Source: Omphalotus guepiniiformis | Lineage: Eukaryota > Basidiomycota > Agaricomycetes > Agaricales > Omphalotaceae | Length of the DNA: 64,000 nucleotides | Assembly: GCA_028554645.1 (NCBI GenBank) | Contig: JAQOOI010000070.1 | Span: forward strand, 1,798,001-1,862,000 | Reading direction: 5' to 3' | Shown here: one piece after another, positions 1-64,000 of the stretch | Layout of the letters: each line of letters begins with the position of its first letter | Numbering within the stretch: the first letter of the stretch is position 1 | The notes under the pieces: model-generated | The model's input: only the letters and a program-made list of their open reading frames with translations | Database searches by the model: none | What the model was told of the DNA's origin: nothing | Program-made: the position numbers and the translations under genes

Positions 1-2190
1 TCCAGGATCTCCGGGAATAGAACAAGATATAGGCGTAGTAAAACACCTATGGAAAATCCCTGAAGATCAGCTTATTCCAGTATTTGGCGTCTGTCTCGGT
101 TTACAAAGTCTGGCGATTGAGTACGGGGCAAAGCTTAAACGTCTCGATGTGGTTAAACACGGACAGGTATCTCGTGTGATGCATGAAGGGAGAGATTTAT
201 TTGAGGGTGTTGGGGAGGTTGATGCGGTTAGGTATCATTCGCTTTGTGTTGAGGTTGAAGTAGGAGGGGAAATTGAAACGCTTGCTTGGGCTGATGATGG
301 AGTTGAGGAGAATGGAGTTGTGGTTATGGCGGTGAAACATCGATATAAACCGTTTTGGGGTGTACAGTATCATCCTGAATCGGTTTTGACTGAAGGAGGA
401 GGGTTGAAAGTCTTGCAGAATTTTTGGAAGTTGGCATCTCAGTGGTCGAGGAAAAGGGGTCGAGGTCCGTTGGATTCATCTGTGCTTGGCGTTGTTGGAC
501 ATCCGTGGCCACATATTAACTCCTACGACGTTCCACCCTCACATTCAATGACTCGGCTTCATGTCAAAACGGAAGTCCTCGAGAAACTAGATGTTTCAAT
601 CCCGGGTATCTGCGAGATGTTGGGTGTGCGAAACGAGAACTCCCCGTTCGTGATGTTAGACTCCGCAGCGAATCCAGGTCAATTCTCCATCATTGCTTCG
701 TTGATGCCGACGTCTCTCCAGATCTTATATTCCATCGGAGATCCTCACGTCACGTTAAAACGTGGAAATACCACCACTTACGAATCGTTGGGAACCATCG
801 ATATCTGGTCTTGGTTAGGTGATTTCATGCGATACTTTTCCGTCGATGGAGGAAGTGAGGAAGTTCCATTTTGGGGAGGGTTAATTGGTATGTTGAGTTA
901 TGAACTTGGTGTTCATTCACTTGACGTACCGTTACGATCGAATCGAACGTGTGATGGGAAAAAGCATTATGATGTGAATTTGGTTTTTGTTGAAAGAAGT
1001 GTTGTGGTTGATTCAAAGATGGGACGGGTTTATGTGCAATCTGTTGTTCCGGGTGATGAAGCTTGGATAGCAGGGACGATTGCGAAATTGCGTCTTCAGG
1101 CCGCGGAGGAGTCGGCACCGGCATTGGAACCTACCATAGATCCCAAAGCATCTTCTCACCAACAACAACGTCCGACTGTTCAACTCCCCGATCGAGATTT
1201 ATATATCTCTCGAATCCACGAAGCAAAAGCATACCTCCGTTCAGGAGATTCCTACGAACTCTGTTTAACCGCCAACACTCATCTAACACTTCCCAAGACC
1301 ATCTCTTCATGGGATCGATACAAACTTCTCCGAAAAACAAACCCTGCTCCATATTCCGCTTACATTCGTCTAAACCCAACAACATTCCTATCCTCATCAC
1401 CCGAACGATTTCTTTCATACTCTCGACCACCGGAATCTTTATGTCAACTACGTCCTATAAAAGGAACCATACGCAAATCCGGTTCTGGCGCGGGGATCAA
1501 TCGCGCGTACGCGGAGAAAGCTCTGAGGGGGAGTAATAAAGAGGTTGCTGAGAATCTGATGATTGTTGATTTGATAAGACATGATTTACATGGTGTAGTT
1601 GGGTTGGATGTGGTTGTGAAGCAATTTTGTAGTGTTGAGGAGTATGAGACTGTTTGGCAGATGGTTAGTGTTATTGAAGGGAGACTTCCGAGTGGACTGG
1701 GGAAAGGGAATATTCTTGGGTGGGAGGTTTTAGGGAAGAGTTTACCACCAGGTGAGCGTGATCATTATCATTAAAAAAACGTATCGGTCGGTGTGTGTGA
1801 CTGATAGCTCGGCGCTTTTGACTTGACTTAACAGGCAGTATGACTGGTGCGCCGAAAAAACGCAGCGTAGAGATTCTACAAACTCTCGAAGATGAAGATC
1901 GAAGTATTTACTCTGGTGTATTTGGATATTGGTGCGTCGGTGGAGGGGGTGATTGGTCCGTGGTGATTCGTAGTTGTTTCAAGCACGACTTGGAGTCTGA
2001 ATCTGAACTTGACGCTCGGAATGGTAAACCTTCTACTGAATCTGAACGATGGACTGTTGGAGCTGGGGGTGCGATAACTGCACTGTCTGATCCAGAGGCG
2101 GAGTGGGAAGAGATGGTGGTTAAACTTCAGAGTGTTTTAGGAGCTTTTGGAGTTGCAGATTCGGATTCGAAGGGTTCGGGGACGACGTGA
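1..2190 (+). CDS. Aminodeoxychorismate synthase (fused amidotransferase/PabB type), 5' end cut off
   Basis: Makes 4-amino-4-deoxychorismate from chorismate and glutamine for p-aminobenzoate and folate synthesis; cytosolic. The frame is open from base 2. It shows a glutamine amidotransferase tail (GVCLG nucleophile-elbow motif near base 105; YHPE with the catalytic His and Glu near 370), then the chorismate-binding PabB half. Signatures are SYELCLTAN (about 1250), ENLMIVDLIRHDLH (about 1550) and PPGSMTGAPK at the splice junction. One intron, 1752-1834 (gtgagc...acag), joins PPG to SMTGAP; the model is join(<1..1751,1835..2190). The amidotransferase N terminus lies before the window. Anthranilate synthase is the main alternative, but the domain order (amidotransferase N-terminal) and the ELCLTAN signature favour aminodeoxychorismate synthase. 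It looks intact and is probably a housekeeping gene bordering the cluster. Confidence 0.9.
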
Positions 2191-2838
2191 AGGGTATCTA
2201 TTGAATTATTAATTGTTTTCTATGTGTTTACGCTCGCTTACTTATCCTTGGTGGATGTGGGTGAGGTATACCTATGAGCAGACGATATGTCTGTAACTAC
2301 TATCAGTTGTCGGAATGTACGGGTTCATACAAACCTTCGGTATAACTTGCAACGATAGAACTGAAGCGGATAACGCACTTCCGGGCCTCCTCAGCGCTCA
2401 GCGCCAGAATGAACTCTCAACGTAACGGTCAACGTTCAGTACTAGTGTCATGAACGTCCTTCACGATACTTAGTACCAGCACTGCCGTCATCCCAGCAAA
2501 ACCTCCGCTGACAAATCCTGCTCAGGCCTTCAAAACCGTCGGCCGCAATCCATTCAAAAACTTCCTTTCTCTATCAACTACGTTCACCTGCGTCTCCTCA
2601 TCGGTCTCATCAACGGGATGAACGGCTTCGTTCATCTACCCGACATCGATCCATCGCCTTGTTGATCCGCTCGAACAGGATCCAATCTCACAACGTAGGA
2701 CCTCACTAGTATGAGATAAAAGACTCAAAAAGAAGCATATCGAAGGGACTGCAGTTTGCAATATTCGCATCCAAGATATATCGTGCAAGTAATGACAGAA
2801 TTCGGATTACCCAAGGGGTGCCATTACCAAAATTTGAA
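2191..2838. other. Gene-free stretch holding a dispersed repeat arm
   Basis: No coding sequence is recognised. Most of the stretch (2276-2598) is an inverted copy of 20759-21047. The remainder, up to the P450 stop codon at 2839, shows nothing recognisable. Confidence 0.6.
2276..2598 (+). repeat. Left arm of an 18-kb-spaced inverted repeat
   Basis: Runs such as gcagacgatatgtctgtaac, cggtataacttgcaacgata and gtgtcatgaacgtccttcac recur as reverse complements at 20759-21047, in the same order and with scattered substitutions and indels. A shorter diverged relative (around accgtcggccgcaa) occurs at about 45435-45490. This is most likely a dispersed repeat family. The two arms flank the P450/terpene synthase/GH131 block. 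Confidence 0.75.
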
Positions 2839-4822
2839 TCACAAGAGTCCATGTACTTCTTTCGTTGCCGCAAGAATAGCGGGTACTTCAGGAAAACGGG
2901 GCGTAGCCACACAGTCGAAAGGAACCGGACGTCTAAGAGAAACAATGAGCAAATTACGTTTCTGATGGGGGACACAAAATGAGAATGAGACGCACACACT
3001 AAGCCCTTGAGTTACTTCGTCGTCTTCAACCGGCAGAATATCTTTACCATTCGCGTCCTTGGGTGGAAGGATATTACAAGCCCACAAAATACACGCGATA
3101 TCGATGAACAACGCATTGTTCGCGACATGTCGACCTACGCAGATACGACGTCCGAATCCGAATGTAAAATGTGACTCGTCCTTCGTGTCTGCCACTGCCG
3201 GTGCGATCTTTCCGTCGACGATGTGTCGCTCCGGTACGAACTTCGTCGCGTTTGGACCGTAAATGTCAGGGTCCCGGTTCAATGACCACACGTTGGCGAT
3301 GACAGTGGTACCTTTCGGGATGTAGTAACCCTCGTACCAATCATGTTCGGTAGATCGATGGGGCACACCAAGGGGATCAATAGGACGCAAGCGCAATGAC
3401 TCTTTGACGATGCCGCGGATGTAAGCTGTAAAGAGAAATGTAATACTGATACAGGCCAGTAGTTGTTCGGAGACTCACGCAGGTGTTCATAGTCGGCAAA
3501 CGATGGCATGCGCGAACGACCAACGACAGCGTCGAGTTCTTCCTGGGCCTTCTTCTGGACTTCTGGGTTCAGCAGCATTGCATGCATGAACCATTCAAGG
3601 GTTGCAGATAGCTACCTGAGATGTTAGAAAATGCAGCGCCATCATGGTCAGGAGGTAGGAAAAATATCTCACAGAGTCGGCTCCTGCTGCACTGTAACAA
3701 AGCAATTTAGATAGCTGGATCATGTGTATTCAATGGCTACTTACTATATGATTCCGGCGAGATATGCAGCTTCACTGTCGCTGAATCCATTCGTCTTATC
3801 CTTTATGATTGTGGCACAAAAACTTGGCCGTTCATCACCAGCAAGCTATCATCAAATAATCTTAATAGCAGCAATGCCTCCGAAGTGAACACCAACAATA
3901 CTTACCACACGTTGGCGGACATCATTGTATAGCCCCTTTAACACGACTAAATCCTTCTTGTACCACTCTTCCGCATACTTCTTCCAAGGTGCGATCGAAG
4001 AGGGGAGATACTTCATCCAGGTGAACATTTCCACATAATGTGCACCAGGAAAGGCTGCTCGAGTTAACCGCGCAACAAAGTCATTGACATACACAACAGA
4101 TGGCTCGTTCTCGTCTTTGATGAGAGGCGTGTCGTAAATGAGACCCATGAGACCAGAGGCGCTAGCGCGAGACACGTGCTTATCCCATAATTTGGTATCT
4201 CGGAGTATCGTGTCGGCAAGGTAAATTGCTTCAGTTGCCAGAACAGGATAGTAGTCCTTCACGACACCCTTGTGAAGACCCTCGTGAGACGTGCGTCGCA
4301 TCCTTCGCCATCTGCAAATGGGAGAGTTAGCGGTATGAGAAATTAAAAACACTCCGGCACTCACAAATCGTCGTGCTGTCGGAATCCAAGATGCAAGCTT
4401 CCTGACATTATTTCAAACGCAACAATGTTACGAGGTCTGTCGGAGTATATCCCTGCCCGACGGTCAAGAAGGTCTGCTGCTGCCTTATGGGAGTTGAGAA
4501 TGAGCACATTCTTTCCAGCGAGGTTGAGGTACACGAGAGGACCTAATTATTTGCAAGTGAATGATAGGCACGACAGATATTAAAACATTCACATACCAAA
4601 CTCTGCTTTCCATCGAGTGAACTCTTTCCATGCTTCAGTCGATACTTGGAAGAGATTGCCAACAAATGGAAGACCTTTTGGACCAGGAGGTAATTTCCCT
4701 TTCAATGAGGTGCGAGAAAAGCAAACGGCAATGACAATGGCGCACAGAACAACCCACAGCTTGGATGTAAGCGCTGTCCCTAGCATAGATTTCCAAGAGG
4801 AAGCCAAAATCGAATCCATCAT
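2839..4822 (-). CDS. Cytochrome P450, paralogue 1
   Basis: Membrane-anchored E-class fungal P450, expected to hydroxylate or oxidise a lipophilic substrate using a reductase partner at the ER. Eight exons give 528 residues: complement(join(2839..2932,2996..3425,3479..3611,3673..3691,3745..3845,3906..4311,4365..4542,4597..4822)). All junctions are GT-AG and in phase. Visible features are a hydrophobic N-terminal anchor, the proline hinge KLPPGPKGLP, I-helix AAGADS encoded mainly by a 19-nt microexon, ExxR in KESLRLRP, FVPERH, and the haem loop FGFGRRICVGRH. The usual I-helix Thr is Ser here. It resembles the agaricomycete family often auto-labelled O-methylsterigmatocystin oxidoreductase-like; its substrate is unknown. 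The start is ATGATG at 4822; the second ATG is equally possible. Confidence 0.88.
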
Positions 4823-4984
4823 CCCCGGTGGTTAACCAAGTGAAACTGGGGTTGCTAAGAAGCAATTTTAAAGCAAAATTCGCTATGTAGACACCTCGTT
4901 TAGCAATCGGTACAAAGGAGTTTAGTGGAGGAGCTCGGAAACTTGCGAGGTCGCAGCCTGTCGCAGCTTTAAAATTCTGGGCTG

Positions 4985-5180
4985 AGCACAACTTTACGTC
5001 AATTCCAGGACGTAGCTTCCCCTTCCACAAGAAGCGAGAAAAAGCAAATTTGCATGACAATGGCAATAGCCCATAGAACGACCCAGAGCTCCAAGTTCAC
5101 GCATAAAGCACCGCCGCTAGCATTGATTCCCTAGAGAAAGCCATTGTCGACTCAGAATACATCGCCCACGGCGATGAAAG
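4985..5180 (-). pseudogene. Relic of P450 exon 1 (copy A)
   Basis: The plus-strand text aligns by eye with P450 exon 1 near 30300-30460: the cttccccttccacaagaagc hinge region, catagaacgacccagagctc, then agaaagccattgtcgactca. Frame breaks and the absence of exons 2-8 mark it as a relic of a tandem duplication. Confidence 0.55.
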
Positions 5181-5334
5181 GGTTGCTTCTGACGTAGAAG
5201 AAAGCTTTTTAAAGCTATCTTTGAGCTAGGTCGGTACAAACAGAGATTAGTCGAGGGAGCTCGAATGCTTGCGATCGATGCTCTTCGTCGCTTCAAACGG
5301 ATATTTCGAACATCGCTACGTCAACTCCGGAAGA

Positions 5335-5510
5335 CAGGAAGCTCTGTTGGACCAGGAGGTAGCGTCCCCTTCCACGAGACGCGAGTTAGAGATAATGACA
5401 ATGGCGATGGCGCATAGAACGACCCGCAGCATCAAGTTCACGCATATAAGCACCTCCTCTAGCATTGATTCCCAAAGGGTGGATTCTTGTAGAAAAAGCA
5501 TGTTTTTTGC
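5335..5510 (-). pseudogene. Relic of P450 exon 1 (copy B)
   Basis: A second degenerate copy of the same exon region: ggaccaggaggtagcgtccc is the proline hinge, followed by the anchor segment and a start-like region. It lies about 340 bp from copy A in the same order and orientation. No downstream exons follow. Confidence 0.55.
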
Positions 5511-5620
5511 TCGGCACCTTGTTCAGAAATCGGAGCAAAAAGAGACTAGTCGACGAGCTCGAATCCTTGTGGTCACCACTTTGAACGAGTATGGGCAAAT
5601 TTCGAGTGGGATCACATCAA

Positions 5621-5929
5621 AAGTGTCCGTCTATCCCTCATTAGCGCAGTTCTCCAACAGTTCTGGATGCTGGGGTCCTGGGTATGTGAAAAGAGAGAAA
5701 GGAGTGGATTCTCGAAAGTGGAACGAACAGAATGGAACCTAACAGAACCCTACACACAGGTGAGGACGAATTCGCTGGTCCGTCAAGTATTCGTCTATCC
5801 CTCATTAGCAGTTCTCCAACAGTTCTCGGTAGTCCTTGATGCGTGGAAGGAAAGAAAGGAATGGATTTTTCGAAAGTGGAACGAACAGAATAGAACCCTA
5901 TACACAGGTTGAAGACGAATTCCCTGGTG
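5621..5929. repeat. Direct tandem duplication of about 150 bp
   Basis: Copy one (5621-5780) and copy two (5785-5929) share cgtctatccctcattagc, gttctccaacagttct, cgaaagtggaacgaacagaa and cacaggt(t)ga(g/a)gacgaattc in the same order. Confidence 0.75.
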
Positions 5930-6160
5930 GGTGCATGGAAGGAAAGAGTACTAGGTGGACTCGGGATTGGCTTGTCTGACAGGAGCATTGGAATCAAACA
6001 TCCTCACAGCAATTCAAAATTGAATGAAAAATTTAAATAAATAAATAAAAAGGACATCCTGCAACTGTGTAACGCAAAATTTACTGTACAAAACGACTCT
6101 AAAACGACTCTGAACTTCGTACCAACTCATAAAATGCACTCGAAACACCACCTCAATGAA

Positions 6161-8163
6161 TCACGAAAGGCTATGTACCTCTTTGGTTGCCGCAAGAATC
6201 GCCGCAACTTCAGGGAACCGTGGTGTAGTAACACAGTCGAACGGAATCGGACGTCTATCAGTATAAAAAGATAGAAAAGGATCAGTTTCACAAACAAAGA
6301 CGCGCAAAAAATATGGTAAACGTACACAACAAGCCCATGATTTACTTCATCATCATCAATAGGTAAAATTTCTTTACCATTCGCATCCTTGGGTGGAAGG
6401 ATGTTACAAGCCCACAAAATACACGCAATATCGATGAACAACGCATTGTTCGCGACATGCCGACCCACGCAAATACGACGTCCGAATCCGAATGTGAAAT
6501 GCGATTCGTCCTTGGTATCTACCACTGCCGGTGCGATCTTTCCATTGACGATATGTCGCTCTGGTACGAACTTCGTCGCGTTTGGACCGTAGATATCCGG
6601 ATCCCGGTTCAATGACCATACGTTGGCGATGACAGTGGTACCTTTCGGGATGTAGTAACCATCGTACCAATCGTCTTCGATAGAACGGTGGGGCAGGCCA
6701 ACGGGGTCAACAGGACGCAAACGGAGTGCTTCTTTGACGATTCCCCGGATGTAAGCTGTAGAGTAGACGTTAGAATATACCAAGCCTAGAGAAGTTCGGA
6801 ACCTTACGCAGGTGTTCAAAGTCAGCAAAAGATGGCATACGCGAACGACCAACGACGGCATCGAGTTCTTCGTGCGCCTTTTTCTGGACGTCTGGGTTGA
6901 GAAGCATCGCGTGCATGAACCATGCAAGGACAGCAGAAGACTACGCGAGATATCAGCAAATGGTGCATGAGACAGAAGAAAAATACCTCACAGTTTCGGC
7001 CCCTGCTGCGCTATACACAACAGATCCTTAGCAAGTCGGTTCATTTGATCATGCAAGGTCGAATACTCACTACATAGTACCAGCGAGATACGCAGCTTCG
7101 GTATCGTTGAATTCATTCATCTTATCCTTGATAATCGTAGCGCAGAAACTCGGCCGTTCGTCACCAGCAAGCTAATAAATCTTCTCAGCACCAGCGCCAC
7201 ACCTCAATGACAGCAACACTTACCACACGTTGGCGGACCTCATTATATAGCCCCTTAAACATGGTTGCATCCTTCTGATACCAATCCTCCGCATACTTCT
7301 TCCAAGGTGCGATCGAAGAAGGGAGATACTTCATCCAAGTAAACATCTCCACATAATGGGCACCAGGGAAAGCAGCCCGAGTTAACCGAGCAACAAAGTC
7401 ATTGATATACGCCACCGATGGTTCGTTTTCGTCTTTGATGAGAGGCGTGTCGTAAGTGAGACTCATGATACCAGAGGCGGCGGCGCGACGTAGGTGATTA
7501 TCCCATGATTTGGCATCTCGGAGGAGCGCATCGGCAAGGTAGATCGCTTCGGTTGTTTGAACGGGATAGTAGTCTTTTACGACACCCTTGTGGAGACCTT
7601 CATGAGCTGCTCGCCTCATCCGGCGCCATCTGTAAAGGGAAGAATGAGTGGCGTGAAACATAGGTAAGGGGTTTGGGCTTGCACTCACAGGTCATCATAC
7701 CGTCTGAACACGACCAGCAAGCCTGCGGTCAGTATTTCCGACGCGACGATATTACGAGGTCTATCAGAGTATATCCCAGCTCGACGATCGAGAAGGTCTG
7801 CAGCCACCTTATGGGAGTTGATAATGAGCATATTTTTTCCGGCGAGGTTGAGATACACGAGGGGGCCTAGGCGAGTTCATGAATAAGGATTTTTGACGTG
7901 AAGAGTCCGAAAAAGATGTCCAACGTACCAAACTCCCCTTTCCACTGAGTGAACTCCTTCCATGCTTCAGTGGATACTTGGAAGAGATTACCAAAAAGCG
8001 GAAGACCCTTTGGTCCAGGAGGTAACTTTCCCTTCCACGAGAGACGAGAAGAGCTGATGACTCTCGCGATAGCGAAAATGCCCAAAAAAATCCAGATCTT
8101 GTTAACACTCGCGAGTATCTCCTTCGTCGTCGCCAGCGTTGAAGAATCCCAATTGAAAGCCAT
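6161..8163 (-). CDS. Cytochrome P450, paralogue 2
   Basis: Eight-exon P450 of 531 residues: complement(join(6161..6254,6326..6755,6808..6940,6992..7010,7071..7171,7224..7629,7689..7866,7929..8163)). Exons 2-8 have the same lengths as in the 2839-4822 gene (178, 406, 101, 19, 133, 430, 94), so the two are recent tandem duplicates. Features are an N-terminal anchor (WIFLGIFAIARVI), hinge KLPPGPKGLPLFGN, I-helix AAGAET (canonical acidic-Thr pair), KEALRLRP, FVPERH and haem loop FGFGRRICVGRH. The gene is divergent from the terpene synthase, with about 800 bp between starts, so shared promoter control is possible. Confidence 0.9.
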
Positions 8164-8979
8164 GGTTTGCTGGCAAGTCGCAACGGGCGGGTCTTTGGAT
8201 TAGAGTTGACATATTTGTGTTTTGTGTAAACCAATTTGAAGCTTTTCTCATGGCTAGCCAGTTCGTTCAAGACTCGGTACAAATGGAGAATTGGAACGAA
8301 AAACGGTCGAAAACGGTCGAAATTGGCAATCCTCGGCCGTATTCACCACATCACGTGCCCCATTCTTTTATCACTTACGCTTCATCATTCCTTCGGCCGT
8401 ACGTTGGGCGTCGGACTGCTTTGAGACGTATGTAGGCTATGAAATTCTGTACGCTGACCATACGGAAAAACGTACGGTTCTCCTTTTGATGAATGACCGA
8501 CATTGACAACTCTACATCTCTAGATTCAATACATCCAACCAAATTCCCATTCAAGCTTGACGTCCTGCGTCCTGGCCGGCTCTGCTCTAGGTCTTCTCTT
8601 TCATTTTGGGAGGTAAACATATGTTATGCGCTCATAGCTCCTGCAAGAGTCCCTCGATGGACCAGAGTATTGAATACCGTTTATTCAAATCCGAGCCCCA
8701 AACACTAACTTGGGAAGGGCACTCTTCCCGAACCCACAATGTTCGCATTCCAATCATCAATACCACAGCCCAGTTATGGAAATATTACCCCTAGCTGAAT
8801 CACTATTTCTGCGCCAAGCGGCCACGCACTAATGATACCAATGATACATTCTCATCCCATTGGTCCGCTACCTTACCGAATAAAAGACGACCATTTTATC
8901 TCAATTTCTCCTTTCTCAGTTTATCACTCACTCACTTACCCCCTCTCCCCCCAAACGCACCACAACCAACCTTGCCAAA
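8164..8979. promoter_or_regulatory. Divergent intergenic region between P450 paralogue 2 and the sesquiterpene synthase
   Basis: Gene-free. The last 100 bases before the plus-strand ATG are pyrimidine-rich and end in ccttgccaaaATG, a good fungal start context. An AT-rich ccgaataaaagacgacc lies about 100 nt upstream of the ATG. No specific operator is claimed. Confidence 0.4.
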
Positions 8980-10214
8980 ATGATCGCAAAGAACCCTGAA
9001 ATCGATAGGTTTCACATTCCCGATACTCTAGCCAACTGGCCATGGCCTCGTCACCTCAACCCAGCTTACCCAGAGGCCAAAAAAGCCTCTTCGGCTTGGC
9101 TCAGAAGCTTCAACGCTTTCAATGAGAAATCTCAGAAAGCTTTCGATTTATGCGACTTTAGTAAGTGTCTATTCACTCAGAGATTTTAATTCGTGGTTTA
9201 CTGATTTCGACTTTTGCTACGCAAAGACCTTCTTGCTTCGTTGGCATTCCCACTCGCAGATCCTTATTGCTTGCGTTCGGGATGTGATCTCATGAACTGC
9301 TTCTTTATCTTCGACGAATACTCCGACGTTGCTGATCCCCAGACTGTGCGTCAGCAAGCCGACATCATCATGGATGCTATCCGCAACCCACACGTTCCTC
9401 GCCCACGAGGTGAATTCATAGGCGGTGAAGCCCACAGACAGTAAGTTTCTGTTTCGCATTTCGCACCCTCCCCCCACACTAAATACTCAAAATCATTAGA
9501 TTCTGGGAACGTGCGATGCAAGGCGCTACACCCACAGCCCAACGTCGCTTCATCAATACTTACCAACAATATGTTGATTCTGTTGTTCAGCAAGCTACCG
9601 ATAGAGCCGACAACCACATACGAGATGTCGAAGGCTACTTTTCCGTTCGCCGTGATACAATCGGAGCTAAACCTTCCTTCACTTTACTCGAATTCACAAT
9701 GGACATTCCAGATGAAGTCATGGAACACCAAATCATCAAAGACCTCTCTATCTGGTGTATCGACATGCTTATCATCGGTAATGTAAGTCATTCCACCTTT
9801 ACTCTCTTCATTTTTCCCTCAAAATTAAAATTTTTTTTTGTCAAGGACATATGCTCATACAACGTCGAACAAGCCCAAGGAGACGACCTTCACAACCTCG
9901 TAACCATCGTCATGAACCAATACTCTCTCGATCTCCCAAGCGCAATGGAATGGATCGGTAAATTCCACGACGACATCGCCGCTAAATTCATCGAAACATA
10001 CACCAAACTCCCCATCTGGGGCCCAGAAATCGACCCTCAGATCCGTCGTTACGTCGATGGACTCGGAAATTGGGTACGCGGTAACGACGCTTGGAGCTTT
10101 GAGAGTTGGAGATATTTCCGTGGTAAAGGTCCTGAAATTGAGAAAAGTCGTTGGGTTGAACTTATGCCGACGGAAGAGGCGACTATTACACCGAAATCGG
10201 AATCGGATGCTTAA
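8980..10214 (+). CDS. Sesquiterpene synthase (class I terpene cyclase)
   Basis: Cyclises farnesyl diphosphate to a sesquiterpene with Mg2+; cytosolic. Four exons, join(8980..9160,9227..9440,9500..9782,9846..10214), give 348 residues, typical for basidiomycete enzymes. The first metal-binding motif is the DDxxD variant DEYSD (in FIFDEYSDV). The second, NSE-type, is NDICSYNVE, created exactly across the intron 3 junction (N|D). Near the C terminus, [10 protein letters not shown] and ESWRYF match the conserved Arg-Tyr region. The overall look resembles agaricomycete clade III (1,11-cyclising, for example protoilludene-type) enzymes, but clade and product are inferences. Flanking P450s fit a sesquiterpenoid cluster. 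Confidence 0.92.
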
Positions 10215-10482
10215 TTTACTTACTTACATACTGCGTAAAGTTGTTTTTTTTTTCTTTGACGCACGTTCATTTATTGTTGTACCTGATGTAGAGTTCTCTG
10301 GGTACGACAGAGCCATTGTATGATAACGTATTAGAGATGGTTTAAAACCCATGTTTCCATTCATTTCTACCTATCTTATAACTATAGAGAACGATGATAT
10401 TGTTCAAATTTATTCTTATATTATGGGTGCTCCAGTCACTGTCTTCCAAATTCAAACTTCAAGTTTTCGACCAGACTCCAAA
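10215..10482. other. Terpene synthase 3' flank
   Basis: Nothing coding is recognised. The flank is T-rich just after the stop codon and ends at the 7-bp target duplication (10476-10482) of the next element. Confidence 0.5.
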
Positions 10483-10802
10483 CCCAGTGAAAACTCGCTG
10501 TGTTGAGATCGAGTGAGAACGTGGGTAAATCAATTTTCGGTCCGCAAGATCGCTTGGAAACGCGTGAGCGCATAAAATTATATCTTCAACCAACTTCATC
10601 GTTGACTTTGGCAGCTTCGTTGACGTTGACGAGGTCAAATGGATGTTGGAGTTCGTTGAAGGAGCTTTATTTTGACTATTTTTGATTACCAATCATATGT
10701 TCAACCCTGCTTCGCTCGACACTGTCTGTGATGATTATAACTCTTTTGCCTACACTCTCCTCTCCTCTATGACTTTCACTTGGTGTCAAGAGATTCTCAA
10801 TT

Positions 10803-11723
10803 ATGAGCCTCTCTGTGTCAAGGATAAAGCTCAAAAACGCTTACACTGGTGTGTGTCCTGTCCTTTTTCTCTTTCATTCACGATGTTCGTGACACACTAC
10901 CCTAGATGCTGCATCCAAGATCACGTCGTCTTCTTATGCCTCCCCTTCACAAACCAATTCAACTCTCGCTACTACACCTGTCATGCCTCCCTCATACCTT
11001 TCTGCTCCTCTGACGACTCTCGCTCTGACGAGTCCCGACCCAGCACAATCCTCTGCCCCATCACGTCTTCCTGCTCCTCAGTTTGCTCTCACTCTGACGA
11101 GTCTCGACCCAGCACAATCCTCTGTTGTATTACGTCTTCCCGCTCCTCAATCTGCTCTCGCGCCGACGAGTCCCGACCTGGCACATACTACAGTCGCATC
11201 ACTTCCAGCTCCTCAATTTGTTCTCGCTCTGAATCAATTTGCAAGCGCGACTGGCTGGTGTAGATAGCAAAGGGACTGAATACGAGTTTGAAGTATACTG
11301 GAATGAATTGGGTACCAAGGGTCACCAGGTAGAATCTCATTGTTCCTTTGTCTCATTGCCCAATAACTCATTCTGTTTCAGCCTTTCATTGAACACTTGA
11401 AGGAGCTGGTACGTTTCATTTCACATTCATGCTATATTCGTGCTAATCAGTTCTGTTCCTTAGTTACATGCGAAGAAAGAAAAGAAGTGAGTGGGTATTC
11501 GGCAGGATGAAGAAGTGTAGTGAGGATGGTAATAACGGTGGCAGCAACGGAGGAAAAGAAGAAGGAGAAGAAGGAGGGGGAGGAGGGGGAGGAGGGGGAG
11601 GAGGGGGAGGGGGAGGAGGAGCAAGCGCAAGCGGAGGAAGCAGCACAGCGCATAGACTACTACAACCATGTTCTTTCCTACGTGATCCTAATAGATTTTG
11701 CAAGATTTGAGCTGTATAATTGA
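10803..11723 (+). CDS. Hypothetical gene inside the inverted-repeat element
   Basis: Not recognised. A plausible start is ATG at 10803. Intron 10849-10905 (gtgtgt...ctag) joins NAYT to DAASK. Exon 2 encodes a Pro/Ser/Ala/Leu-rich tandem repeat (about 69 bp per unit, 11020-11230). Further coding-like pieces follow in other frames: DSKGTEYEFEVYWNELG (about 11270-11330), then FIEHLKEL between GT...AG introns, then a Glu/Lys-rich tail ending IDYYNHVLS...ELYN at 11723. The junction near 11240-11270 cannot be resolved by eye. It may be a real element-encoded protein or a decayed capture of a host gene. Confidence 0.35.
11010..11235 (+). repeat. Tandem repeat, about 69-bp unit, three copies
   Basis: Units begin gacgagtcccgacc / gacgagtctcgaccc / gacgagtcccgacct, each followed by cagcacaatcctctg-like text and a ctcctca-tttgctctc segment. 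The third unit is slightly shorter and diverged. Unit length is a multiple of three, as in coding minisatellites. Confidence 0.75.
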
Positions 11724-11912
11724 TGGAAATAAATATATTGAAATCGTGTAAAATCAACTGATACAAGTATAAGGCGATACGACTCGATTTCACGAGGTTT
11801 TCCAACGGAAAGTGGGTAAAATCTGTTGTGAGACCGAGTGAAATCGGCTGAGAACGTAAATGTTCAGGATACCCGTTTTCACTCGATCTCAACACAGCGA
11901 GTTTTCACTGGG

Positions 11913-12732
11913 CTCCAAAGCCGAGTCAACGTCTTACTATGTATATTGGCCGGGCCGGCGGACCTCCTGAAAAGGCAGACGTGCGTCAAAGCTGCCGTTA
12001 TGGCAAAACCTACCCCTCGGGTATCTTATCTTATCTTATCAACGGTCAACCGGTCACGGTGTGGTTCAGGGCCGTCGGCCGCAGTGCATTGGCAAGTCTT
12101 GAAGCCCGCGCTATGTATGTAACTTCATTTTCGTTTCCTTGCGGGTAATAGTATGTAATACTAAGGCGAGGAGGCAAAGCCCTACGGATCGGTTCAGTAT
12201 CCTATCCCGTCCTGAGAAATCTACATGATACATACATGAATCTAAAACAAAAAACCTTGAAGTTCAATTCCATCTCCGAGGAGAACGCGGTGACCTGATA
12301 CGTATCGTGAGTTGGTAACGCAGTTCGTTCACATACCATGATGGTCCTTTCATAACAAAAGGACATCCGTCCAATCGCGTGTCGTGCTGAGGAAACTCGA
12401 CAATACATAGTAGATAGATAGACTCGGACTCGGAAAGTTGATAGTCGAACTCACACTGCAAACAATTCAACATAAATTTCACGGGAATATCTTAAAAATA
12501 TGGTGAAATAACATGAAAAAGTTTAATTTTTCATGTTATTTTACCATATCTGTAATATTTTCCCATGGGATTTATGTTGAATTGTTGGCAGTGTCAAGTA
12601 TGAACACCTTTCATTCTTTCATTTTTCAGAATCCCGTGTTGATGAACGTGAAAGAGTAAAGTGCGTTACATCTGCTGTCTATCAAATAATCCGTTCGCAG
12701 CACTGAACTCTATATTGCTTTACTCTACATAT
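11913..12732. other. Gene-free stretch with hairpin MITE
   Basis: Holds the target duplication (11913-11919), a fragment resembling the accgtcggccgca dispersed repeat near 12070, and the hairpin element 12453-12595. No gene is seen. Confidence 0.5.
12453..12595. mobile_element. 143-bp hairpin MITE
   Basis: A nearly complete palindrome. The left arm starts acactgcaaacaattcaac; the right arm ends gttgaattgttggcagtgt. Arms of about 65 nt pair through aaataacatgaaaaa around a short gtttaat loop, with few mismatches or one-base gaps. It is AT-rich with no coding capacity, typical of a miniature inverted-repeat element. No target duplication is obvious. Confidence 0.75.
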
Positions 12733-14892
12733 CTACTTACTATGACTCCTAACAACATTCTCCTTCTCCTGTTCCAAAATCCCATACGCCTCATCAAACC
12801 TAGGCGTAATCCTACACTCATACGGAACAGGCCTAACCGCAAGCCCATCCTCCCAACACCCATCAACATCCAACTCCCCCCCTTTCCCCTCCTTCCTCTC
12901 AAAATTCAAAGCCCACAACATAATCGCAATCTCAATAAACAAAGAATTATTAGCAACATGTCTCCCTACACATATCCTCCTCCCGAATCCGTATGTAAAA
13001 TGCCCTTCTTCTTTTGTATCTGCGGGAGCGGGTTTGATGTTACCGGTGGAGGGGTCGAGGTGACGGGATGGGTTGAAGTGGTGTGCGTCTGGACCGTGGA
13101 TTTCGGGATCTCGGTTTAGAGACCAGATGTTGGGGATTATTATTGTTCCTTTTGGGATGAAGTGACCGTCGTACCAGTCGTCCTGAAAGATTGAATTAGT
13201 TCGGTTCATAACAGTGAAGACGTGGGAATCCATACCTCGATAGAACGATGAGGGATACCCAGGGGATCCTAAGTAACACATCACATTAACAAACCTACAA
13301 AACACCATAGAGTTAATACACGTACCAGCGGGCGCCAACGCAAAGCTTCTTTAACCTAAACACATAACACATCATCAGAAACCTCCTTGAATAGGGTACC
13401 AACGGACAAATGGTAACGAAAGAAAGAAACGAAACGAAACGAAACCAACCATCGCACGAATATACGGCAAATTCTCATAATCCGCAAACGAAGGAATCCG
13501 ATGTCTCCCAACAACATTATCCAATTCTTCTTGACCACGTTTCATAGCTTCTGGATAAAGCATCATTGCGAAGATCCACCATGCCATTACGCCTGCGTTC
13601 GTATCTGTCGCTGCACCACTAAAACGAGACGGAGGGTCAGAATCTGTATAGAAAAGTTGACGCGGGGGAGACTCGGATAACGTACTACATAGTACCAGCA
13701 AGCCAAGCGTTCTCTCTCATAGCGATGTTATGACGTTTAGCTTCTTTGATGAGGAATGCTGAGAGACTAGGACTTTCGTCGCCTTTTTCCTGAAGAAACA
13801 AGATCGTGTGAATATCGAGCTGAAAAAGGGAAAAAAACTTACGACACGGTCTTGTACGCTCTTGAAAAGACCTTCAAACAAAACACAATTCCTAGCAAAA
13901 TCCTGTTCTGCTTCTCTCTTCCATTTAGCGAACCTACCAAACCAGGCGTTAGTTCCATCCCGCCTCACACCAAACACCCAAACGGCACAAGTACCCACCT
14001 ACTAGGAATATACTTCATCCAAGGAAAAAACTCCACAAAATGTGAACCAGGTAACGCAGCCCTCGTAAGTCTAACCACAAACTCATTAATCCTCTTAACC
14101 GTAGGATCCTGTTGTGATTCAATAGGCGGAACATCATACAACATCGTCATAATCGCAGAAACGGCCGTACGACGAAGATGATCGTCGAAATTTTCTGGAT
14201 CGGAGAGGACGTCGGCTGTTAGGATTATGGCTTCGTTGGTTTGGGTACGGTGGTATCGGTGGGCTACTTGTTTGTTTAGACCTTCGTGGGCTGCTTTACG
14301 GAGACGACGCCAGCTGGAAGAGGATGGAGGGAGGGAGGGAGGGATGGGTTAAGAGGGGAATGAAAAGGGATATGAAGGGGCGAACTCACATATCGTTGTA
14401 ATGAGTGAAGGTGATAAGTAACCCACCCGTCATAATATCATTCGCAACGATATTATTTGGTCTATCAGAGTAAATCGTCGCACGTCGATCAAGTAGATCA
14501 CCAGCGACTTTCGAAGAGCTAACAACCAATAACGGTTGTCCACCCGCGTTCAAGTAAAAGTAGTCGCCTAGCAAAAAGCCATAACCACCGTCAGTCATCC
14601 TCTTCAACCCCAACCCAAACCAGATGAACTAACCATAAGTCTTTCTCCACTCAGTAAACGTCAACCACTGTTTACCCCCCAACTGTAACAAATTACCTAA
14701 AATCGGAAGACCAGGCGGACCAGGAGGGAGTTTCCTCCAAGGACTTGTGGTATACTTCGTTAAGAGGTATACTAAGAATCCGAGGAAGGCAAGTAGGGAT
14801 AGTTGTTGGTTTCTTTGGATGAATCCGAGTAGGGGCGTTAGACTCGATGTGAGTGTGGCTTGAGAGAGAATCGCCATGGTTGGCGAAGGCAA
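12733..14892 (-). CDS. Cytochrome P450, paralogue 3
   Basis: Nine exons: complement(join(12733..13182,13236..13268,13326..13355,13450..13618,13686..13789,13843..13933,13999..14313,14390..14567,14634..14892)). The model gives 542 residues, or 537 from the second ATG at 14877. Exon 2 is 178 nt as in the other P450s, but later intron positions differ, so it belongs to a sister lineage. Two tiny exons of 30 and 33 nt encode VKEALRWRPL (the ExxR region) and DPLGIPHRSIE. The haem loop is YGFGRRICVGRH, the hinge KLPPGPPGLPILGN, and the I-helix GAATDT. All junctions are GT-AG and in phase. It is probably a functional oxidase of the cluster; its substrate is unknown. Confidence 0.87.
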
Positions 14893-16306
14893 AAAGTCCT
14901 AGGTACCCCAAGGTTATAATATAACAAGTGGTGGTAAGTCAAAACGTTTACTTACTTATAGATATCTCATTGGGTCTAGCTCCGCTTTATTATTGATAGA
15001 TAATCGAGGAATAGTCATGTTCTTGCGATTTGGGGGTTTGCGTACGGTTTGTCTGCGGGTGTAGTGGGGAGAGAGGGGAATTTTTTTCTCACGATGGTTA
15101 GACGGCCGTTTTTTGTGGTGCGTGACCTATCCACCCGGCATCTAGCCATGCCGACATTGACCTTGGCTCTGATACTGCACTGGTACCTGGACCCCCTTAC
15201 CAAATACACCATTTACACGGCCGTTTTTCCCTCACGTATTTAAATGGGTATCCCTACCTGAGCCTCCGTAACCTCGAGTTCGAACAACTCGAACTTGAAC
15301 TCTGGAGTAGGATCTAGAACGTTGAGCGTTGAACACTTGACTTGCTTGCTTGACGTACCTCGACGAGTCTGAGCAACTCGACTCGAACTTAGGACGCTGG
15401 ACGCTGAATGATAATGAACTGAACGGATGAACGAATGGAATGGATGAATGATAGAATACATGGCTTTGCATGAATTGCCAATTTACAGTACCTCCAGTGA
15501 CTCTGACTCTAACTCTAACTCTGAGAGGCGTGGTCGTTGGTTTTCCTCGAGATATCGGTGCTTAGTGTAGTATGGGGGCCTCTAGGAGCTCGTTATCGAT
15601 TCTTATCAGTTTAGACACCCCATAGAAGTTAGTTTTGAGTAGAACCCCCGGGACTCCCCTCCCGCTCCCTCCGTCCTCCGTAGTATACGTAGACTGTAGT
15701 AAAGAAAGTTGAACAACGAAGCCTCGCCAGAGAGAGCATTGTGCAGAATACCTTGACTCAGATCGATTTCCTTCCTATGTACATGTACATCACCACCCTA
15801 CTTACATCAGATTATTTCTCATTTCCGCCCCAAGTTTAAGTACTCGATCCAAACGTCATTCTAATACTTCCAACACAAGTACATACATCCTCCTCCCGTC
15901 CTCCCTCCCATCCTCCCATCCTGCCTCGCCTCCTCCCATCCTCCCGTCTCCGATCGAGTCTACGCCTCGGTCTCACCGGCGCCTCCCGAAGCCTCCGCTG
16001 CCCCTCAGCTTAGTCATCTGTGGTAGCAGGATGGATCTGACATGCAGACATCCCATCCCGCGTTAAAAGACTCGGAACAAGCCTCGCCAGAGGGAGCTCG
16101 TGCGCAGGATTCAAATTGATTCCTTCCTTCCTATGTACATGTACGCCACCCTACAGTACTTACATCAAATAAATATCATTTCCTTCATTCATTCCTAAGT
16201 ACGTCATTCTAACAATTCCAACAAGTGCTTCCAAGTACGTACGTACATCCCTCCTTCCCCCATCCTCACGAGTCTCCATCTACGTCTAAGTAAACCTCCG
16301 TCTCGC
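14893..16306. other. Gene-free stretch with a diverged direct duplication
   Basis: No gene recognised. 15718-16010 and 16078-16310 are diverged direct copies, so part of this region, adjoining the next P450's 3' end, is duplicated. Confidence 0.55.
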
Positions 16307-16310
16307 CTAC
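15718..16310. repeat. Diverged direct duplication of about 250-290 bp
   Basis: Both copies contain, in order, aagcctcgccagag(a/g)gag, tccttcctatgtacatgtac, cttacatca, taagta/acgtcattctaa, ttccaacaagt-like text and catcc(c)tcc runs. The second copy runs into the stop codon region of the P450 at 16307. Confidence 0.6.
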
Positions 16311-18433
16311 CTCGACAAAAGCTCCAGCTCCTGTTCCGCAATAACCTTGACTTCAGGAAACCTAGGTGTAATTTTACACCCAAACTTTTTCGGTCGTATA
16401 AAACACACAAAAGTTCTCATCAGCTCCCCGTGTTTCTACCCACCCCACAAAACCCAGCCCCCGCCCCCCCACAGTTCTCCCCGCGCACAAACTCGAAAAA
16501 ACAAACTCGCTCGCACTCACATTAAAATCCCATCAGGCTCACAACCCCCCAAAACCTCCCCAAGATCCTCCCCTTCAACCGCCTCAAACCTAACCATCCA
16601 AAGTAAGAGCGCCATATTCATGAACAGTTGATTATTAACTGCGTGTCGACCAACGCAAATTCTTCGTCCGAATCCGTAGGTAAGGTGGCCTTCGTCTTTT
16701 GTGTCTGCTACACCCGGCTTCAACTTCCACTTTCCTACCCCTCCCGCACTCGCACTCGCACTCGCACTCTCGCGGTGCTCGCTGTCGCTCACACGCTCCA
16801 AAAACCTCTCCGGATCAAAAACCCCCACATCACCCCCATAAACCCCCCCATCCCTATTCATCTCCCAAACATTCGCAATAACCATCGCCCCCTTCGGCAC
16901 GTACCACCCCTCATACCAATCATCCTCCATAACCCTATGCGGAGCACCCACCGGAAACGGTGAACTCCACCTCAGAGCTTCTTTAACCATGGCGCGGAGG
17001 TAAGGGAGGTTTTCGATGTCGGAGAATTTGGGGAGACGAGAACGACCGACGATGGAGTCTAGTTCGGTTTGGGCGAGGGTTTGGGTGAGGGGGTGGGTGA
17101 TCATGGCTAGGGTCCACCAGGACATTACGCTTGACATTGTGTCGGAGCCGGCGGCGTACAGGGGGAGGGGAGGGAGGGGGTTAGTGGGGGTGGGAAGGAG
17201 GAGGGAGGAAGAGGGAGGGGAGGGGGGAGGGAGGGGAGACGTACTACATTGATCCTGCGAGCCAGGCGCCTTCGCGTTCGGAGATGTTGTATTTTGTTAG
17301 GTTTTCGATTAGGTTTGCGGAGAAGCTTGGTCTTGTTTCTCCTTTCGCCTGAGATAGAGAGAGAATGAAAATGAGGATCCAAATCGGGAATACCAGAAAC
17401 CTACTCGCCAAACGATCTCCGACAGTTCTAAACAACCCTTCAAACATTTTCGTCGAATTTTCAAACGCATCTTCTGCTTCTCTTTTCCATTTCGCGATAC
17501 TACCAAATCAAGATCAGCCCAATCTCCAATAGTCTTAACTCAAGTTCGTGTTCAACCACCCACCTCCTAGGCAAATAAACCATCCAAGGGAAAAACTCAA
17601 CCAAATGCGCTCCAGGCCTCAAAGCCCTCGTAACCCCAGCAGCCTGTTCATTAACAGCCTTAACAGTCTCATCATCCTCCCTAGTAATAGGCGGTGTATC
17701 ATAAACAATAGCCATAGTAACACTCGCCGCTGCTCGTTTGTAATGAGCTTCGAGATCGTAGGGACGGGAGAGGATACCGGTGGCTAGGTAGAGTGATTCG
17801 GTGAATTGGGTGAGGTGGTAGTTGTGGACTAGGGTTTTACTGAATCCTTCGTTGCCTGCGCGGCGCATTCGTCGCCAGCTACACACGGAGGGTGAGAAGG
17901 TGGCAGGAGGGGAGGGGGAGGAGGGGGAAGGGTGAGATGGGGAAGGGGGAGGGAAGGGGAACTCACGTATCGGTATACCGACCAAGACCAAGAGCCAACC
18001 CACCCGAAAGAATCTCACTCCCTACAATATTAGGCGGTCTATCCGAATAAATCGCAGCTCGTCTATCAAGTAAATCAGCTGCGATTTTTCTATCGTTTAT
18101 TACGATTATAGGTTGGCCTGCTGCGTTCAGATAGATGATATCTCCTACACCGTGACCACTATTCAGCACACAACACTTTCGACGAGGGTTGACTAGGATT
18201 CTTGACTCACCAAACTCCTTCCTCATTTCAGAAAACGTAAGCCACTGTTTTTCACCTAGCTGAAATACATTCCCGAGTAAAGGAAGACCTTTAGGTCCAG
18301 GAGGGAGTTTACGCCATGGACTCCTACGGTAAGAGATGTAGATGTATGTTGAGAGTCCTATAATGATCAATCCCAGGATCTTTGGGTCGAAAGAAATAGG
18401 ACCAAGAAGAGGTAGGGTTAGTATCGTCTTCAT
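16307..18433 (-). CDS. Cytochrome P450, paralogue 4, with two irregular introns
   Basis: Seven exons by homology to paralogue 3: complement(join(16307..16415,16521..17156,17245..17348,17409..17499,17564..17878,17967..18144,18211..18433)), in frame, 551 residues. Exon lengths 178, 315, 91 and 104 equal those of paralogue 3; the later small exons are fused. Motifs are hinge KLPPGPKGLPLLGN, I-helix AAGSDT, KEALRW, DPERF and haem loop YGFGRRICVGRH. Two oddities stand out. The intron 17349-17408 must begin GC (GCGAGT...CAG). The intron 17157-17244 has no AG at its expected end, which reads CCCCTGTA followed by the exon. It may be weakly expressed, alternatively spliced or a recent pseudogene. Confidence 0.75.
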
Positions 18434-18953
18434 ACCGCCGGCGTTCCTAGTATGTTTTCCAGAAATGTAGATTCGTTTCTTTTTATGCGGGTTGAATGAA
18501 ATCGAGGGGGTCTAGCTCGGTCGTTCGGAGGTTACACCGAGTAGAAGAAAGGTATACCGTATACAAGCCATTCATTGTGAGTAACGGCTACATACTTGCA
18601 ATAGATGACTGAAGGGAACGACACTAGAAAGTCGATGTCGAACGGCCGTGTAACAAATTTCTCCAAATGGATGCTCAGTATACCCGTGATTATGTCATCC
18701 ATTCGTGGCTATGCACACCCTTGGTTGAACTGAACCTACGCTGCTTACTTCCCGCTTGAAACACTTGGATGTCATTGAAATGGATGAATGATATGTAACC
18801 TGTAACCTGTTGCTTGGTCGCTGGACCTGCCAAGCAGAGGGACGGCCGTCGGTGTGTACTTGTGATGAATTATCGCGCAGTATATATTCAACATAGTTAA
18901 AGGTACCGGAAAACCTCCCTCTCGTTTCATTTCGTTTCGCCCACTGGTATACG
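18434..18953. other. Divergent intergenic region between P450 paralogue 4 and the GH131 gene
   Basis: No gene recognised. It serves as the upstream region for both divergent genes. No clear conserved element was identified. Confidence 0.4.
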
Positions 18954-20075
18954 ATGTTCGTCTCGGTTGGATTCGTGTTCGCAGCAGCAGCAGCAGCAGG
19001 CGTAGCACCATACGTCTCTGCATGTAACTGTCCTATAATCTGGGATGGTCGTGTTCCTCAGAACTATACCCCAGAGCAATTCGATCTGGACACATGTACG
19101 TTCACCCCAGCCCTCCTATACCTTACCCTACTAACACTCCCTCCGGACATCCATATACAACAACACCAAATTCCTCGGCGTAAACCAAACCTGGTCCCAA
19201 ATCGTTCAATTCCCTTCCCTCCCCCCATCCCTCTTCTCCTCCCCCCAAAACACCTCCAAACCCCTCGAAATAAACATCTCAAACGCCTCGATATATCCCT
19301 TCAACTCTTCACTCCTCGAAGTAGGTTTCAGACGTACAGAACTCGTCCCATCAATCAACACCGGTAATACCACGGACCCAACTGCTACGGGTATAACCAC
19401 TTTTCATTTCTCGATTCATCTGGATAAGGAACATCCGTTGAATTATTCGCATGAGTATCAGGTTTTTTGGCATGAGAGGTTTGATCTTGGTGCTGATCAG
19501 CTTGCGATTAAGACGGGGGTACCGTTTGATGTCGAGAAAGAGGATGTGGTTGTGGAGGATCCGAAGACGTTGAGGGTTGTTGGGACGAATTCGTTGACCC
19601 CGGAGCAGAATGTTTTTGTGACGAATTTTACGGATGATGTTTGGCATAATTTTGCTGTTACTGTTGGGTGGAGTACCAAGTGAGTTTCTCTAGGGTCTCT
19701 ACGTACGTTCCTGGTTAACTAACGAACTTCGTTGTGTTTTAAAGCGAAACAACACTATACTACTCAACCAACACAGACCCACTTTCAAAAGTAGCAGGTC
19801 CATTCACAAATGACTGGTCAGATCAGGGGTTACTTCATTTCGGTTTCCTTAGGTTACCTATTGGACCTCCCGTGAGTTCCTTTCCATCATTCCCTAGTTC
19901 ATCTATTCGTTCCGTTATCTCCTCGTTCATCCACTCGATACTAACTCACCCCCCTCCCACCATCAACATCGCACTCGAAGGGTATCAAGCACCCATCGCG
20001 ACTTACGAAGGGTTGATCTACGATGGGTTATTTGTGGAGGATAGCTCGTTCGGGTGTGTTTCGCTTGGGGAGTGA
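18954..20075 (+). CDS. GH131-like secreted glycoside hydrolase (beta-glucanase family)
   Basis: GH131 proteins are secreted fungal enzymes acting on beta-1,3/1,4/1,6-glucans. An Ala-rich signal peptide ends near VSA|CNCPIIWDGR. Family-like blocks follow: TFHFSIHLD, LNYSHEYQVFWHERFD, NFAVTVGW, LYYSTNTDPL, LLHFGFLRLP, EGLIYDGLFVEDSS and GCVSL at the end. Several N-glycosylation sequons are present. Intron 19680-19744 (gtgagt...aaag) is clean. The introns after 19095 (GTACGT) and 19871 (GTGAGT) have good donors and CTAAC-like branch sites, but no AG where the homologous reading resumes (near 19150 and near 19955). The gene is therefore recognisable, but its mature mRNA is uncertain. Beyond proximity, a link to the terpene cluster is not indicated. 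Confidence 0.75.
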
Positions 20076-20758
20076 GGGGCGAGTACGAGTACGAGCGCCG
20101 AGTGTGGTGCGAGTGCGAGTACGAGGGGGAGGGGGTGCGAAGCTGAACCCTTCCTTCTTTGGTAGTAACCGTGACACACTCTTTCGTTTCGTGAAGTTCT
20201 TGTCTTTCCTTAAAGACGTCTTATTTAATTTACTTATCATAATGTTTGTGTTGTGATTTTTAAAAAAATTGGGTGGAAAAGACAAAGTGACTTCCCCAGG
20301 TACTTCCCCAGGTACTGCACTTTCTTACAGCCGGGGCCAAAGGTTCAACGTCAACGTGTACTTTTGCCAACGCTCAGCCCGGTATTCCACCGTGACTTCA
20401 TACAACACGCCTTCCTTTGTACATTGTACAATAAGTCAGTATTCCATATTCCTGAACACAGAACTCTGCCACCAGTACCTACCGCACGGAGAGAGCACTA
20501 GTATCACAAAAACGTAAAACGTAGAACATAAAAGAATTAAAGAATTAGTTTGAAGGAAGACCCAGGAATTCCTTATTCTCTGGTCTTCCTTCGACTCAGG
20601 TCGAAAATGTCGCCCGCCGCCAACGCCTAGATTGTGGTTCCGTACTCAAGGCCCCCTCGAAAAGTTTTTTTGGGGGGGGGGGGTATTTCACCGTTAATTT
20701 GACATGTTACATTGGGGAAGATTGTGGACCGTCTGTTGAGGAATGGGAGAGACACTGA

Positions 20759-21047
20759 GAGATGCAGGTGAACGTAGTTGATAGAGAAAGATTGATTCAG
20801 ATTTTGGATGGATGGATGGATGGATTGCGGCTGACGGTTTTGATGACGGCAGTGTCAATGCTGGTACTAAGTATCGTGAAGGACGTTCATGACACTAGTT
20901 CTGAACGTTACGTTGAGAGTTCAAACGTTCATTGACCGCTGTGCGTTAACCGCTTCAGTTCTATCGTTGCAAGTTATACCGAAAGGTGTGTATAAATCCG
21001 TACAAAGTTCCGACACTGTTAGTAGTTACAGACATATCGTCTGCTCA
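20759..21047 (-). repeat. Right arm of the 18-kb-spaced inverted repeat
   Basis: Reverse complement of 2276-2598 with point differences and small indels; matching blocks include gtgaaggacgttcatgacac and tatcgttgcaagttataccg. See the left arm. Confidence 0.75.
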
Positions 21048-21343
21048 AACCTGCAATTTCAGGAACTGTGCGACATCGGCCTAATGTCAAAGGATAAGAA
21101 TATCACCGCACCGTACACGGGGATGCCTCACCGTATGTTTGTACTAGGCGCCAAAAAGGTACCAATGTGCCAGCCTGTGGTGCCAGCCGATAGCTATACA
21201 TTTTGTGAGCGTCCGCGGGTGGGCGATCAACACGTTGACGAGTCGAAGTCTCCCACAGGGTATTCATCTGATAACAATGGCTCATAGATTGCTGATCTGC
21301 CAGTGCTAAGCTGGTGAGCAGATTGAGGTCTTCGTACGGACAC

Positions 21344-21380
21344 GTGATGCGGCTATCCTTTCTCTTTCTCGCCGCATCAC
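21344..21380. repeat. Perfect 10-bp stem hairpin
   Basis: gtgatgcggc (21344-21353) is mirrored by gccgcatcac (21371-21380) across a 17-nt pyrimidine-rich spacer. Its function is unknown; it could be the end of a small element. Confidence 0.55.
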
Positions 21381-23549
21381 CTAGGTCGGAATCGACGTGC
21401 CCGTACTCAACGTCAAGACACTCGTTAGCACTCGGCTTTCCTTTTATTTCCCGCCCTCCACTCCCATTTCCATCGCAATTGTGAATCAGTTAGTATAACT
21501 CATCAATTCAAGATACAAACTTCATACAATTGCTCTGGCGAGACCGCCCAACAGCCGCACGTCAGCTCTCAGGCGGGATCCCGCCCACCCTCGCAGCTGA
21601 CCGCGAATACTGCTGGAGTCTTTCCGGGGCCCAAGGGTCTGCCGACCTTTGCCCACACACCATTGTCTCATGCGTCTCACTAGCTATCACACTGACGACG
21701 TCTTCTCTTCATATAGAGCAGCAGCATAAGTCAAGTCTGAAGAACGACCCACACCTTGTTCACACATGTAAGCGTCCCTCCCAAGTCAATGAGGACTGAA
21801 GCCATCATCTACGGTGGTTAAAAGGTTTGCTTTCGGCGTAGAAGAAACATATTAAAGCTAGAAGTATCAAAGCTAGACACTTTGTTCAGAAGTCAGTGCG
21901 AAATGAGCTTAGTCGAGGAGTCTGTCCGAATCCTTGTGGTTCACTCTTCGACTGAGTCACCGAGTCTCAGGTTGGATAACGTCCAAGGCAGATGCGCATT
22001 TCTCCTTCATTGGGAGAGCTCTGGAGAGTCCTGGCTAGTTCTGGGCGCATGGAAGGAAGGAAAGAAGTCACTGAAAGGAATTTCTTGAGGGCAGACCCGA
22101 GCCGCGTGTATATTGGCTCAGCTTGATTACATTGGTAATATTTAAATATCATCCGATTCATCCGATTCATCGCTCTTCCTTGGTTCTTTTCTCTGCAGTA
22201 GACCAGTGACAGCTTTGCGCGAGACTCTTTCCTCATCCAACGAAGCTTGATACCATCTTACAAACTTGGACCCATATTCTACAACATTCAAATCCGTAAT
22301 TTACTGTCCAAAAGACATATCTCGTATCAGCTCATATAATATTAATTCAATTGCAAGACCCTCAGTAAATCACGAGAACCCATGTACTTCTTTAGTAGCC
22401 GCAAGAATTGCGCTAACTTCAGGAAACCGAGGCGTAGTCACACAATCGAAAGGAACCGGACGTCTAAAGAAACGAACAATGACTCCACATCAGCTTTCTG
22501 AGGAGAGGAGGGACACAAAGTGAGAACGAGAACTCGAATGCGACGCACACAACAAGCCCATGATTCACTTCGTCATCGTCAACCGGCAGAATATCATCAC
22601 CGTTTTCATCCTTCGGTGGAAGAATATTACATGCCCACAAGATACAAGCAATATCAATGAACAATGCGTTATTCGCGACCTGTCTTCCCACACAGATACG
22701 ACGCCCAAACCCGAATGTGAAATGTGATTCGTCTTTCGTATCTGCCACTGCTGGTGCGATCTTCCCAGTTACGATGTGTCGCTCCGGTACGAACTCGGTC
22801 GCGTTAGTACCATAAATATCTGGATCGCGATTCAATGACCACACGTTGGCGATGACAGTCGTACCTTTCGGGATGTAGTAACCCTCGTACCAATCGTGTT
22901 CGGTAGATCGATGCGGCACACCAAGGGGAGCAACAGGACGCAAGCGCAATGACTCTTTGACGACGCCGCGGATGTAAGCTGTAAAGAGAAATGTGATCCT
23001 GATACAGGCCAGTAGCTGTTCAGAGACTCACGCAACTGTTCATAGTCGGCAAACGATGGCATACGCGAACGACCAACGACGGCGTCGAGTTCTTCCTGGG
23101 CCTTCTTCTGGACTTCTGGGTTCAGCAGCATTGCATGCATGAACCATTCAAGGGTTGCAGATGACTACCTGAGATGTCAGAAAATGCACGCCAATATGGT
23201 CCGGAGGTAGAAAAAAATCTCACAGAATCGGCTCCTGCTGCGCTGTAACAAAGCTCGAATTTAGATCACTGGATTCTGTATTGAATGGCTACTTACCACA
23301 TGATTCCGGCGAGATATGCAGCTTCACTGTCGTTGAATCCATTCGTCTTATCCTTTATGATTGTGGCACAAAAACTTGGCCTTTCGTCACCAGCAAGCTA
23401 TCAAATAGTGTTAACAGCAGCAATGCCCTCCAAAGTGATTACATCACTTACCACATGTTGGCGGACATCATTGTATAGCCCCTTAAACATAACTTCATCC
23501 TTCTTATACCAGTCTTCCGCATACTTCTTCCAAGGTGCGATCGCAGAGG

Positions 23550-23554
23550 GGAGA
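23550..23554. repeat. Target-site duplication (ggaga), left copy
   Basis: Directly precedes the TG of the 5' LTR at 23555. The matching ggaga is at 29632-29636, directly after the CA of the 3' LTR. Confidence 0.85.
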
Positions 23555-23763
23555 TGTAAGGGTTCGGTCTATGACCATGGCCTTTCGTAGATATTATATA
23601 ATGTAAAACTCACCCTTTCTTGCGTGTCTCATTTTGTATCGCATATATTCCTGTCGTCGGGAGCTTTGTATACTTGTCGAATGAACGCCATCTTCTCGGC
23701 CCAAAACTCGCTTTTCTCTTGATTCTTTTCGGCCGTCTAGCAAGGGTCTTCGTAGCCCTCACA
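23555..23763 (+). repeat. 5' LTR of the chromovirus
   Basis: 209 bp, TGTAAGGG...CCTCACA, matching 29423-29631 with a single noticed substitution. Confidence 0.92.
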
Positions 23764-23914
23764 GTTTCATTCGACCTCGTTCGGTTCTATTCTCGGCTTC
23801 TTTGTATCCGGTTTCCGGATAGTCACGTGATCTTTTCGTTTGCTGGCAACACCTTCGTGTTCTGGTCTTTTTGATTCCACAACCTCACAACCTTGACGTG
23901 TCCGACCTTGGATT

Positions 23915-25111
23915 ATGTCTGGGTTGGGAGCGGACGTTCGCAATCCAACTACTTTTAGTTCTGGTTCTACGATGGAAACTCAGGAGACTTCAAACTCGAC
24001 CCAAAGTGATTCCACCCCTTCCTCTAGTGCTGATGCCTCTTTGAATTTAGAAGCACCGGTAACGCTTTCGATTCGGGACTATGTGATGATGATGCAAAAC
24101 TTCAATTCCATCACGAGTACCCTTCAACACCAACAACAACTTCAGGAAGTGGCTATGCAAAATATCGTTAACCAAATGGCTTCTCTTTCAGATGTTTTAC
24201 CTGCGACTACTACCACCTCGAATGTTCCCTCTGCGTCCACGAAACCCACATTCAATGCCCCAACTCCGTTTAAAGGAAAAGCGTCGGAGGTTGACCAATT
24301 CCTCGATTCAATTGGGGATGCGGTTGAACTTCAGCGGCATTCTTTGACGACGGACCGGGATAAGTCATTATATATGGCTACGTTCTTGGGTGAAGGACCT
24401 CCGAGACAGTGGTATCGCGGTGTGAAGATCTCGAAACCCGACCTTGTTGGCAACTTTGTCGCTTTCAAGGATGCTTTTCGACAACATTTCGGTGATTCAA
24501 ATCTTGCTTATAGCGCTCAGCGCAAAATCGAGGAATTACAACAGACGGGATCAACTGCTGCGTATGCCTCTCGTTTCGGTGAACTCGCTGTTCACTGCAA
24601 CTGGAACGAGGCTACGAAAATCAATATGTTCTACAAGGGTTTGAAGGATGTTACTAAGGATTATATTTCACAGGTTAAACGAGCCGACCGTCCCACAACC
24701 TTCATGGAATATGTTTCATTTGCAATTGACTGTGATGACCGTGCTCATGAGCGTGAACTGGAGCGTAAACGCAATCCTAAAGGTTCTGCTCTCGCATCGT
24801 CATCGAAATCTGGTACGACTTCTAAAACTGCTTCATCTACTACTTTTATTCCGCCTCCTGTTACCACCACCACAACAACTCTTTCTCCAGGGGAGCCAAT
24901 GCAGATTGATGCTGCGGCAACCAAGCGAGCTAAAGGCCCGCTCTCGGAGGATGAGAAAGCTCGCCGTAAGGCAATGGGCTTATGTCTTTATTGTGGTATT
25001 GGTGGTCATACTATTGACTCTCCCTGCCCTAACCTTTCTCCCTCCGCCAAAAAGCGTATCGAGGAGAGGAAGGCGAAGGGTAAAAAGGCTTCTCCTTCGG
25101 GAAAAGCCTAA
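23915..25111 (+). CDS. gag: Gag protein of the chromovirus
   Basis: 398 residues. The N-terminal third is Ser/Thr-rich, followed by a capsid-like region (PTPFKGKASEVDQFLDS, then AFRQHFGDS and MFYKGLKD). A Cys-rich knuckle near residue 360 (CLYCGIGGHTIDSPC, spacing CX2CX4HX5C) binds nucleic acid. The last codons before the stop contain a GGGAAAA slippery heptamer, so pol is likely made as a gag-pol fusion. Confidence 0.88.
   Translation: MSGLGADVRNPTTFSSGSTMETQETSNSTQSDSTPSSSADASLNLEAPVTLSIRDYVMMMQNFNSITSTLQHQQQLQEVAMQNIVNQMASLSDVLPATTTTSNVPSASTKPTFNAPTPFKGKASEVDQFLDSIGDAVELQRHSLTTDRDKSLYMATFLGEGPPRQWYRGVKISKPDLVGNFVAFKDAFRQHFGDSNLAYSAQRKIEELQQTGSTAAYASRFGELAVHCNWNEATKINMFYKGLKDVTKDYISQVKRADRPTTFMEYVSFAIDCDDRAHERELERKRNPKGSALASSSKSGTTSKTASSTTFIPPPVTTTTTTLSPGEPMQIDAAATKRAKGPLSEDEKARRKAMGLCLYCGIGGHTIDSPCPNLSPSAKKRIEERKAKGKKASPSGKA
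25099..25105 (+). promoter_or_regulatory. -1 ribosomal frameshift heptamer GGGAAAA
   Basis: In the gag frame it reads G GGA AAA, the X XXY YYZ pattern, one codon before the gag stop (25109-25111). The pol frame is -1 relative to gag and is open continuously from here through 25312, so slippage here would yield a gag-pol fusion. Confidence 0.7.
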
Positions 25112-28100
25112 CCGGTGACTTTTCGAATGCCCCAGAGTCTCCGGTTAGTGTTGGGGCGCTCTCTGCTCAGGTTTTAAACCGAGAACCGGAGCCTCGAGTC
25201 GCACGAAACGTTGACGGCTCATACTCTTCTATTCGACTTCCTCCTCCATCATTTGTCTTCGCAAATGGTACCTTCCTAAATTCTCCTGCCCATTTTCTTA
25301 TTTCGGTTACGATGCACTTTCCCAATCATTCTCCCATTCATACTCATGCTCTTATCGACTCTGGAGCTTCGACATCTTGCATTTCGGACAAATTTGCTTC
25401 TCGTCACAATATTTCGAGACGTCTTAAAGATGTCCCGACACCTGTTATTGCTATAGACAATAGGCCGATTGCTTCTGGACTGATCACCCAGGATGTAATC
25501 GCTAATTTGTCTGTTGGTTCTCATGATGAGACGATGTCTCTTTCTGTTGTTTCTGTTAGTTATCCTCTTATTTTTGGTCTCGATTGGTTACGCCGGCACA
25601 ATCCTCATATTGACTGGCGTTCGAGCTCTCTTTCGCTCGACTGTTGTGGTCTCACGCGGACCAATCCTACGACGGTGTATGGTAAAGGCTGTGGTCTTTC
25701 CATGCAGCCTGCTTTGAACTATACTGGTGTTGGTTTAGGCCTTGGTCTATCTAGCTCCCCCTTATACTCTCTTTCGCTATCTGCCTTTACTGCTAATCCT
25801 CTTCAAGTGGATCCTGAAATTGCAGATACTCCTTCACCTTCTTTGCCGCATCCGCGAACATCGTTTTTATCAACGTTTGTGCAACTTAATGGATATGGCA
25901 ACTCACTCAAAACATCGTCGTTCAACTTTGCGGATGACGATCACTCATCTGATGATTCCTCACCACCTCGGTCACCAGATATCAAAATTCTCAATCCGCG
26001 ACGGTTTCTCAAGCAATCCAAACACTCTCGGATTTCTTATTTACGATTTTTTGATTTCCATTCTTCTCATTATATTCGTTCTTTTGTTACTAACACTTCC
26101 GTGGATAACGACTCCAAGGCTTCTCCACCTGAAGAGCCACCACTGGACGATTTTTCTTCTTCTCTCCCAGAATATTATCGACCATGGGCTGACTCGGTTT
26201 TCAATCCTTTGGAATTCGAGCGTTTACCGGCCCATCGACCATTCGACATTGACATCGAACTTGAAGAAGGGAAAACACCACCATTTAGTCGCATGTACCG
26301 GCTCACTCAGTTCGAACGTGATGCTGTTGCTGAGTATGTCCATTCGAATCTTCGACGTGGTCATATTCGGTCTTCGACATCTTCAGCTGGAGCACCGGTT
26401 CTGTTTACCCAGAAAAAGACGGGCGAAATACGGTTATGCGTGGACTTTCGAGGCTTAAATGCTATTACTCGGAAGAATCGCTTTCCGTTACCGCTTGTTG
26501 ACGACTTACTCGACCGAGTCCAAGGTTGCAAATATTTTTCGATTGTAGATCTCAAGTCGGCCTACTCGCATCTTCGCATACGAGAGGGCGACGAATGGAA
26601 GACTGCTTTTCGGACTCACTTAGGGCTTTTCGAGCATCTTATTGTTCCTTATGGTCTCACTAACGCACCAGCCGCATGGCAGGCTTTTATTCAGGATGTG
26701 TTACGAGATCTTCTCGATGTTGTTTGCGTGGTATACTTGGATGATATACTGATATTTTCTAGGACACTGGATGAGCACCACCGTCATGTTGGTCTAGTAT
26801 TAGATCGTTTACGTGACGCTTCGCTGTGTGCAAATCCGAAGAAGTGCGAATTTGACAAATCCGAAGTTGAGTTTCTGGGCTATATCGTTGGTGCCGAGGG
26901 TATCAAAATGAACCCGAAAAAACTCGCTACCATTAACGACTGGCCAGAACCTCAAAGTGTACGTCAATTACAATCTTTTCTTGGTTTTTGTAATTTCTAT
27001 CGCCGATTCATTAACGGGTTTTCTCGGGTCACTCTTCCTTTAACCTCTCTTACCCACAAGGGTGTTGATTGGTCATTTGCGGATGACGCTCGAGCTGCCT
27101 TTAATCATCTTAAATTTCTTTTCACTACTGCACCGGTTCTTTCTCACTTTGACCCTCTCCTTCCAAATACTCTTGCGATGGACGCTTCTGACTTTGCCAT
27201 TTCGGGTGTTTTACAACAACCGGATGAACATGGTCATCTCCATCCTGTCGCTTATTACTCCCGGAAGCTGACGGCTTCTGAGGTCAATTACGATGTTCAT
27301 GATAAGGAGTTACTCGCAGTTGTTGAGTGCCTTCGCGAGATGCGTGCTTGGCTTCTCGGTTCTCCTCATTCTATTTCAATCGTTTGCGACCATAAAAATT
27401 TGGAATATTTCATGACTTCTCGCATTCTCAATCGACGACAAGCTCGTTGGGCGATGTTTCTTTCCGATTTCAATTTCCATCTTTCTTGGACTCCTGGTCA
27501 GCAAAATGTGGCCGATGCACCGTCTCGCCGTCCCGACTTCGTTCCCAAACAGGGAGATGAACGTCTAGACGTGCAAGCTCGTGTTGTACTGACTCCAAAC
27601 CACACACAGTCTCTTTTTTCAGATTCTCCTATTCTTGTTCGAACCAATGAACTTTCGGCTCTCACCACTCTTACGCTTGACAATTCCAACATGCTCTCGA
27701 AGTTCTTGGATGCATTCCAGAATGATCTAGAGTGGCGTCGAGCGGTAGCTAATGGTGACTCTGACTTCGAGGTTCAACACAATCTGGTTTTCCATAAAGG
27801 TCGACTTTATGTTCCTGCGCCCCTTCGTCGAGAAATTCTCGAATCTCGGCATGATAATGTTATAGCAGGACATCCTGGCCGTACTCGGACAACAGCTCTG
27901 GTATCTAGAGACTACTCTTGGCCTGGCATGACGACATATATCCGTTGTTATGTTGAAGCTTGCGACGTTTGTCCCCGGATTAAGGAGCCTCGACATAAAC
28001 CTTACGGTCTTCTTCAACCACTCTCTATTCCTTCTAGACCTTGGCAAGCTATCACGATGGATTTCATTGTCAAATTACCACCCTCGCATGACTATGACTC

Positions 28101-29382
28101 CATCTGGGTTGTTTGTGACAGACTCACCCGAGCTGCTCACTTCATACCTTGTCGAGAGTCTATGACTGCAGCCGATCTAGCTTGGATGTTTTTGGATCGT
28201 GTTTTCCGCCTTCACGGTCTCCCTGAATCGATCCTTTCGGATCGAGGATCCCTATTTGTTTCTCATTTTTGGAAAAGTTTACTGACTCGCTTAGGTATTG
28301 AATCAAAAACGTCGACTGCATATCATGCTCAGACAGATGGTCTTACGGAGCGTACGAATCAAACTCTTGAGACGTACCTTCGTGCCTATGTCTCCTATCA
28401 ACAGGATGACTGGGTTGACTATTTGCCTCTCGCAGAATTCGCGTTCAATAATCACGAGAACGCTTCCACCAAAACCACTCCATTTTTCGCCAATCTTGGA
28501 TTTCATCCTATTTTCGAACCTCATCTCACAGAACGTAGCTCAGTCCCTGCCGCCGATGATCTTTCTCAGCGACTTGGTCTTATTCACGATGAGCTTCGTG
28601 CTGAACTCCTCCATGCTCAGAATCTCCAATCCTACTATCATGACCAACATACTCTTCCCTCACCTGTTTACCAACCTGGCCAACTTGTCTGGTTGCTACG
28701 GCGAAATATCAAAACTACTCGCCCTACTGAAAAGCTCGATCACCGACGTTTAGGTCCTTATCCCATTTTACGACCAGTCGGCAATCGTGCATATCATCTC
28801 CAACTACCTTCTTATCTTTCTCGTCTTCATCCTGTATTTCATGTTTCTCTTCTCGAGCCTTACCATGACCCTTCTGAATTCCATATCCACGCTGCTCCCA
28901 TTCCTATTGATATTCCTGACAACTCGCCTCTTATTTCATCTATCCTTGATTCTCGCAAAATTGGTCATCGCTACAAGTATTTTGTTTCTTGGAAGCATCT
29001 ACCTTCTGAAGAAAATTCTTGGGTCTCTATTTATGATATTCCCACTACCTATAACGAGGCTATTGACAGATTCCATCGTCGTCATCCTCGTGCTCCTCGT
29101 CCTCACATACTACTCCTTGAAAAGCGTTACGATACTATACCTGATACACCACCATACATCCCTCTTCCACCAACTGACCCTTCTGCTTCTTCTCCAGACC
29201 TCGCTGCCTCCGCTGAACCTGCCTCGCCTGCCGTTCCCGCTGCGCCTCCTGCCCTCGCTCGCCCTGCCTCTCCTCCACTTGTACGCGAGAGATTGAGATC
29301 TCGGTACAAGCCCGCGGCTCAGACAACCACCAGATCTGGTCGTGTCTCCAAGCCGACGACGCGTTATGACCCCGAGCTTTAA
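25106..29382 (+). CDS. pol: Pol polyprotein of the chromovirus (protease, RT, RNase H, integrase, chromodomain)
   Basis: The frame is open from the gag end to 29382; the first in-frame ATG is at 25312 (1356 residues from there). Counting from that ATG: protease LIDSGAS about residues 15-21, reverse transcriptase YLDD about 475-478, RNase H MDASD about 622, integrase HHCC zinc region about 847-886, catalytic core about 917 (MDFIVKL), 976 (SDRGS) and 1012 (TDGLTER), and chromodomain about 1208-1262 (ILDSRKIGHRYKYFVSW). The chromodomain likely targets insertion to marked chromatin. No stop or frame break was seen. Confidence 0.93.
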
Positions 29383-29422
29383 AGCTTAGCGCGTATGGCA
29401 CTTCCTCTAAAATGGGGGGTAG

Positions 29423-29631
29423 TGTAAGGGTTCGGTCTATGACCATGGCCTTCCGTAGATATTATATAATGTAAAACTCACCCTTTCTTGCGTGTCTCAT
29501 TTTGTATCGCATATATTCCTGTCGTCGGGAGCTTTGTATACTTGTCGAATGAACGCCATCTTCTCGGCCCAAAACTCGCTTTTCTCTTGATTCTTTTCGG
29601 CCGTCTAGCAAGGGTCTTCGTAGCCCTCACA
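29423..29631 (+). repeat. 3' LTR of the chromovirus
   Basis: 209 bp, preceded by the polypurine tract and followed by the ggaga target duplication (29632-29636). Confidence 0.92.
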
Positions 29632-30734
29632 GGAGATACTTCATCCAAGTGAACATTTCCACATAATGTGCACCAGGGAAGGCTGCTCTATTTATCCGCC
29701 CAAGGAAGTCATTGATACGCGCAACAGATGGCTCGTTCTCGTCTTTGATGAGAGGCGTGTCGTAAACGAGACTCATAATTCCAGAGACGGTAGCGCGAGA
29801 CAGGTGCTTCTCCCATGATTTGGCATCTTGAAGTATCGCATCAGTAAAGTAAATTGCTTCCGTTGTCTGAACAGGGTAGTAGTCCTTCACGACACTCTTC
29901 TGAAGACCTTCGTGAGCTGTGCGTCGCATCCGTCGCCATCTGCAAATAGGAGAATTAGCGGTGTGTTACATTAAAAACACTCCGGCACTCACAAATTGTC
30001 GCACGGTCGGAATATAAAGAATAAGCTTTTTGTCATTATTTCAGAGGCGACAATGTTACGAGGTCTGTCAGAGTATATTCCTGCCCGACGGTCAAGAAGG
30101 TCTGCTGCTGCCTTAGGAGAGTTGAGAATGAGCACATTCTTTCCGGCGAGGTTGAGATATACGAGAGGCCCTGTTTGCAAGTGAATGATCGACACGCCAA
30201 ATATTGAAACATCCGCATACCGAATTCCCCCTTCCATTGAGTGAACTCTTTCCATGACTTGGTCGATACCTGGAAGATATTACCAACAAATGGAAGACCT
30301 TTTGGCCCAGGAGGTAATTTCCCTTTCCACGAGATGCGAGAAAAGGATACGGCAATGATAATGACGCATAGAATGACCCACTGCTTGTTTGCACGAACAA
30401 GCGCCGCCTCCAGCATTAATTCCAAAAAGAAAGCCATTATCGACTCGGAAGCCATTGTCCACGGTAGTGAAGCTATTGCTTTCAAAAGCACAATGAACGG
30501 GTTGCTTTTGGTGTAGATGTAGCATTGTATTCGTGCTAGCCACTTCGCTCAGAAGTCGGTACAAGAAGAGATTAGTTGAGGAACCCGATGCTTGCGACGG
30601 CTTATCGCCGTCGCTTTGAACGAGTTGTTCGGTCGAGATACAACGTCACGTCAACTCCAGAAGACAGATGGCGCATGGAAGGAACTGGAAGGACTAAGTA
30701 AACTCAGGTACACTGATTAGCAGCTCCACTTCTT

Positions 30735-31977
30735 CTAAACTGAGAAGCATTGCCTAGCATTGCGTGCGTGAACCATGCAAGGAATGCAGATGCCTACACG
30801 AGATGTTAGCAAGTGTCCGTGAACATGAGGCATTTCACATATCTTACAGTTTCGGTACCAGCTGCGCTAAACAGACGAAACACTTTAATCTGGTTCGCCG
30901 GATCATACAATGATGGAATTACTCACTACATTGTTCCGGCGAGATACGAATCCTCAGTATTGTTGATTTCATTCATCTTATCCTTGATGATGGTTTCACA
31001 AAAACTTGGCCGTTCGTCACCGAATCTTCTCAACAGCAGTTATCTCGATGACGACGACACTCACCACGTTGGCAGACATCGTTATATAGCTCTTTGAACA
31101 CAACCCCATCCCTCTTGTACCAGTCTTCCGCATACTTCTTCCAGGGTGCAATCGCAGACGGAAGACACTTCATCCAGGTGAACATCTCTACATGATGTGC
31201 ACCAGGGAAGGCTGATCTAGTTATCCGCGCAACAAAGTCAGTGATATACGCAATAGATGGCTCCTTCTTGTCTTTAATGAGAGGTGTGTCATAGATGTGA
31301 TTCATGATGCCAGAGGCGAGGCGGTAGCACGGCGCAGGTGATTGTCCCATGATTTGGCATCTCGGGAGCATCACATCAGCAAGGTAGATTGCTTCATTGG
31401 TCTGGACAGGAAGGAAGTTCCTGATACCCTTGTGTAAACCTGCATGGGCCACGTGCTGCATCTGTCGCCATCTACGAAACGAAGAATTAGTGCCAGTGGT
31501 GTGAAATATAGAGAGATGGTTCGAAACTCACAAGTCTTCACACGATCGAAAACGGATATAACAAGCTTTCTGTTATCATTTCAGACGCCACGATGTTACG
31601 AGGTTTCTCAGAGTATATTCCTTCCCGACGGTCACGAAGGTCTGATGCTGCCTTATGGAAGTTGAGAATGAGCGTATGTTTTCCAGCTAAGCTGACATGC
31701 ACGAGAGGCCCTAAGTGTTTGCAAGTGAATGATAGGCATGAGTAGAATTGAAACATCCACATACCGAACTCCACCTTCCATTGAGTACTCCATGCCTCAG
31801 ACGATACCTAGAAGAGCCAACAAGCGGAAGACCTTTTGGTCTAGGAGGCAATTTTCCCTTCTAGATGTGGCGAGAAGAGCTGAGAACGGTAGCAAGAACG
31901 CATACAAGGACCCACAACTTGTTTGCGCCTGTATGCACCATCGTTCTCTCCAGTACCGTATCCCACGACGAAGCCAT
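30735..31977 (-). pseudogene. Cytochrome P450, paralogue 6, 3'-truncated
   Basis: Equivalents of exons 1 to part of 6 are present, in the same order as paralogue 5: exon 1 from ATG at 31977, exon 2 about 31530-31710, exon 3 about 31075-31471, exon 4 about 30930-31020, a 19-nt microexon (AAGTET) about 30848-30866, and a piece of exon 6 ending near 30735. The stop TAG at 31861-31863 is in frame (codon 39) just before the proline hinge, and a frame shift follows. Everything downstream is missing, including ExxR and the haem cysteine. It cannot encode a P450. Confidence 0.8.
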
Positions 31978-33447
31978 GGTTGAAGCAGTCGTCCACAGTA
32001 AGGCAGCTAGTCTCAAGATCAACGAAAGATGGCAGGCGCGCGAACAGGATTGTACGCGCTGCGTTGAGTGTTCCCAGGTGTAAAATGAGATCAGTCGAGG
32101 AACCCAGAGCCTAAATCCTCTCTAGTCCCCACCTCAAACCATGGCCAGTACGGGCGAGTCTCAGGGAGGCAGATAGATGGCCATGTTGCCATCAATCGCA
32201 CAGTTTCTGACTAGCGAAGGAAAGGAGTGAATTATAAATATTCGAGTACATTCAAGTAAAATTTCCAGGACCTTGTCACATCGCGTCCGAGCCGCGTAGT
32301 CAGACAGTCAGTTTCGATCTAAGAGGAACGGGGTTATCTTTATCAAAGGGCTACCCCCGAGATTCTGATCAGTGATCGAAGCGAGGTGGTTGTGAATTGT
32401 TAGAAACACCCAATAGATGGTCCAAGGGGTTGCCTGTGGAGGAACTAGATTCCCCGTGTTTGGAGCGCGGGAAAGGTGCCATTTGAGGTTCAATCGAGAA
32501 GGGCGAGAAGAGATAGAAGAAGAGACAGGAACAATATGGTGCTACCGCTGAAAGTGGGAGGGATGGAATATGAAAGAAAGAGACGACACGGTCACATGAC
32601 CGCGTTCATCAATTTGGCTGAGGCTTGGATGTATTTGGCAGCAGTATTGACATCAAATACATACCAGCTTTCCAGATTTTCTCCCTCACGGTTCACTGGC
32701 ACCATCATCGCACTTTATACTAGACCTTGTCTTGACTTATGAATTCACCAAGCTGGTCTCACATAGCTTCATACCTTGACTTCAAGGAATAAGGCCTGAT
32801 GCAAGGTACAGCGAGAAGATCAAGAACGAGCGCGTGATACATTTGGATTCATATTCGAACATAATACTATGAAAAGAAAGCTGATACTCTATGGCGCCGT
32901 GCGAGTGTTTCCTCCCAGACTTGCTTGAAACAACTAGGTTGACTCTACGCTATATATATCATTAGCTTTGGCTCAACCTATAATATCACATTTCTCGCTC
33001 GCTGAAGGGACGGAGCTGAATTGAGTCTCAGACCAACCAAAACACCAACCAGAGCCATGAGAAGTGTTGAATTGACTCTAGACCTAATACATTCATTTGT
33101 GAACACTAATGATACCACATTTCCCTCTAGCACTCTTGAAACAATCTGATGATGTTGTCAGAATCTGAGAGAGGGAAAGAGGAGGTAACAAGGAAAAGAG
33201 GGAGGGAGGGAGGCAGTAAAAGAGGGAGGGAGTGAGTGAAGGAGGGAGGGAGGAAGGGAGGGAGGCCATCCAACAAATAGGATGTTTAAGTTATACAAAG
33301 CAAAGAATACGCTGGTATTCCACACAAGGCATAGAGAGGTGACCTGAATATAACAAGTGGACAAAAACCAACCCATAGAATGTGGCCAAAGAGAAGTTGG
33401 TAGGGAAAATTACAAATTTAAAAACTTACTACATAGTTTTCCACTTT
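31978..33447. other. Gene-free stretch
   Basis: Nothing is recognised except a purine-rich GGGA/GGAG microsatellite-like tract at about 33170-33268. Short open frames here look like chance. Confidence 0.5.
33170..33268. repeat. Low-complexity (GGGA)n-type tract
   Basis: Repeated gagggagggagg and gaaggagggagg blocks interrupted by short spacers. This is simple-sequence DNA; the antisense open frame it creates is an artefact. Confidence 0.8.
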
Positions 33448-36400
33448 TTACCCACTTGCTTCTGAATCTGAAGAATCATTACTAGAATGACTCGGAGAAG
33501 TCTGAGATTCAACCCGTAAAATAGCCTCAGACGTATACTGCAGGTCTGAAGGCTCCTCAGATTGTGAGGAATGAAGTGCCATCGCTGACTGAGCGTGAAG
33601 ACGACCATCCACTTGCTGCAAATAGTACGACCTATCAAAAAGTACACCTTTCAAGATGTCATGCCTAGCTTCGCGTTCGAACAGATACCAATTCGCATAG
33701 TTTGTTTCAAAAGATCTATAATGGAGAAAGAATTGTCGGTGCTTTGCAAACTCGCCAGCAAATGTAGGTTTCGTGTTCTGTTCCTCCGGCGTAAGAACCT
33801 CGCTAAGGATGGTAAGGGCAGCTTCCATATTGAGTGTCGTATTTTGCCACTCGAGAGGAGAAAGGCAGGTGTGACTAGCGTCCGAACCCCATAGTGCCTC
33901 CATCTTTGCCATGTCTAAAACGAGAATCTTGTTCTGACTGTGAATTTCGGGTGTAGAAATAGGGCGAATGAGCTTTGTGTGTAATTCATGGAGACGATGT
34001 TGGATGTGGTGTAGATGGTCATCTGTGAACCAGTTCAACGCGGGATAAAGCTTGTTAGCTAAGGAATGAAGGATCACATCAGGGATGACGACAGGAGGTC
34101 GTTGACCAGGGAGGCGGATGACGGGGTTAGTTAGGATCATGGATCCACGAAGTGATCTACTCGTCGTTGCCGTCTCCTTCTCTTTCTCTAATCTTCCCTT
34201 CTCTAATCTCTCTGTCTTTCCCATTCGTGCTCGGTTCACCTTTGTTTGTAAGAAAATAGGAAGCGGACCAACAGCCTTGCAGAGGGAGTCACTGAATACC
34301 AGGTCTTCAAGCTCATCGGATGTGTAACCATAAAGCGGCTGAAGCGGCGTCCCTATGTCCATGTCAGATGTTCTCGAAGTACATTCACGGCAATCTAGTG
34401 TCTGGTTCATGCTCGTCTCATTGAGTTTCTCCACTACACAGTTGTGTTCGTTCCTAGTACGCCACGTTCTACCAGTGGGTGAAAGAGGTGGGGGTACAAC
34501 TAGAAATGCCTCGAAATCAAAATCCTCCAGCAAGGGACCTGCTACTCCAGCATGAGGAAGAAAAGCCGACATGAGTCAAGAACAGAGCCAGAGAAAATGA
34601 GACTGAAAGTTGATGAGGGCGAGAGCACGATACCAGCTTCACCGGTATGAGCGCGACAAGCAAGAGCTGTTGCCGCTCTACGATATCAGTCCGAATCTTA
34701 TCTGATGTCACATGATTTGACTGATATCTATTCTTTTATCCGTTGTTCACTCTTACCTTATCTTACACTTATGCTAGCCGTTTCACGTAGCTCCAGCTGG
34801 CACTTACGTTCTTCGAAGATGTTCTCTAGCTTCCACCCCGAAGACAGTGTCCAAGTGCGGTCGGCAGGTTTAGGTAGTTCCGCAAGATGGAGGCGAGAGT
34901 TGCCTCGTTTATACAACTCGTGAAGCATGTGATAGCGAATGGTGCCAGAGTCGAGACCGTTTTTGGTATCCGCAATGTATTGCTGTGCCCAATAAAAGGC
35001 TTCGCCGAGGGAAGTGGTCTGAATCCCACACTCCGCTAAGTGCAATACCACCGAATCGAGGCCGTCGAAGGAAGAGGATGATGCCTTGATGTTCTCCTCG
35101 GCATTGACGATGACTTCGAGTTCGCTGAGCTTCTGTTCATAAAAGTAAGGAATGGCCGCGAGAGTGAGGAAGTGGGTAGTGAACTTCTGTTTTACGGAAC
35201 TGATATGTTCCGAATATACTTCATACCTTCCTACTATGGCCCGGATGAGTCGACGCAGAAGGATATGTGTGCGTAAAGTCGCCAGATCAACGTGACCACT
35301 CTGAGTCCAAACAACACCTGGATGAGACTCGGTATCACCATGGGTAAGAACCCAAACTGCATGATCGTCCAATGGCTCCACCAAGTCGGGAAGCTTTATA
35401 CGTGGGACGTCCAGGGCGGACGGATTGCCTCGCAGATACTGTTCAACCTCGGCCTCGGTTACCTCCGTGCTGGGTCGTTGAGCCCAACTAATGCTGTTCT
35501 CCTGGAACAAAGACAGATGACACCTGAGTCGCGATGATAGACGAGTCTGGTCGGCCCTCAACCCAAGCAGCTTCTCGAGTTGGAGCATGCATTGAGCTGT
35601 CATAGTGGCATGAATTGCTTCCCATAATGCTTCGAAGTTTCCCGGGGTGGCGGCTTCGTCCAGGAGTCGCTCCACAGCGGCCACAGAAGACAGTTCATCA
35701 GGCCCGTCAGACAACTCGTCTAGGGAGCCAGTGGTCGGGGGAGGGACCATGATTGGCCCCTTATTCGCCACCATCTCGTGAAGATACTTCCCGCCAGCTA
35801 CCAAGGCTCCAGTGTGGCCATCCCAGTAGTACTCGTGGGGTATCATGTCACCCGGCTTGTACAGGTACAATGACGCAGCCGCCCATGCCTCGTCAATGGT
35901 GACATAGATGGGGTCTACCTCGACACATTCATTATTGTTCCCATTTGCATGTGCTGACGACTGGAGCGAACGGTCTTCCTGACCTACGACCTTAGCAGGG
36001 CCAGCTTCTGTTCTTGAAGTGTTGTCGGCGTTGGTAGACATTGAAGACACTTGGGGTACCATCAATAGTCGATGGCTACGAGGGGCTCGAGGTGGTTGAA
36101 TTTGTGTAGAAGTCGGGGAACTGTACAAATTATGAGGGTTATCTGGCCCTCGTGGGTATGGGTTGTAACCTCCTCGGCGAGGATACCCTCGCAATCCGCG
36201 TCCTCTTCCCATTGGCCTATCGTAAGAGCTGTATTGAAGGGGTAGGGGTTCCTATAATCATAGTATGGCTGCTCCGTTTGAGCTAGCGCTTGGGTGAGTT
36301 CATCATTCTTTCGTCTCATCGTCTCGAGTTCGTGCTGTAGACTTTGGACATTTGGGCCCTGTACATTCGGAACCTGCGATGATAGAGGCATCCCTCTCCC

Positions 36401-36545
36401 TAAAAAAAAAAACTCAGAGGCAGGAAAGCGAAATAAAGGAGATCATACCATAGTACCCAGGATTTTGAGCCCCATAGGCTCCCTGGTTAGGAAAAGTCGC
36501 GGCTGGATAACCAGCGGCCATGAATGGGTAGTAAGAGTAGTTCAT
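33448..36545 (-). CDS. Multi-exon gene of unknown function (three coding blocks)
   Basis: Not recognised. Exon 1 (36449-36545) starts MNYSYYPFMAAGYP; a GT-AG intron joins it to exon 2 (from 36399), which holds a short coiled coil (LQHELETMRRKNDELTQAL). Near 36245 the reading must shift one frame (intron or one-base indel) into the 34758-36212 block, which opens RG-rich (GRGRGLRGYPRRGG) and continues as a helical region of about 400 residues. A third block (33448-34572, up to 374 residues) follows after probable introns around 34575-34760. It ends Ser-rich and has a basic KTERLEKGRLEKEKE helix. The blocks may be one gene or two adjacent genes. It lies directly downstream of a gypsy integrase on the same strand. 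Confidence 0.45.
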
Positions 36546-36730
36546 TGCTAGCAATGGCAGACGAGAGCACACAAAAATAAAAGAGAGGGAAGCAATTATG
36601 CATTGCTCTCTGTATTAATGCGTCGACCTGCGACGATGTACTCCTAGTACGTTGTCGAGAACGTCGGACGCACGCAAATTTCAAATTCAATCTCCGATCA
36701 AATCTAAAGACAGGCACAATTACTCTTCAT

Positions 36731-38353
36731 TCAACGTCGACACGTCTTTGACAACGCTTGCCAGCGAGAGACGCCTTGCAAGGCATAGTAATCATCGAGA
36801 GCCTTCAGTTTCCGTACTGTTTCATACGGCTCCCATGTAATGTCTCCTAGCGACCACCAAACCTCAAATAAAATTTGTTTGCCTTTCCACTTGTGTGCCC
36901 TTATGGAATCAACGAACTCTTCAGCTTCGTCTGGGGCCCCGAAATCGTATGGCTGAAGCTTGGTGCGGTTGGGAAACAATATGGCGTCACTTTCAACATA
37001 CGGGCGCAGGAGACTAACGTGAAAGCAATCATGAATGCGCCTATCCTGCAGTTCGCCAGGTAGTTCCAGTCTGTACGTCGATGAGTCGGGGTATGCCTCC
37101 AGGACTTTATATGGTCCAATGAACTTAGGCAACAGCTTCGTTGCTCTGCCCTTTGGTAAGCTTAGGTTTTTGGTGGACAAGTAAACCATTGACGCTTCGG
37201 CAATTTTAGGTTCGCCTCGTCTACGTTTATTTGCCTGGTGGGTTTGGAACACTCTAGAGGTGATAATACTATCATGGGCATCGAACATACAATGCATGGC
37301 CCGTATACCAAATGCCCTTACCCCCGGAGGTACGCTATGGTCGTACCGAACTTCCCTCAGCATGGAGGGAACATATCCGTACGTCAGCTCAAATGGTGCG
37401 AAACCCGTTGTCTCACTTATGCTTGAGTTTAACGCAAACTCAACATAGGGTATCTTAACCAGCCAATCATGCTGGTCCGCCCTAATCGCCGACCTGAATA
37501 TTTGCCCTATAGATCGATTTGCGCGTTCTGTCATCCCATCTGTCTGGGGATGAAATGAGGTTGACATCAGCAACTTTGCTCCCAACAATCGATGGAGTTC
37601 CTTCCACCAAACCAATGTAAACTTGGGGTCCCGGTCTGAAACAATGGACTCGGGGAGGCCATGCAGGCGGACAATTTCCTGCATATATCGTAGGGATAGG
37701 TCTGTTGCTGTGTCGCGCGTGTTGCAAGGTAGCAAGTGAACCTGCGAGGTGAGTTGGCATATGATGACCCATAAGTAGTTGTAACCTTTCACTTCAGGGA
37801 AAGGCCCTATAAAGTCCATTCCTATCGACTGCCACGGGCGTGTCGGCACGGGGAGCGTGTGTAGCTTTCCCATAGGAGCCTGATAATTGCTTTTGGACCT
37901 CTGACAAGTCTCACAAGATCGACAGAACTCCTCAGACATGCCATGGATTTTTGGCCACCAGTACGACCGACGTATATAGTCGGAAGTGCACTGGGGCCCG
38001 AAATGTCCCACTGTATGGTGTCCTTGCTCAAGGATGAGCCCCCGGATAGATCGTCTACCTTTAGGGATCTCCGGTATACACAAGACTTTCTTTCCCATCA
38101 AGTTGGTGGTCCAAATTAACCCGTCCTCGACTTCAAAGCGTGGATGATCTTCACTCTTCAGTAAGATTTTGCTGAACAATGCATCCGTACCATAACCCTT
38201 CCTGATCTCGTCCAACAGGTGTGGTTCATCATCCATCACCTGCGCAAGAGTAGCCCCGCTCGCTTCATTTAAACGCGACTCCAATATCGTTGGGTCCGTT
38301 ACTGGCTGGCTCGACTCTCCTGCATTCACATCCGGTTCCCTTGAAGCCTCCAT
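36731..38353 (-). pseudogene. Integrase part of the decayed gypsy pol
   Basis: 540-residue open block. An HHCC zinc domain (HHTVGHFGPQ...CETCQRSK) is followed by catalytic residues in MDFIGPFPE, SDRDPKF and TDGMTER; a chromodomain-like C terminus (KWKGKQILFEVWW...ITWEPYE) ends the block. It is in the same frame as the RT block, separated by TGA at 38390. Confidence 0.85.
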
Positions 38354-38389
38354 TTCCAGTGCTTCGCGATCTCGCTGCTCCTGTGCATC

Positions 38390-40219
38390 TCAAACTTCTC
38401 TTTGTGCTCGCATGTGCTCTACTTGAGCTTTCAACTCTTCCTTACGTCCCAACGGCAAATCCTCACCAGTCTTATCAAGGCGTATGTCCGCGTTGACGTA
38501 TTCCTGAATCGCCTGCGTCTCAGATTCCTCGTCGCTCTCGTAATAACGAGACAAGACGTCTGCCACTCGATTAGTCTCACCTTTGACATAGGTGATGTCG
38601 AGATCAAACCGAGACAGGTATTCCATCCATCTCATTTGTCGACTAGACAAGCGCTTTTGAGTTTGAAAGAATTGGAGTGCTTCATGGTCTGTCACCACAT
38701 GTATCTTGTATCCAATCAGCTTATCCTCCCGTTTCAACAGTGCCTCAAGTATGGCCAGCATCTCGTACTCGAAGACCCTATAATGCCTTTGAGCATCCGT
38801 GAACTTTCTCGACATAAAGCCCGCAGGCCTGCAGTCTTGCCAAGATGACCCTTGGCCGTATACTGCGCCTACGCCTGATACACTCGCATCGCATACTACC
38901 CAAATGGGTACCTCTGTTCGTGGATCGATGGGCTGTAGGATGGGTGTCCGGCAGCACAGTTCCTTGATGTTTCGGAAACACACATCGTGAACCGGTCTCC
39001 AGAAGAACGGCTGTTCATTACGTGACATCTCAGAGAGTGGGGTTGTGTAAGACGATACGTCTGGCAGAAAATGTCCCAAGTAATTGACCAGCCCCAAAAA
39101 CTTTTGAACGTCATTGTACGTTCTTGGTTGTCTCCAGTTGCGGATCTTGTCTAACTTGTCTGCATCAGCGTGTAATCCCTTCTCGTCGATTACATGCCCC
39201 AGGCAGTCCATTACCTCTGCATACAGTTGTACCTTACTTGCCTTCAGGTACAGCTGCTGTTCGCGGAGGCGCTCAAACACGAGCTTTAAATGTCCCTCAT
39301 GCTCCTCTATGGTATCGCTGAACACGAAGATATCGTCAAGATAGACGTGCATGAAGACCCCAATATAGTCCCGGAAGATTGTATTCATTAGCCGTTGGAA
39401 TGTTGACGGTGCGTTACAGTCTCCTTGCTGCATGGTATTACTAACAAATGTCCCGGTAACAGTGGCAAAAGCAGTTTTCCAGACGTCTTCAGCTACCACC
39501 CTTATTTGTTCGTAGGCGTCAGATAGATCGATTTTCGATCGTAGCCTTTTCCTTGCCACATCCATGCGTAGCGTGTCCTGGTCTGGTAACGGAGTTACAT
39601 CTTTTAGAGTGTTAGCATTGCGTTCTCGACAATCAATTGTTACCCGCAACGTTCCATCCTTCTTAGGAAGGCATAACATCGGTGCTGCTTGCTGCACCAC
39701 CATAGGCTTCCACCAGCCGGCACGGGTATATCGCGCTATTTTCTCTGAGAGCTGGGTCTTCAACGAGTCTGGGCACCTAGGCATATAATATCTATATTTC
39801 TTCTCTGGATCTATCAGCGGGATCGTATGATTTACCTCCCTCATTGGAGGCATCACTTCAGGTACCCCACTCATTATATCCTTGCAACTATCCAGCCACT
39901 GCTGTCTCAATCGTGGAATGTCTTCATCAGTATACTTCTGACCCTCCATCAGTGCGTATTCCTTCAAACGTTCTTTGAATCTTTCAGCTGTTGACTTCAT
40001 TGTCTCCATTACGCCAGGTGTCCGTTTCTTCGTTGAAACCTCGGGTATTGGCCCCGGTCCTACACAATTGGCTGCGCAATATTCCTCGACCAACTCTCCT
40101 ACTTCGTGCAAGCGTCTATTATAGTTAGGATCTGAATACGATCCGTTAGTTGTCTCCTCTATTAGGTTTTCTATATCCTCCAGAGATATCCTATCCGTTG
40201 GATCTAGTAACACTGGCAA
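38390..40219 (-). pseudogene. Reverse transcriptase and RNase H part of the decayed gypsy pol
   Basis: 609-residue open block. RT core motifs are TLRVTIDCRERN, YLDDIFVFSD and GLVNYLGHF; RNase H follows (VCDASVSGVGAVYGQ, HEALQFFQT). It continues in frame upstream through 40220-40555 to the protease block, across TGA codons at 40343 and 40556. Confidence 0.87.
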
Positions 40220-40555
40220 GTTTCGATCTAATGATATCCGTTCGATATCCTGATCCTTGTCTCTCTCCTCGGCTATAGTGAGCGTTCTTCTTGACCACGG
40301 CGGTTGTACTCGAGTCGATAAATTTTCTTGACCCGAGTGTGGTCAATCCTTTCTTTCATCTTTCACCAGCCCATACTTTTTTGGTCGAGGTTTAATGGGT
40401 AGCTCCTCCCCCTCCTTAAGATGGAATGTAGACGAAACGTTCTTAGCATAACGGCGCGCTATTTCGCCAGCCTCCTCCTTTTCAGTGAGTGTTGATACCT
40501 CCTTACCACGCACTCTAATCACGTCATGTTCGAAGTCTAGCGATATGCCGTGTTT

Positions 40556-41311
40556 TCACATGAACACAGTACCCATGACCGCATCGTAACGGTCGACGTT
40601 CGCTATGTCAAAGTAGTCTTTCCCAGTCACATCGTTCCCTCTTCCTCCGATAATCTGGTATGGACTGATGGTACCATGAACTATCTTAGAGCGACTTCCT
40701 TTCGTGCCTAGTTGGAGCGTGACAGGGTTCTCGAGCTGAAAAACTTTCATATGAGCAACTCGAGCGAAATCTGGGCTAATAGCATCGGCCGTGCTACCAC
40801 TATCAAACAAGGCGAACGCTTGGACACCATTGATGTCCACGAATGCACTCAAACACCGATTCTCCTCAGCCGTGCGCTTAGGCCTTGAACCTGTGCGTTT
40901 CACCTTAATTCGTTCCGGTCGAAGTGTTGCACTGAACCCACCCTTAGCATCATCAGCCATGGACCGTAGATATTCTCCGAAATCAAGCTTGAAGACCTCT
41001 TCGTCTTCGTCATCTGAATCGTCAGCTTCCATCAGCTCAGGTGCCGTATCGTACCCATCGTCGGATGACTGAGCTGTTTCATATCCTTCTTCTGAAGCCG
41101 CTTCGTCATACATGTCCTCAGTGTCTATCAACGCATTAAAGCGTTCGTCGATAGCTTCTGCCCACCCTTCCGTGAATAAGTCCCATTCATGCATATGCCT
41201 CATATGCTCTACTGATTCATGTGACTCGTATATTTCATCTGCAGCGTCGCTTTCATACTGCGAACCACCCCAAGGGTCAGGGTCGCCGAAGAGCCTTCGT
41301 ATTTGGCCCAT
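40556..41311 (-). pseudogene. Protease part of the decayed gypsy pol
   Basis: 251-residue block with an acidic N-terminal half and an aspartic protease motif (ALFDSGSTADAIS), ending at TGA 40556-40558. It overlaps the gag 3' end in the -1 frame. No clear slippery heptamer was found in the overlap. Confidence 0.75.
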
Positions 41312-43935
41312 ATTTCCTCATCTGATGGTTCTGAGTCCTCCTCGACCTCCGCTTCTTCTAGACGAAACAACCGTTCACCATCTTTCACCACTTCTTTAGC
41401 TACCCGGAACATCTTAGGACGCGGGTTCGTCCCTTTACGTAGATCAGGATTGTACTTCTTACACTTTGGATCCCCTCTATAGTGTCCGAATTCTCCACAA
41501 CTATAACATGCCCCGGCAGGTACGGACTTCGATGGCGCTGACAATGTGGAAGGTTTGGGTGAGTTATCACCTTGTGGTCGTGATGGCTGTTGCCGCTGCT
41601 GATTCTTCCTCCACTCCTGGTGATTAGTTACTTGATAACGACGGTTATCGACGATTTGTAAACGTTTAGGTGGCAAAGAGGAACGACCCGGTTTATTAGT
41701 AGCACTTGTTTGTGTAGGCTTCGAATCCGTTGGTACGTTCCTCTCGTTACGATCATGTTTCATCGTGCGCTGACTCTGTTCAGCGGCAGTCCGTGCAGTG
41801 GAGTAATATTTCCCCGTCTTCTCACTCCGTTCACATGCTATTGCTGCCTGCATAATATCGTTCACCGATGAACGTTCAGCCATCACCTTTTCAATCCGAG
41901 TCATATCATCACACATGGATGACGGTACTAGTATTAAGATACGTTTCTTGAATGTATACATGTCTGGTGGGCATGGCATGCATGTAGCCCACCTACGTAG
42001 CTCGATGAACATGCTCTTTACTCCCTTATTTTGGGAGTATGTCACGTTAAAGAACCGATCTGAAATCTGAGATATCGAGGCTTCGTGTATGAAGCGCTGA
42101 TACAGTCCATTGACAACCTGCATGAATGTCCAACGGTAAGCCATAGGGTCTGACTCCATTGAGAAGCCATCAGGTACTCGTTGTACCTCTTCGCAAAACC
42201 AATGTAACGCTTCTCCTTCTAAGAATGCACCTAGCATGTTCGTTCGCATCAGGTCGACTGAAGCTATAACCTCTGCATTCCTATTCTCATCATACTGAGT
42301 GGGTGGGCCACATTGATCAGCCATGTTCATCCACTGTACCAGTGCCGAAATCCAATCATCGAACTTAGCATAATCAGTATGCCCAGCGTACTTTGTAGGT
42401 TTAGGTATAGCCTGTAACATTGCCTTATGTGCTGCCGACGATTGATTGGCAGGAGGTCCATACAAATAGTAGCGAATCATCTGCTCATAACGATGAAATG
42501 AAGCCTTCAAGACTTCCTCTTCACTTCGAGGTGTAGGGTCATATGAGAAGAATTCATCCACCCCCACATTCGGATCTTCAGAACGATATCGGTTCTGCTG
42601 AAACGGCCCTCTATCCCTCCGATCATCCTCATCGTCTCCGTCGCTACCATCTCCTCCACCACCTCCGGGACTTGGAGGTTCATCGGGAGGTCCCTGACCT
42701 CGATGACCATTGCCACCTGTGTGCCTATTCCCTCCAGCTCCTCGTCGAGCATTATAATTTGAACCACCCACTGGTGATCCATTACCATCTCCTGGCGAAC
42801 CTGGCGGCCCACCACGCCTTCCTGACCGTTGTCCTCCAACGTTTGGGTATGGTCGATTGCGGTTTGCGTTTCCGTCGTGTTGGCGGGGGTTTCGTTGACC
42901 TTGTCCTGTTGCTCGCGAGCCTCCATGAAATCTCGGTGCTTCGGGGTCTGTTCCGAGAGGTGAGCCTGTGCTATAATGTTGTTTTCCTCTCTGTCCCGAT
43001 CGAATCCCTGCTGACCTTTCGCCAGCGTTCCGTATCCTGAATTCTGCCATTTCCGCTCGCGTGATCGTTGTGAGGTCTACCCTGACACTCGGCATTCTAG
43101 GGTCGAATGCTATCGTTTCTTGCAGCACCACTCCTTGATCCTCATGTTCCGACGTCTCGTTCTGTAGTATGTCTTCAAGATACAGTAGTTGAAATATTAC
43201 TCGCCTTCGCAATTCCGCCACGTACGTTCGCGTTCGTGATGTTCCTGTCCGACCTGGCATGGGTTGGGCGTATCGATCCTCTGGTCTGCGCATGGAAGGT
43301 TCAGGTTGATCCTGTTCTGTCTCCACCGGCTCTTCCTGCTCTTCCTGACCAGCCTCATTTTGGTCTTCTTCGGCTTCGTCATCGTTCGTTCCCTGTTCAT
43401 TATCAGCAAATAACGGTGAGAAACGATTCGAACCAAATTCATTCCGCGGTGCATCTCCTCCGACAGGGGCTTCATCCCTGGCACGACCTTTGCCTTTCGA
43501 ATACGGGTTCGGAGTATGAGATAGCTCTGGCTCCAGCTCACTTCGCATCTCTCCATATGACCATATCCTTTCGCCCTCCTTTCTCTCTTCAAAACCCCCG
43601 GAAACTTGAGCCGAAGGTGACTCATGTCTACTACCTCCCTTCTCCGAGTTCTGCGGCGAGGTTCTAGGTCGAACCTGAGGGATCTGAAATCGACTAGATG
43701 ACGCTGTGGGTCGTATTGTGGATGTAGATGACATCGTAGGTGCTTGATCTCGGTTTGAGACCAGGTTAAAGTCAGAAAAAGTGGTTCCAGGCGAGAATCC
43801 CGAATAAAAGGGTAGTTCTTTCGATTCAGCTGCCAATTGGCGGCTTGTAGCTCGCGTATGTACGTAGGGAATCTTGTAGGATTCCAATGCGCAATCTACC
43901 AGGCTGTTTTTGAACGTCTTTCCTTCAAGCCTCAA
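41209..43935 (-). CDS. gag: Gag protein of the decayed gypsy element
   Basis: 908 residues and uninterrupted. The N-terminal half is long and low in complexity (acidic Glu/Gln-rich, then Gly/Arg/Asn-rich). A capsid-like region follows (FDDWISALVQWMN, ALHWFCEEVQRV, RFIHEASISQ), then a knuckle CYSCGEFGHYRGDPKC. It is unusual that gag is intact while pol carries three stops. Confidence 0.8.
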   Translation of the reverse strand: MRLEGKTFKNSLVDCALESYKIPYVHTRATSRQLAAESKELPFYSGFSPGTTFSDFNLVSNRDQAPTMSSTSTIRPTASSSRFQIPQVRPRTSPQNSEKGGSRHESPSAQVSGGFEERKEGERIWSYGEMRSELEPELSHTPNPYSKGKGRARDEAPVGGDAPRNEFGSNRFSPLFADNEQGTNDDEAEEDQNEAGQEEQEEPVETEQDQPEPSMRRPEDRYAQPMPGRTGTSRTRTYVAELRRRVIFQLLYLEDILQNETSEHEDQGVVLQETIAFDPRMPSVRVDLTTITRAEMAEFRIRNAGERSAGIRSGQRGKQHYSTGSPLGTDPEAPRFHGGSRATGQGQRNPRQHDGNANRNRPYPNVGGQRSGRRGGPPGSPGDGNGSPVGGSNYNARRGAGGNRHTGGNGHRGQGPPDEPPSPGGGGGDGSDGDDEDDRRDRGPFQQNRYRSEDPNVGVDEFFSYDPTPRSEEEVLKASFHRYEQMIRYYLYGPPANQSSAAHKAMLQAIPKPTKYAGHTDYAKFDDWISALVQWMNMADQCGPPTQYDENRNAEVIASVDLMRTNMLGAFLEGEALHWFCEEVQRVPDGFSMESDPMAYRWTFMQVVNGLYQRFIHEASISQISDRFFNVTYSQNKGVKSMFIELRRWATCMPCPPDMYTFKKRILILVPSSMCDDMTRIEKVMAERSSVNDIMQAAIACERSEKTGKYYSTARTAAEQSQRTMKHDRNERNVPTDSKPTQTSATNKPGRSSLPPKRLQIVDNRRYQVTNHQEWRKNQQRQQPSRPQGDNSPKPSTLSAPSKSVPAGACYSCGEFGHYRGDPKCKKYNPDLRKGTNPRPKMFRVAKEVVKDGERLFRLEEAEVEEDSEPSDEEIWAKYEGSSATLTLGVVRSMKATLQMKYTSHMNQ

Positions 43936-45661
43936 TTACAATGTCCAATATTATCCCAGTGGATAACAACTGTGGTTTAAAAAATATGTAAGGGTCACTC
44001 ACTAACTCAGACCAATGCTAAACCAAACAGGGCTTTATATTATCGCCTGGGTGTAGTATAAGACAGTAACGTCGTAGTCGTAGAGTATAGTGAGAGTAAG
44101 TGTAAGAGTAAAAGTTAGATTACGTAAGTAGGTAACGGACAGCTATGTAACAGCGGTTACATGTACTGTCCTGGAACCTGGAGGCGGCTTCCTTCGGTTT
44201 CGGTTTCACAACTCCGCCTCTGAGGGGGAAATGCAGTGGGTCGACTCCCCACCTATAGAGATCGTTACTCACGCAGACATCTTCGTCAACTCAAGTCTCC
44301 AAACCCACAGCCCCCGGGGGTACACACCACCCTTCCCTCAGGCTAGCGCATCGATATCATGCGCCTTCGAGTACTCCTTTGGCTCGCAATGCCTCCGTAC
44401 ACGCACGGTTCCTCAGCAACAATCTGGACTCTGGTGTCAACACAAATTTGAAGCCAAGGCTTATAACTTCTACCATCCAACTCTCCGCTATAAAACCTTC
44501 CCTGGTGCTCCCGTCGATCCGGAACAAGACCCCTGCCCGATATCGTCCAGCAAGAACACGAGTCGCCGGCTACCAACCTCGGACCCAGTGACAGCGACGC
44601 AGAACTTCGGCGCGCGCTGACTCGGAGGTGCAGCGCTGAAGTCCCATAGTCGCATACGAATTGACTTACTCTTCTTAAGCAACTTCTGCTAGCCGATCAA
44701 ATGAAAGCCCTGGCATAAGCATTGTATTTGTTGAGATTGAAGTTGAGAAAGGTTCGAGAGGACATCACACTGGAAGGAGATAGTCGACCTCTGGGATGAT
44801 CTTCGACTCTACAAACAATTCCTCGAAGAAACTTTTAAAGAATTGGAAGATAATAAGCAGGGTATGATTCGAAACTTTGGTGTCAGTGAGGGAGGTGTCA
44901 CGGTAGCTGGGATTATCGATATGATCCAAGAGATCCATTCCAACCAGCCACAGGAATCCCGGGAGCCTGAGCCACAAAGCGTTGTTAATAACAGATATCA
45001 CAAAGTTGATTCAAGGTCGAGAGGTGAGTACGAGTTACGAATCCCTCCGACCCAGCGACTTTTGCGTTTTACCATGATTGAACCTGGTCATTACAGACAC
45101 CTATCGTATCTCCCCCTGTTCTTTGAATTTCAGTCTTTCAGACTCTTTCAGACTCTTTCAGACCGTCCGCTGCCTGGGGTTCTGCAACCCCCATTTTGTT
45201 AGTCGCTTGTTGATTTCACATTTTGTAATTACGTTGTAGGATGTGTTCAAATTTTCATATTCGTTGCATTGGTTTGGCAGGTGCAAAGAGTCCCAGTTAG
45301 GGAGTGTCCTCCTCGAAAAGACTGCTGATGACAATTCACTTCCATGCTTTCATTTGAGCTCCCCTTTCATTGTAAACCCTTGTATATGTGAATCGAGGGA
45401 CTCGGAGCGTCCAAGAATGTCGACGGATCGCATGCCGTCATCCCGGCTGACAAATCCTCTCGGGTCATCAAACCGTCGGCCGCAACGCATGCAACCAGTA
45501 TCCCAAACGCCCTTCCCCCTCCTCCGTCACTGATTCGCTGTCAATACAATTCTCAACTCACCAACGGTTTTACAATGTCACTCATAAAAACCATATCCTC
45601 GATATTCAATCACCATCCTCACTAAAGTCCTAACTCACCAAACCCGAACTCGAAAAAGACC
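43936..45661. other. Intergenic stretch with weak coding-like pieces
   Basis: No gene can be modelled with confidence. Open stretches on the plus strand at 44231-44620 (Pro/Ser-rich) and about 44780-45030 (...FLEETFKELEDNKQGMIRNFGVSEGG...) look protein-like but lie in different frames and show no known domain. A dispersed-repeat fragment related to 2484-2550 lies at about 45435-45490. Confidence 0.4.
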
Positions 45662-47072
45662 ATGACATCACTACCCACAACCCAACAAGGCGTATTCATC
45701 GACACCTCCGAACCTTCATACAAAGTCCAAGAATTCCCCGTTACGAAACCAGGTCCTGGTCAGGTTTTAGTAAAGGTTAAAGCTGTTGCTGTTAATCCTA
45801 CCGATTGTGAGTCTCTCCCCTCCCTCTTTCTGTCTCTCGGAGACCTTGCCTTGTCTCATACTATAACCTCCTTAACCAGGGAAAATCGTTAAATTCGGCG
45901 TTGCGAAACCTGGATTCGGAATCGGTGATGATTTCGCTGGTGAGATCGTTGCTCTCGGTGAGGACGTCAAGGGGTTTGCCGTAGGCGATAGAGTGCGTCC
46001 CTCTCCTTCGTTTTTTCCTCCCCTCACTAACTTTCCCTTCTTCCCCTCCCCCTCCCTCCGCTTCGCCCTTCCCCCGCTTCGCACCACTTCACCTCGCGTC
46101 GCTTCACTCGCTTAGGTCGCAGGCTGGGTCCACGGCGGCTTCTCCCCAACCCAATTCGCATTCCAACAATACCTCCCAACCCGAACCGACCTCCTCCTAA
46201 AACTCCCCCCCAACATAACCTACGAAAACGCCTCAAGCATCCCCGTAGCAGCCACAACTACTGTCTTAGGGTTAAATAGACTCGTTGGGTTTCCGAAGAG
46301 ACCTCCACTTGGGAAGACGATTTTGGTTTATGGTGGGGCTTGTAAGTGTCTCTCTCCTTCTCTCTGTTACTTTCTTCTCACACATCACGCAGCCGCAGTA
46401 GGAATGTCCGCAATCCAATTCGCATCCCTAACCGGTCTCCGCGTAATCGCCACATCCTCCCCACACAATCATCCCCTCCTAAAATCCCTAGGCGCCCACT
46501 CCGTCATAGACTACCACTCTCCTTCCTGCGTCTCGGAAATCCTCTCCGCCGCCGGGCCCTCAGGCGTAGACTATGCGTTCGATGCGATTTCTTTCGGGGA
46601 TTCCTTGAGGGTTGTTACTGAGGTGCTCAAGGCGAAGGAGGGAGGGAAGAGGAGGGCGGTTACTGTGCTTCCGGTGGGAGGGGATGTGTTGGATGCGGGA
46701 GTGGAGTATTTGCCGGTTGGGATTCAGACGGTTTTCGATGTTCCGTTTCAGTTTTTGGGGGTAAATATTCCTGTGAGTTGGGTTTTGCCTCCGTTATTGG
46801 TTTTGTGACTGATTGGAATTCTTTTAGCCCATACCAGAAGACTACGAAATCGCCAAAGTGATGTATAGAACGTTGAATGATTGGATTTCGAAAGGTATTT
46901 GGAAGAATATACCTGTTGATGTTAGGGAGGGTGGGATTGGAGGGATTCCGGAGGGGATTTTGTATGTTATGGCTGGGAAGGTGGGTTTTCGTTTTTGTTT
47001 CTTTCCTTTTGTTGGTGTTTACGTTTTGGTGTGAAGGTTTCTGGGAGCAAGGTGGTTTATAAGATCGAGTGA
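45662..47072 (+). CDS. Medium-chain dehydrogenase/reductase (zinc-less quinone-oxidoreductase or trans-enoyl-reductase type)
   Basis: NAD(P)H-dependent reductase of the MDR superfamily, probably cytosolic. Six exons, join(45662..45806,45880..45992,46116..46341,46393..46772,46828..46980,47037..47072), give 350 residues; all junctions are GT-AG and in phase. The N-terminal GroES-like fold includes KPGPGQVLVKVKAVAVNPTDW and DFAGEIVALGEDV. The Rossmann cofactor motif follows (VYGGASAVGMSAIQFA), then DYAFDAISF and PIPEDYEIAK. Structural zinc cysteines are absent, as in the quinone-oxidoreductase/ToxD-like branch. Such enzymes can serve in polyketide pathways, but no polyketide synthase is in view. 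Substrate unknown. Confidence 0.9.
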
Positions 47073-47676
47073 TCGCTTGAGGGCGTGGGGATGAGGAAAG
47101 GAAGGTGAAGGAAAGGAAAGGTTGGGGGCAGACTGGCGATTTGTTAGAGTTATGATGTTAGGAGTTGTTATATAGAGTTTTCTTTCTTTTTTTCAAATGA
47201 AATGAATCAATGAATAGCATTGGTTTCAATTTGTTGGCGTACTATGGTGGTTCGAGAATTGCACTTTTTTGAGAATCGAATTTTAGTGTCTTCCACTTGA
47301 GCCTAATCCCTTAAGTAAGTACATAGAGTTATTCTATTACACTCAGAACCCTTAACCTGATTTTGTGGGATTTTACTCTGAGGATGGGGTGGTGTCGGGC
47401 AGTGACCGAGGAGGATTCGAGAATTGCAATCGTGTTCGTCACTGGAGGTCACAGAATGTCACCTACCGGCACAGTCGGCTTCATGTCATATTTGAACACC
47501 GACAACCGTCAGCCATTGCCGCTCGGTGGTCCACTTCAGCTTGATATTAGTCATCAGGGGGTCTTTTTGAGGAGGGCATCAACTTGCCCTTCACAAAAAG
47601 GACGCTTTGTGCCGGTAGTCCTTTCCTCAATGAAATTTGAAGTGCAATTATGATTAACTAAGTTCTTTTAGAAAAA
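47073..47676. other. Gene-free stretch
   Basis: 3' flank of the dehydrogenase. One 96-codon open frame (47363-47653) has no recognisable features. The stretch may include the 3' end of the pogo-like element that follows. Confidence 0.4.
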
Positions 47677-48323
47677 TTACATTGAATTGGAGTAATAGTG
47701 AGGAATATCTGAGTCTAATGTAACACGACTGGATGATGGTTGATTATAGTTTTGAGATATATTGTACCGATAATGATAAGAGGAGTGAGGTGGGAGTGAG
47801 GACACGGTAGACAAAGCTGACATTGGCATCTGAGAAGGGGCAGTGATTGGATAGTATGAAGGAATTGGTGTCTGGAATGTGTTAGTGATGTCGTCAAAGC
47901 GGCGGTGTTGAGTTGGAGGCAGCGAATGATCCTCATTCTCGCTAGGAGCTGGTCGTTTCCGTCCCCGAGGCTGAAATAAACCCATGTAATGTGGACTAAT
48001 CTTCTGCTCTGGGTGCACGGAAAAAAACTCCTCAATACGCCCACGGATGTCCTTCACTGTGCCATCAACTGAAAGTCCAAGTGAGGCCGCAATATCACCC
48101 AATGCTGCCTTATTCTTTTGAGAGAGACCACCCACAAATGCCGCTGCAGATTGTGTTTGAGCCAGTCGGCGTTGTGCATCCTCTGCATCCCTGTCCTTCT
48201 TCTTCTGCTTCTTCTCTGTCTCCTTTCTTCTCTTCTCATGTTGCCGCTCTGCATCCTCTCGTGCTTCACAACGTCCCTGTTCTGATGTCAAGATCCGGGC
48301 ACTAGTGTGGATACGCCTCCGGC
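47677..48323 (-). pseudogene. C-terminal half of a pogo-like transposase, cut off by an LTR
   Basis: Reads RRRIHTSARILTSEQGR, then a charged coiled coil (EKRRKETEKKQKKKDRD), then a helix-extension-helix segment (FVGGLSQKNKAALGDIAASLGL...IEEFF), and a low-complexity tail ending at 47677. This order matches my memory of C-terminal regions of agaricomycete pogo-like DDE proteins. Its upstream side abuts the LTR at 48324. The reading phase there (needs one preceding base) fits the phase in which the 63011-63573 fragment ends. Confidence 0.55.
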
Positions 48324-48777
48324 TGTCAGCGACTCGAGTTGTCAAACTCAAATAACCAAACACAAGAATCTCAGTTTCACACGAATAAGAGAAAAGCAGA
48401 AAATAGAATTGAGAAGAGGAATGATACAAAGATGTTATGCTAAGTACAAGTCTAAACTCGAGGAGTTATTGACAAGATCGAAGCTAAAGAAATATCTACC
48501 TAAGCGGACTTGTTATATACGTAAATAAAACCCTAAACCCTGGGCTATAACCCTTGACTAATCCACCGTGTGTCTACCATGAGTTCGATCGCCTCAAGTG
48601 TTTCATTAATGATCGTGATCGCCTTGAGGTCTACATGCTTGATCTCGATCATTATGCTACCTACGTGTGTATTTAATATAACCCTAGATCTATAACTTAA
48701 GATGCTATCTACTGATAATAAAAGTGTCCATATGTACAAACAATGAGATAAGATGAAAAAAGAAAATGTTCGTAACA
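48324..48777 (-). repeat. LTR A (3' LTR of the 48-54 kb chromovirus)
   Basis: 454 bp, matching 54140-54593 with one noticed difference. Its outer edge touches the pogo-like fragment at 48323. Confidence 0.9.
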
Positions 48778-48788
48778 TGACCCCCTCC

Positions 48789-51700
48789 TTAGGGACGATG
48801 TCCCCATCGTCCTAACTTCACTGCTAATGCTTCTGTTGGCATCTTCTTCGTTTCTACTACTTCCGTATATGCTTCAGGGATAGGTCGTAACAATGATGTC
48901 GGGAATAAGGAAATTGGAACCTCAATCTTTCTTAACTGAGGTGGTCGTGGTTTAGTGGGGAATTTTTTATGAAACTCTTCAATTGCTTCTTTTGCGTTTG
49001 CAAGGTTTGCTAATGGTTCCCATGTTTGTTCGTGCCGCGAGTATCCCTTCCATTGGACTTTGTATCCGAATCTCCCTCCCCTATATTTCCCTGAATCTAC
49101 TATCTCTTCCACTTCAAACTCCGGTTCTTCTCCTTCTATCACTGGTGGCGGATTATCATTCTTAGGCTGTTCGGGGAATTCAGGCGGATGATAGGGTGAC
49201 AGTAAAACTTCGTTAAAGACTGGATGTATCCTCTTCCAAGTCTTCGGTATCTTTAGTTGATACGACGTCGCTCCAACTTTCTTTACGACTTCAAAAGGAC
49301 CAAATCGTTTATCATCCAACTTCTTCATTGGTCGATCAGAAGTCAGGTTTGTCGCTTCAAGCCATACTTTGTCATTAGGCTTATATTTGACTGATGGTTT
49401 CCTCTTCTTGTCGTAATACCGAGTCATGTCTTCCTTTGCCTTCTTAAGCGCCGCCTCTACTTCGTCCCTGATCTTGATCATCTTATCGGCAAATTCCTGT
49501 GCTGTGGGATTTGCCGACGGAGTTCTTGGAGCTGTTCCCTTATACGGATGTCGTCCCATATCCGCATAGAACGGAGTAACACCCGTGGCTGAGTGTATCC
49601 TATCATTCAACACGAACTCTGCTGTTGGTAACCATTCATGCCAGTCGTTCTGATGTTGATTGATAAATAACCGGAGATAATGTTCAATCTCTTGGTTCAT
49701 CCGTTCCGTCTGTCCATTCGTCTGTGGGTGATATGCCGTTGTGAAGCTTCCTTGAATGCCTAATAACCGGTATAGTTCCTTCATGAATCGGGAATGACAT
49801 TGGGGTCCCCGATCATGAATAATCTTTCTCGGTAATCCGTGTATAGGAAAGATTTTGTCCCTATAGATTCTGGCCATTCCTTCAGACGTTAACGACATGT
49901 GTGTGGGTACCAGACGTGTTCGTTTCGTGAAATGATCCACAGTCACACTTATGGCATTAAAACCTCCAGCTTCCGGTAGTTCTCCGATCAGATCCGTTCC
50001 TATGACTTCCCAGGGACCTTGTGGAACATTGTTTGTGACTAGTGTTCCCGTTGGTTTGGTTCGATGAATCTTAGTGGCCTGACACTTTTCACACCCTTTA
50101 ACGTATTTCCGTACATCCTGAGTGATTCCCGGCCACCAATAGTTTCTCGTCACCAATTCCATGGTTTTGAACTGTCCTGGATGTCCCGTCAGAACGGTAT
50201 CATGATGTAGTCCGATGATCTTTCCCCGTAACCTATTATCAATAGGCACGTAAATCCTATCCTGCCACGTCACAATTCCTTCCTCTGACTCGACCCAATC
50301 CTTCTCTTTTCCTTCTAAAGCCTTATTCACTAGATTATCCTGCACTTTTGACTTTTTCTTGATAAGATCTAAGATCTCGTCCTCGGGCATCTCTAGTCTG
50401 TTGATCGAAAAAAGTTCCGGCTTTAAAAGTACCACATCCTCATTGTCTTTCTCCCCCGTCTCATGATTGGCCATCCTGGACAATGCATCTGGCTTTCCCA
50501 TCGACTTTCCAGGTTTATGAATCAGTGTAAAGTCGTATTCAGATAATTCAGTGATCCATCGGGCTTGTCGACAATTCAATTTCTGAGGTTTTTTGAAATA
50601 CTGAAGATTTTGATGATCTGTATAGATCTCAAATGACTCTTCCGCACCCATCAGATACTGTCTCCAATCTGCTAAGGAATCCATAATGGCCATCATTTCC
50701 TTATCATAGATCTCATAATTACGTTCCGTTTCATTTAGAGATCTAGATCTGAATGCAATAGGCCACCATTTTCCATCTATCTTTTGTGATAAGACAGCTC
50801 CGTTCGCATAATCTGAGGAATCTGCCTCGACTCTGAATTGCCCATGATCACGGGGTATGGTTAGAACAACTTCTTCGGCAATTCTACTTTTGAGTTCTTC
50901 GAATGCCTGCTGTTGCTGCTCTGTCCATTCCCACTTTGAATTCCCAGTCAGTGATGACAATGGTTTCGCCACTTGACTGAATCCTCGGATAAATCGTCGG
51001 TAGAAGTTGCAGAAACCCAAGAAGGACTGTACTTCCTTCTTGTTTCCTGGTATTTTCCATTCTTTTACCGCTTTGACTTTCTTTGGATCCATCCGCACTT
51101 GTCCGTTTCCTACAAACACTCCAAGGTACTCGACATTACTGGTCTCGAATTCGCACTTTTCAGGTCTAAGATACAACTTGTGTTGTCGTAATATATCTAA
51201 CACCTGTTTTACAATTGACTCGTGCTCTTCAATTGTATTTGTGAAAACCAAAATGTCGTCTAAGTACACCATGACATGACCTTCATTGATCAAATCCCTT
51301 AAGATATGATTCATGAACGCTTGGAAGGTCGCCGGAGAATTTGTAAGACCAAAGAACATAACCGTTGGTTCAAAGAGCCCCCGATTAGTCCTAAATGCCG
51401 CCTTCCACTCATCACCTTCTTTGATCCGGATATTATTGTATCCCCATCGAACATCCATTTTCGAAAATACTTTCGAGTCCTTCAGTTTATCAATGAGTTC
51501 TTGAATGAGCGGCAACGGGTATTTGTTCTTTATCGTTGCTTCATTCAACTTCCGATAATCCTGAACAGGTCGAAGTTTCCCATCTTTCTTTGCCACAAAG
51601 AAGAATGGTGAGGCCATCGGTGACTTTGATGGTCTAATTCGTCCAGATTTCAGATTTTCCTTAATGAACTCATCTAAAACTTTCTGTTCCGAAGGATTTA

Positions 51701-52883
51701 ATGGATAGACCTTGCAATCTACTGGCGTAAAGTCTGGCTTCAGCTCAATTGCATGGTCCCAGGGTCTTCGTTCGGGTAAATTTTGGAAATCGGCTTCATC
51801 AAAAACATCCTTGTACTCATTGACGTATTTGTCTGCTTTTGACTCAGTCTTTTTGCCCTTTCCAAAGTTCATACTTCGAAGATATCCATCCCAATTCAGG
51901 TAAAACAAGCGATCCCCTTCTTCCAGTTCCCGGACTTCAGCGTCGGATTCAGGTTTTAGGTAATATGGTATGTAACCACACTTCTTAGGACATCGGTCAA
52001 ACTTTAAGGTTGAGTCATTCCAATCTATATTGGGATTATGACGTCTTAACCAATCGAGTCCCAGAAATATGTCCGTTTTGCCCAAATTTGTAACAGCAAG
52101 TTCAATGCGTTCCGCATGATCTCCCATTACCAATCTGACTTCTATGAATCCTTCAATTGAACCGTCTTCGTTTAAGGTACCATCAGCATTGTATACCGGC
52201 ATCTTTACTGGTAATTTCTTAACAGTTAAGCCATGTCGCTCTACGAATTCTTTATTGACGCAAGAACCCGTTGCTCCACTGTCAAGTAATGCTGATGTCT
52301 CTATCTGCTTGCCACTCTCGATGTCTTCGATTGTAACAGACAACTTGAGATCTCTTCCTTTAGTACCTTTTACGAACCGCAAGTTTTTCTTAAGTGACTT
52401 TACGGCTGTGATGGCTTCGCTGATGTCCAATGACCGGATCTGGGCAACCGTTTCTTCTGATGCTTCCCTGGCCCGACAGGTTGGCATCCATGCTCTCAGA
52501 ATTCCCACCGCTTGTTCTGACTCATCCTCCCTTACTCTCTGCGCTATCCATTCTGGTGAATTCGGCGGATAACGTTCTCTCACAGGTTTTGAATCGGACT
52601 TTGTAGATACTGACGCAAATTTATTCTCAGGATGATTAAATACAAAGTGAAAATTGCTGTCCTTGTGATCTACACTAGACTGTTCCGATTCTAACTCAGA
52701 AGGACCTGTATTCACTTCTGAGCTCTGACAAAACCCGTATCCGATTTCAACCAGTTCAAGAACCAGCTCGGTGGCTGTTCTTCTTTCTTCTCTTCCTCCT
52801 GCACGTTCACCTGCCTCACTCTCTGACCCCGCTTCGCTGGACAATCCCGCGAGATGTGTCCCTTCTGTCCGCAATTGAAGCAC
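48789..52883 (-). CDS. pol: Pol polyprotein of the 48-54 kb chromovirus
   Basis: 1364 residues, open throughout. Protease LLDSGATGS; RT YLDDILVF; RNase H EADSSDYANG; integrase zinc domain (HHDTVLTGHPGQ...CEKCQATK); catalytic residues in GTDLIGELPE, HDRGPQCHS and TNGQTER; C-terminal chromodomain (EEIVDSGKYRGGRFGYKVQW). It lies in the -1 frame relative to gag and overlaps its end. It appears competent to encode all enzymatic functions. Confidence 0.93.
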   Translation of the reverse strand: MLQLRTEGTHLAGLSSEAGSESEAGERAGGREERRTATELVLELVEIGYGFCQSSEVNTGPSELESEQSSVDHKDSNFHFVFNHPENKFASVSTKSDSKPVRERYPPNSPEWIAQRVREDESEQAVGILRAWMPTCRAREASEETVAQIRSLDISEAITAVKSLKKNLRFVKGTKGRDLKLSVTIEDIESGKQIETSALLDSGATGSCVNKEFVERHGLTVKKLPVKMPVYNADGTLNEDGSIEGFIEVRLVMGDHAERIELAVTNLGKTDIFLGLDWLRRHNPNIDWNDSTLKFDRCPKKCGYIPYYLKPESDAEVRELEEGDRLFYLNWDGYLRSMNFGKGKKTESKADKYVNEYKDVFDEADFQNLPERRPWDHAIELKPDFTPVDCKVYPLNPSEQKVLDEFIKENLKSGRIRPSKSPMASPFFFVAKKDGKLRPVQDYRKLNEATIKNKYPLPLIQELIDKLKDSKVFSKMDVRWGYNNIRIKEGDEWKAAFRTNRGLFEPTVMFFGLTNSPATFQAFMNHILRDLINEGHVMVYLDDILVFTNTIEEHESIVKQVLDILRQHKLYLRPEKCEFETSNVEYLGVFVGNGQVRMDPKKVKAVKEWKIPGNKKEVQSFLGFCNFYRRFIRGFSQVAKPLSSLTGNSKWEWTEQQQQAFEELKSRIAEEVVLTIPRDHGQFRVEADSSDYANGAVLSQKIDGKWWPIAFRSRSLNETERNYEIYDKEMMAIMDSLADWRQYLMGAEESFEIYTDHQNLQYFKKPQKLNCRQARWITELSEYDFTLIHKPGKSMGKPDALSRMANHETGEKDNEDVVLLKPELFSINRLEMPEDEILDLIKKKSKVQDNLVNKALEGKEKDWVESEEGIVTWQDRIYVPIDNRLRGKIIGLHHDTVLTGHPGQFKTMELVTRNYWWPGITQDVRKYVKGCEKCQATKIHRTKPTGTLVTNNVPQGPWEVIGTDLIGELPEAGGFNAISVTVDHFTKRTRLVPTHMSLTSEGMARIYRDKIFPIHGLPRKIIHDRGPQCHSRFMKELYRLLGIQGSFTTAYHPQTNGQTERMNQEIEHYLRLFINQHQNDWHEWLPTAEFVLNDRIHSATGVTPFYADMGRHPYKGTAPRTPSANPTAQEFADKMIKIRDEVEAALKKAKEDMTRYYDKKRKPSVKYKPNDKVWLEATNLTSDRPMKKLDDKRFGPFEVVKKVGATSYQLKIPKTWKRIHPVFNEVLLSPYHPPEFPEQPKNDNPPPVIEGEEPEFEVEEIVDSGKYRGGRFGYKVQWKGYSRHEQTWEPLANLANAKEAIEEFHKKFPTKPRPPQLRKIEVPISLFPTSLLRPIPEAYTEVVETKKMPTEALAVKLGRWGHRP

Positions 52884-53605
52884 TGCCCATTCCTTCGGGC
52901 CGCGTCAATGTCCATGGGTTTACCTATACCCCCAAAGGTTGTTCCTGTGGCGTCTCTCCGATCACCACTTCCTGCCGCCTGTTGCGGACTTTCTCTTCTT
53001 GGCGTAAACGCCGGTCGGTTCTGGTTCTGATTCTTGCGCCATTCCTGACGCCTTCTCCATAGTTGATCAATCTTGATCACTATGTCCTTCCATTCGTCGT
53101 ACACTTTGGGCAACTCGTCCCTCGTGTAAATGGCATCAATTGTTTTCTCATTAATGCCCTTCTCGATGAGCCGCACCACGTACGGGTCATCCTTCTTGTA
53201 ATCCGCCTCCGTCAACAGTATCTCCAACTCCTGGAAATACTCCTCTGCCGTTCCCGCTCCCTGCTTCAACAACTCCACCTTCTCCTGCGCTGTCCTCTGC
53301 AGACCGGAATCTAGGAACGCCTTGTTCAAGGCTTGCTTGAATTGCGCCCAGTCCTTCTGCCACTTCTCGTTGTCTTGGTCAAAATGGGTGTTGTAGTAAT
53401 TATTCACCCATCCGTCCACAAGCTTTCCATTCATGAAAGAGATTGCAACATCAATCCTTTCATCGTCAGTCGTGATACCATTTTTCTTATCACGAATGTA
53501 TGTAAAGAGCCTTCGACGCCAATTCTTGAACTCAGATTTGACGCCAGTGAAGTTGTCGGGTTTGTTGAGGAGTGATTTCCCTCGCGAGGTGTCGATTTCA
53601 GACAT
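52712..53605 (-). CDS. gag: Gag protein of the 48-54 kb chromovirus
   Basis: 297 residues. A capsid-like region (KPDNFTGVKSEFKNWRRRL, then AFLDSGLQRTAQEKVELL) is followed by a classical CCHC knuckle CFNCGQKGHISRDC near residue 240. The last residues include the GGGTTTT slippery heptamer, five codons before the stop. Confidence 0.9.
   Translation of the reverse strand: MSEIDTSRGKSLLNKPDNFTGVKSEFKNWRRRLFTYIRDKKNGITTDDERIDVAISFMNGKLVDGWVNNYYNTHFDQDNEKWQKDWAQFKQALNKAFLDSGLQRTAQEKVELLKQGAGTAEEYFQELEILLTEADYKKDDPYVVRLIEKGINEKTIDAIYTRDELPKVYDEWKDIVIKIDQLWRRRQEWRKNQNQNRPAFTPRRESPQQAAGSGDRRDATGTTFGGIGKPMDIDAARRNGQCFNCGQKGHISRDCPAKRGQRVRQVNVQEEEKKEEQPPSWFLNWLKSDTGFVRAQK
52730..52736 (-). promoter_or_regulatory. 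-1 ribosomal frameshift heptamer GGGTTTT
   Basis: In the gag frame the sense strand reads ACG GGT TTT GTC, so G GGT TTT fits X XXY YYZ. The -1 frame is pol. The position is equivalent to the GGGAAAA site of the 23-29 kb element, just before the gag stop. Confidence 0.7.
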
Positions 53606-54139
53606 TCTGATAGGGGTAGAAGGTCGGGTAGAATAGGGAGATGATGCAAGAGATTTGTAGGAAGGTGTGATAGGTGATGGGATAGTGGTTTCTTCGAAGA
53701 GACTGCTAAAGTTCCCCCAAGATTCCGTAATGGTAGAGTTTACTTCGGTCCGTCAGTAACCTCACGAAGAGATTTCGGGACCTTTTCTACCTCTAATAGA
53801 CGAGTTCCTAATCTGTGCTTGCTTGCTGAGTAAACCTGGGCGTGCCTTTCTAGGAGTGCACCTCGTTCCCCAAGCGCAAGGTCCCCTCCCCGAAGGTTGG
53901 TTATCAGACGATGCTTTCTGCTGCCAGTACCAAGTCGGACTCAACGTTACTCGTTTGTACTATAGGCGCAATTACTCTAATGGAGCACAGATTCCTAATT
54001 CGGACGGAAACCCGAATATCAAAGGGAGAAAATGAAGTAAGCGTGTGAAGGGTCAAGAGAAACTTACTTGCTACTGAAATAGCAACAAGAAGGCGATTTG
54101 AATTGTGTTGGTCGGGTGAGTTGTGTAGCTTCGATCTTA
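53606..54139 (-). other. 5' untranslated region of the chromovirus
   Basis: Lies between the 5' LTR and the gag ATG. No gene is seen. No obvious TGG-starting primer-binding site directly follows the LTR. Confidence 0.6.
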
Positions 54140-54593
54140 TGTCAGCGACTCGAGTTGTCAAACTCAAATAACCAAACACGAGAATCTCAGTTTCACACGA
54201 ATAAGAGAAAAGCAGAAAATAGAATTGAGAAGAGGAATGATACAAAGATGTTATGCTAAGTACAAGTCTAAACTCGAGGAGTTATTGACAAGATCGAAGC
54301 TAAAGAAATATCTACCTAAGCGGACTTGTTATATACGTAAATAAAACCCTAAACCCTGGGCTATAACCCTTGACTAATCCACCGTGTGTCTACCATGAGT
54401 TCGATCGCCTCAAGTGTTTCATTAATGATCGTGATCGCCTTGAGGTCTACATGCTTGATCTCGATCATTATGCTACCTACGTGTGTATTTAATATAACCC
54501 TAGATCTATAACTTAAGATGCTATCTACTGATAATAAAAGTGTCCATATGTACAAACAATGAGATAAGATGAAAAAAGAAAATGTTCGTAACA
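54140..54593 (-). repeat. LTR B (shared by two chromovirus copies)
   Basis: 454 bp. It serves as 5' LTR for the 48324-54593 unit and as 3' LTR for the truncated copy at 54594-55398. Confidence 0.9.
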
Positions 54594-55398
54594 TGACCCC
54601 CTCCTTAGGGACGATGTCCCCATCGTCCTAACTTCACTGCTAATGCTTCTGTTGGCATCTTCTTCGTTTCTACTACTTCCGTATATGCTTCAGGGATAGG
54701 TCGTAACAATGATGTCGGGAATAAGGAAATTGGAACCTCAATCTTTCTTAACTGAGGTGGTCGTGGTTTAGTGGGGAATTTTTTATGAAACTCTTCAATT
54801 GCTTCTTTTGCGTTTGCAAGGTTTGCTAATGGTTCCCATGTTTGTTCGTGCCGCGAGTATCCCTTCCATTGGACTTTGTATCCGAATCTCCCTCCCCTAT
54901 ATTTCCCTGAATCTACTATCTCTTCCACTTCAAACTCCGGTTCTTCTCCTTCTATCACTGGTGGCGGATTATCATTCTTAGGCTGTTCGGGGAATTCAGG
55001 CGGATGATAGGGTGACAGTAAAACTTCGTTAAAGACTGGATGTATCCTCTTCCAAGTCTTCGGTATCTTTAGTTGATACGACGTCGCTCCAACTTTCTTT
55101 ACGACTTCAAAAGGACCAAATCGTTTATCATCCAACTTCTTCATTGGTCGATCAGAAGTCAGGTTTGTCGCTTCAAGCCATACTTTGTCATTAGGCTTAT
55201 ATTTGACTGATGGTTTCCTCTTCTTGTCGTAATACCGAGTCATGTCTTCCTTTGCCTTCTTAAGCGCCGCCTCTACTTCGTCCCTGATCTTGATCATCTT
55301 ATCGGCAAATTCCTGTGCTGTGGGATTTGCCGACGGAGTTCTTGGAGCTGTTCCCTTATACGGATGTCGTCCCATATCCGCATAGAACGGAGTAACAC
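54594..55398 (-). mobile_element. Truncated second copy of the chromovirus (pol 3' end only)
   Basis: Repeats 48778-49582 with no difference I could see: polypurine tract, chromodomain and integrase C terminus. It breaks off at 55398, just after the residues GVTPFYADMGRHP are encoded, and runs into unrelated sequence. The missing 5' part, including an LTR, is not in the window. Confidence 0.88.
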
Positions 55399-55569
55399 CT
55401 CCCAGGTCCGAAGTCTCAAGTCCGACCCTGCCCCTCGGAGTGAGATGTGTCCGAATTTTCAACATCGACCAAATCCTGCCAAACAATAGATTGGTATAAA
55501 AGCCTAGCCTGCAAACCTCTAAGTTCCCCCCAACCCCGCACTCCTCAACCCCGTAAGCTCAACACAAAA

Positions 55570-57052
55570 ATGCCAGCAACTCGAGCCAACACCCCCACGT
55601 TCGAAACTGAATACCCCCTTCCGGCACCATTCGGACGTCCGGAACCTGAACCCCGCGTAAAGCCTGCATTGCCTCGAAGGAAGACACCGGAGAATGCGGA
55701 GGAGTTTGATAGAATAAAATTGGCGATTGCCATGGGTAAGTTTTTTCTGTCCGCGGATGTCCGATACTCAATGTCCTTTTTAGTTGAACAGGAGGAGGAT
55801 AGGGAGTGGGCCGAATACGACAAGGCAAAGAATGAGTGGACAGAGGAAGTCCGGAGGATTCAGGAGTGGCGTCAGGAGGCGCAAGAGAAGTGGAGGGCGG
55901 AGGAGCGAGAACGAAGGAGGAGAGAAGTTGAGGAGGCACAGAGAATTTTGGATGAGGAGAAACGGAGGGCCGAGGAGGAGAGTGAGGCGGAGGAGGAGAG
56001 GAAAGCCAGGAGGGCTATTGAGAAGGCCGAGGAAGCAAGGAGAAGGAAGGAGAAGAGGGACAGAAAGAGGAAAGCGCAAGAGGAACCGGAGGCCGGTGGG
56101 TCTCCTAAGAGAAAGAGAAAAAATGTGGTATCAGCGGTACGTGAACAAACATGAGTATTGGACTAGATTTATAACAAAATTTTAGTCTATTGTAATTTCA
56201 GATGGAGAAGAAGAAGAAGAGACCGGAGGTCCGAGCTCCCGACCCGCATGCCTGCAGTGTCGGGCACGACACTATCAATGTTCCGGGCGACCTCGGAACA
56301 CAAAATCTACTTCCTGCGACGAATGCAGGAAGCAAAAATCAAGATGCTCGTTTTCGGAGCGAGTCGGCGCTCCGAGCACCACCACCACTTCCCTATCTCC
56401 GGCTTCCCTCGAGCTGCTCATGCAGCAAAATGAAGAAATACTATCCCGGTTAGCTAGGTTAGAGAAGAAGGTCGAGGGACGAGCAGGAGAGCCTCGGGAC
56501 TCCGCGGAGCTCTCCGACTTGGACTTGGTGAACCGGCGGATCGATGACGTTGACGCCGCCGTCTACTCAACTAGAGAAGAGGTCTCTAGTTGGGGTGTAT
56601 TCTTGGCGGAACGGACCCGCGACTGGGCCCTTGCCTTGGGAATGGCAATGGGTGCCACGACTCCTGTTCAGGGGTCCTATATCATGAACCAGGCGATAAT
56701 CAACGCCTCGATCCGGCTCGCCGAAATGGGCCGGGAATTACACTTTGCTTGGGAGCGCGACCAAGCAGAGCGATCGGATGCCCGTCCGGAGGTGCGAGAG
56801 CCGACGTTGCCTAGTGTCATGAACAGTAGGATGGTGCAAGGAGTACTGGGCGGAGAGGCCGCTCAGTTGACTGAGTTTTTTGAGCAGGTGGACGAGATCT
56901 GTACGGGGCTCCGAGAAGTACCGGCAGAGAGGATCAGAGAAGAAGAGGAAACGAATACTCGCTATACCGCGGAGGAGCGAAAGATGTTCGCTGAAAGGCG
57001 AAAAGAAATTGAAAGACGACGGGAAGAGCGAGGAGGTCCGAGTAGGACATGA
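55570..57052 (+). CDS. Zn2Cys6 coiled-coil protein encoded antisense at the 3' side of a gypsy element
   Basis: Three exons, join(55570..55735,55784..56136,56186..57052), all GT-AG and in phase, give 461 residues. It starts MPATRANTPTFE. Residues of exon 2 form a long charged helix rich in Glu/Arg/Lys, ending in a basic PKRKRKN (possible nuclear localisation signal). Exon 3 opens with CLQCRARHYQCSG...CDECRKQKSRC; the spacing CX2CX6CX11CX2CX6C is the fungal Gal4-type binuclear zinc cluster. A leucine-spaced coiled coil (LELLMQQNEEILSRLARLEKKV) follows, as in dimerising Zn2Cys6 factors. The C terminus is helical and charged. It probably binds DNA. Whether it belongs to the transposon or is a captured host gene is unknown. 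Confidence 0.72.
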
Positions 57053-57258
57053 ATAGAGAAGGAGTTGTAGATAGAAAAGAAAAAAGAACTTGTATATAAT
57101 ATGTCTTTTGTTTTGTTTTTCTTGATAGCTTTTGTTTTGTTTTGTATAAAGAAATGTCTGTTTTTTATAACGAGATAAGCGTGATAGAAAGAGAGAGAGC
57201 AAAAGGGATAGAGAGAAAGAAAGAAACACCAAGACCGTCAACGTCCGAGGACGTCCGA

Positions 57259-60200
57259 TCAGATTGTCAACTTCGACAGAGGTCCAGGTTTGTCCGGATA
57301 TCGGACATGGAACTCCTGGATGTAGTCTTCAGCTGTGAGTTCATCAGCTAAGACCCATGAAAATTCTTCATCCGTCCCTTCATAACCAAGCCATTGCACA
57401 TAGTACAATAGCGGACACTTTCGGCGTCTCCGGTCCAGCTTGGAATCCAGTATCTGAGCAATCTCGTATTCAACTTCACCGTTGACCTCAACCGGCGGAG
57501 GCGGAGGTTGTGAACGGTTAGGAATGGTGTTGGGAGGTGCTGGTTCGAGTTGAGAGACATGGAATACTGGATGTACGGACCGGAGGTAGTCCGGAAGCTG
57601 TAGTGTATAAGCAAGGTTACTAGGTCGAGCTAGTATTTTGAATGGACCTAAATATTTCTCGGAAAATTTAGCTGTAGGACGAGTAGAACGAATGTGCTTA
57701 GCGTTAAGATATACTTCTGAGCCAATGGGCAGTTCCGGAGCCGAGGACCTCCGCCGGTCAGCTTGTTCCTTGTAACGAGTCTGAGCGAGAGTAATCTCAT
57801 CGCGTAGAAAAGCATGGAGCTCATCAAGGTTGACCACAAACTGTCGAGCCCGGTCGGATGCGAGGTCGTATTCCGGATGTATTGAAAGGTTTGGGTGATA
57901 ACCTTTGTTGGCAAAGAAGGGTGAAATACCAGTGGAGCTGTTCGGAGCGTTATTGTGTCAAAAGTAGGAATAAAAATGGCTTGCTTAGATGCCCTGTCTA
58001 CCACGACTAGAATGGCTGTAAAGCCATGAGAGTTCGGAAGTTGTTCAATGAAGTCCATAGATATGGAATCCCAAGGACGTTCCGGAACTGGGAGAGGTTG
58101 CAGAAGACCATAAGGACGGTGTCTACGGCTCTTGTTGCGACCGCAAACAGTGCAGGATTGCACGTAGGACCGGACGAACTCTCGGATCCGAGGCCAGGTA
58201 TACTGTCTTCGGATGACCTCGAGTGTCCGGTTCTGCCCAAAGTGTCCCGAGAGTGGATGGTCATGGAAATATCGAAGTACCTGAAGCCGTAAGTCACCCG
58301 AATCTGGAACATAGATGCGACCGTCGAGCCGGAGTTGTCCGGAGTTGTCTAAAGTCCAACGTTTGTTAGCATCATCATTGGCAAGTGACATACCTGCCTT
58401 GGACTCCGAGTCTGAAGCTAGTGATTCTCGGATCGACTGGTGTAGTTTGTCGAGGTCCATAATGATACTAGCGCGAAGGACTGGACCTTCTAGGAAGGTT
58501 GCTCGAAGTGAAGTCGATAGTTGTTCTTGGGTGAAAATCGGTTTCAGATTCTGTGGATTGACCGTAGCGTAAGTGCTATCTCCCTCTTTTGGGTAGACGT
58601 CCCAACGTCGAGTCAGAGCGTCAGGTTTTGCTCCGAGGCGTCCCGGTCGGAACCGGATTACCATATTAAAGTGAGACAAGTATTCACTCCATCTAACCTG
58701 TCGGCGCGTCAAGACCTTGGTAGTACTGAAGTACTCCAAGTTCTTATGATCTGTGACCACGTCGACCGGCGTTGCGGAGCCCTCCAAGTAATGCCGCCAG
58801 TGTTGGAAAGATTCAAAGATGGCGAGGAGCTCCTTGTCGTGGGTGTCGTAGTTGAGCTCGGCGGCATGAAGGGTCCGAGACAGGAATGCGACTGGATGGA
58901 TTTCTCCATCGTCCATACGAAGTGAAAGAATTGCCGCTATAGCGTAGTCCGAGGCGTCCGTTTCCAGGACTATCTGTCGGTCAGGTTCCCAGTGAGTTAA
59001 AACAGGAGCAGAAAGAAAAGCAGATTTAAGTGAATCAAAAGAATGTTGACACTCCTCGGACCATTTCCAAGGAATACCTTTGCGAGTAAGACGAGTTAGT
59101 GGAACCACGATACCAGAATAATTGAAAATGAAACGGCGGTAGAAATTGCAGAAACCAAGGAAGGACTGAATGTCTTTGATGCGTCCCGGTCGAGGAAGGG
59201 GCCAATCGATGATGGCCTTAACCTTCTCCTCGGACATCCGAAGACCGTCCGGTGACAGAATGTAACCGAGGTATTCAACAGTTTCGGAGTCGAAGACACA
59301 TTTGTTGGGATTGCAGAATAAGCCGTGCTTCCGGAGGCGTCGGAGAACTTCGCGGACATGTTTTCGATGGTCTGCTCGGTTGTCCGAATAGATTAGAACA
59401 TCGTCCAGGTAGACAATAACGTAGACATCTAGTAAGTCGGCAAATATTTCATTTACAAACCGTTGAAAAGCCGCCGGAGCATTGGTTAGTCCCTCGGGAA
59501 TGACCTTCCATTCGTAAGAGCCGTATCTGGTGCGGAAAGCAGTTTTCCATTCATCTCCCTCGGCGATCCGGACCAAGTGGTAAGCATGTCGAAGATCAAG
59601 CTTGGTATAGATTTTCGCCTTTTTAGGAGCGTCGAGGAGGTCGGAAATTAATGGTAAAGGATACCGGTCCTTGCGGGTAATCTTGTTCAAGCCACGAAAA
59701 TCTACACAGAGACGGAGTGAGCCATTCTTTTTAGGAACAAACAATACCGGCGCTCCATGTTTAGATGAAGAGGTCGTAATGAATCCGTTGGTGAGATGCT
59801 TGTCCAAGAAAGCCCTAAGGGCCTCTAGTTCCTTCGCGGACAGTGGGTAAACACGTCCGAGAGGAGGTTCAGCACCGTCCTCTAAGTCGATTTTAAGGTC
59901 GTAAGGGCGGTACGGTGGTAAGACTTCTGAAAGACCTTCATCAAAAACGTCAGCAAAATCGTGATACTCTTCCGGTATTCCGGAGAGATCAACAGGTGAA
60001 TGGATAGATGCTGCGTTACCAGTAACGGAGGCAACCGGACGTCCGTAGATCACAATGGGATCTTGTCCAGCTTCCTTGCAAGCCCGTATGAATGCTGCAG
60101 CACCAATAAAAGCAATATCCGGATCCGACGGGTCCGAAATTCTTGCTCCCATTTGCGTGACGGTTGGATATGAGTAGATGGGTTCAAAGGGAAAGTTCGC

Positions 60201-60785
60201 CTTCCGAGGACGAGGACGAGAGGTAGGTGTCGGAGATGCGTCGATGGACGCGACCTCAACCGGAGTTGAAGATGCAGCCTGCGGAATGGGAGATGGAACT
60301 GTTTGGTCAGTGTTTCGGAATGAAATAACTCCTGTGACCCAGTCAACCAACGGGTTGTAGCAGGTGAGAAAGTTGTATCCTAAAACAGCTTTACAAGACG
60401 AATCCAAAGAAGTGACAAAAAAGTCAAGAGACAAGGTCTCCCCGGAAGGAAATTGAACTGGTAAAGTAACTAGCTCTTCAATTAATGAAGAAGCGGTTGA
60501 ACCATCAAGAAGGCGTAGTCGAACCGGAGGAACCGGAGTTACCGGAAGAAAATAATCATGAACAAATTTTGAATCGAGGAAACTATGAGAAGAACCAGAA
60601 TCAAGTAACGTAGAAAATTTCAAAAATGAAGTAGACTGATTTTCGGGCTCCCTAACGAGGCCCTTGAGGCCCGAGGAGCTCCGATCGATACAAAGTGGTA
60701 ATACAAGTGAATCAGAGTGGTGTAAAAGAGCGGACGCGTTGAGAGTAACCTCGGAGATGACACGATCGTGGCCAACGCAACCCAA
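57259..60785 (-). pseudogene. pol: Pol of the defective gypsy element
   Basis: Protease LLDSGSSHS, RT YLDDVLIYSD, RNase H ETDASDYAIA and the integrase zinc domain (HDHPLSGHFGQ...CTVCGRNK) are intact in the 57648-60785 block. After MDFIEQLPNS and FIPTFDTI the frame jumps directly to sequence that normally follows the catalytic core. The second Asp and the Glu of the D,D-E triad are missing (roughly 80-90 codons), and the frame shifts. The remaining C terminus with its chromodomain is open at 57259-57837 (YEIAQILDSKLDRRRRKCPLLYYVQW). Integrase is therefore inactive. Confidence 0.85.
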
Positions 60786-60814
60786 ATTTCGTGTCGAGGC
60801 ATCTGGGCTGCGGA

Positions 60815-62452
60815 CTATTTTTCCGACTCCTTTGGAGTCAGTTTGGGGTCCTCCGAAGTTACCTCCGAAGCTCGTCCACGAGCCTCGTTCAACTTCTTCC
60901 GCTTATCACAATTATCCATAGTATGATTACCTCCACAAAAGAAACATAACTTCAACTTCCGGCGCCTGTCCTTCTCCGCCTGCGTCAACTTCCCATCCTT
61001 CCCTAGCCTATCCGCGTATGGTTTTGGCGTGGTCGAAGAGGAATTTGTCTTGCCGGAGTTAGAACCGGAGCCAGAACCAGAACTAGATCCGGAGTTTCCG
61101 GAGTACGAGCGGTTGTTAGAGGAAGAGGAGGGCTTGTTGGGATTGCCACTCTTCTTCTTCTGCGAGCCAGATTGTGAAGTGGAGGAGCCACTTCCGGAGT
61201 TCCCGGAGCCTCCACCAGACGTCCGTTGTTCTCGCTGCTTTTCAGCAGAGCAAGCCCAGTAACGAGCATCGATCTTGGTGGCCTCTTTCCGGGTCCCCTG
61301 ATAGGTTTTCGGATACTCGATCCGCATTAGTTCGTCCTTAATACGAGATGGCAAACCTTGATAATAGGCCCAACATAAAGCAGCTTGATCCCAAAGAACC
61401 ATCGCTGCGTAGGCTCCGAACTTTACATTGTAATTACGGATTCGATCCGTATCCCTCATTTTGAGCCCACTGAGGCGTTGCTCAGCCTCCGCTTCCATAT
61501 CGTACTCTCCGAAATTTTCCATCAGCTCCTGCATGAAGGCCTGATAATTGACCATCCATGCCGGAGGATCGTCCGGATCCGGGTTCAGAAGCTCTGGCTG
61601 GAAATATTCCAGAGCTGATCCAGACAAATAAGAGAGCGCAAAAGTGATCTTACGATCGTCAGAAGAGAAATATTGAGGCCGATCTGAGTGGTGAAGGGCC
61701 AAGGAAATGATGAAGTTTCGGAGCTTCCGCGGGTCCGAGCCGTCAAAAACGTCTGGCTCCTTCAAGCGCGATTTGCTCTCCGGAGCTGCGGATGCCTGTG
61801 TATTAAATGCCCTAGCCATGTTAGTAAAACCAGCCATGCTAGTGGTAAGAAACTCCTGCATCATCCGCCTAAAATCTTCATCACCGGTGCCACCGGTACC
61901 CCCGGAAGGTTCCCCAGGACCTCCAGGACCACCCGGTCCACCGCCACCATTTCCACCTGGTCCTCCAGGCCCGCCAGGTCCACCCGGACCTCCATGGCCT
62001 GGTCCACCACCACCATTACCTTCATCGCCTTCTCCAGGATCCCCACCATTACCTCCTATTCCTTCTGGCTGATCACCAGCCTCTCCTTCCGTCGCCGCTG
62101 CGATAATGTCATCGTCTTCGTCATTCGGCTCTTCAGGAGCAGTGTCGGACATGTCTTCATGTATCGGTAAAACTCCCGGCATTGTGGAAGTTCGACGAGT
62201 CGGAGTTACCGGAGGATTTCGAAAACCAGGCAAATGACCTGGTGAAAATAATGTTGATAAAACCGGAGGTTGTTGAGAAAGGCGTGAGCCTCGGCTTGGT
62301 GAGACGAATTCGCTTGCGCGAACTGAGTAAAGACCGGATCTCCGCCGCTCACGAAGAGCATTGGGATCGCGACCTTGGTAAAATGGTGCGTGAGACTGTG
62401 AAGCCTCAAGTAAGGGGTTTGTAGGATGTTGTGACATGATCAATAGCAGCAC
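60815..62452 (-). CDS. gag: Gag protein of the defective gypsy element
   Basis: 545 residues. A Gly/Pro-rich collagen-like stretch of about 60 residues (positions about 130-190) precedes the capsid-like region (FDGSDPRKLRNFI, SALEYFQPE, GLKMRDTDRIRNYN). A Ser/Gly-rich linker follows, then the knuckle CFFCGGNHTMDNC (CX2CX3HX4C). The stop TAG follows GAA AAA. Pol is in the -1 frame and open from this point, so slippage on the A-run is possible. Confidence 0.85.
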   Translation of the reverse strand: MLLLIMSQHPTNPLLEASQSHAPFYQGRDPNALRERRRSGLYSVRASEFVSPSRGSRLSQQPPVLSTLFSPGHLPGFRNPPVTPTRRTSTMPGVLPIHEDMSDTAPEEPNDEDDDIIAAATEGEAGDQPEGIGGNGGDPGEGDEGNGGGGPGHGGPGGPGGPGGPGGNGGGGPGGPGGPGEPSGGTGGTGDEDFRRMMQEFLTTSMAGFTNMARAFNTQASAAPESKSRLKEPDVFDGSDPRKLRNFIISLALHHSDRPQYFSSDDRKITFALSYLSGSALEYFQPELLNPDPDDPPAWMVNYQAFMQELMENFGEYDMEAEAEQRLSGLKMRDTDRIRNYNVKFGAYAAMVLWDQAALCWAYYQGLPSRIKDELMRIEYPKTYQGTRKEATKIDARYWACSAEKQREQRTSGGGSGNSGSGSSTSQSGSQKKKSGNPNKPSSSSNNRSYSGNSGSSSGSGSGSNSGKTNSSSTTPKPYADRLGKDGKLTQAEKDRRRKLKLCFFCGGNHTMDNCDKRKKLNEARGRASEVTSEDPKLTPKESEK

Positions 62453-62471
62453 AGAGAAGAGTTTTAAATAC

Positions 62472-63010
62472 TGTTAAGTCCGTGCGGACTAGAGACGGTA
62501 AGAGAGCGAGGACCTCCGAGGAGGTCCGAGAGAAGGAGTCGAAAGGAACAAGACAAGATAACCAGGAGCTCCGAATTGCTCCGGCAACAAGACTTCACCC
62601 GGTAGGCAGTATTATTTCAATACTGCCCCCCGTGCTGCACCCGGATTGGAAGTCCGAGGAGAGATGAGAGTTTAGACGAGAAATTCAAGATAGTCGTCCA
62701 GAGACTAATTTGATTTAAAACTAAAGTATGTACAGTACAAACGTGAAGTATTTATATGAGTATTCTACCGGAGATACTCGGAGTAAATAAACAATAGTGT
62801 GAGAAAGAGTGAAACAAAAGAACAATAAGGACATGGAACGTCGGAGACGTTCGGATGTCCGGAGTAAAAAAGAATAATAAGAGCGAATAGGAAACCGTGA
62901 ATTTGTAAAGTGAACCATATGGAAAGATTGAATAGATGTCAGGAAGAAGAAATCAAAGAAGTTCTAGAAACCGGAGGTCTGACCCGGAGTTCCGGCGCAT
63001 AGCTGTAACA
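62472..63010 (-). repeat. Putative 5' LTR of the defective gypsy element
   Basis: A 539-bp non-coding segment between gag and the pogo-like fragment. On the minus strand it starts TGTTACAG and ends CTTAACA (terminal TGTTA/TAACA inverted repeat), as expected of an LTR. No second copy is in the window, so the boundaries rest on the termini and on where the pogo-like reading frame is lost. Confidence 0.6.
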
Positions 63011-63573
63011 GAGGTGGATGGAGTGTGGCCATGGCTTCAATATTGGTCGCATGCGTGTCTGTACTGTCTGTCTCAGAGTCGTTGTCATCGGATGACAATG
63101 ACAAATCTGCAGTTGAGGACTGATAGTCAGAGTCGTTGCTGTTGTCACTGTCTTCATTGACTGAATCTTCGTTCACGCTAGACTCCATTGTAAAATGAGT
63201 CTGAGGCCCGAAAATGTCATCATCGGATGAAACATCATATGCTCTTGGAAGTCGTGTTGGGAACGTGGCAGGAACATGCATGGTGGTGGATGATGCTTTA
63301 CTAGGTGCAAAGTCAGATTCTTTGAAGATTCCTGGGTCTAGTGGTCTGATCCCTGAATTTTTCCAGGCTTTGAGAATCGTGTTTGGGACAAAGGAGATTT
63401 TGCCTGCTGCCATGTACTCCTTTACAACATCTGCAAGCTGAATCCCTTCTCCCGTCTCATTGAGAATCAGGTCACAGCGTTTAAACCATGCGCTCTGCAA
63501 GGGGCTGAAGCAACCAACATCAAGAGGCTGGAGCCGATGCGTTGTTGCGTCAAAAAGCCTTTCAGTGCTGAAA
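63011..63573 (-). pseudogene. DDE (pogo-like) transposase fragment, upstream half of the split gene
   Basis: Encodes the end of a DDE_1-type endonuclease domain (THRLQPLDVGCFSPLQSAW, then VVKEYMAAGKIS, AWKNSGIRPLDPGIF) and an acidic Ser/Asp-rich linker, and loses its frame at the LTR boundary 63010. An AG acceptor lies near 63574 (ctgatag in sense). The D and E catalytic residues would lie upstream and are not seen in 63574-64000. Confidence 0.75.
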
Positions 63574-64000
63574 TCTATCAGATTGAAGTAAATATGGAAT
63601 GTTCAAGCATTGAAAACTGAACATAAAGGACTAGAGTCACCCCAGACTGCTAGTTAAGACATGAAACATACTTGTACTCACAATACCTAAGTGTAGTGTT
63701 TGCTACAGTACTAGATCTGGTGCTAAGCAACTGTGACCAATGGGTTATACAAAGAGATACTAGTTATGCCTCTCCAGATGTGTTGGAATTCCAATGTTCC
63801 ATACCAGATTGAGTTGGTCAGACCCACCCTCTAATAACTAGAGACTCTACCAAGTGTTGTTGACTGTAATCCAAGGGGTTGATGGATTTTCACTTCAATT
63901 GAACAACTATCTAAGTCCTTTGGACTGATCAAAAGTTCCAGCTGGTCTTGCTAACTAAGTTGGCACTACAAGATTGAATGCTGAGAATATGGGCAATCCT
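63574..64000. other. Right-edge stretch without recognised gene
   Basis: No clear coding frame. It may be intron, or sequence inserted upstream of the transposase fragment. It contains many ctagtt/actagt-like short motifs but no mapped repeat. Confidence 0.4.

Follow-up and report, generated by a model that had tools for sequence, protein, structure and literature searches.

The window analysed here, a 64,000-nucleotide stretch of the genome of Omphalotus guepiniiformis, contains a Ty3/gypsy chromovirus, which we have named TE1, that carries a gene for a Zn2Cys6 protein in antisense. The gene is on the plus strand, and gag and pol of TE1 are on the minus strand (Table 1). A three-exon gene running opposite to pol had been proposed in a sequence-only reading of this DNA, and it holds up: once two predicted introns of 48 nt (GTAAGT..TAG) and 49 nt (GTACGT..TAG) are removed, the frame is open for 461 codons, and its pooled dN/dS across copies is 0.09.

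Table 1. Features of TE1, its antisense gene and the elements compared with it; positions are those of the window unless a contig or locus is named
Feature	Position	Strand	Remarks
Antisense three-exon Zn2Cys6 gene	55570..57052	+	461 aa, predicted splice sites
Exons of the antisense gene	55570-55735, 55784-56136, 56186-57052	+	spliced frame without stop
Exon 3 start, SIVISDGEEEEE	56186..56221	+	SIVISD stretch
Zn2Cys6 cluster, CX2CX6CX11CX2CX6C	56249..56347	+	six cysteines
Upstream region of the antisense gene	55400..55569	+	TATAAAAG at 55495-55502
TE1 pol (RT, RNase H, integrase, chromodomain)	57259..60785	-	Pfam
TE1 gag	60815..62452	-	Pfam Retrotrans_gag and DUF4939 over cut-off
TE1 5' LTR, 539 bp, TGTTA..TAACA	62472..63010	-	recurs as paired LTRs
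Direct CGGA/TCCG pairs, 10 bp start to start	62515/62525, 62570/62580, 62769/62779, 62842/62852	.	LTR span 62515..62855
LTR and pol end of another gypsy family, at the expected place of the TE1 3' LTR	54140..55399	-	99.9% identical to 48324-49583
Second-family LTRs, 955 bp	C59:39508-40462 and 51008-51962		gene inside, 5-bp duplication
Second-family multi-exon antisense gene	L062 (C59:40801-43400) 1219-2402; L063 240-905	+ (L062); - (L063)	apparently coiled coil, IDLT/acidic tail

TE1 was assigned to the Ty3/gypsy chromoviruses on its gag, pol domains, chromodomain, paired LTRs and target duplications. In the window copy, the Pfam models for gag, RT, RNase H, H2C2 and Chromo were matched over the cut-off; the protease and rve models were below it in this copy, which is broken, and comparison with other copies indicates that ~0.29 kb of its integrase is missing near 57936-57962. 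The LTR singled out in the sequence-only reading does belong to the element, but it is the 5' LTR, and the window copy has no 3' LTR because the sequence at the expected place is the end of another gypsy element, fused at 55400. That neighbouring region, 48324-55399, consists of a gypsy element with identical 300-bp LTRs and a partial second copy, the two having the LTR at 54140-54439 in common, and this tandem pair ends at the junction with TE1 (55399/55400). On the other side, beyond the 5' LTR, parts of 63539-63998 recur beside or within the TE1 loci L010, L018, L028, L029 and L030, and an ORF at 62964-63500 looks like the end of a transposase.

A search of the source genome (42.5 Mb in 80 contigs, the counts of places being lower bounds) found the gene at 30 places with loci, plus two short fragments; the genome has ~29 copies. 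The position in the 3' internal region of a gypsy element, as originally proposed, was confirmed by the order 3' LTR-gene-pol, with the gene antisense to pol, at 26 of the 30 places; the exceptions are the window copy, the truncated L029, and L028 and L030 on contig C46, which look like one split copy. Conversely, a gene place was found beside every pol place that covers the 3' part of pol in full (27/27). At least 15 LTR pairs (30 places) were recognised among the best 40 of 64 candidates, delimiting elements of ~8.4-8.5 kb, and the target duplications were perfect and 5 bp long in all five insertions tested. The antisense gene is a standing part of TE1, located between pol and the 3' LTR.

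The protein encoded by the antisense gene is kept by purifying selection. The alignment comprised 27 near-full sequences, namely the window copy (locus L001) and L002-L027, with L028-L030 excluded, and the spliced frame was open in 19 of them. Among 25 distinct sequences, broken copies included, the 261 pairs that differ by 3% or more were pooled, for which the NG86 method gave a dS of 0.348 and a dN of 0.031. Divergence in the introns (0.135) is lower than dS, which may therefore be overestimated; dN is about a quarter of the intron divergence. By part, dN/dS was 0.12 in exon 1, 0.05 in exon 2, 0.19 in the motif plus cluster and 0.08 in the C-terminal part, and 7 of 11 distinct exon indels were multiples of three. 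Conservation of the cysteines, which had been put forward as a check, was upheld in that all six are invariant across 10 aligned rows (five from elements and five from free-standing genes), but the motif plus cluster is also the part with the highest dN/dS.

The predicted protein begins with a proline-rich segment, continues with a long charged stretch in exon 2 that looks like a coiled coil by eye, and then has the SIVISD stretch with acidic residues, the cluster and a helical C-terminal part. SIVISD is found in 24 of the 27 gene copies, the remaining three being printed out of frame, and together with the acidic residues that follow we take it to resemble a SUMO-interacting motif. Zn2Cys6 domains (PF00172) have the spacing CX2CX6CX5-12CX2CX6-8C, within which the cluster of the antisense protein falls. 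The cluster named in the sequence-only reading is thus present as a pattern, and the Pfam model Zn_clus was matched narrowly over its cut-off of 21 bits (22.5 bits with exon 3, 21.6 bits with the whole protein). This match covers profile positions 1-15 only, and it is the second cysteine triad of the protein that matches the start of the model; at E 0.1, no other Pfam domain was found in the whole 461 aa. By sequence, the best PDB match was the DNA-binding domain of Leu3 (E 0.0028). The structure model of exon 3 (pLDDT 71.8) contains long helices, and its fold matches were headed by Pho7 (E 0.57), with Leu3 in fourth place (E 1.6) and unrelated helical proteins between them; none was significant, every fold match having an E above 0.5. 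The cysteine pattern is shared with Leu3, Pho7, Hap1 and Gal4, from all of which the TE1 protein differs in being encoded by a retrotransposon.

The region upstream of the gene contains TATAAAA in 26 of 27 copies, and divergence among copies is lower in this region (0.058) than in the introns (0.135). The TATAAAA site is suggestive of a promoter belonging to the gene itself.

TE1 is rich in the tetramer CGGA/TCCG from end to end, beyond what codon usage accounts for. Compared with 60 dinucleotide shuffles of each segment, CGGA/TCCG was the most enriched tetramer in the LTR (17 observed vs 4.4), in gag (45 vs 16.7) and in pol (81 vs 36.7), and the second most enriched in the antisense gene (36 vs 18.6), while it ranked 18th in the gypsy element at 48324-54439 and 96th in the first 12 kb of the window. 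The observed count was reached by none of 500 codon shuffles for TE1 pol, gag, the integrase end or exon 3, as against 140 of 500 for the pol of the other gypsy element. The window has 13 stop-to-stop frames that reach 300 codons, and among them the z scores were 5.5 for TE1 pol and 4.1 for gag, 1.8 for the next frame and at most 0.7 for the rest. Per kb, there were 31.5 sites in the LTR, 24.5 in gag-pol, 24.3 in the gene and 23.5 upstream of it, and 18 to 26 in thirteen other TE1 copies, compared with 6.6 in window positions 1-44000, 8.7 in the other gypsy element, 8.2 in L061, an array of free-standing zinc-cluster genes, and 2.7 and 4.2 in pieces of a second gypsy family described below. 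The spacer between gene and pol (57053-57258) was low, at 9.7 per kb (2 sites). On the sense strand, four segments together contained TCCG 100 times and CGGA 79 times. An RNA-level cause of the excess was considered and set aside, as the richness of both strands argues for double-stranded DNA, without proving it.

Within the LTR, four direct pairs of sites are spaced 10 bp apart, start to start, for which random placement gave a P of 0.0002 at this spacing and of 0.0028 at any one spacing from 5 to 30; in order of position, the pairs are exact in 21, 20, 27 and 4 of 28 LTRs. Comparison of the gene and its immediate surroundings over nine copies showed window CGGA/TCCG sites kept 309 of 377 times and other CpG tetramers 1857 of 2749 times, these being counts of overlapping words in which amino-acid constraint is still included. 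The proposal that the protein controls its own LTR would gain from the excess of CGGA/TCCG and the spaced pairs, but the motif positions within the LTR diverge more than the rest (0.0255 vs 0.0174); LTR CpG positions diverge less inside the motifs (0.0385) than outside them (0.0601). The majority of the sites fall within coding sequence, which is not the pattern of a simple promoter. Well-studied Zn2Cys6 factors are described, in the section of PMC5559640 cited here, as typically binding paired CGG triplets as coiled-coil dimers, and CGGA/TCCG contains the CGG triplet typical of such sites. From this habit of the zinc-cluster family, we infer that the antisense protein may bind the CGGA sites.

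A protein search of the genome identified relatives of the antisense protein at ~30-52% amino acid identity on contigs C15, C1, C4, C13, C78, C5 and C41, and none of the 150 pol places scored is situated within 10 kb of these free-standing genes. A tandem array of free-standing zinc-cluster genes is found at L061 and L064. Arrays were likewise seen at L065 and L066, and one member (L064, 3402-4421) apparently has no cluster. In two of the free-standing genes, A and B, candidate introns fall at corresponding positions and TATA-like sites occur upstream, and the leader of A is similar by eye to that of the TE1 gene. Zn_clus scored 26.7 bits for B, above the cut-off of 21, and 14.2 and 12 bits for A and F, below it. 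The array member at the start of contig C78 (L083) is cut off at telomeric repeats, and no telomeric array was found at the other contig ends tested, on C13, C15 and C1. In a tree of 12 proteins, those of TE1 grouped together (72/81), and 6 of 9 inner branches were left open; the free-standing arrays are 29-52% identical to the window copy, compared with 89-97% for the element rows. The antisense gene is probably host-derived. The idea of a host regulator picked up by the element is favoured by outside relatives that have introns and a similar upstream region and lie away from gypsy pol, but the tree leaves the direction open, and host capture is therefore favoured by layout rather than proven. 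Related elements without the gene, combined with the gene standing alone at orthologous host loci, had been named as evidence that would count against the element's having such a gene. Only part of this is seen: another gypsy family in the window does lack it, but the genes outside the element are paralogues that have diverged and do not represent this gene at orthologous positions.

Beyond this genome, no relative of the antisense protein was found at E 0.001 in the protein collection, either among 3123 candidates with exon 3 as the query or among 7999 scored with the 10-row alignment, although in the same collection 7653 of 7976 candidates for the TE1 pol query passed this threshold. Since pol relatives are present there, the lack of matches may mean that other genomes do not have the gene, that it has escaped annotation or that the word filter did not catch it. 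Seven of the 120 pol matches listed name a species, of which six are mushroom-forming fungi (Lentinula edodes, 77%) and one is filed as a Chlamydiales bacterium. Viral contigs gave no match for the antisense protein or for pol. Genome contigs gave two 39% pol relatives in bacterial assemblies, in one of which (L070) no antisense gene of the TE1 kind was seen; the contigs of L070 and L071 are filed as Mycobacterium and Akkermansiaceae, and their gypsy pol is probably contamination.

In the more distant gypsy element at 48324-54439, just 165 bp separate pol from the LTR, and no antisense gene of this sort is present. A second gypsy family, whose pol is the next closest to that of TE1 (41-43% identical at the integrase end), has an antisense gene directly after pol, on the opposite strand at 13 of 13 places; its 13 strong places pair one to one with 13 pol places, and there are four weak fragments besides. 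Between three subfamilies, the last exon of this gene has 62-64% identity; it closes, in all three aligned rows, with an IDLT stretch and acidic residues, which we again assume to resemble a SUMO-interacting motif. Its dN was 0.26-0.28 at a dS of 1.5-1.8, which is near saturation, and the model of its protein had a pLDDT of 52 and was set aside. A common origin of the two antisense proteins was considered and found to be unsupported (hhalign probability 0.4%). The second family suggests that genes have come to occupy this slot, after pol and before the 3' LTR, on more than one occasion.

Earlier work has already described antisense genes in this slot. The relevant sections of two papers describe such genes (aORF-3R) between pol and the 3' LTR in Grande (gene23), RIRE2, Retand (TRP28) and PvRetro13 (PMC7264820, PMC11963269), and a fungal case is brtn of Boty, according to the sections cited (PMC11963269, PMC8365987). 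The Grande protein is reported there to be nuclear and to have its own promoter (PMC7264820, PMC11963269). The pertinent passages of the 2020 review describe aORF-3R proteins as having no clear similarity to others, with similar genes outside elements lacking, and the function and origin of antisense genes of LTR retrotransposons as unknown (PMC7264820); the sections cited of a survey mark an additional ORF of unknown function, with no strand given there, in some fungal gypsy elements (PMC2864245). As far as these passages go, the TE1 gene resembles the aORF-3R in place, orientation, presence in most copies and conservation of the protein, and differs in its recognisable Zn2Cys6 cluster, its outside relatives and the candidate sites in the element. 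What is new is the transcription-factor domain, the outside relatives and the element-wide candidate sites. No LTR retrotransposon with a Zn2Cys6 gene in antisense was found among the literature matches listed, a search of titles and abstract openings with most subscription papers outside its scope.

A parallel for the candidate sites is offered by the VANC proteins, described in the parts of two papers cited here as sequence-specific DNA-binding anti-silencing proteins encoded by VANDAL elements of Arabidopsis, with a short motif that is dense in their own transposon family and rare in others (PMC5735166, PMC10398659). By this partial account, the candidate site of TE1 is likewise concentrated in the family that carries it (24.5 per kb in gag-pol vs 6.6 and 8.7 in the window controls), but VANDAL is a plant DNA transposon with its motif in non-coding tandem repeats, whereas the TE1 sites are in coding DNA and the LTR. 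Anti-silencing is demonstrated for VANC and would be a conjecture by analogy for TE1, and we draw the likeness without any claim of homology. For want of non-coding tandem repeats carrying the motif, TE1 was not filed as a VANC-like member.

HBZ of HTLV-1 is a bZIP protein, unlike the TE1 protein, whose 461 aa matched only Zn_clus at E 0.1. The cited section of one paper presents HBZ as a nuclear regulator whose gene lies in antisense in the 3' end region of an LTR element (PMC11963269), and that of another places the HTLV antisense promoter inside the 3' LTR (PMC7264820). On that description TE1 differs, its TATA-like site being between the LTR and the gene.

Our preferred reading, to which we give about even chances, is that the antisense gene encodes an accessory regulator of TE1, probably of host origin, which would bind the element that carries it and either control or protect the expression of that element. 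A whole gene of the Zn2Cys6 family, with its promoter and introns, would have entered an ancestral element in antisense. Its introns would have survived because the sense genomic RNA would not splice them, and their retention in the DNA fits, we infer, a gene spliced only from the antisense transcript. The gene would be transcribed from its own TATA promoter, and the protein would pair via its helices and bind CGGA half-sites, whose density peaks in the LTR, where they form direct repeats, with element-specific transcriptional control or protection from silencing as the outcome. We think that one of these would be the likeliest role, by analogy with the VANC proteins. With sites spread through its coding DNA, the element could as plausibly be coated along its whole length as controlled at a promoter, and activation and repression appear equally compatible with the data.

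Other roles have to be weighed against this one. The protein could have its targets in the host, as is presumably the case for the free-standing family, with the CGGA excess being a codon-context or mutational habit of the lineage; this would agree with the location of most sites in coding DNA and with the near-background density of array L061 (8.2 per kb), from which it follows that the gene family needs no such surroundings. Since the same tetramer leads in the LTR, gag and pol separately, and codon usage was fixed in the shuffles, we consider this account unlikely. Less probable still is that the protein is a targeting factor, which would tether cDNA or integrase to particular places in the genome, for instance CGGA sites in older copies or SUMO-modified chromatin, rather than regulate transcription. 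Element-wide sites would suit self-targeting, and the SUMO-interacting-like stretch in 24 of 27 copies is matched by the IDLT and acidic end in 3 of 3 rows of the second-family protein; against it, TE1 pol already has a chromodomain, and no common motif was seen by eye in the five target duplications. That the antisense RNA alone matters, through double-stranded RNA or self-limitation, with the protein incidental, is a possibility raised for plant antisense ORFs in the review section cited above (PMC7264820), and is very improbable here, as the pooled dN/dS of 0.09, together with exon indels that are mostly multiples of three, speaks for selection on the protein.

The origin could also be the reverse, with the free-standing arrays deriving from the retrotransposon gene, in which case its role in the element may be the same. 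The six of nine open inner branches leave room for this, and one member of the arrays ends abruptly at telomeric repeats, where mobile DNA collects. We nevertheless judge it somewhat unlikely, because diversity is greater in the arrays than among the element copies (29-52% vs 89-97% identity), both gene A and gene B contain introns and are preceded by TATA-like sites, and 0 of 150 scored pol places lie within 10 kb of the arrays.

A bolder extension of the accessory-regulator reading, which we regard as doubtful, is that the retrotransposon, having taken over a zinc-cluster gene, would have moulded its LTR and its coding DNA until both were densely set with sites for the protein, which would then mark or shield every copy of the element, combining self-recognition with anti-silencing, while a second family would have placed an unrelated protein in the same slot. 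In TE1, an antisense gene comes with a DNA-binding domain that can be recognised, with relatives elsewhere in the genome and with candidate sites in the element's LTR, and through it the function and origin of the antisense genes of LTR retrotransposons become testable.
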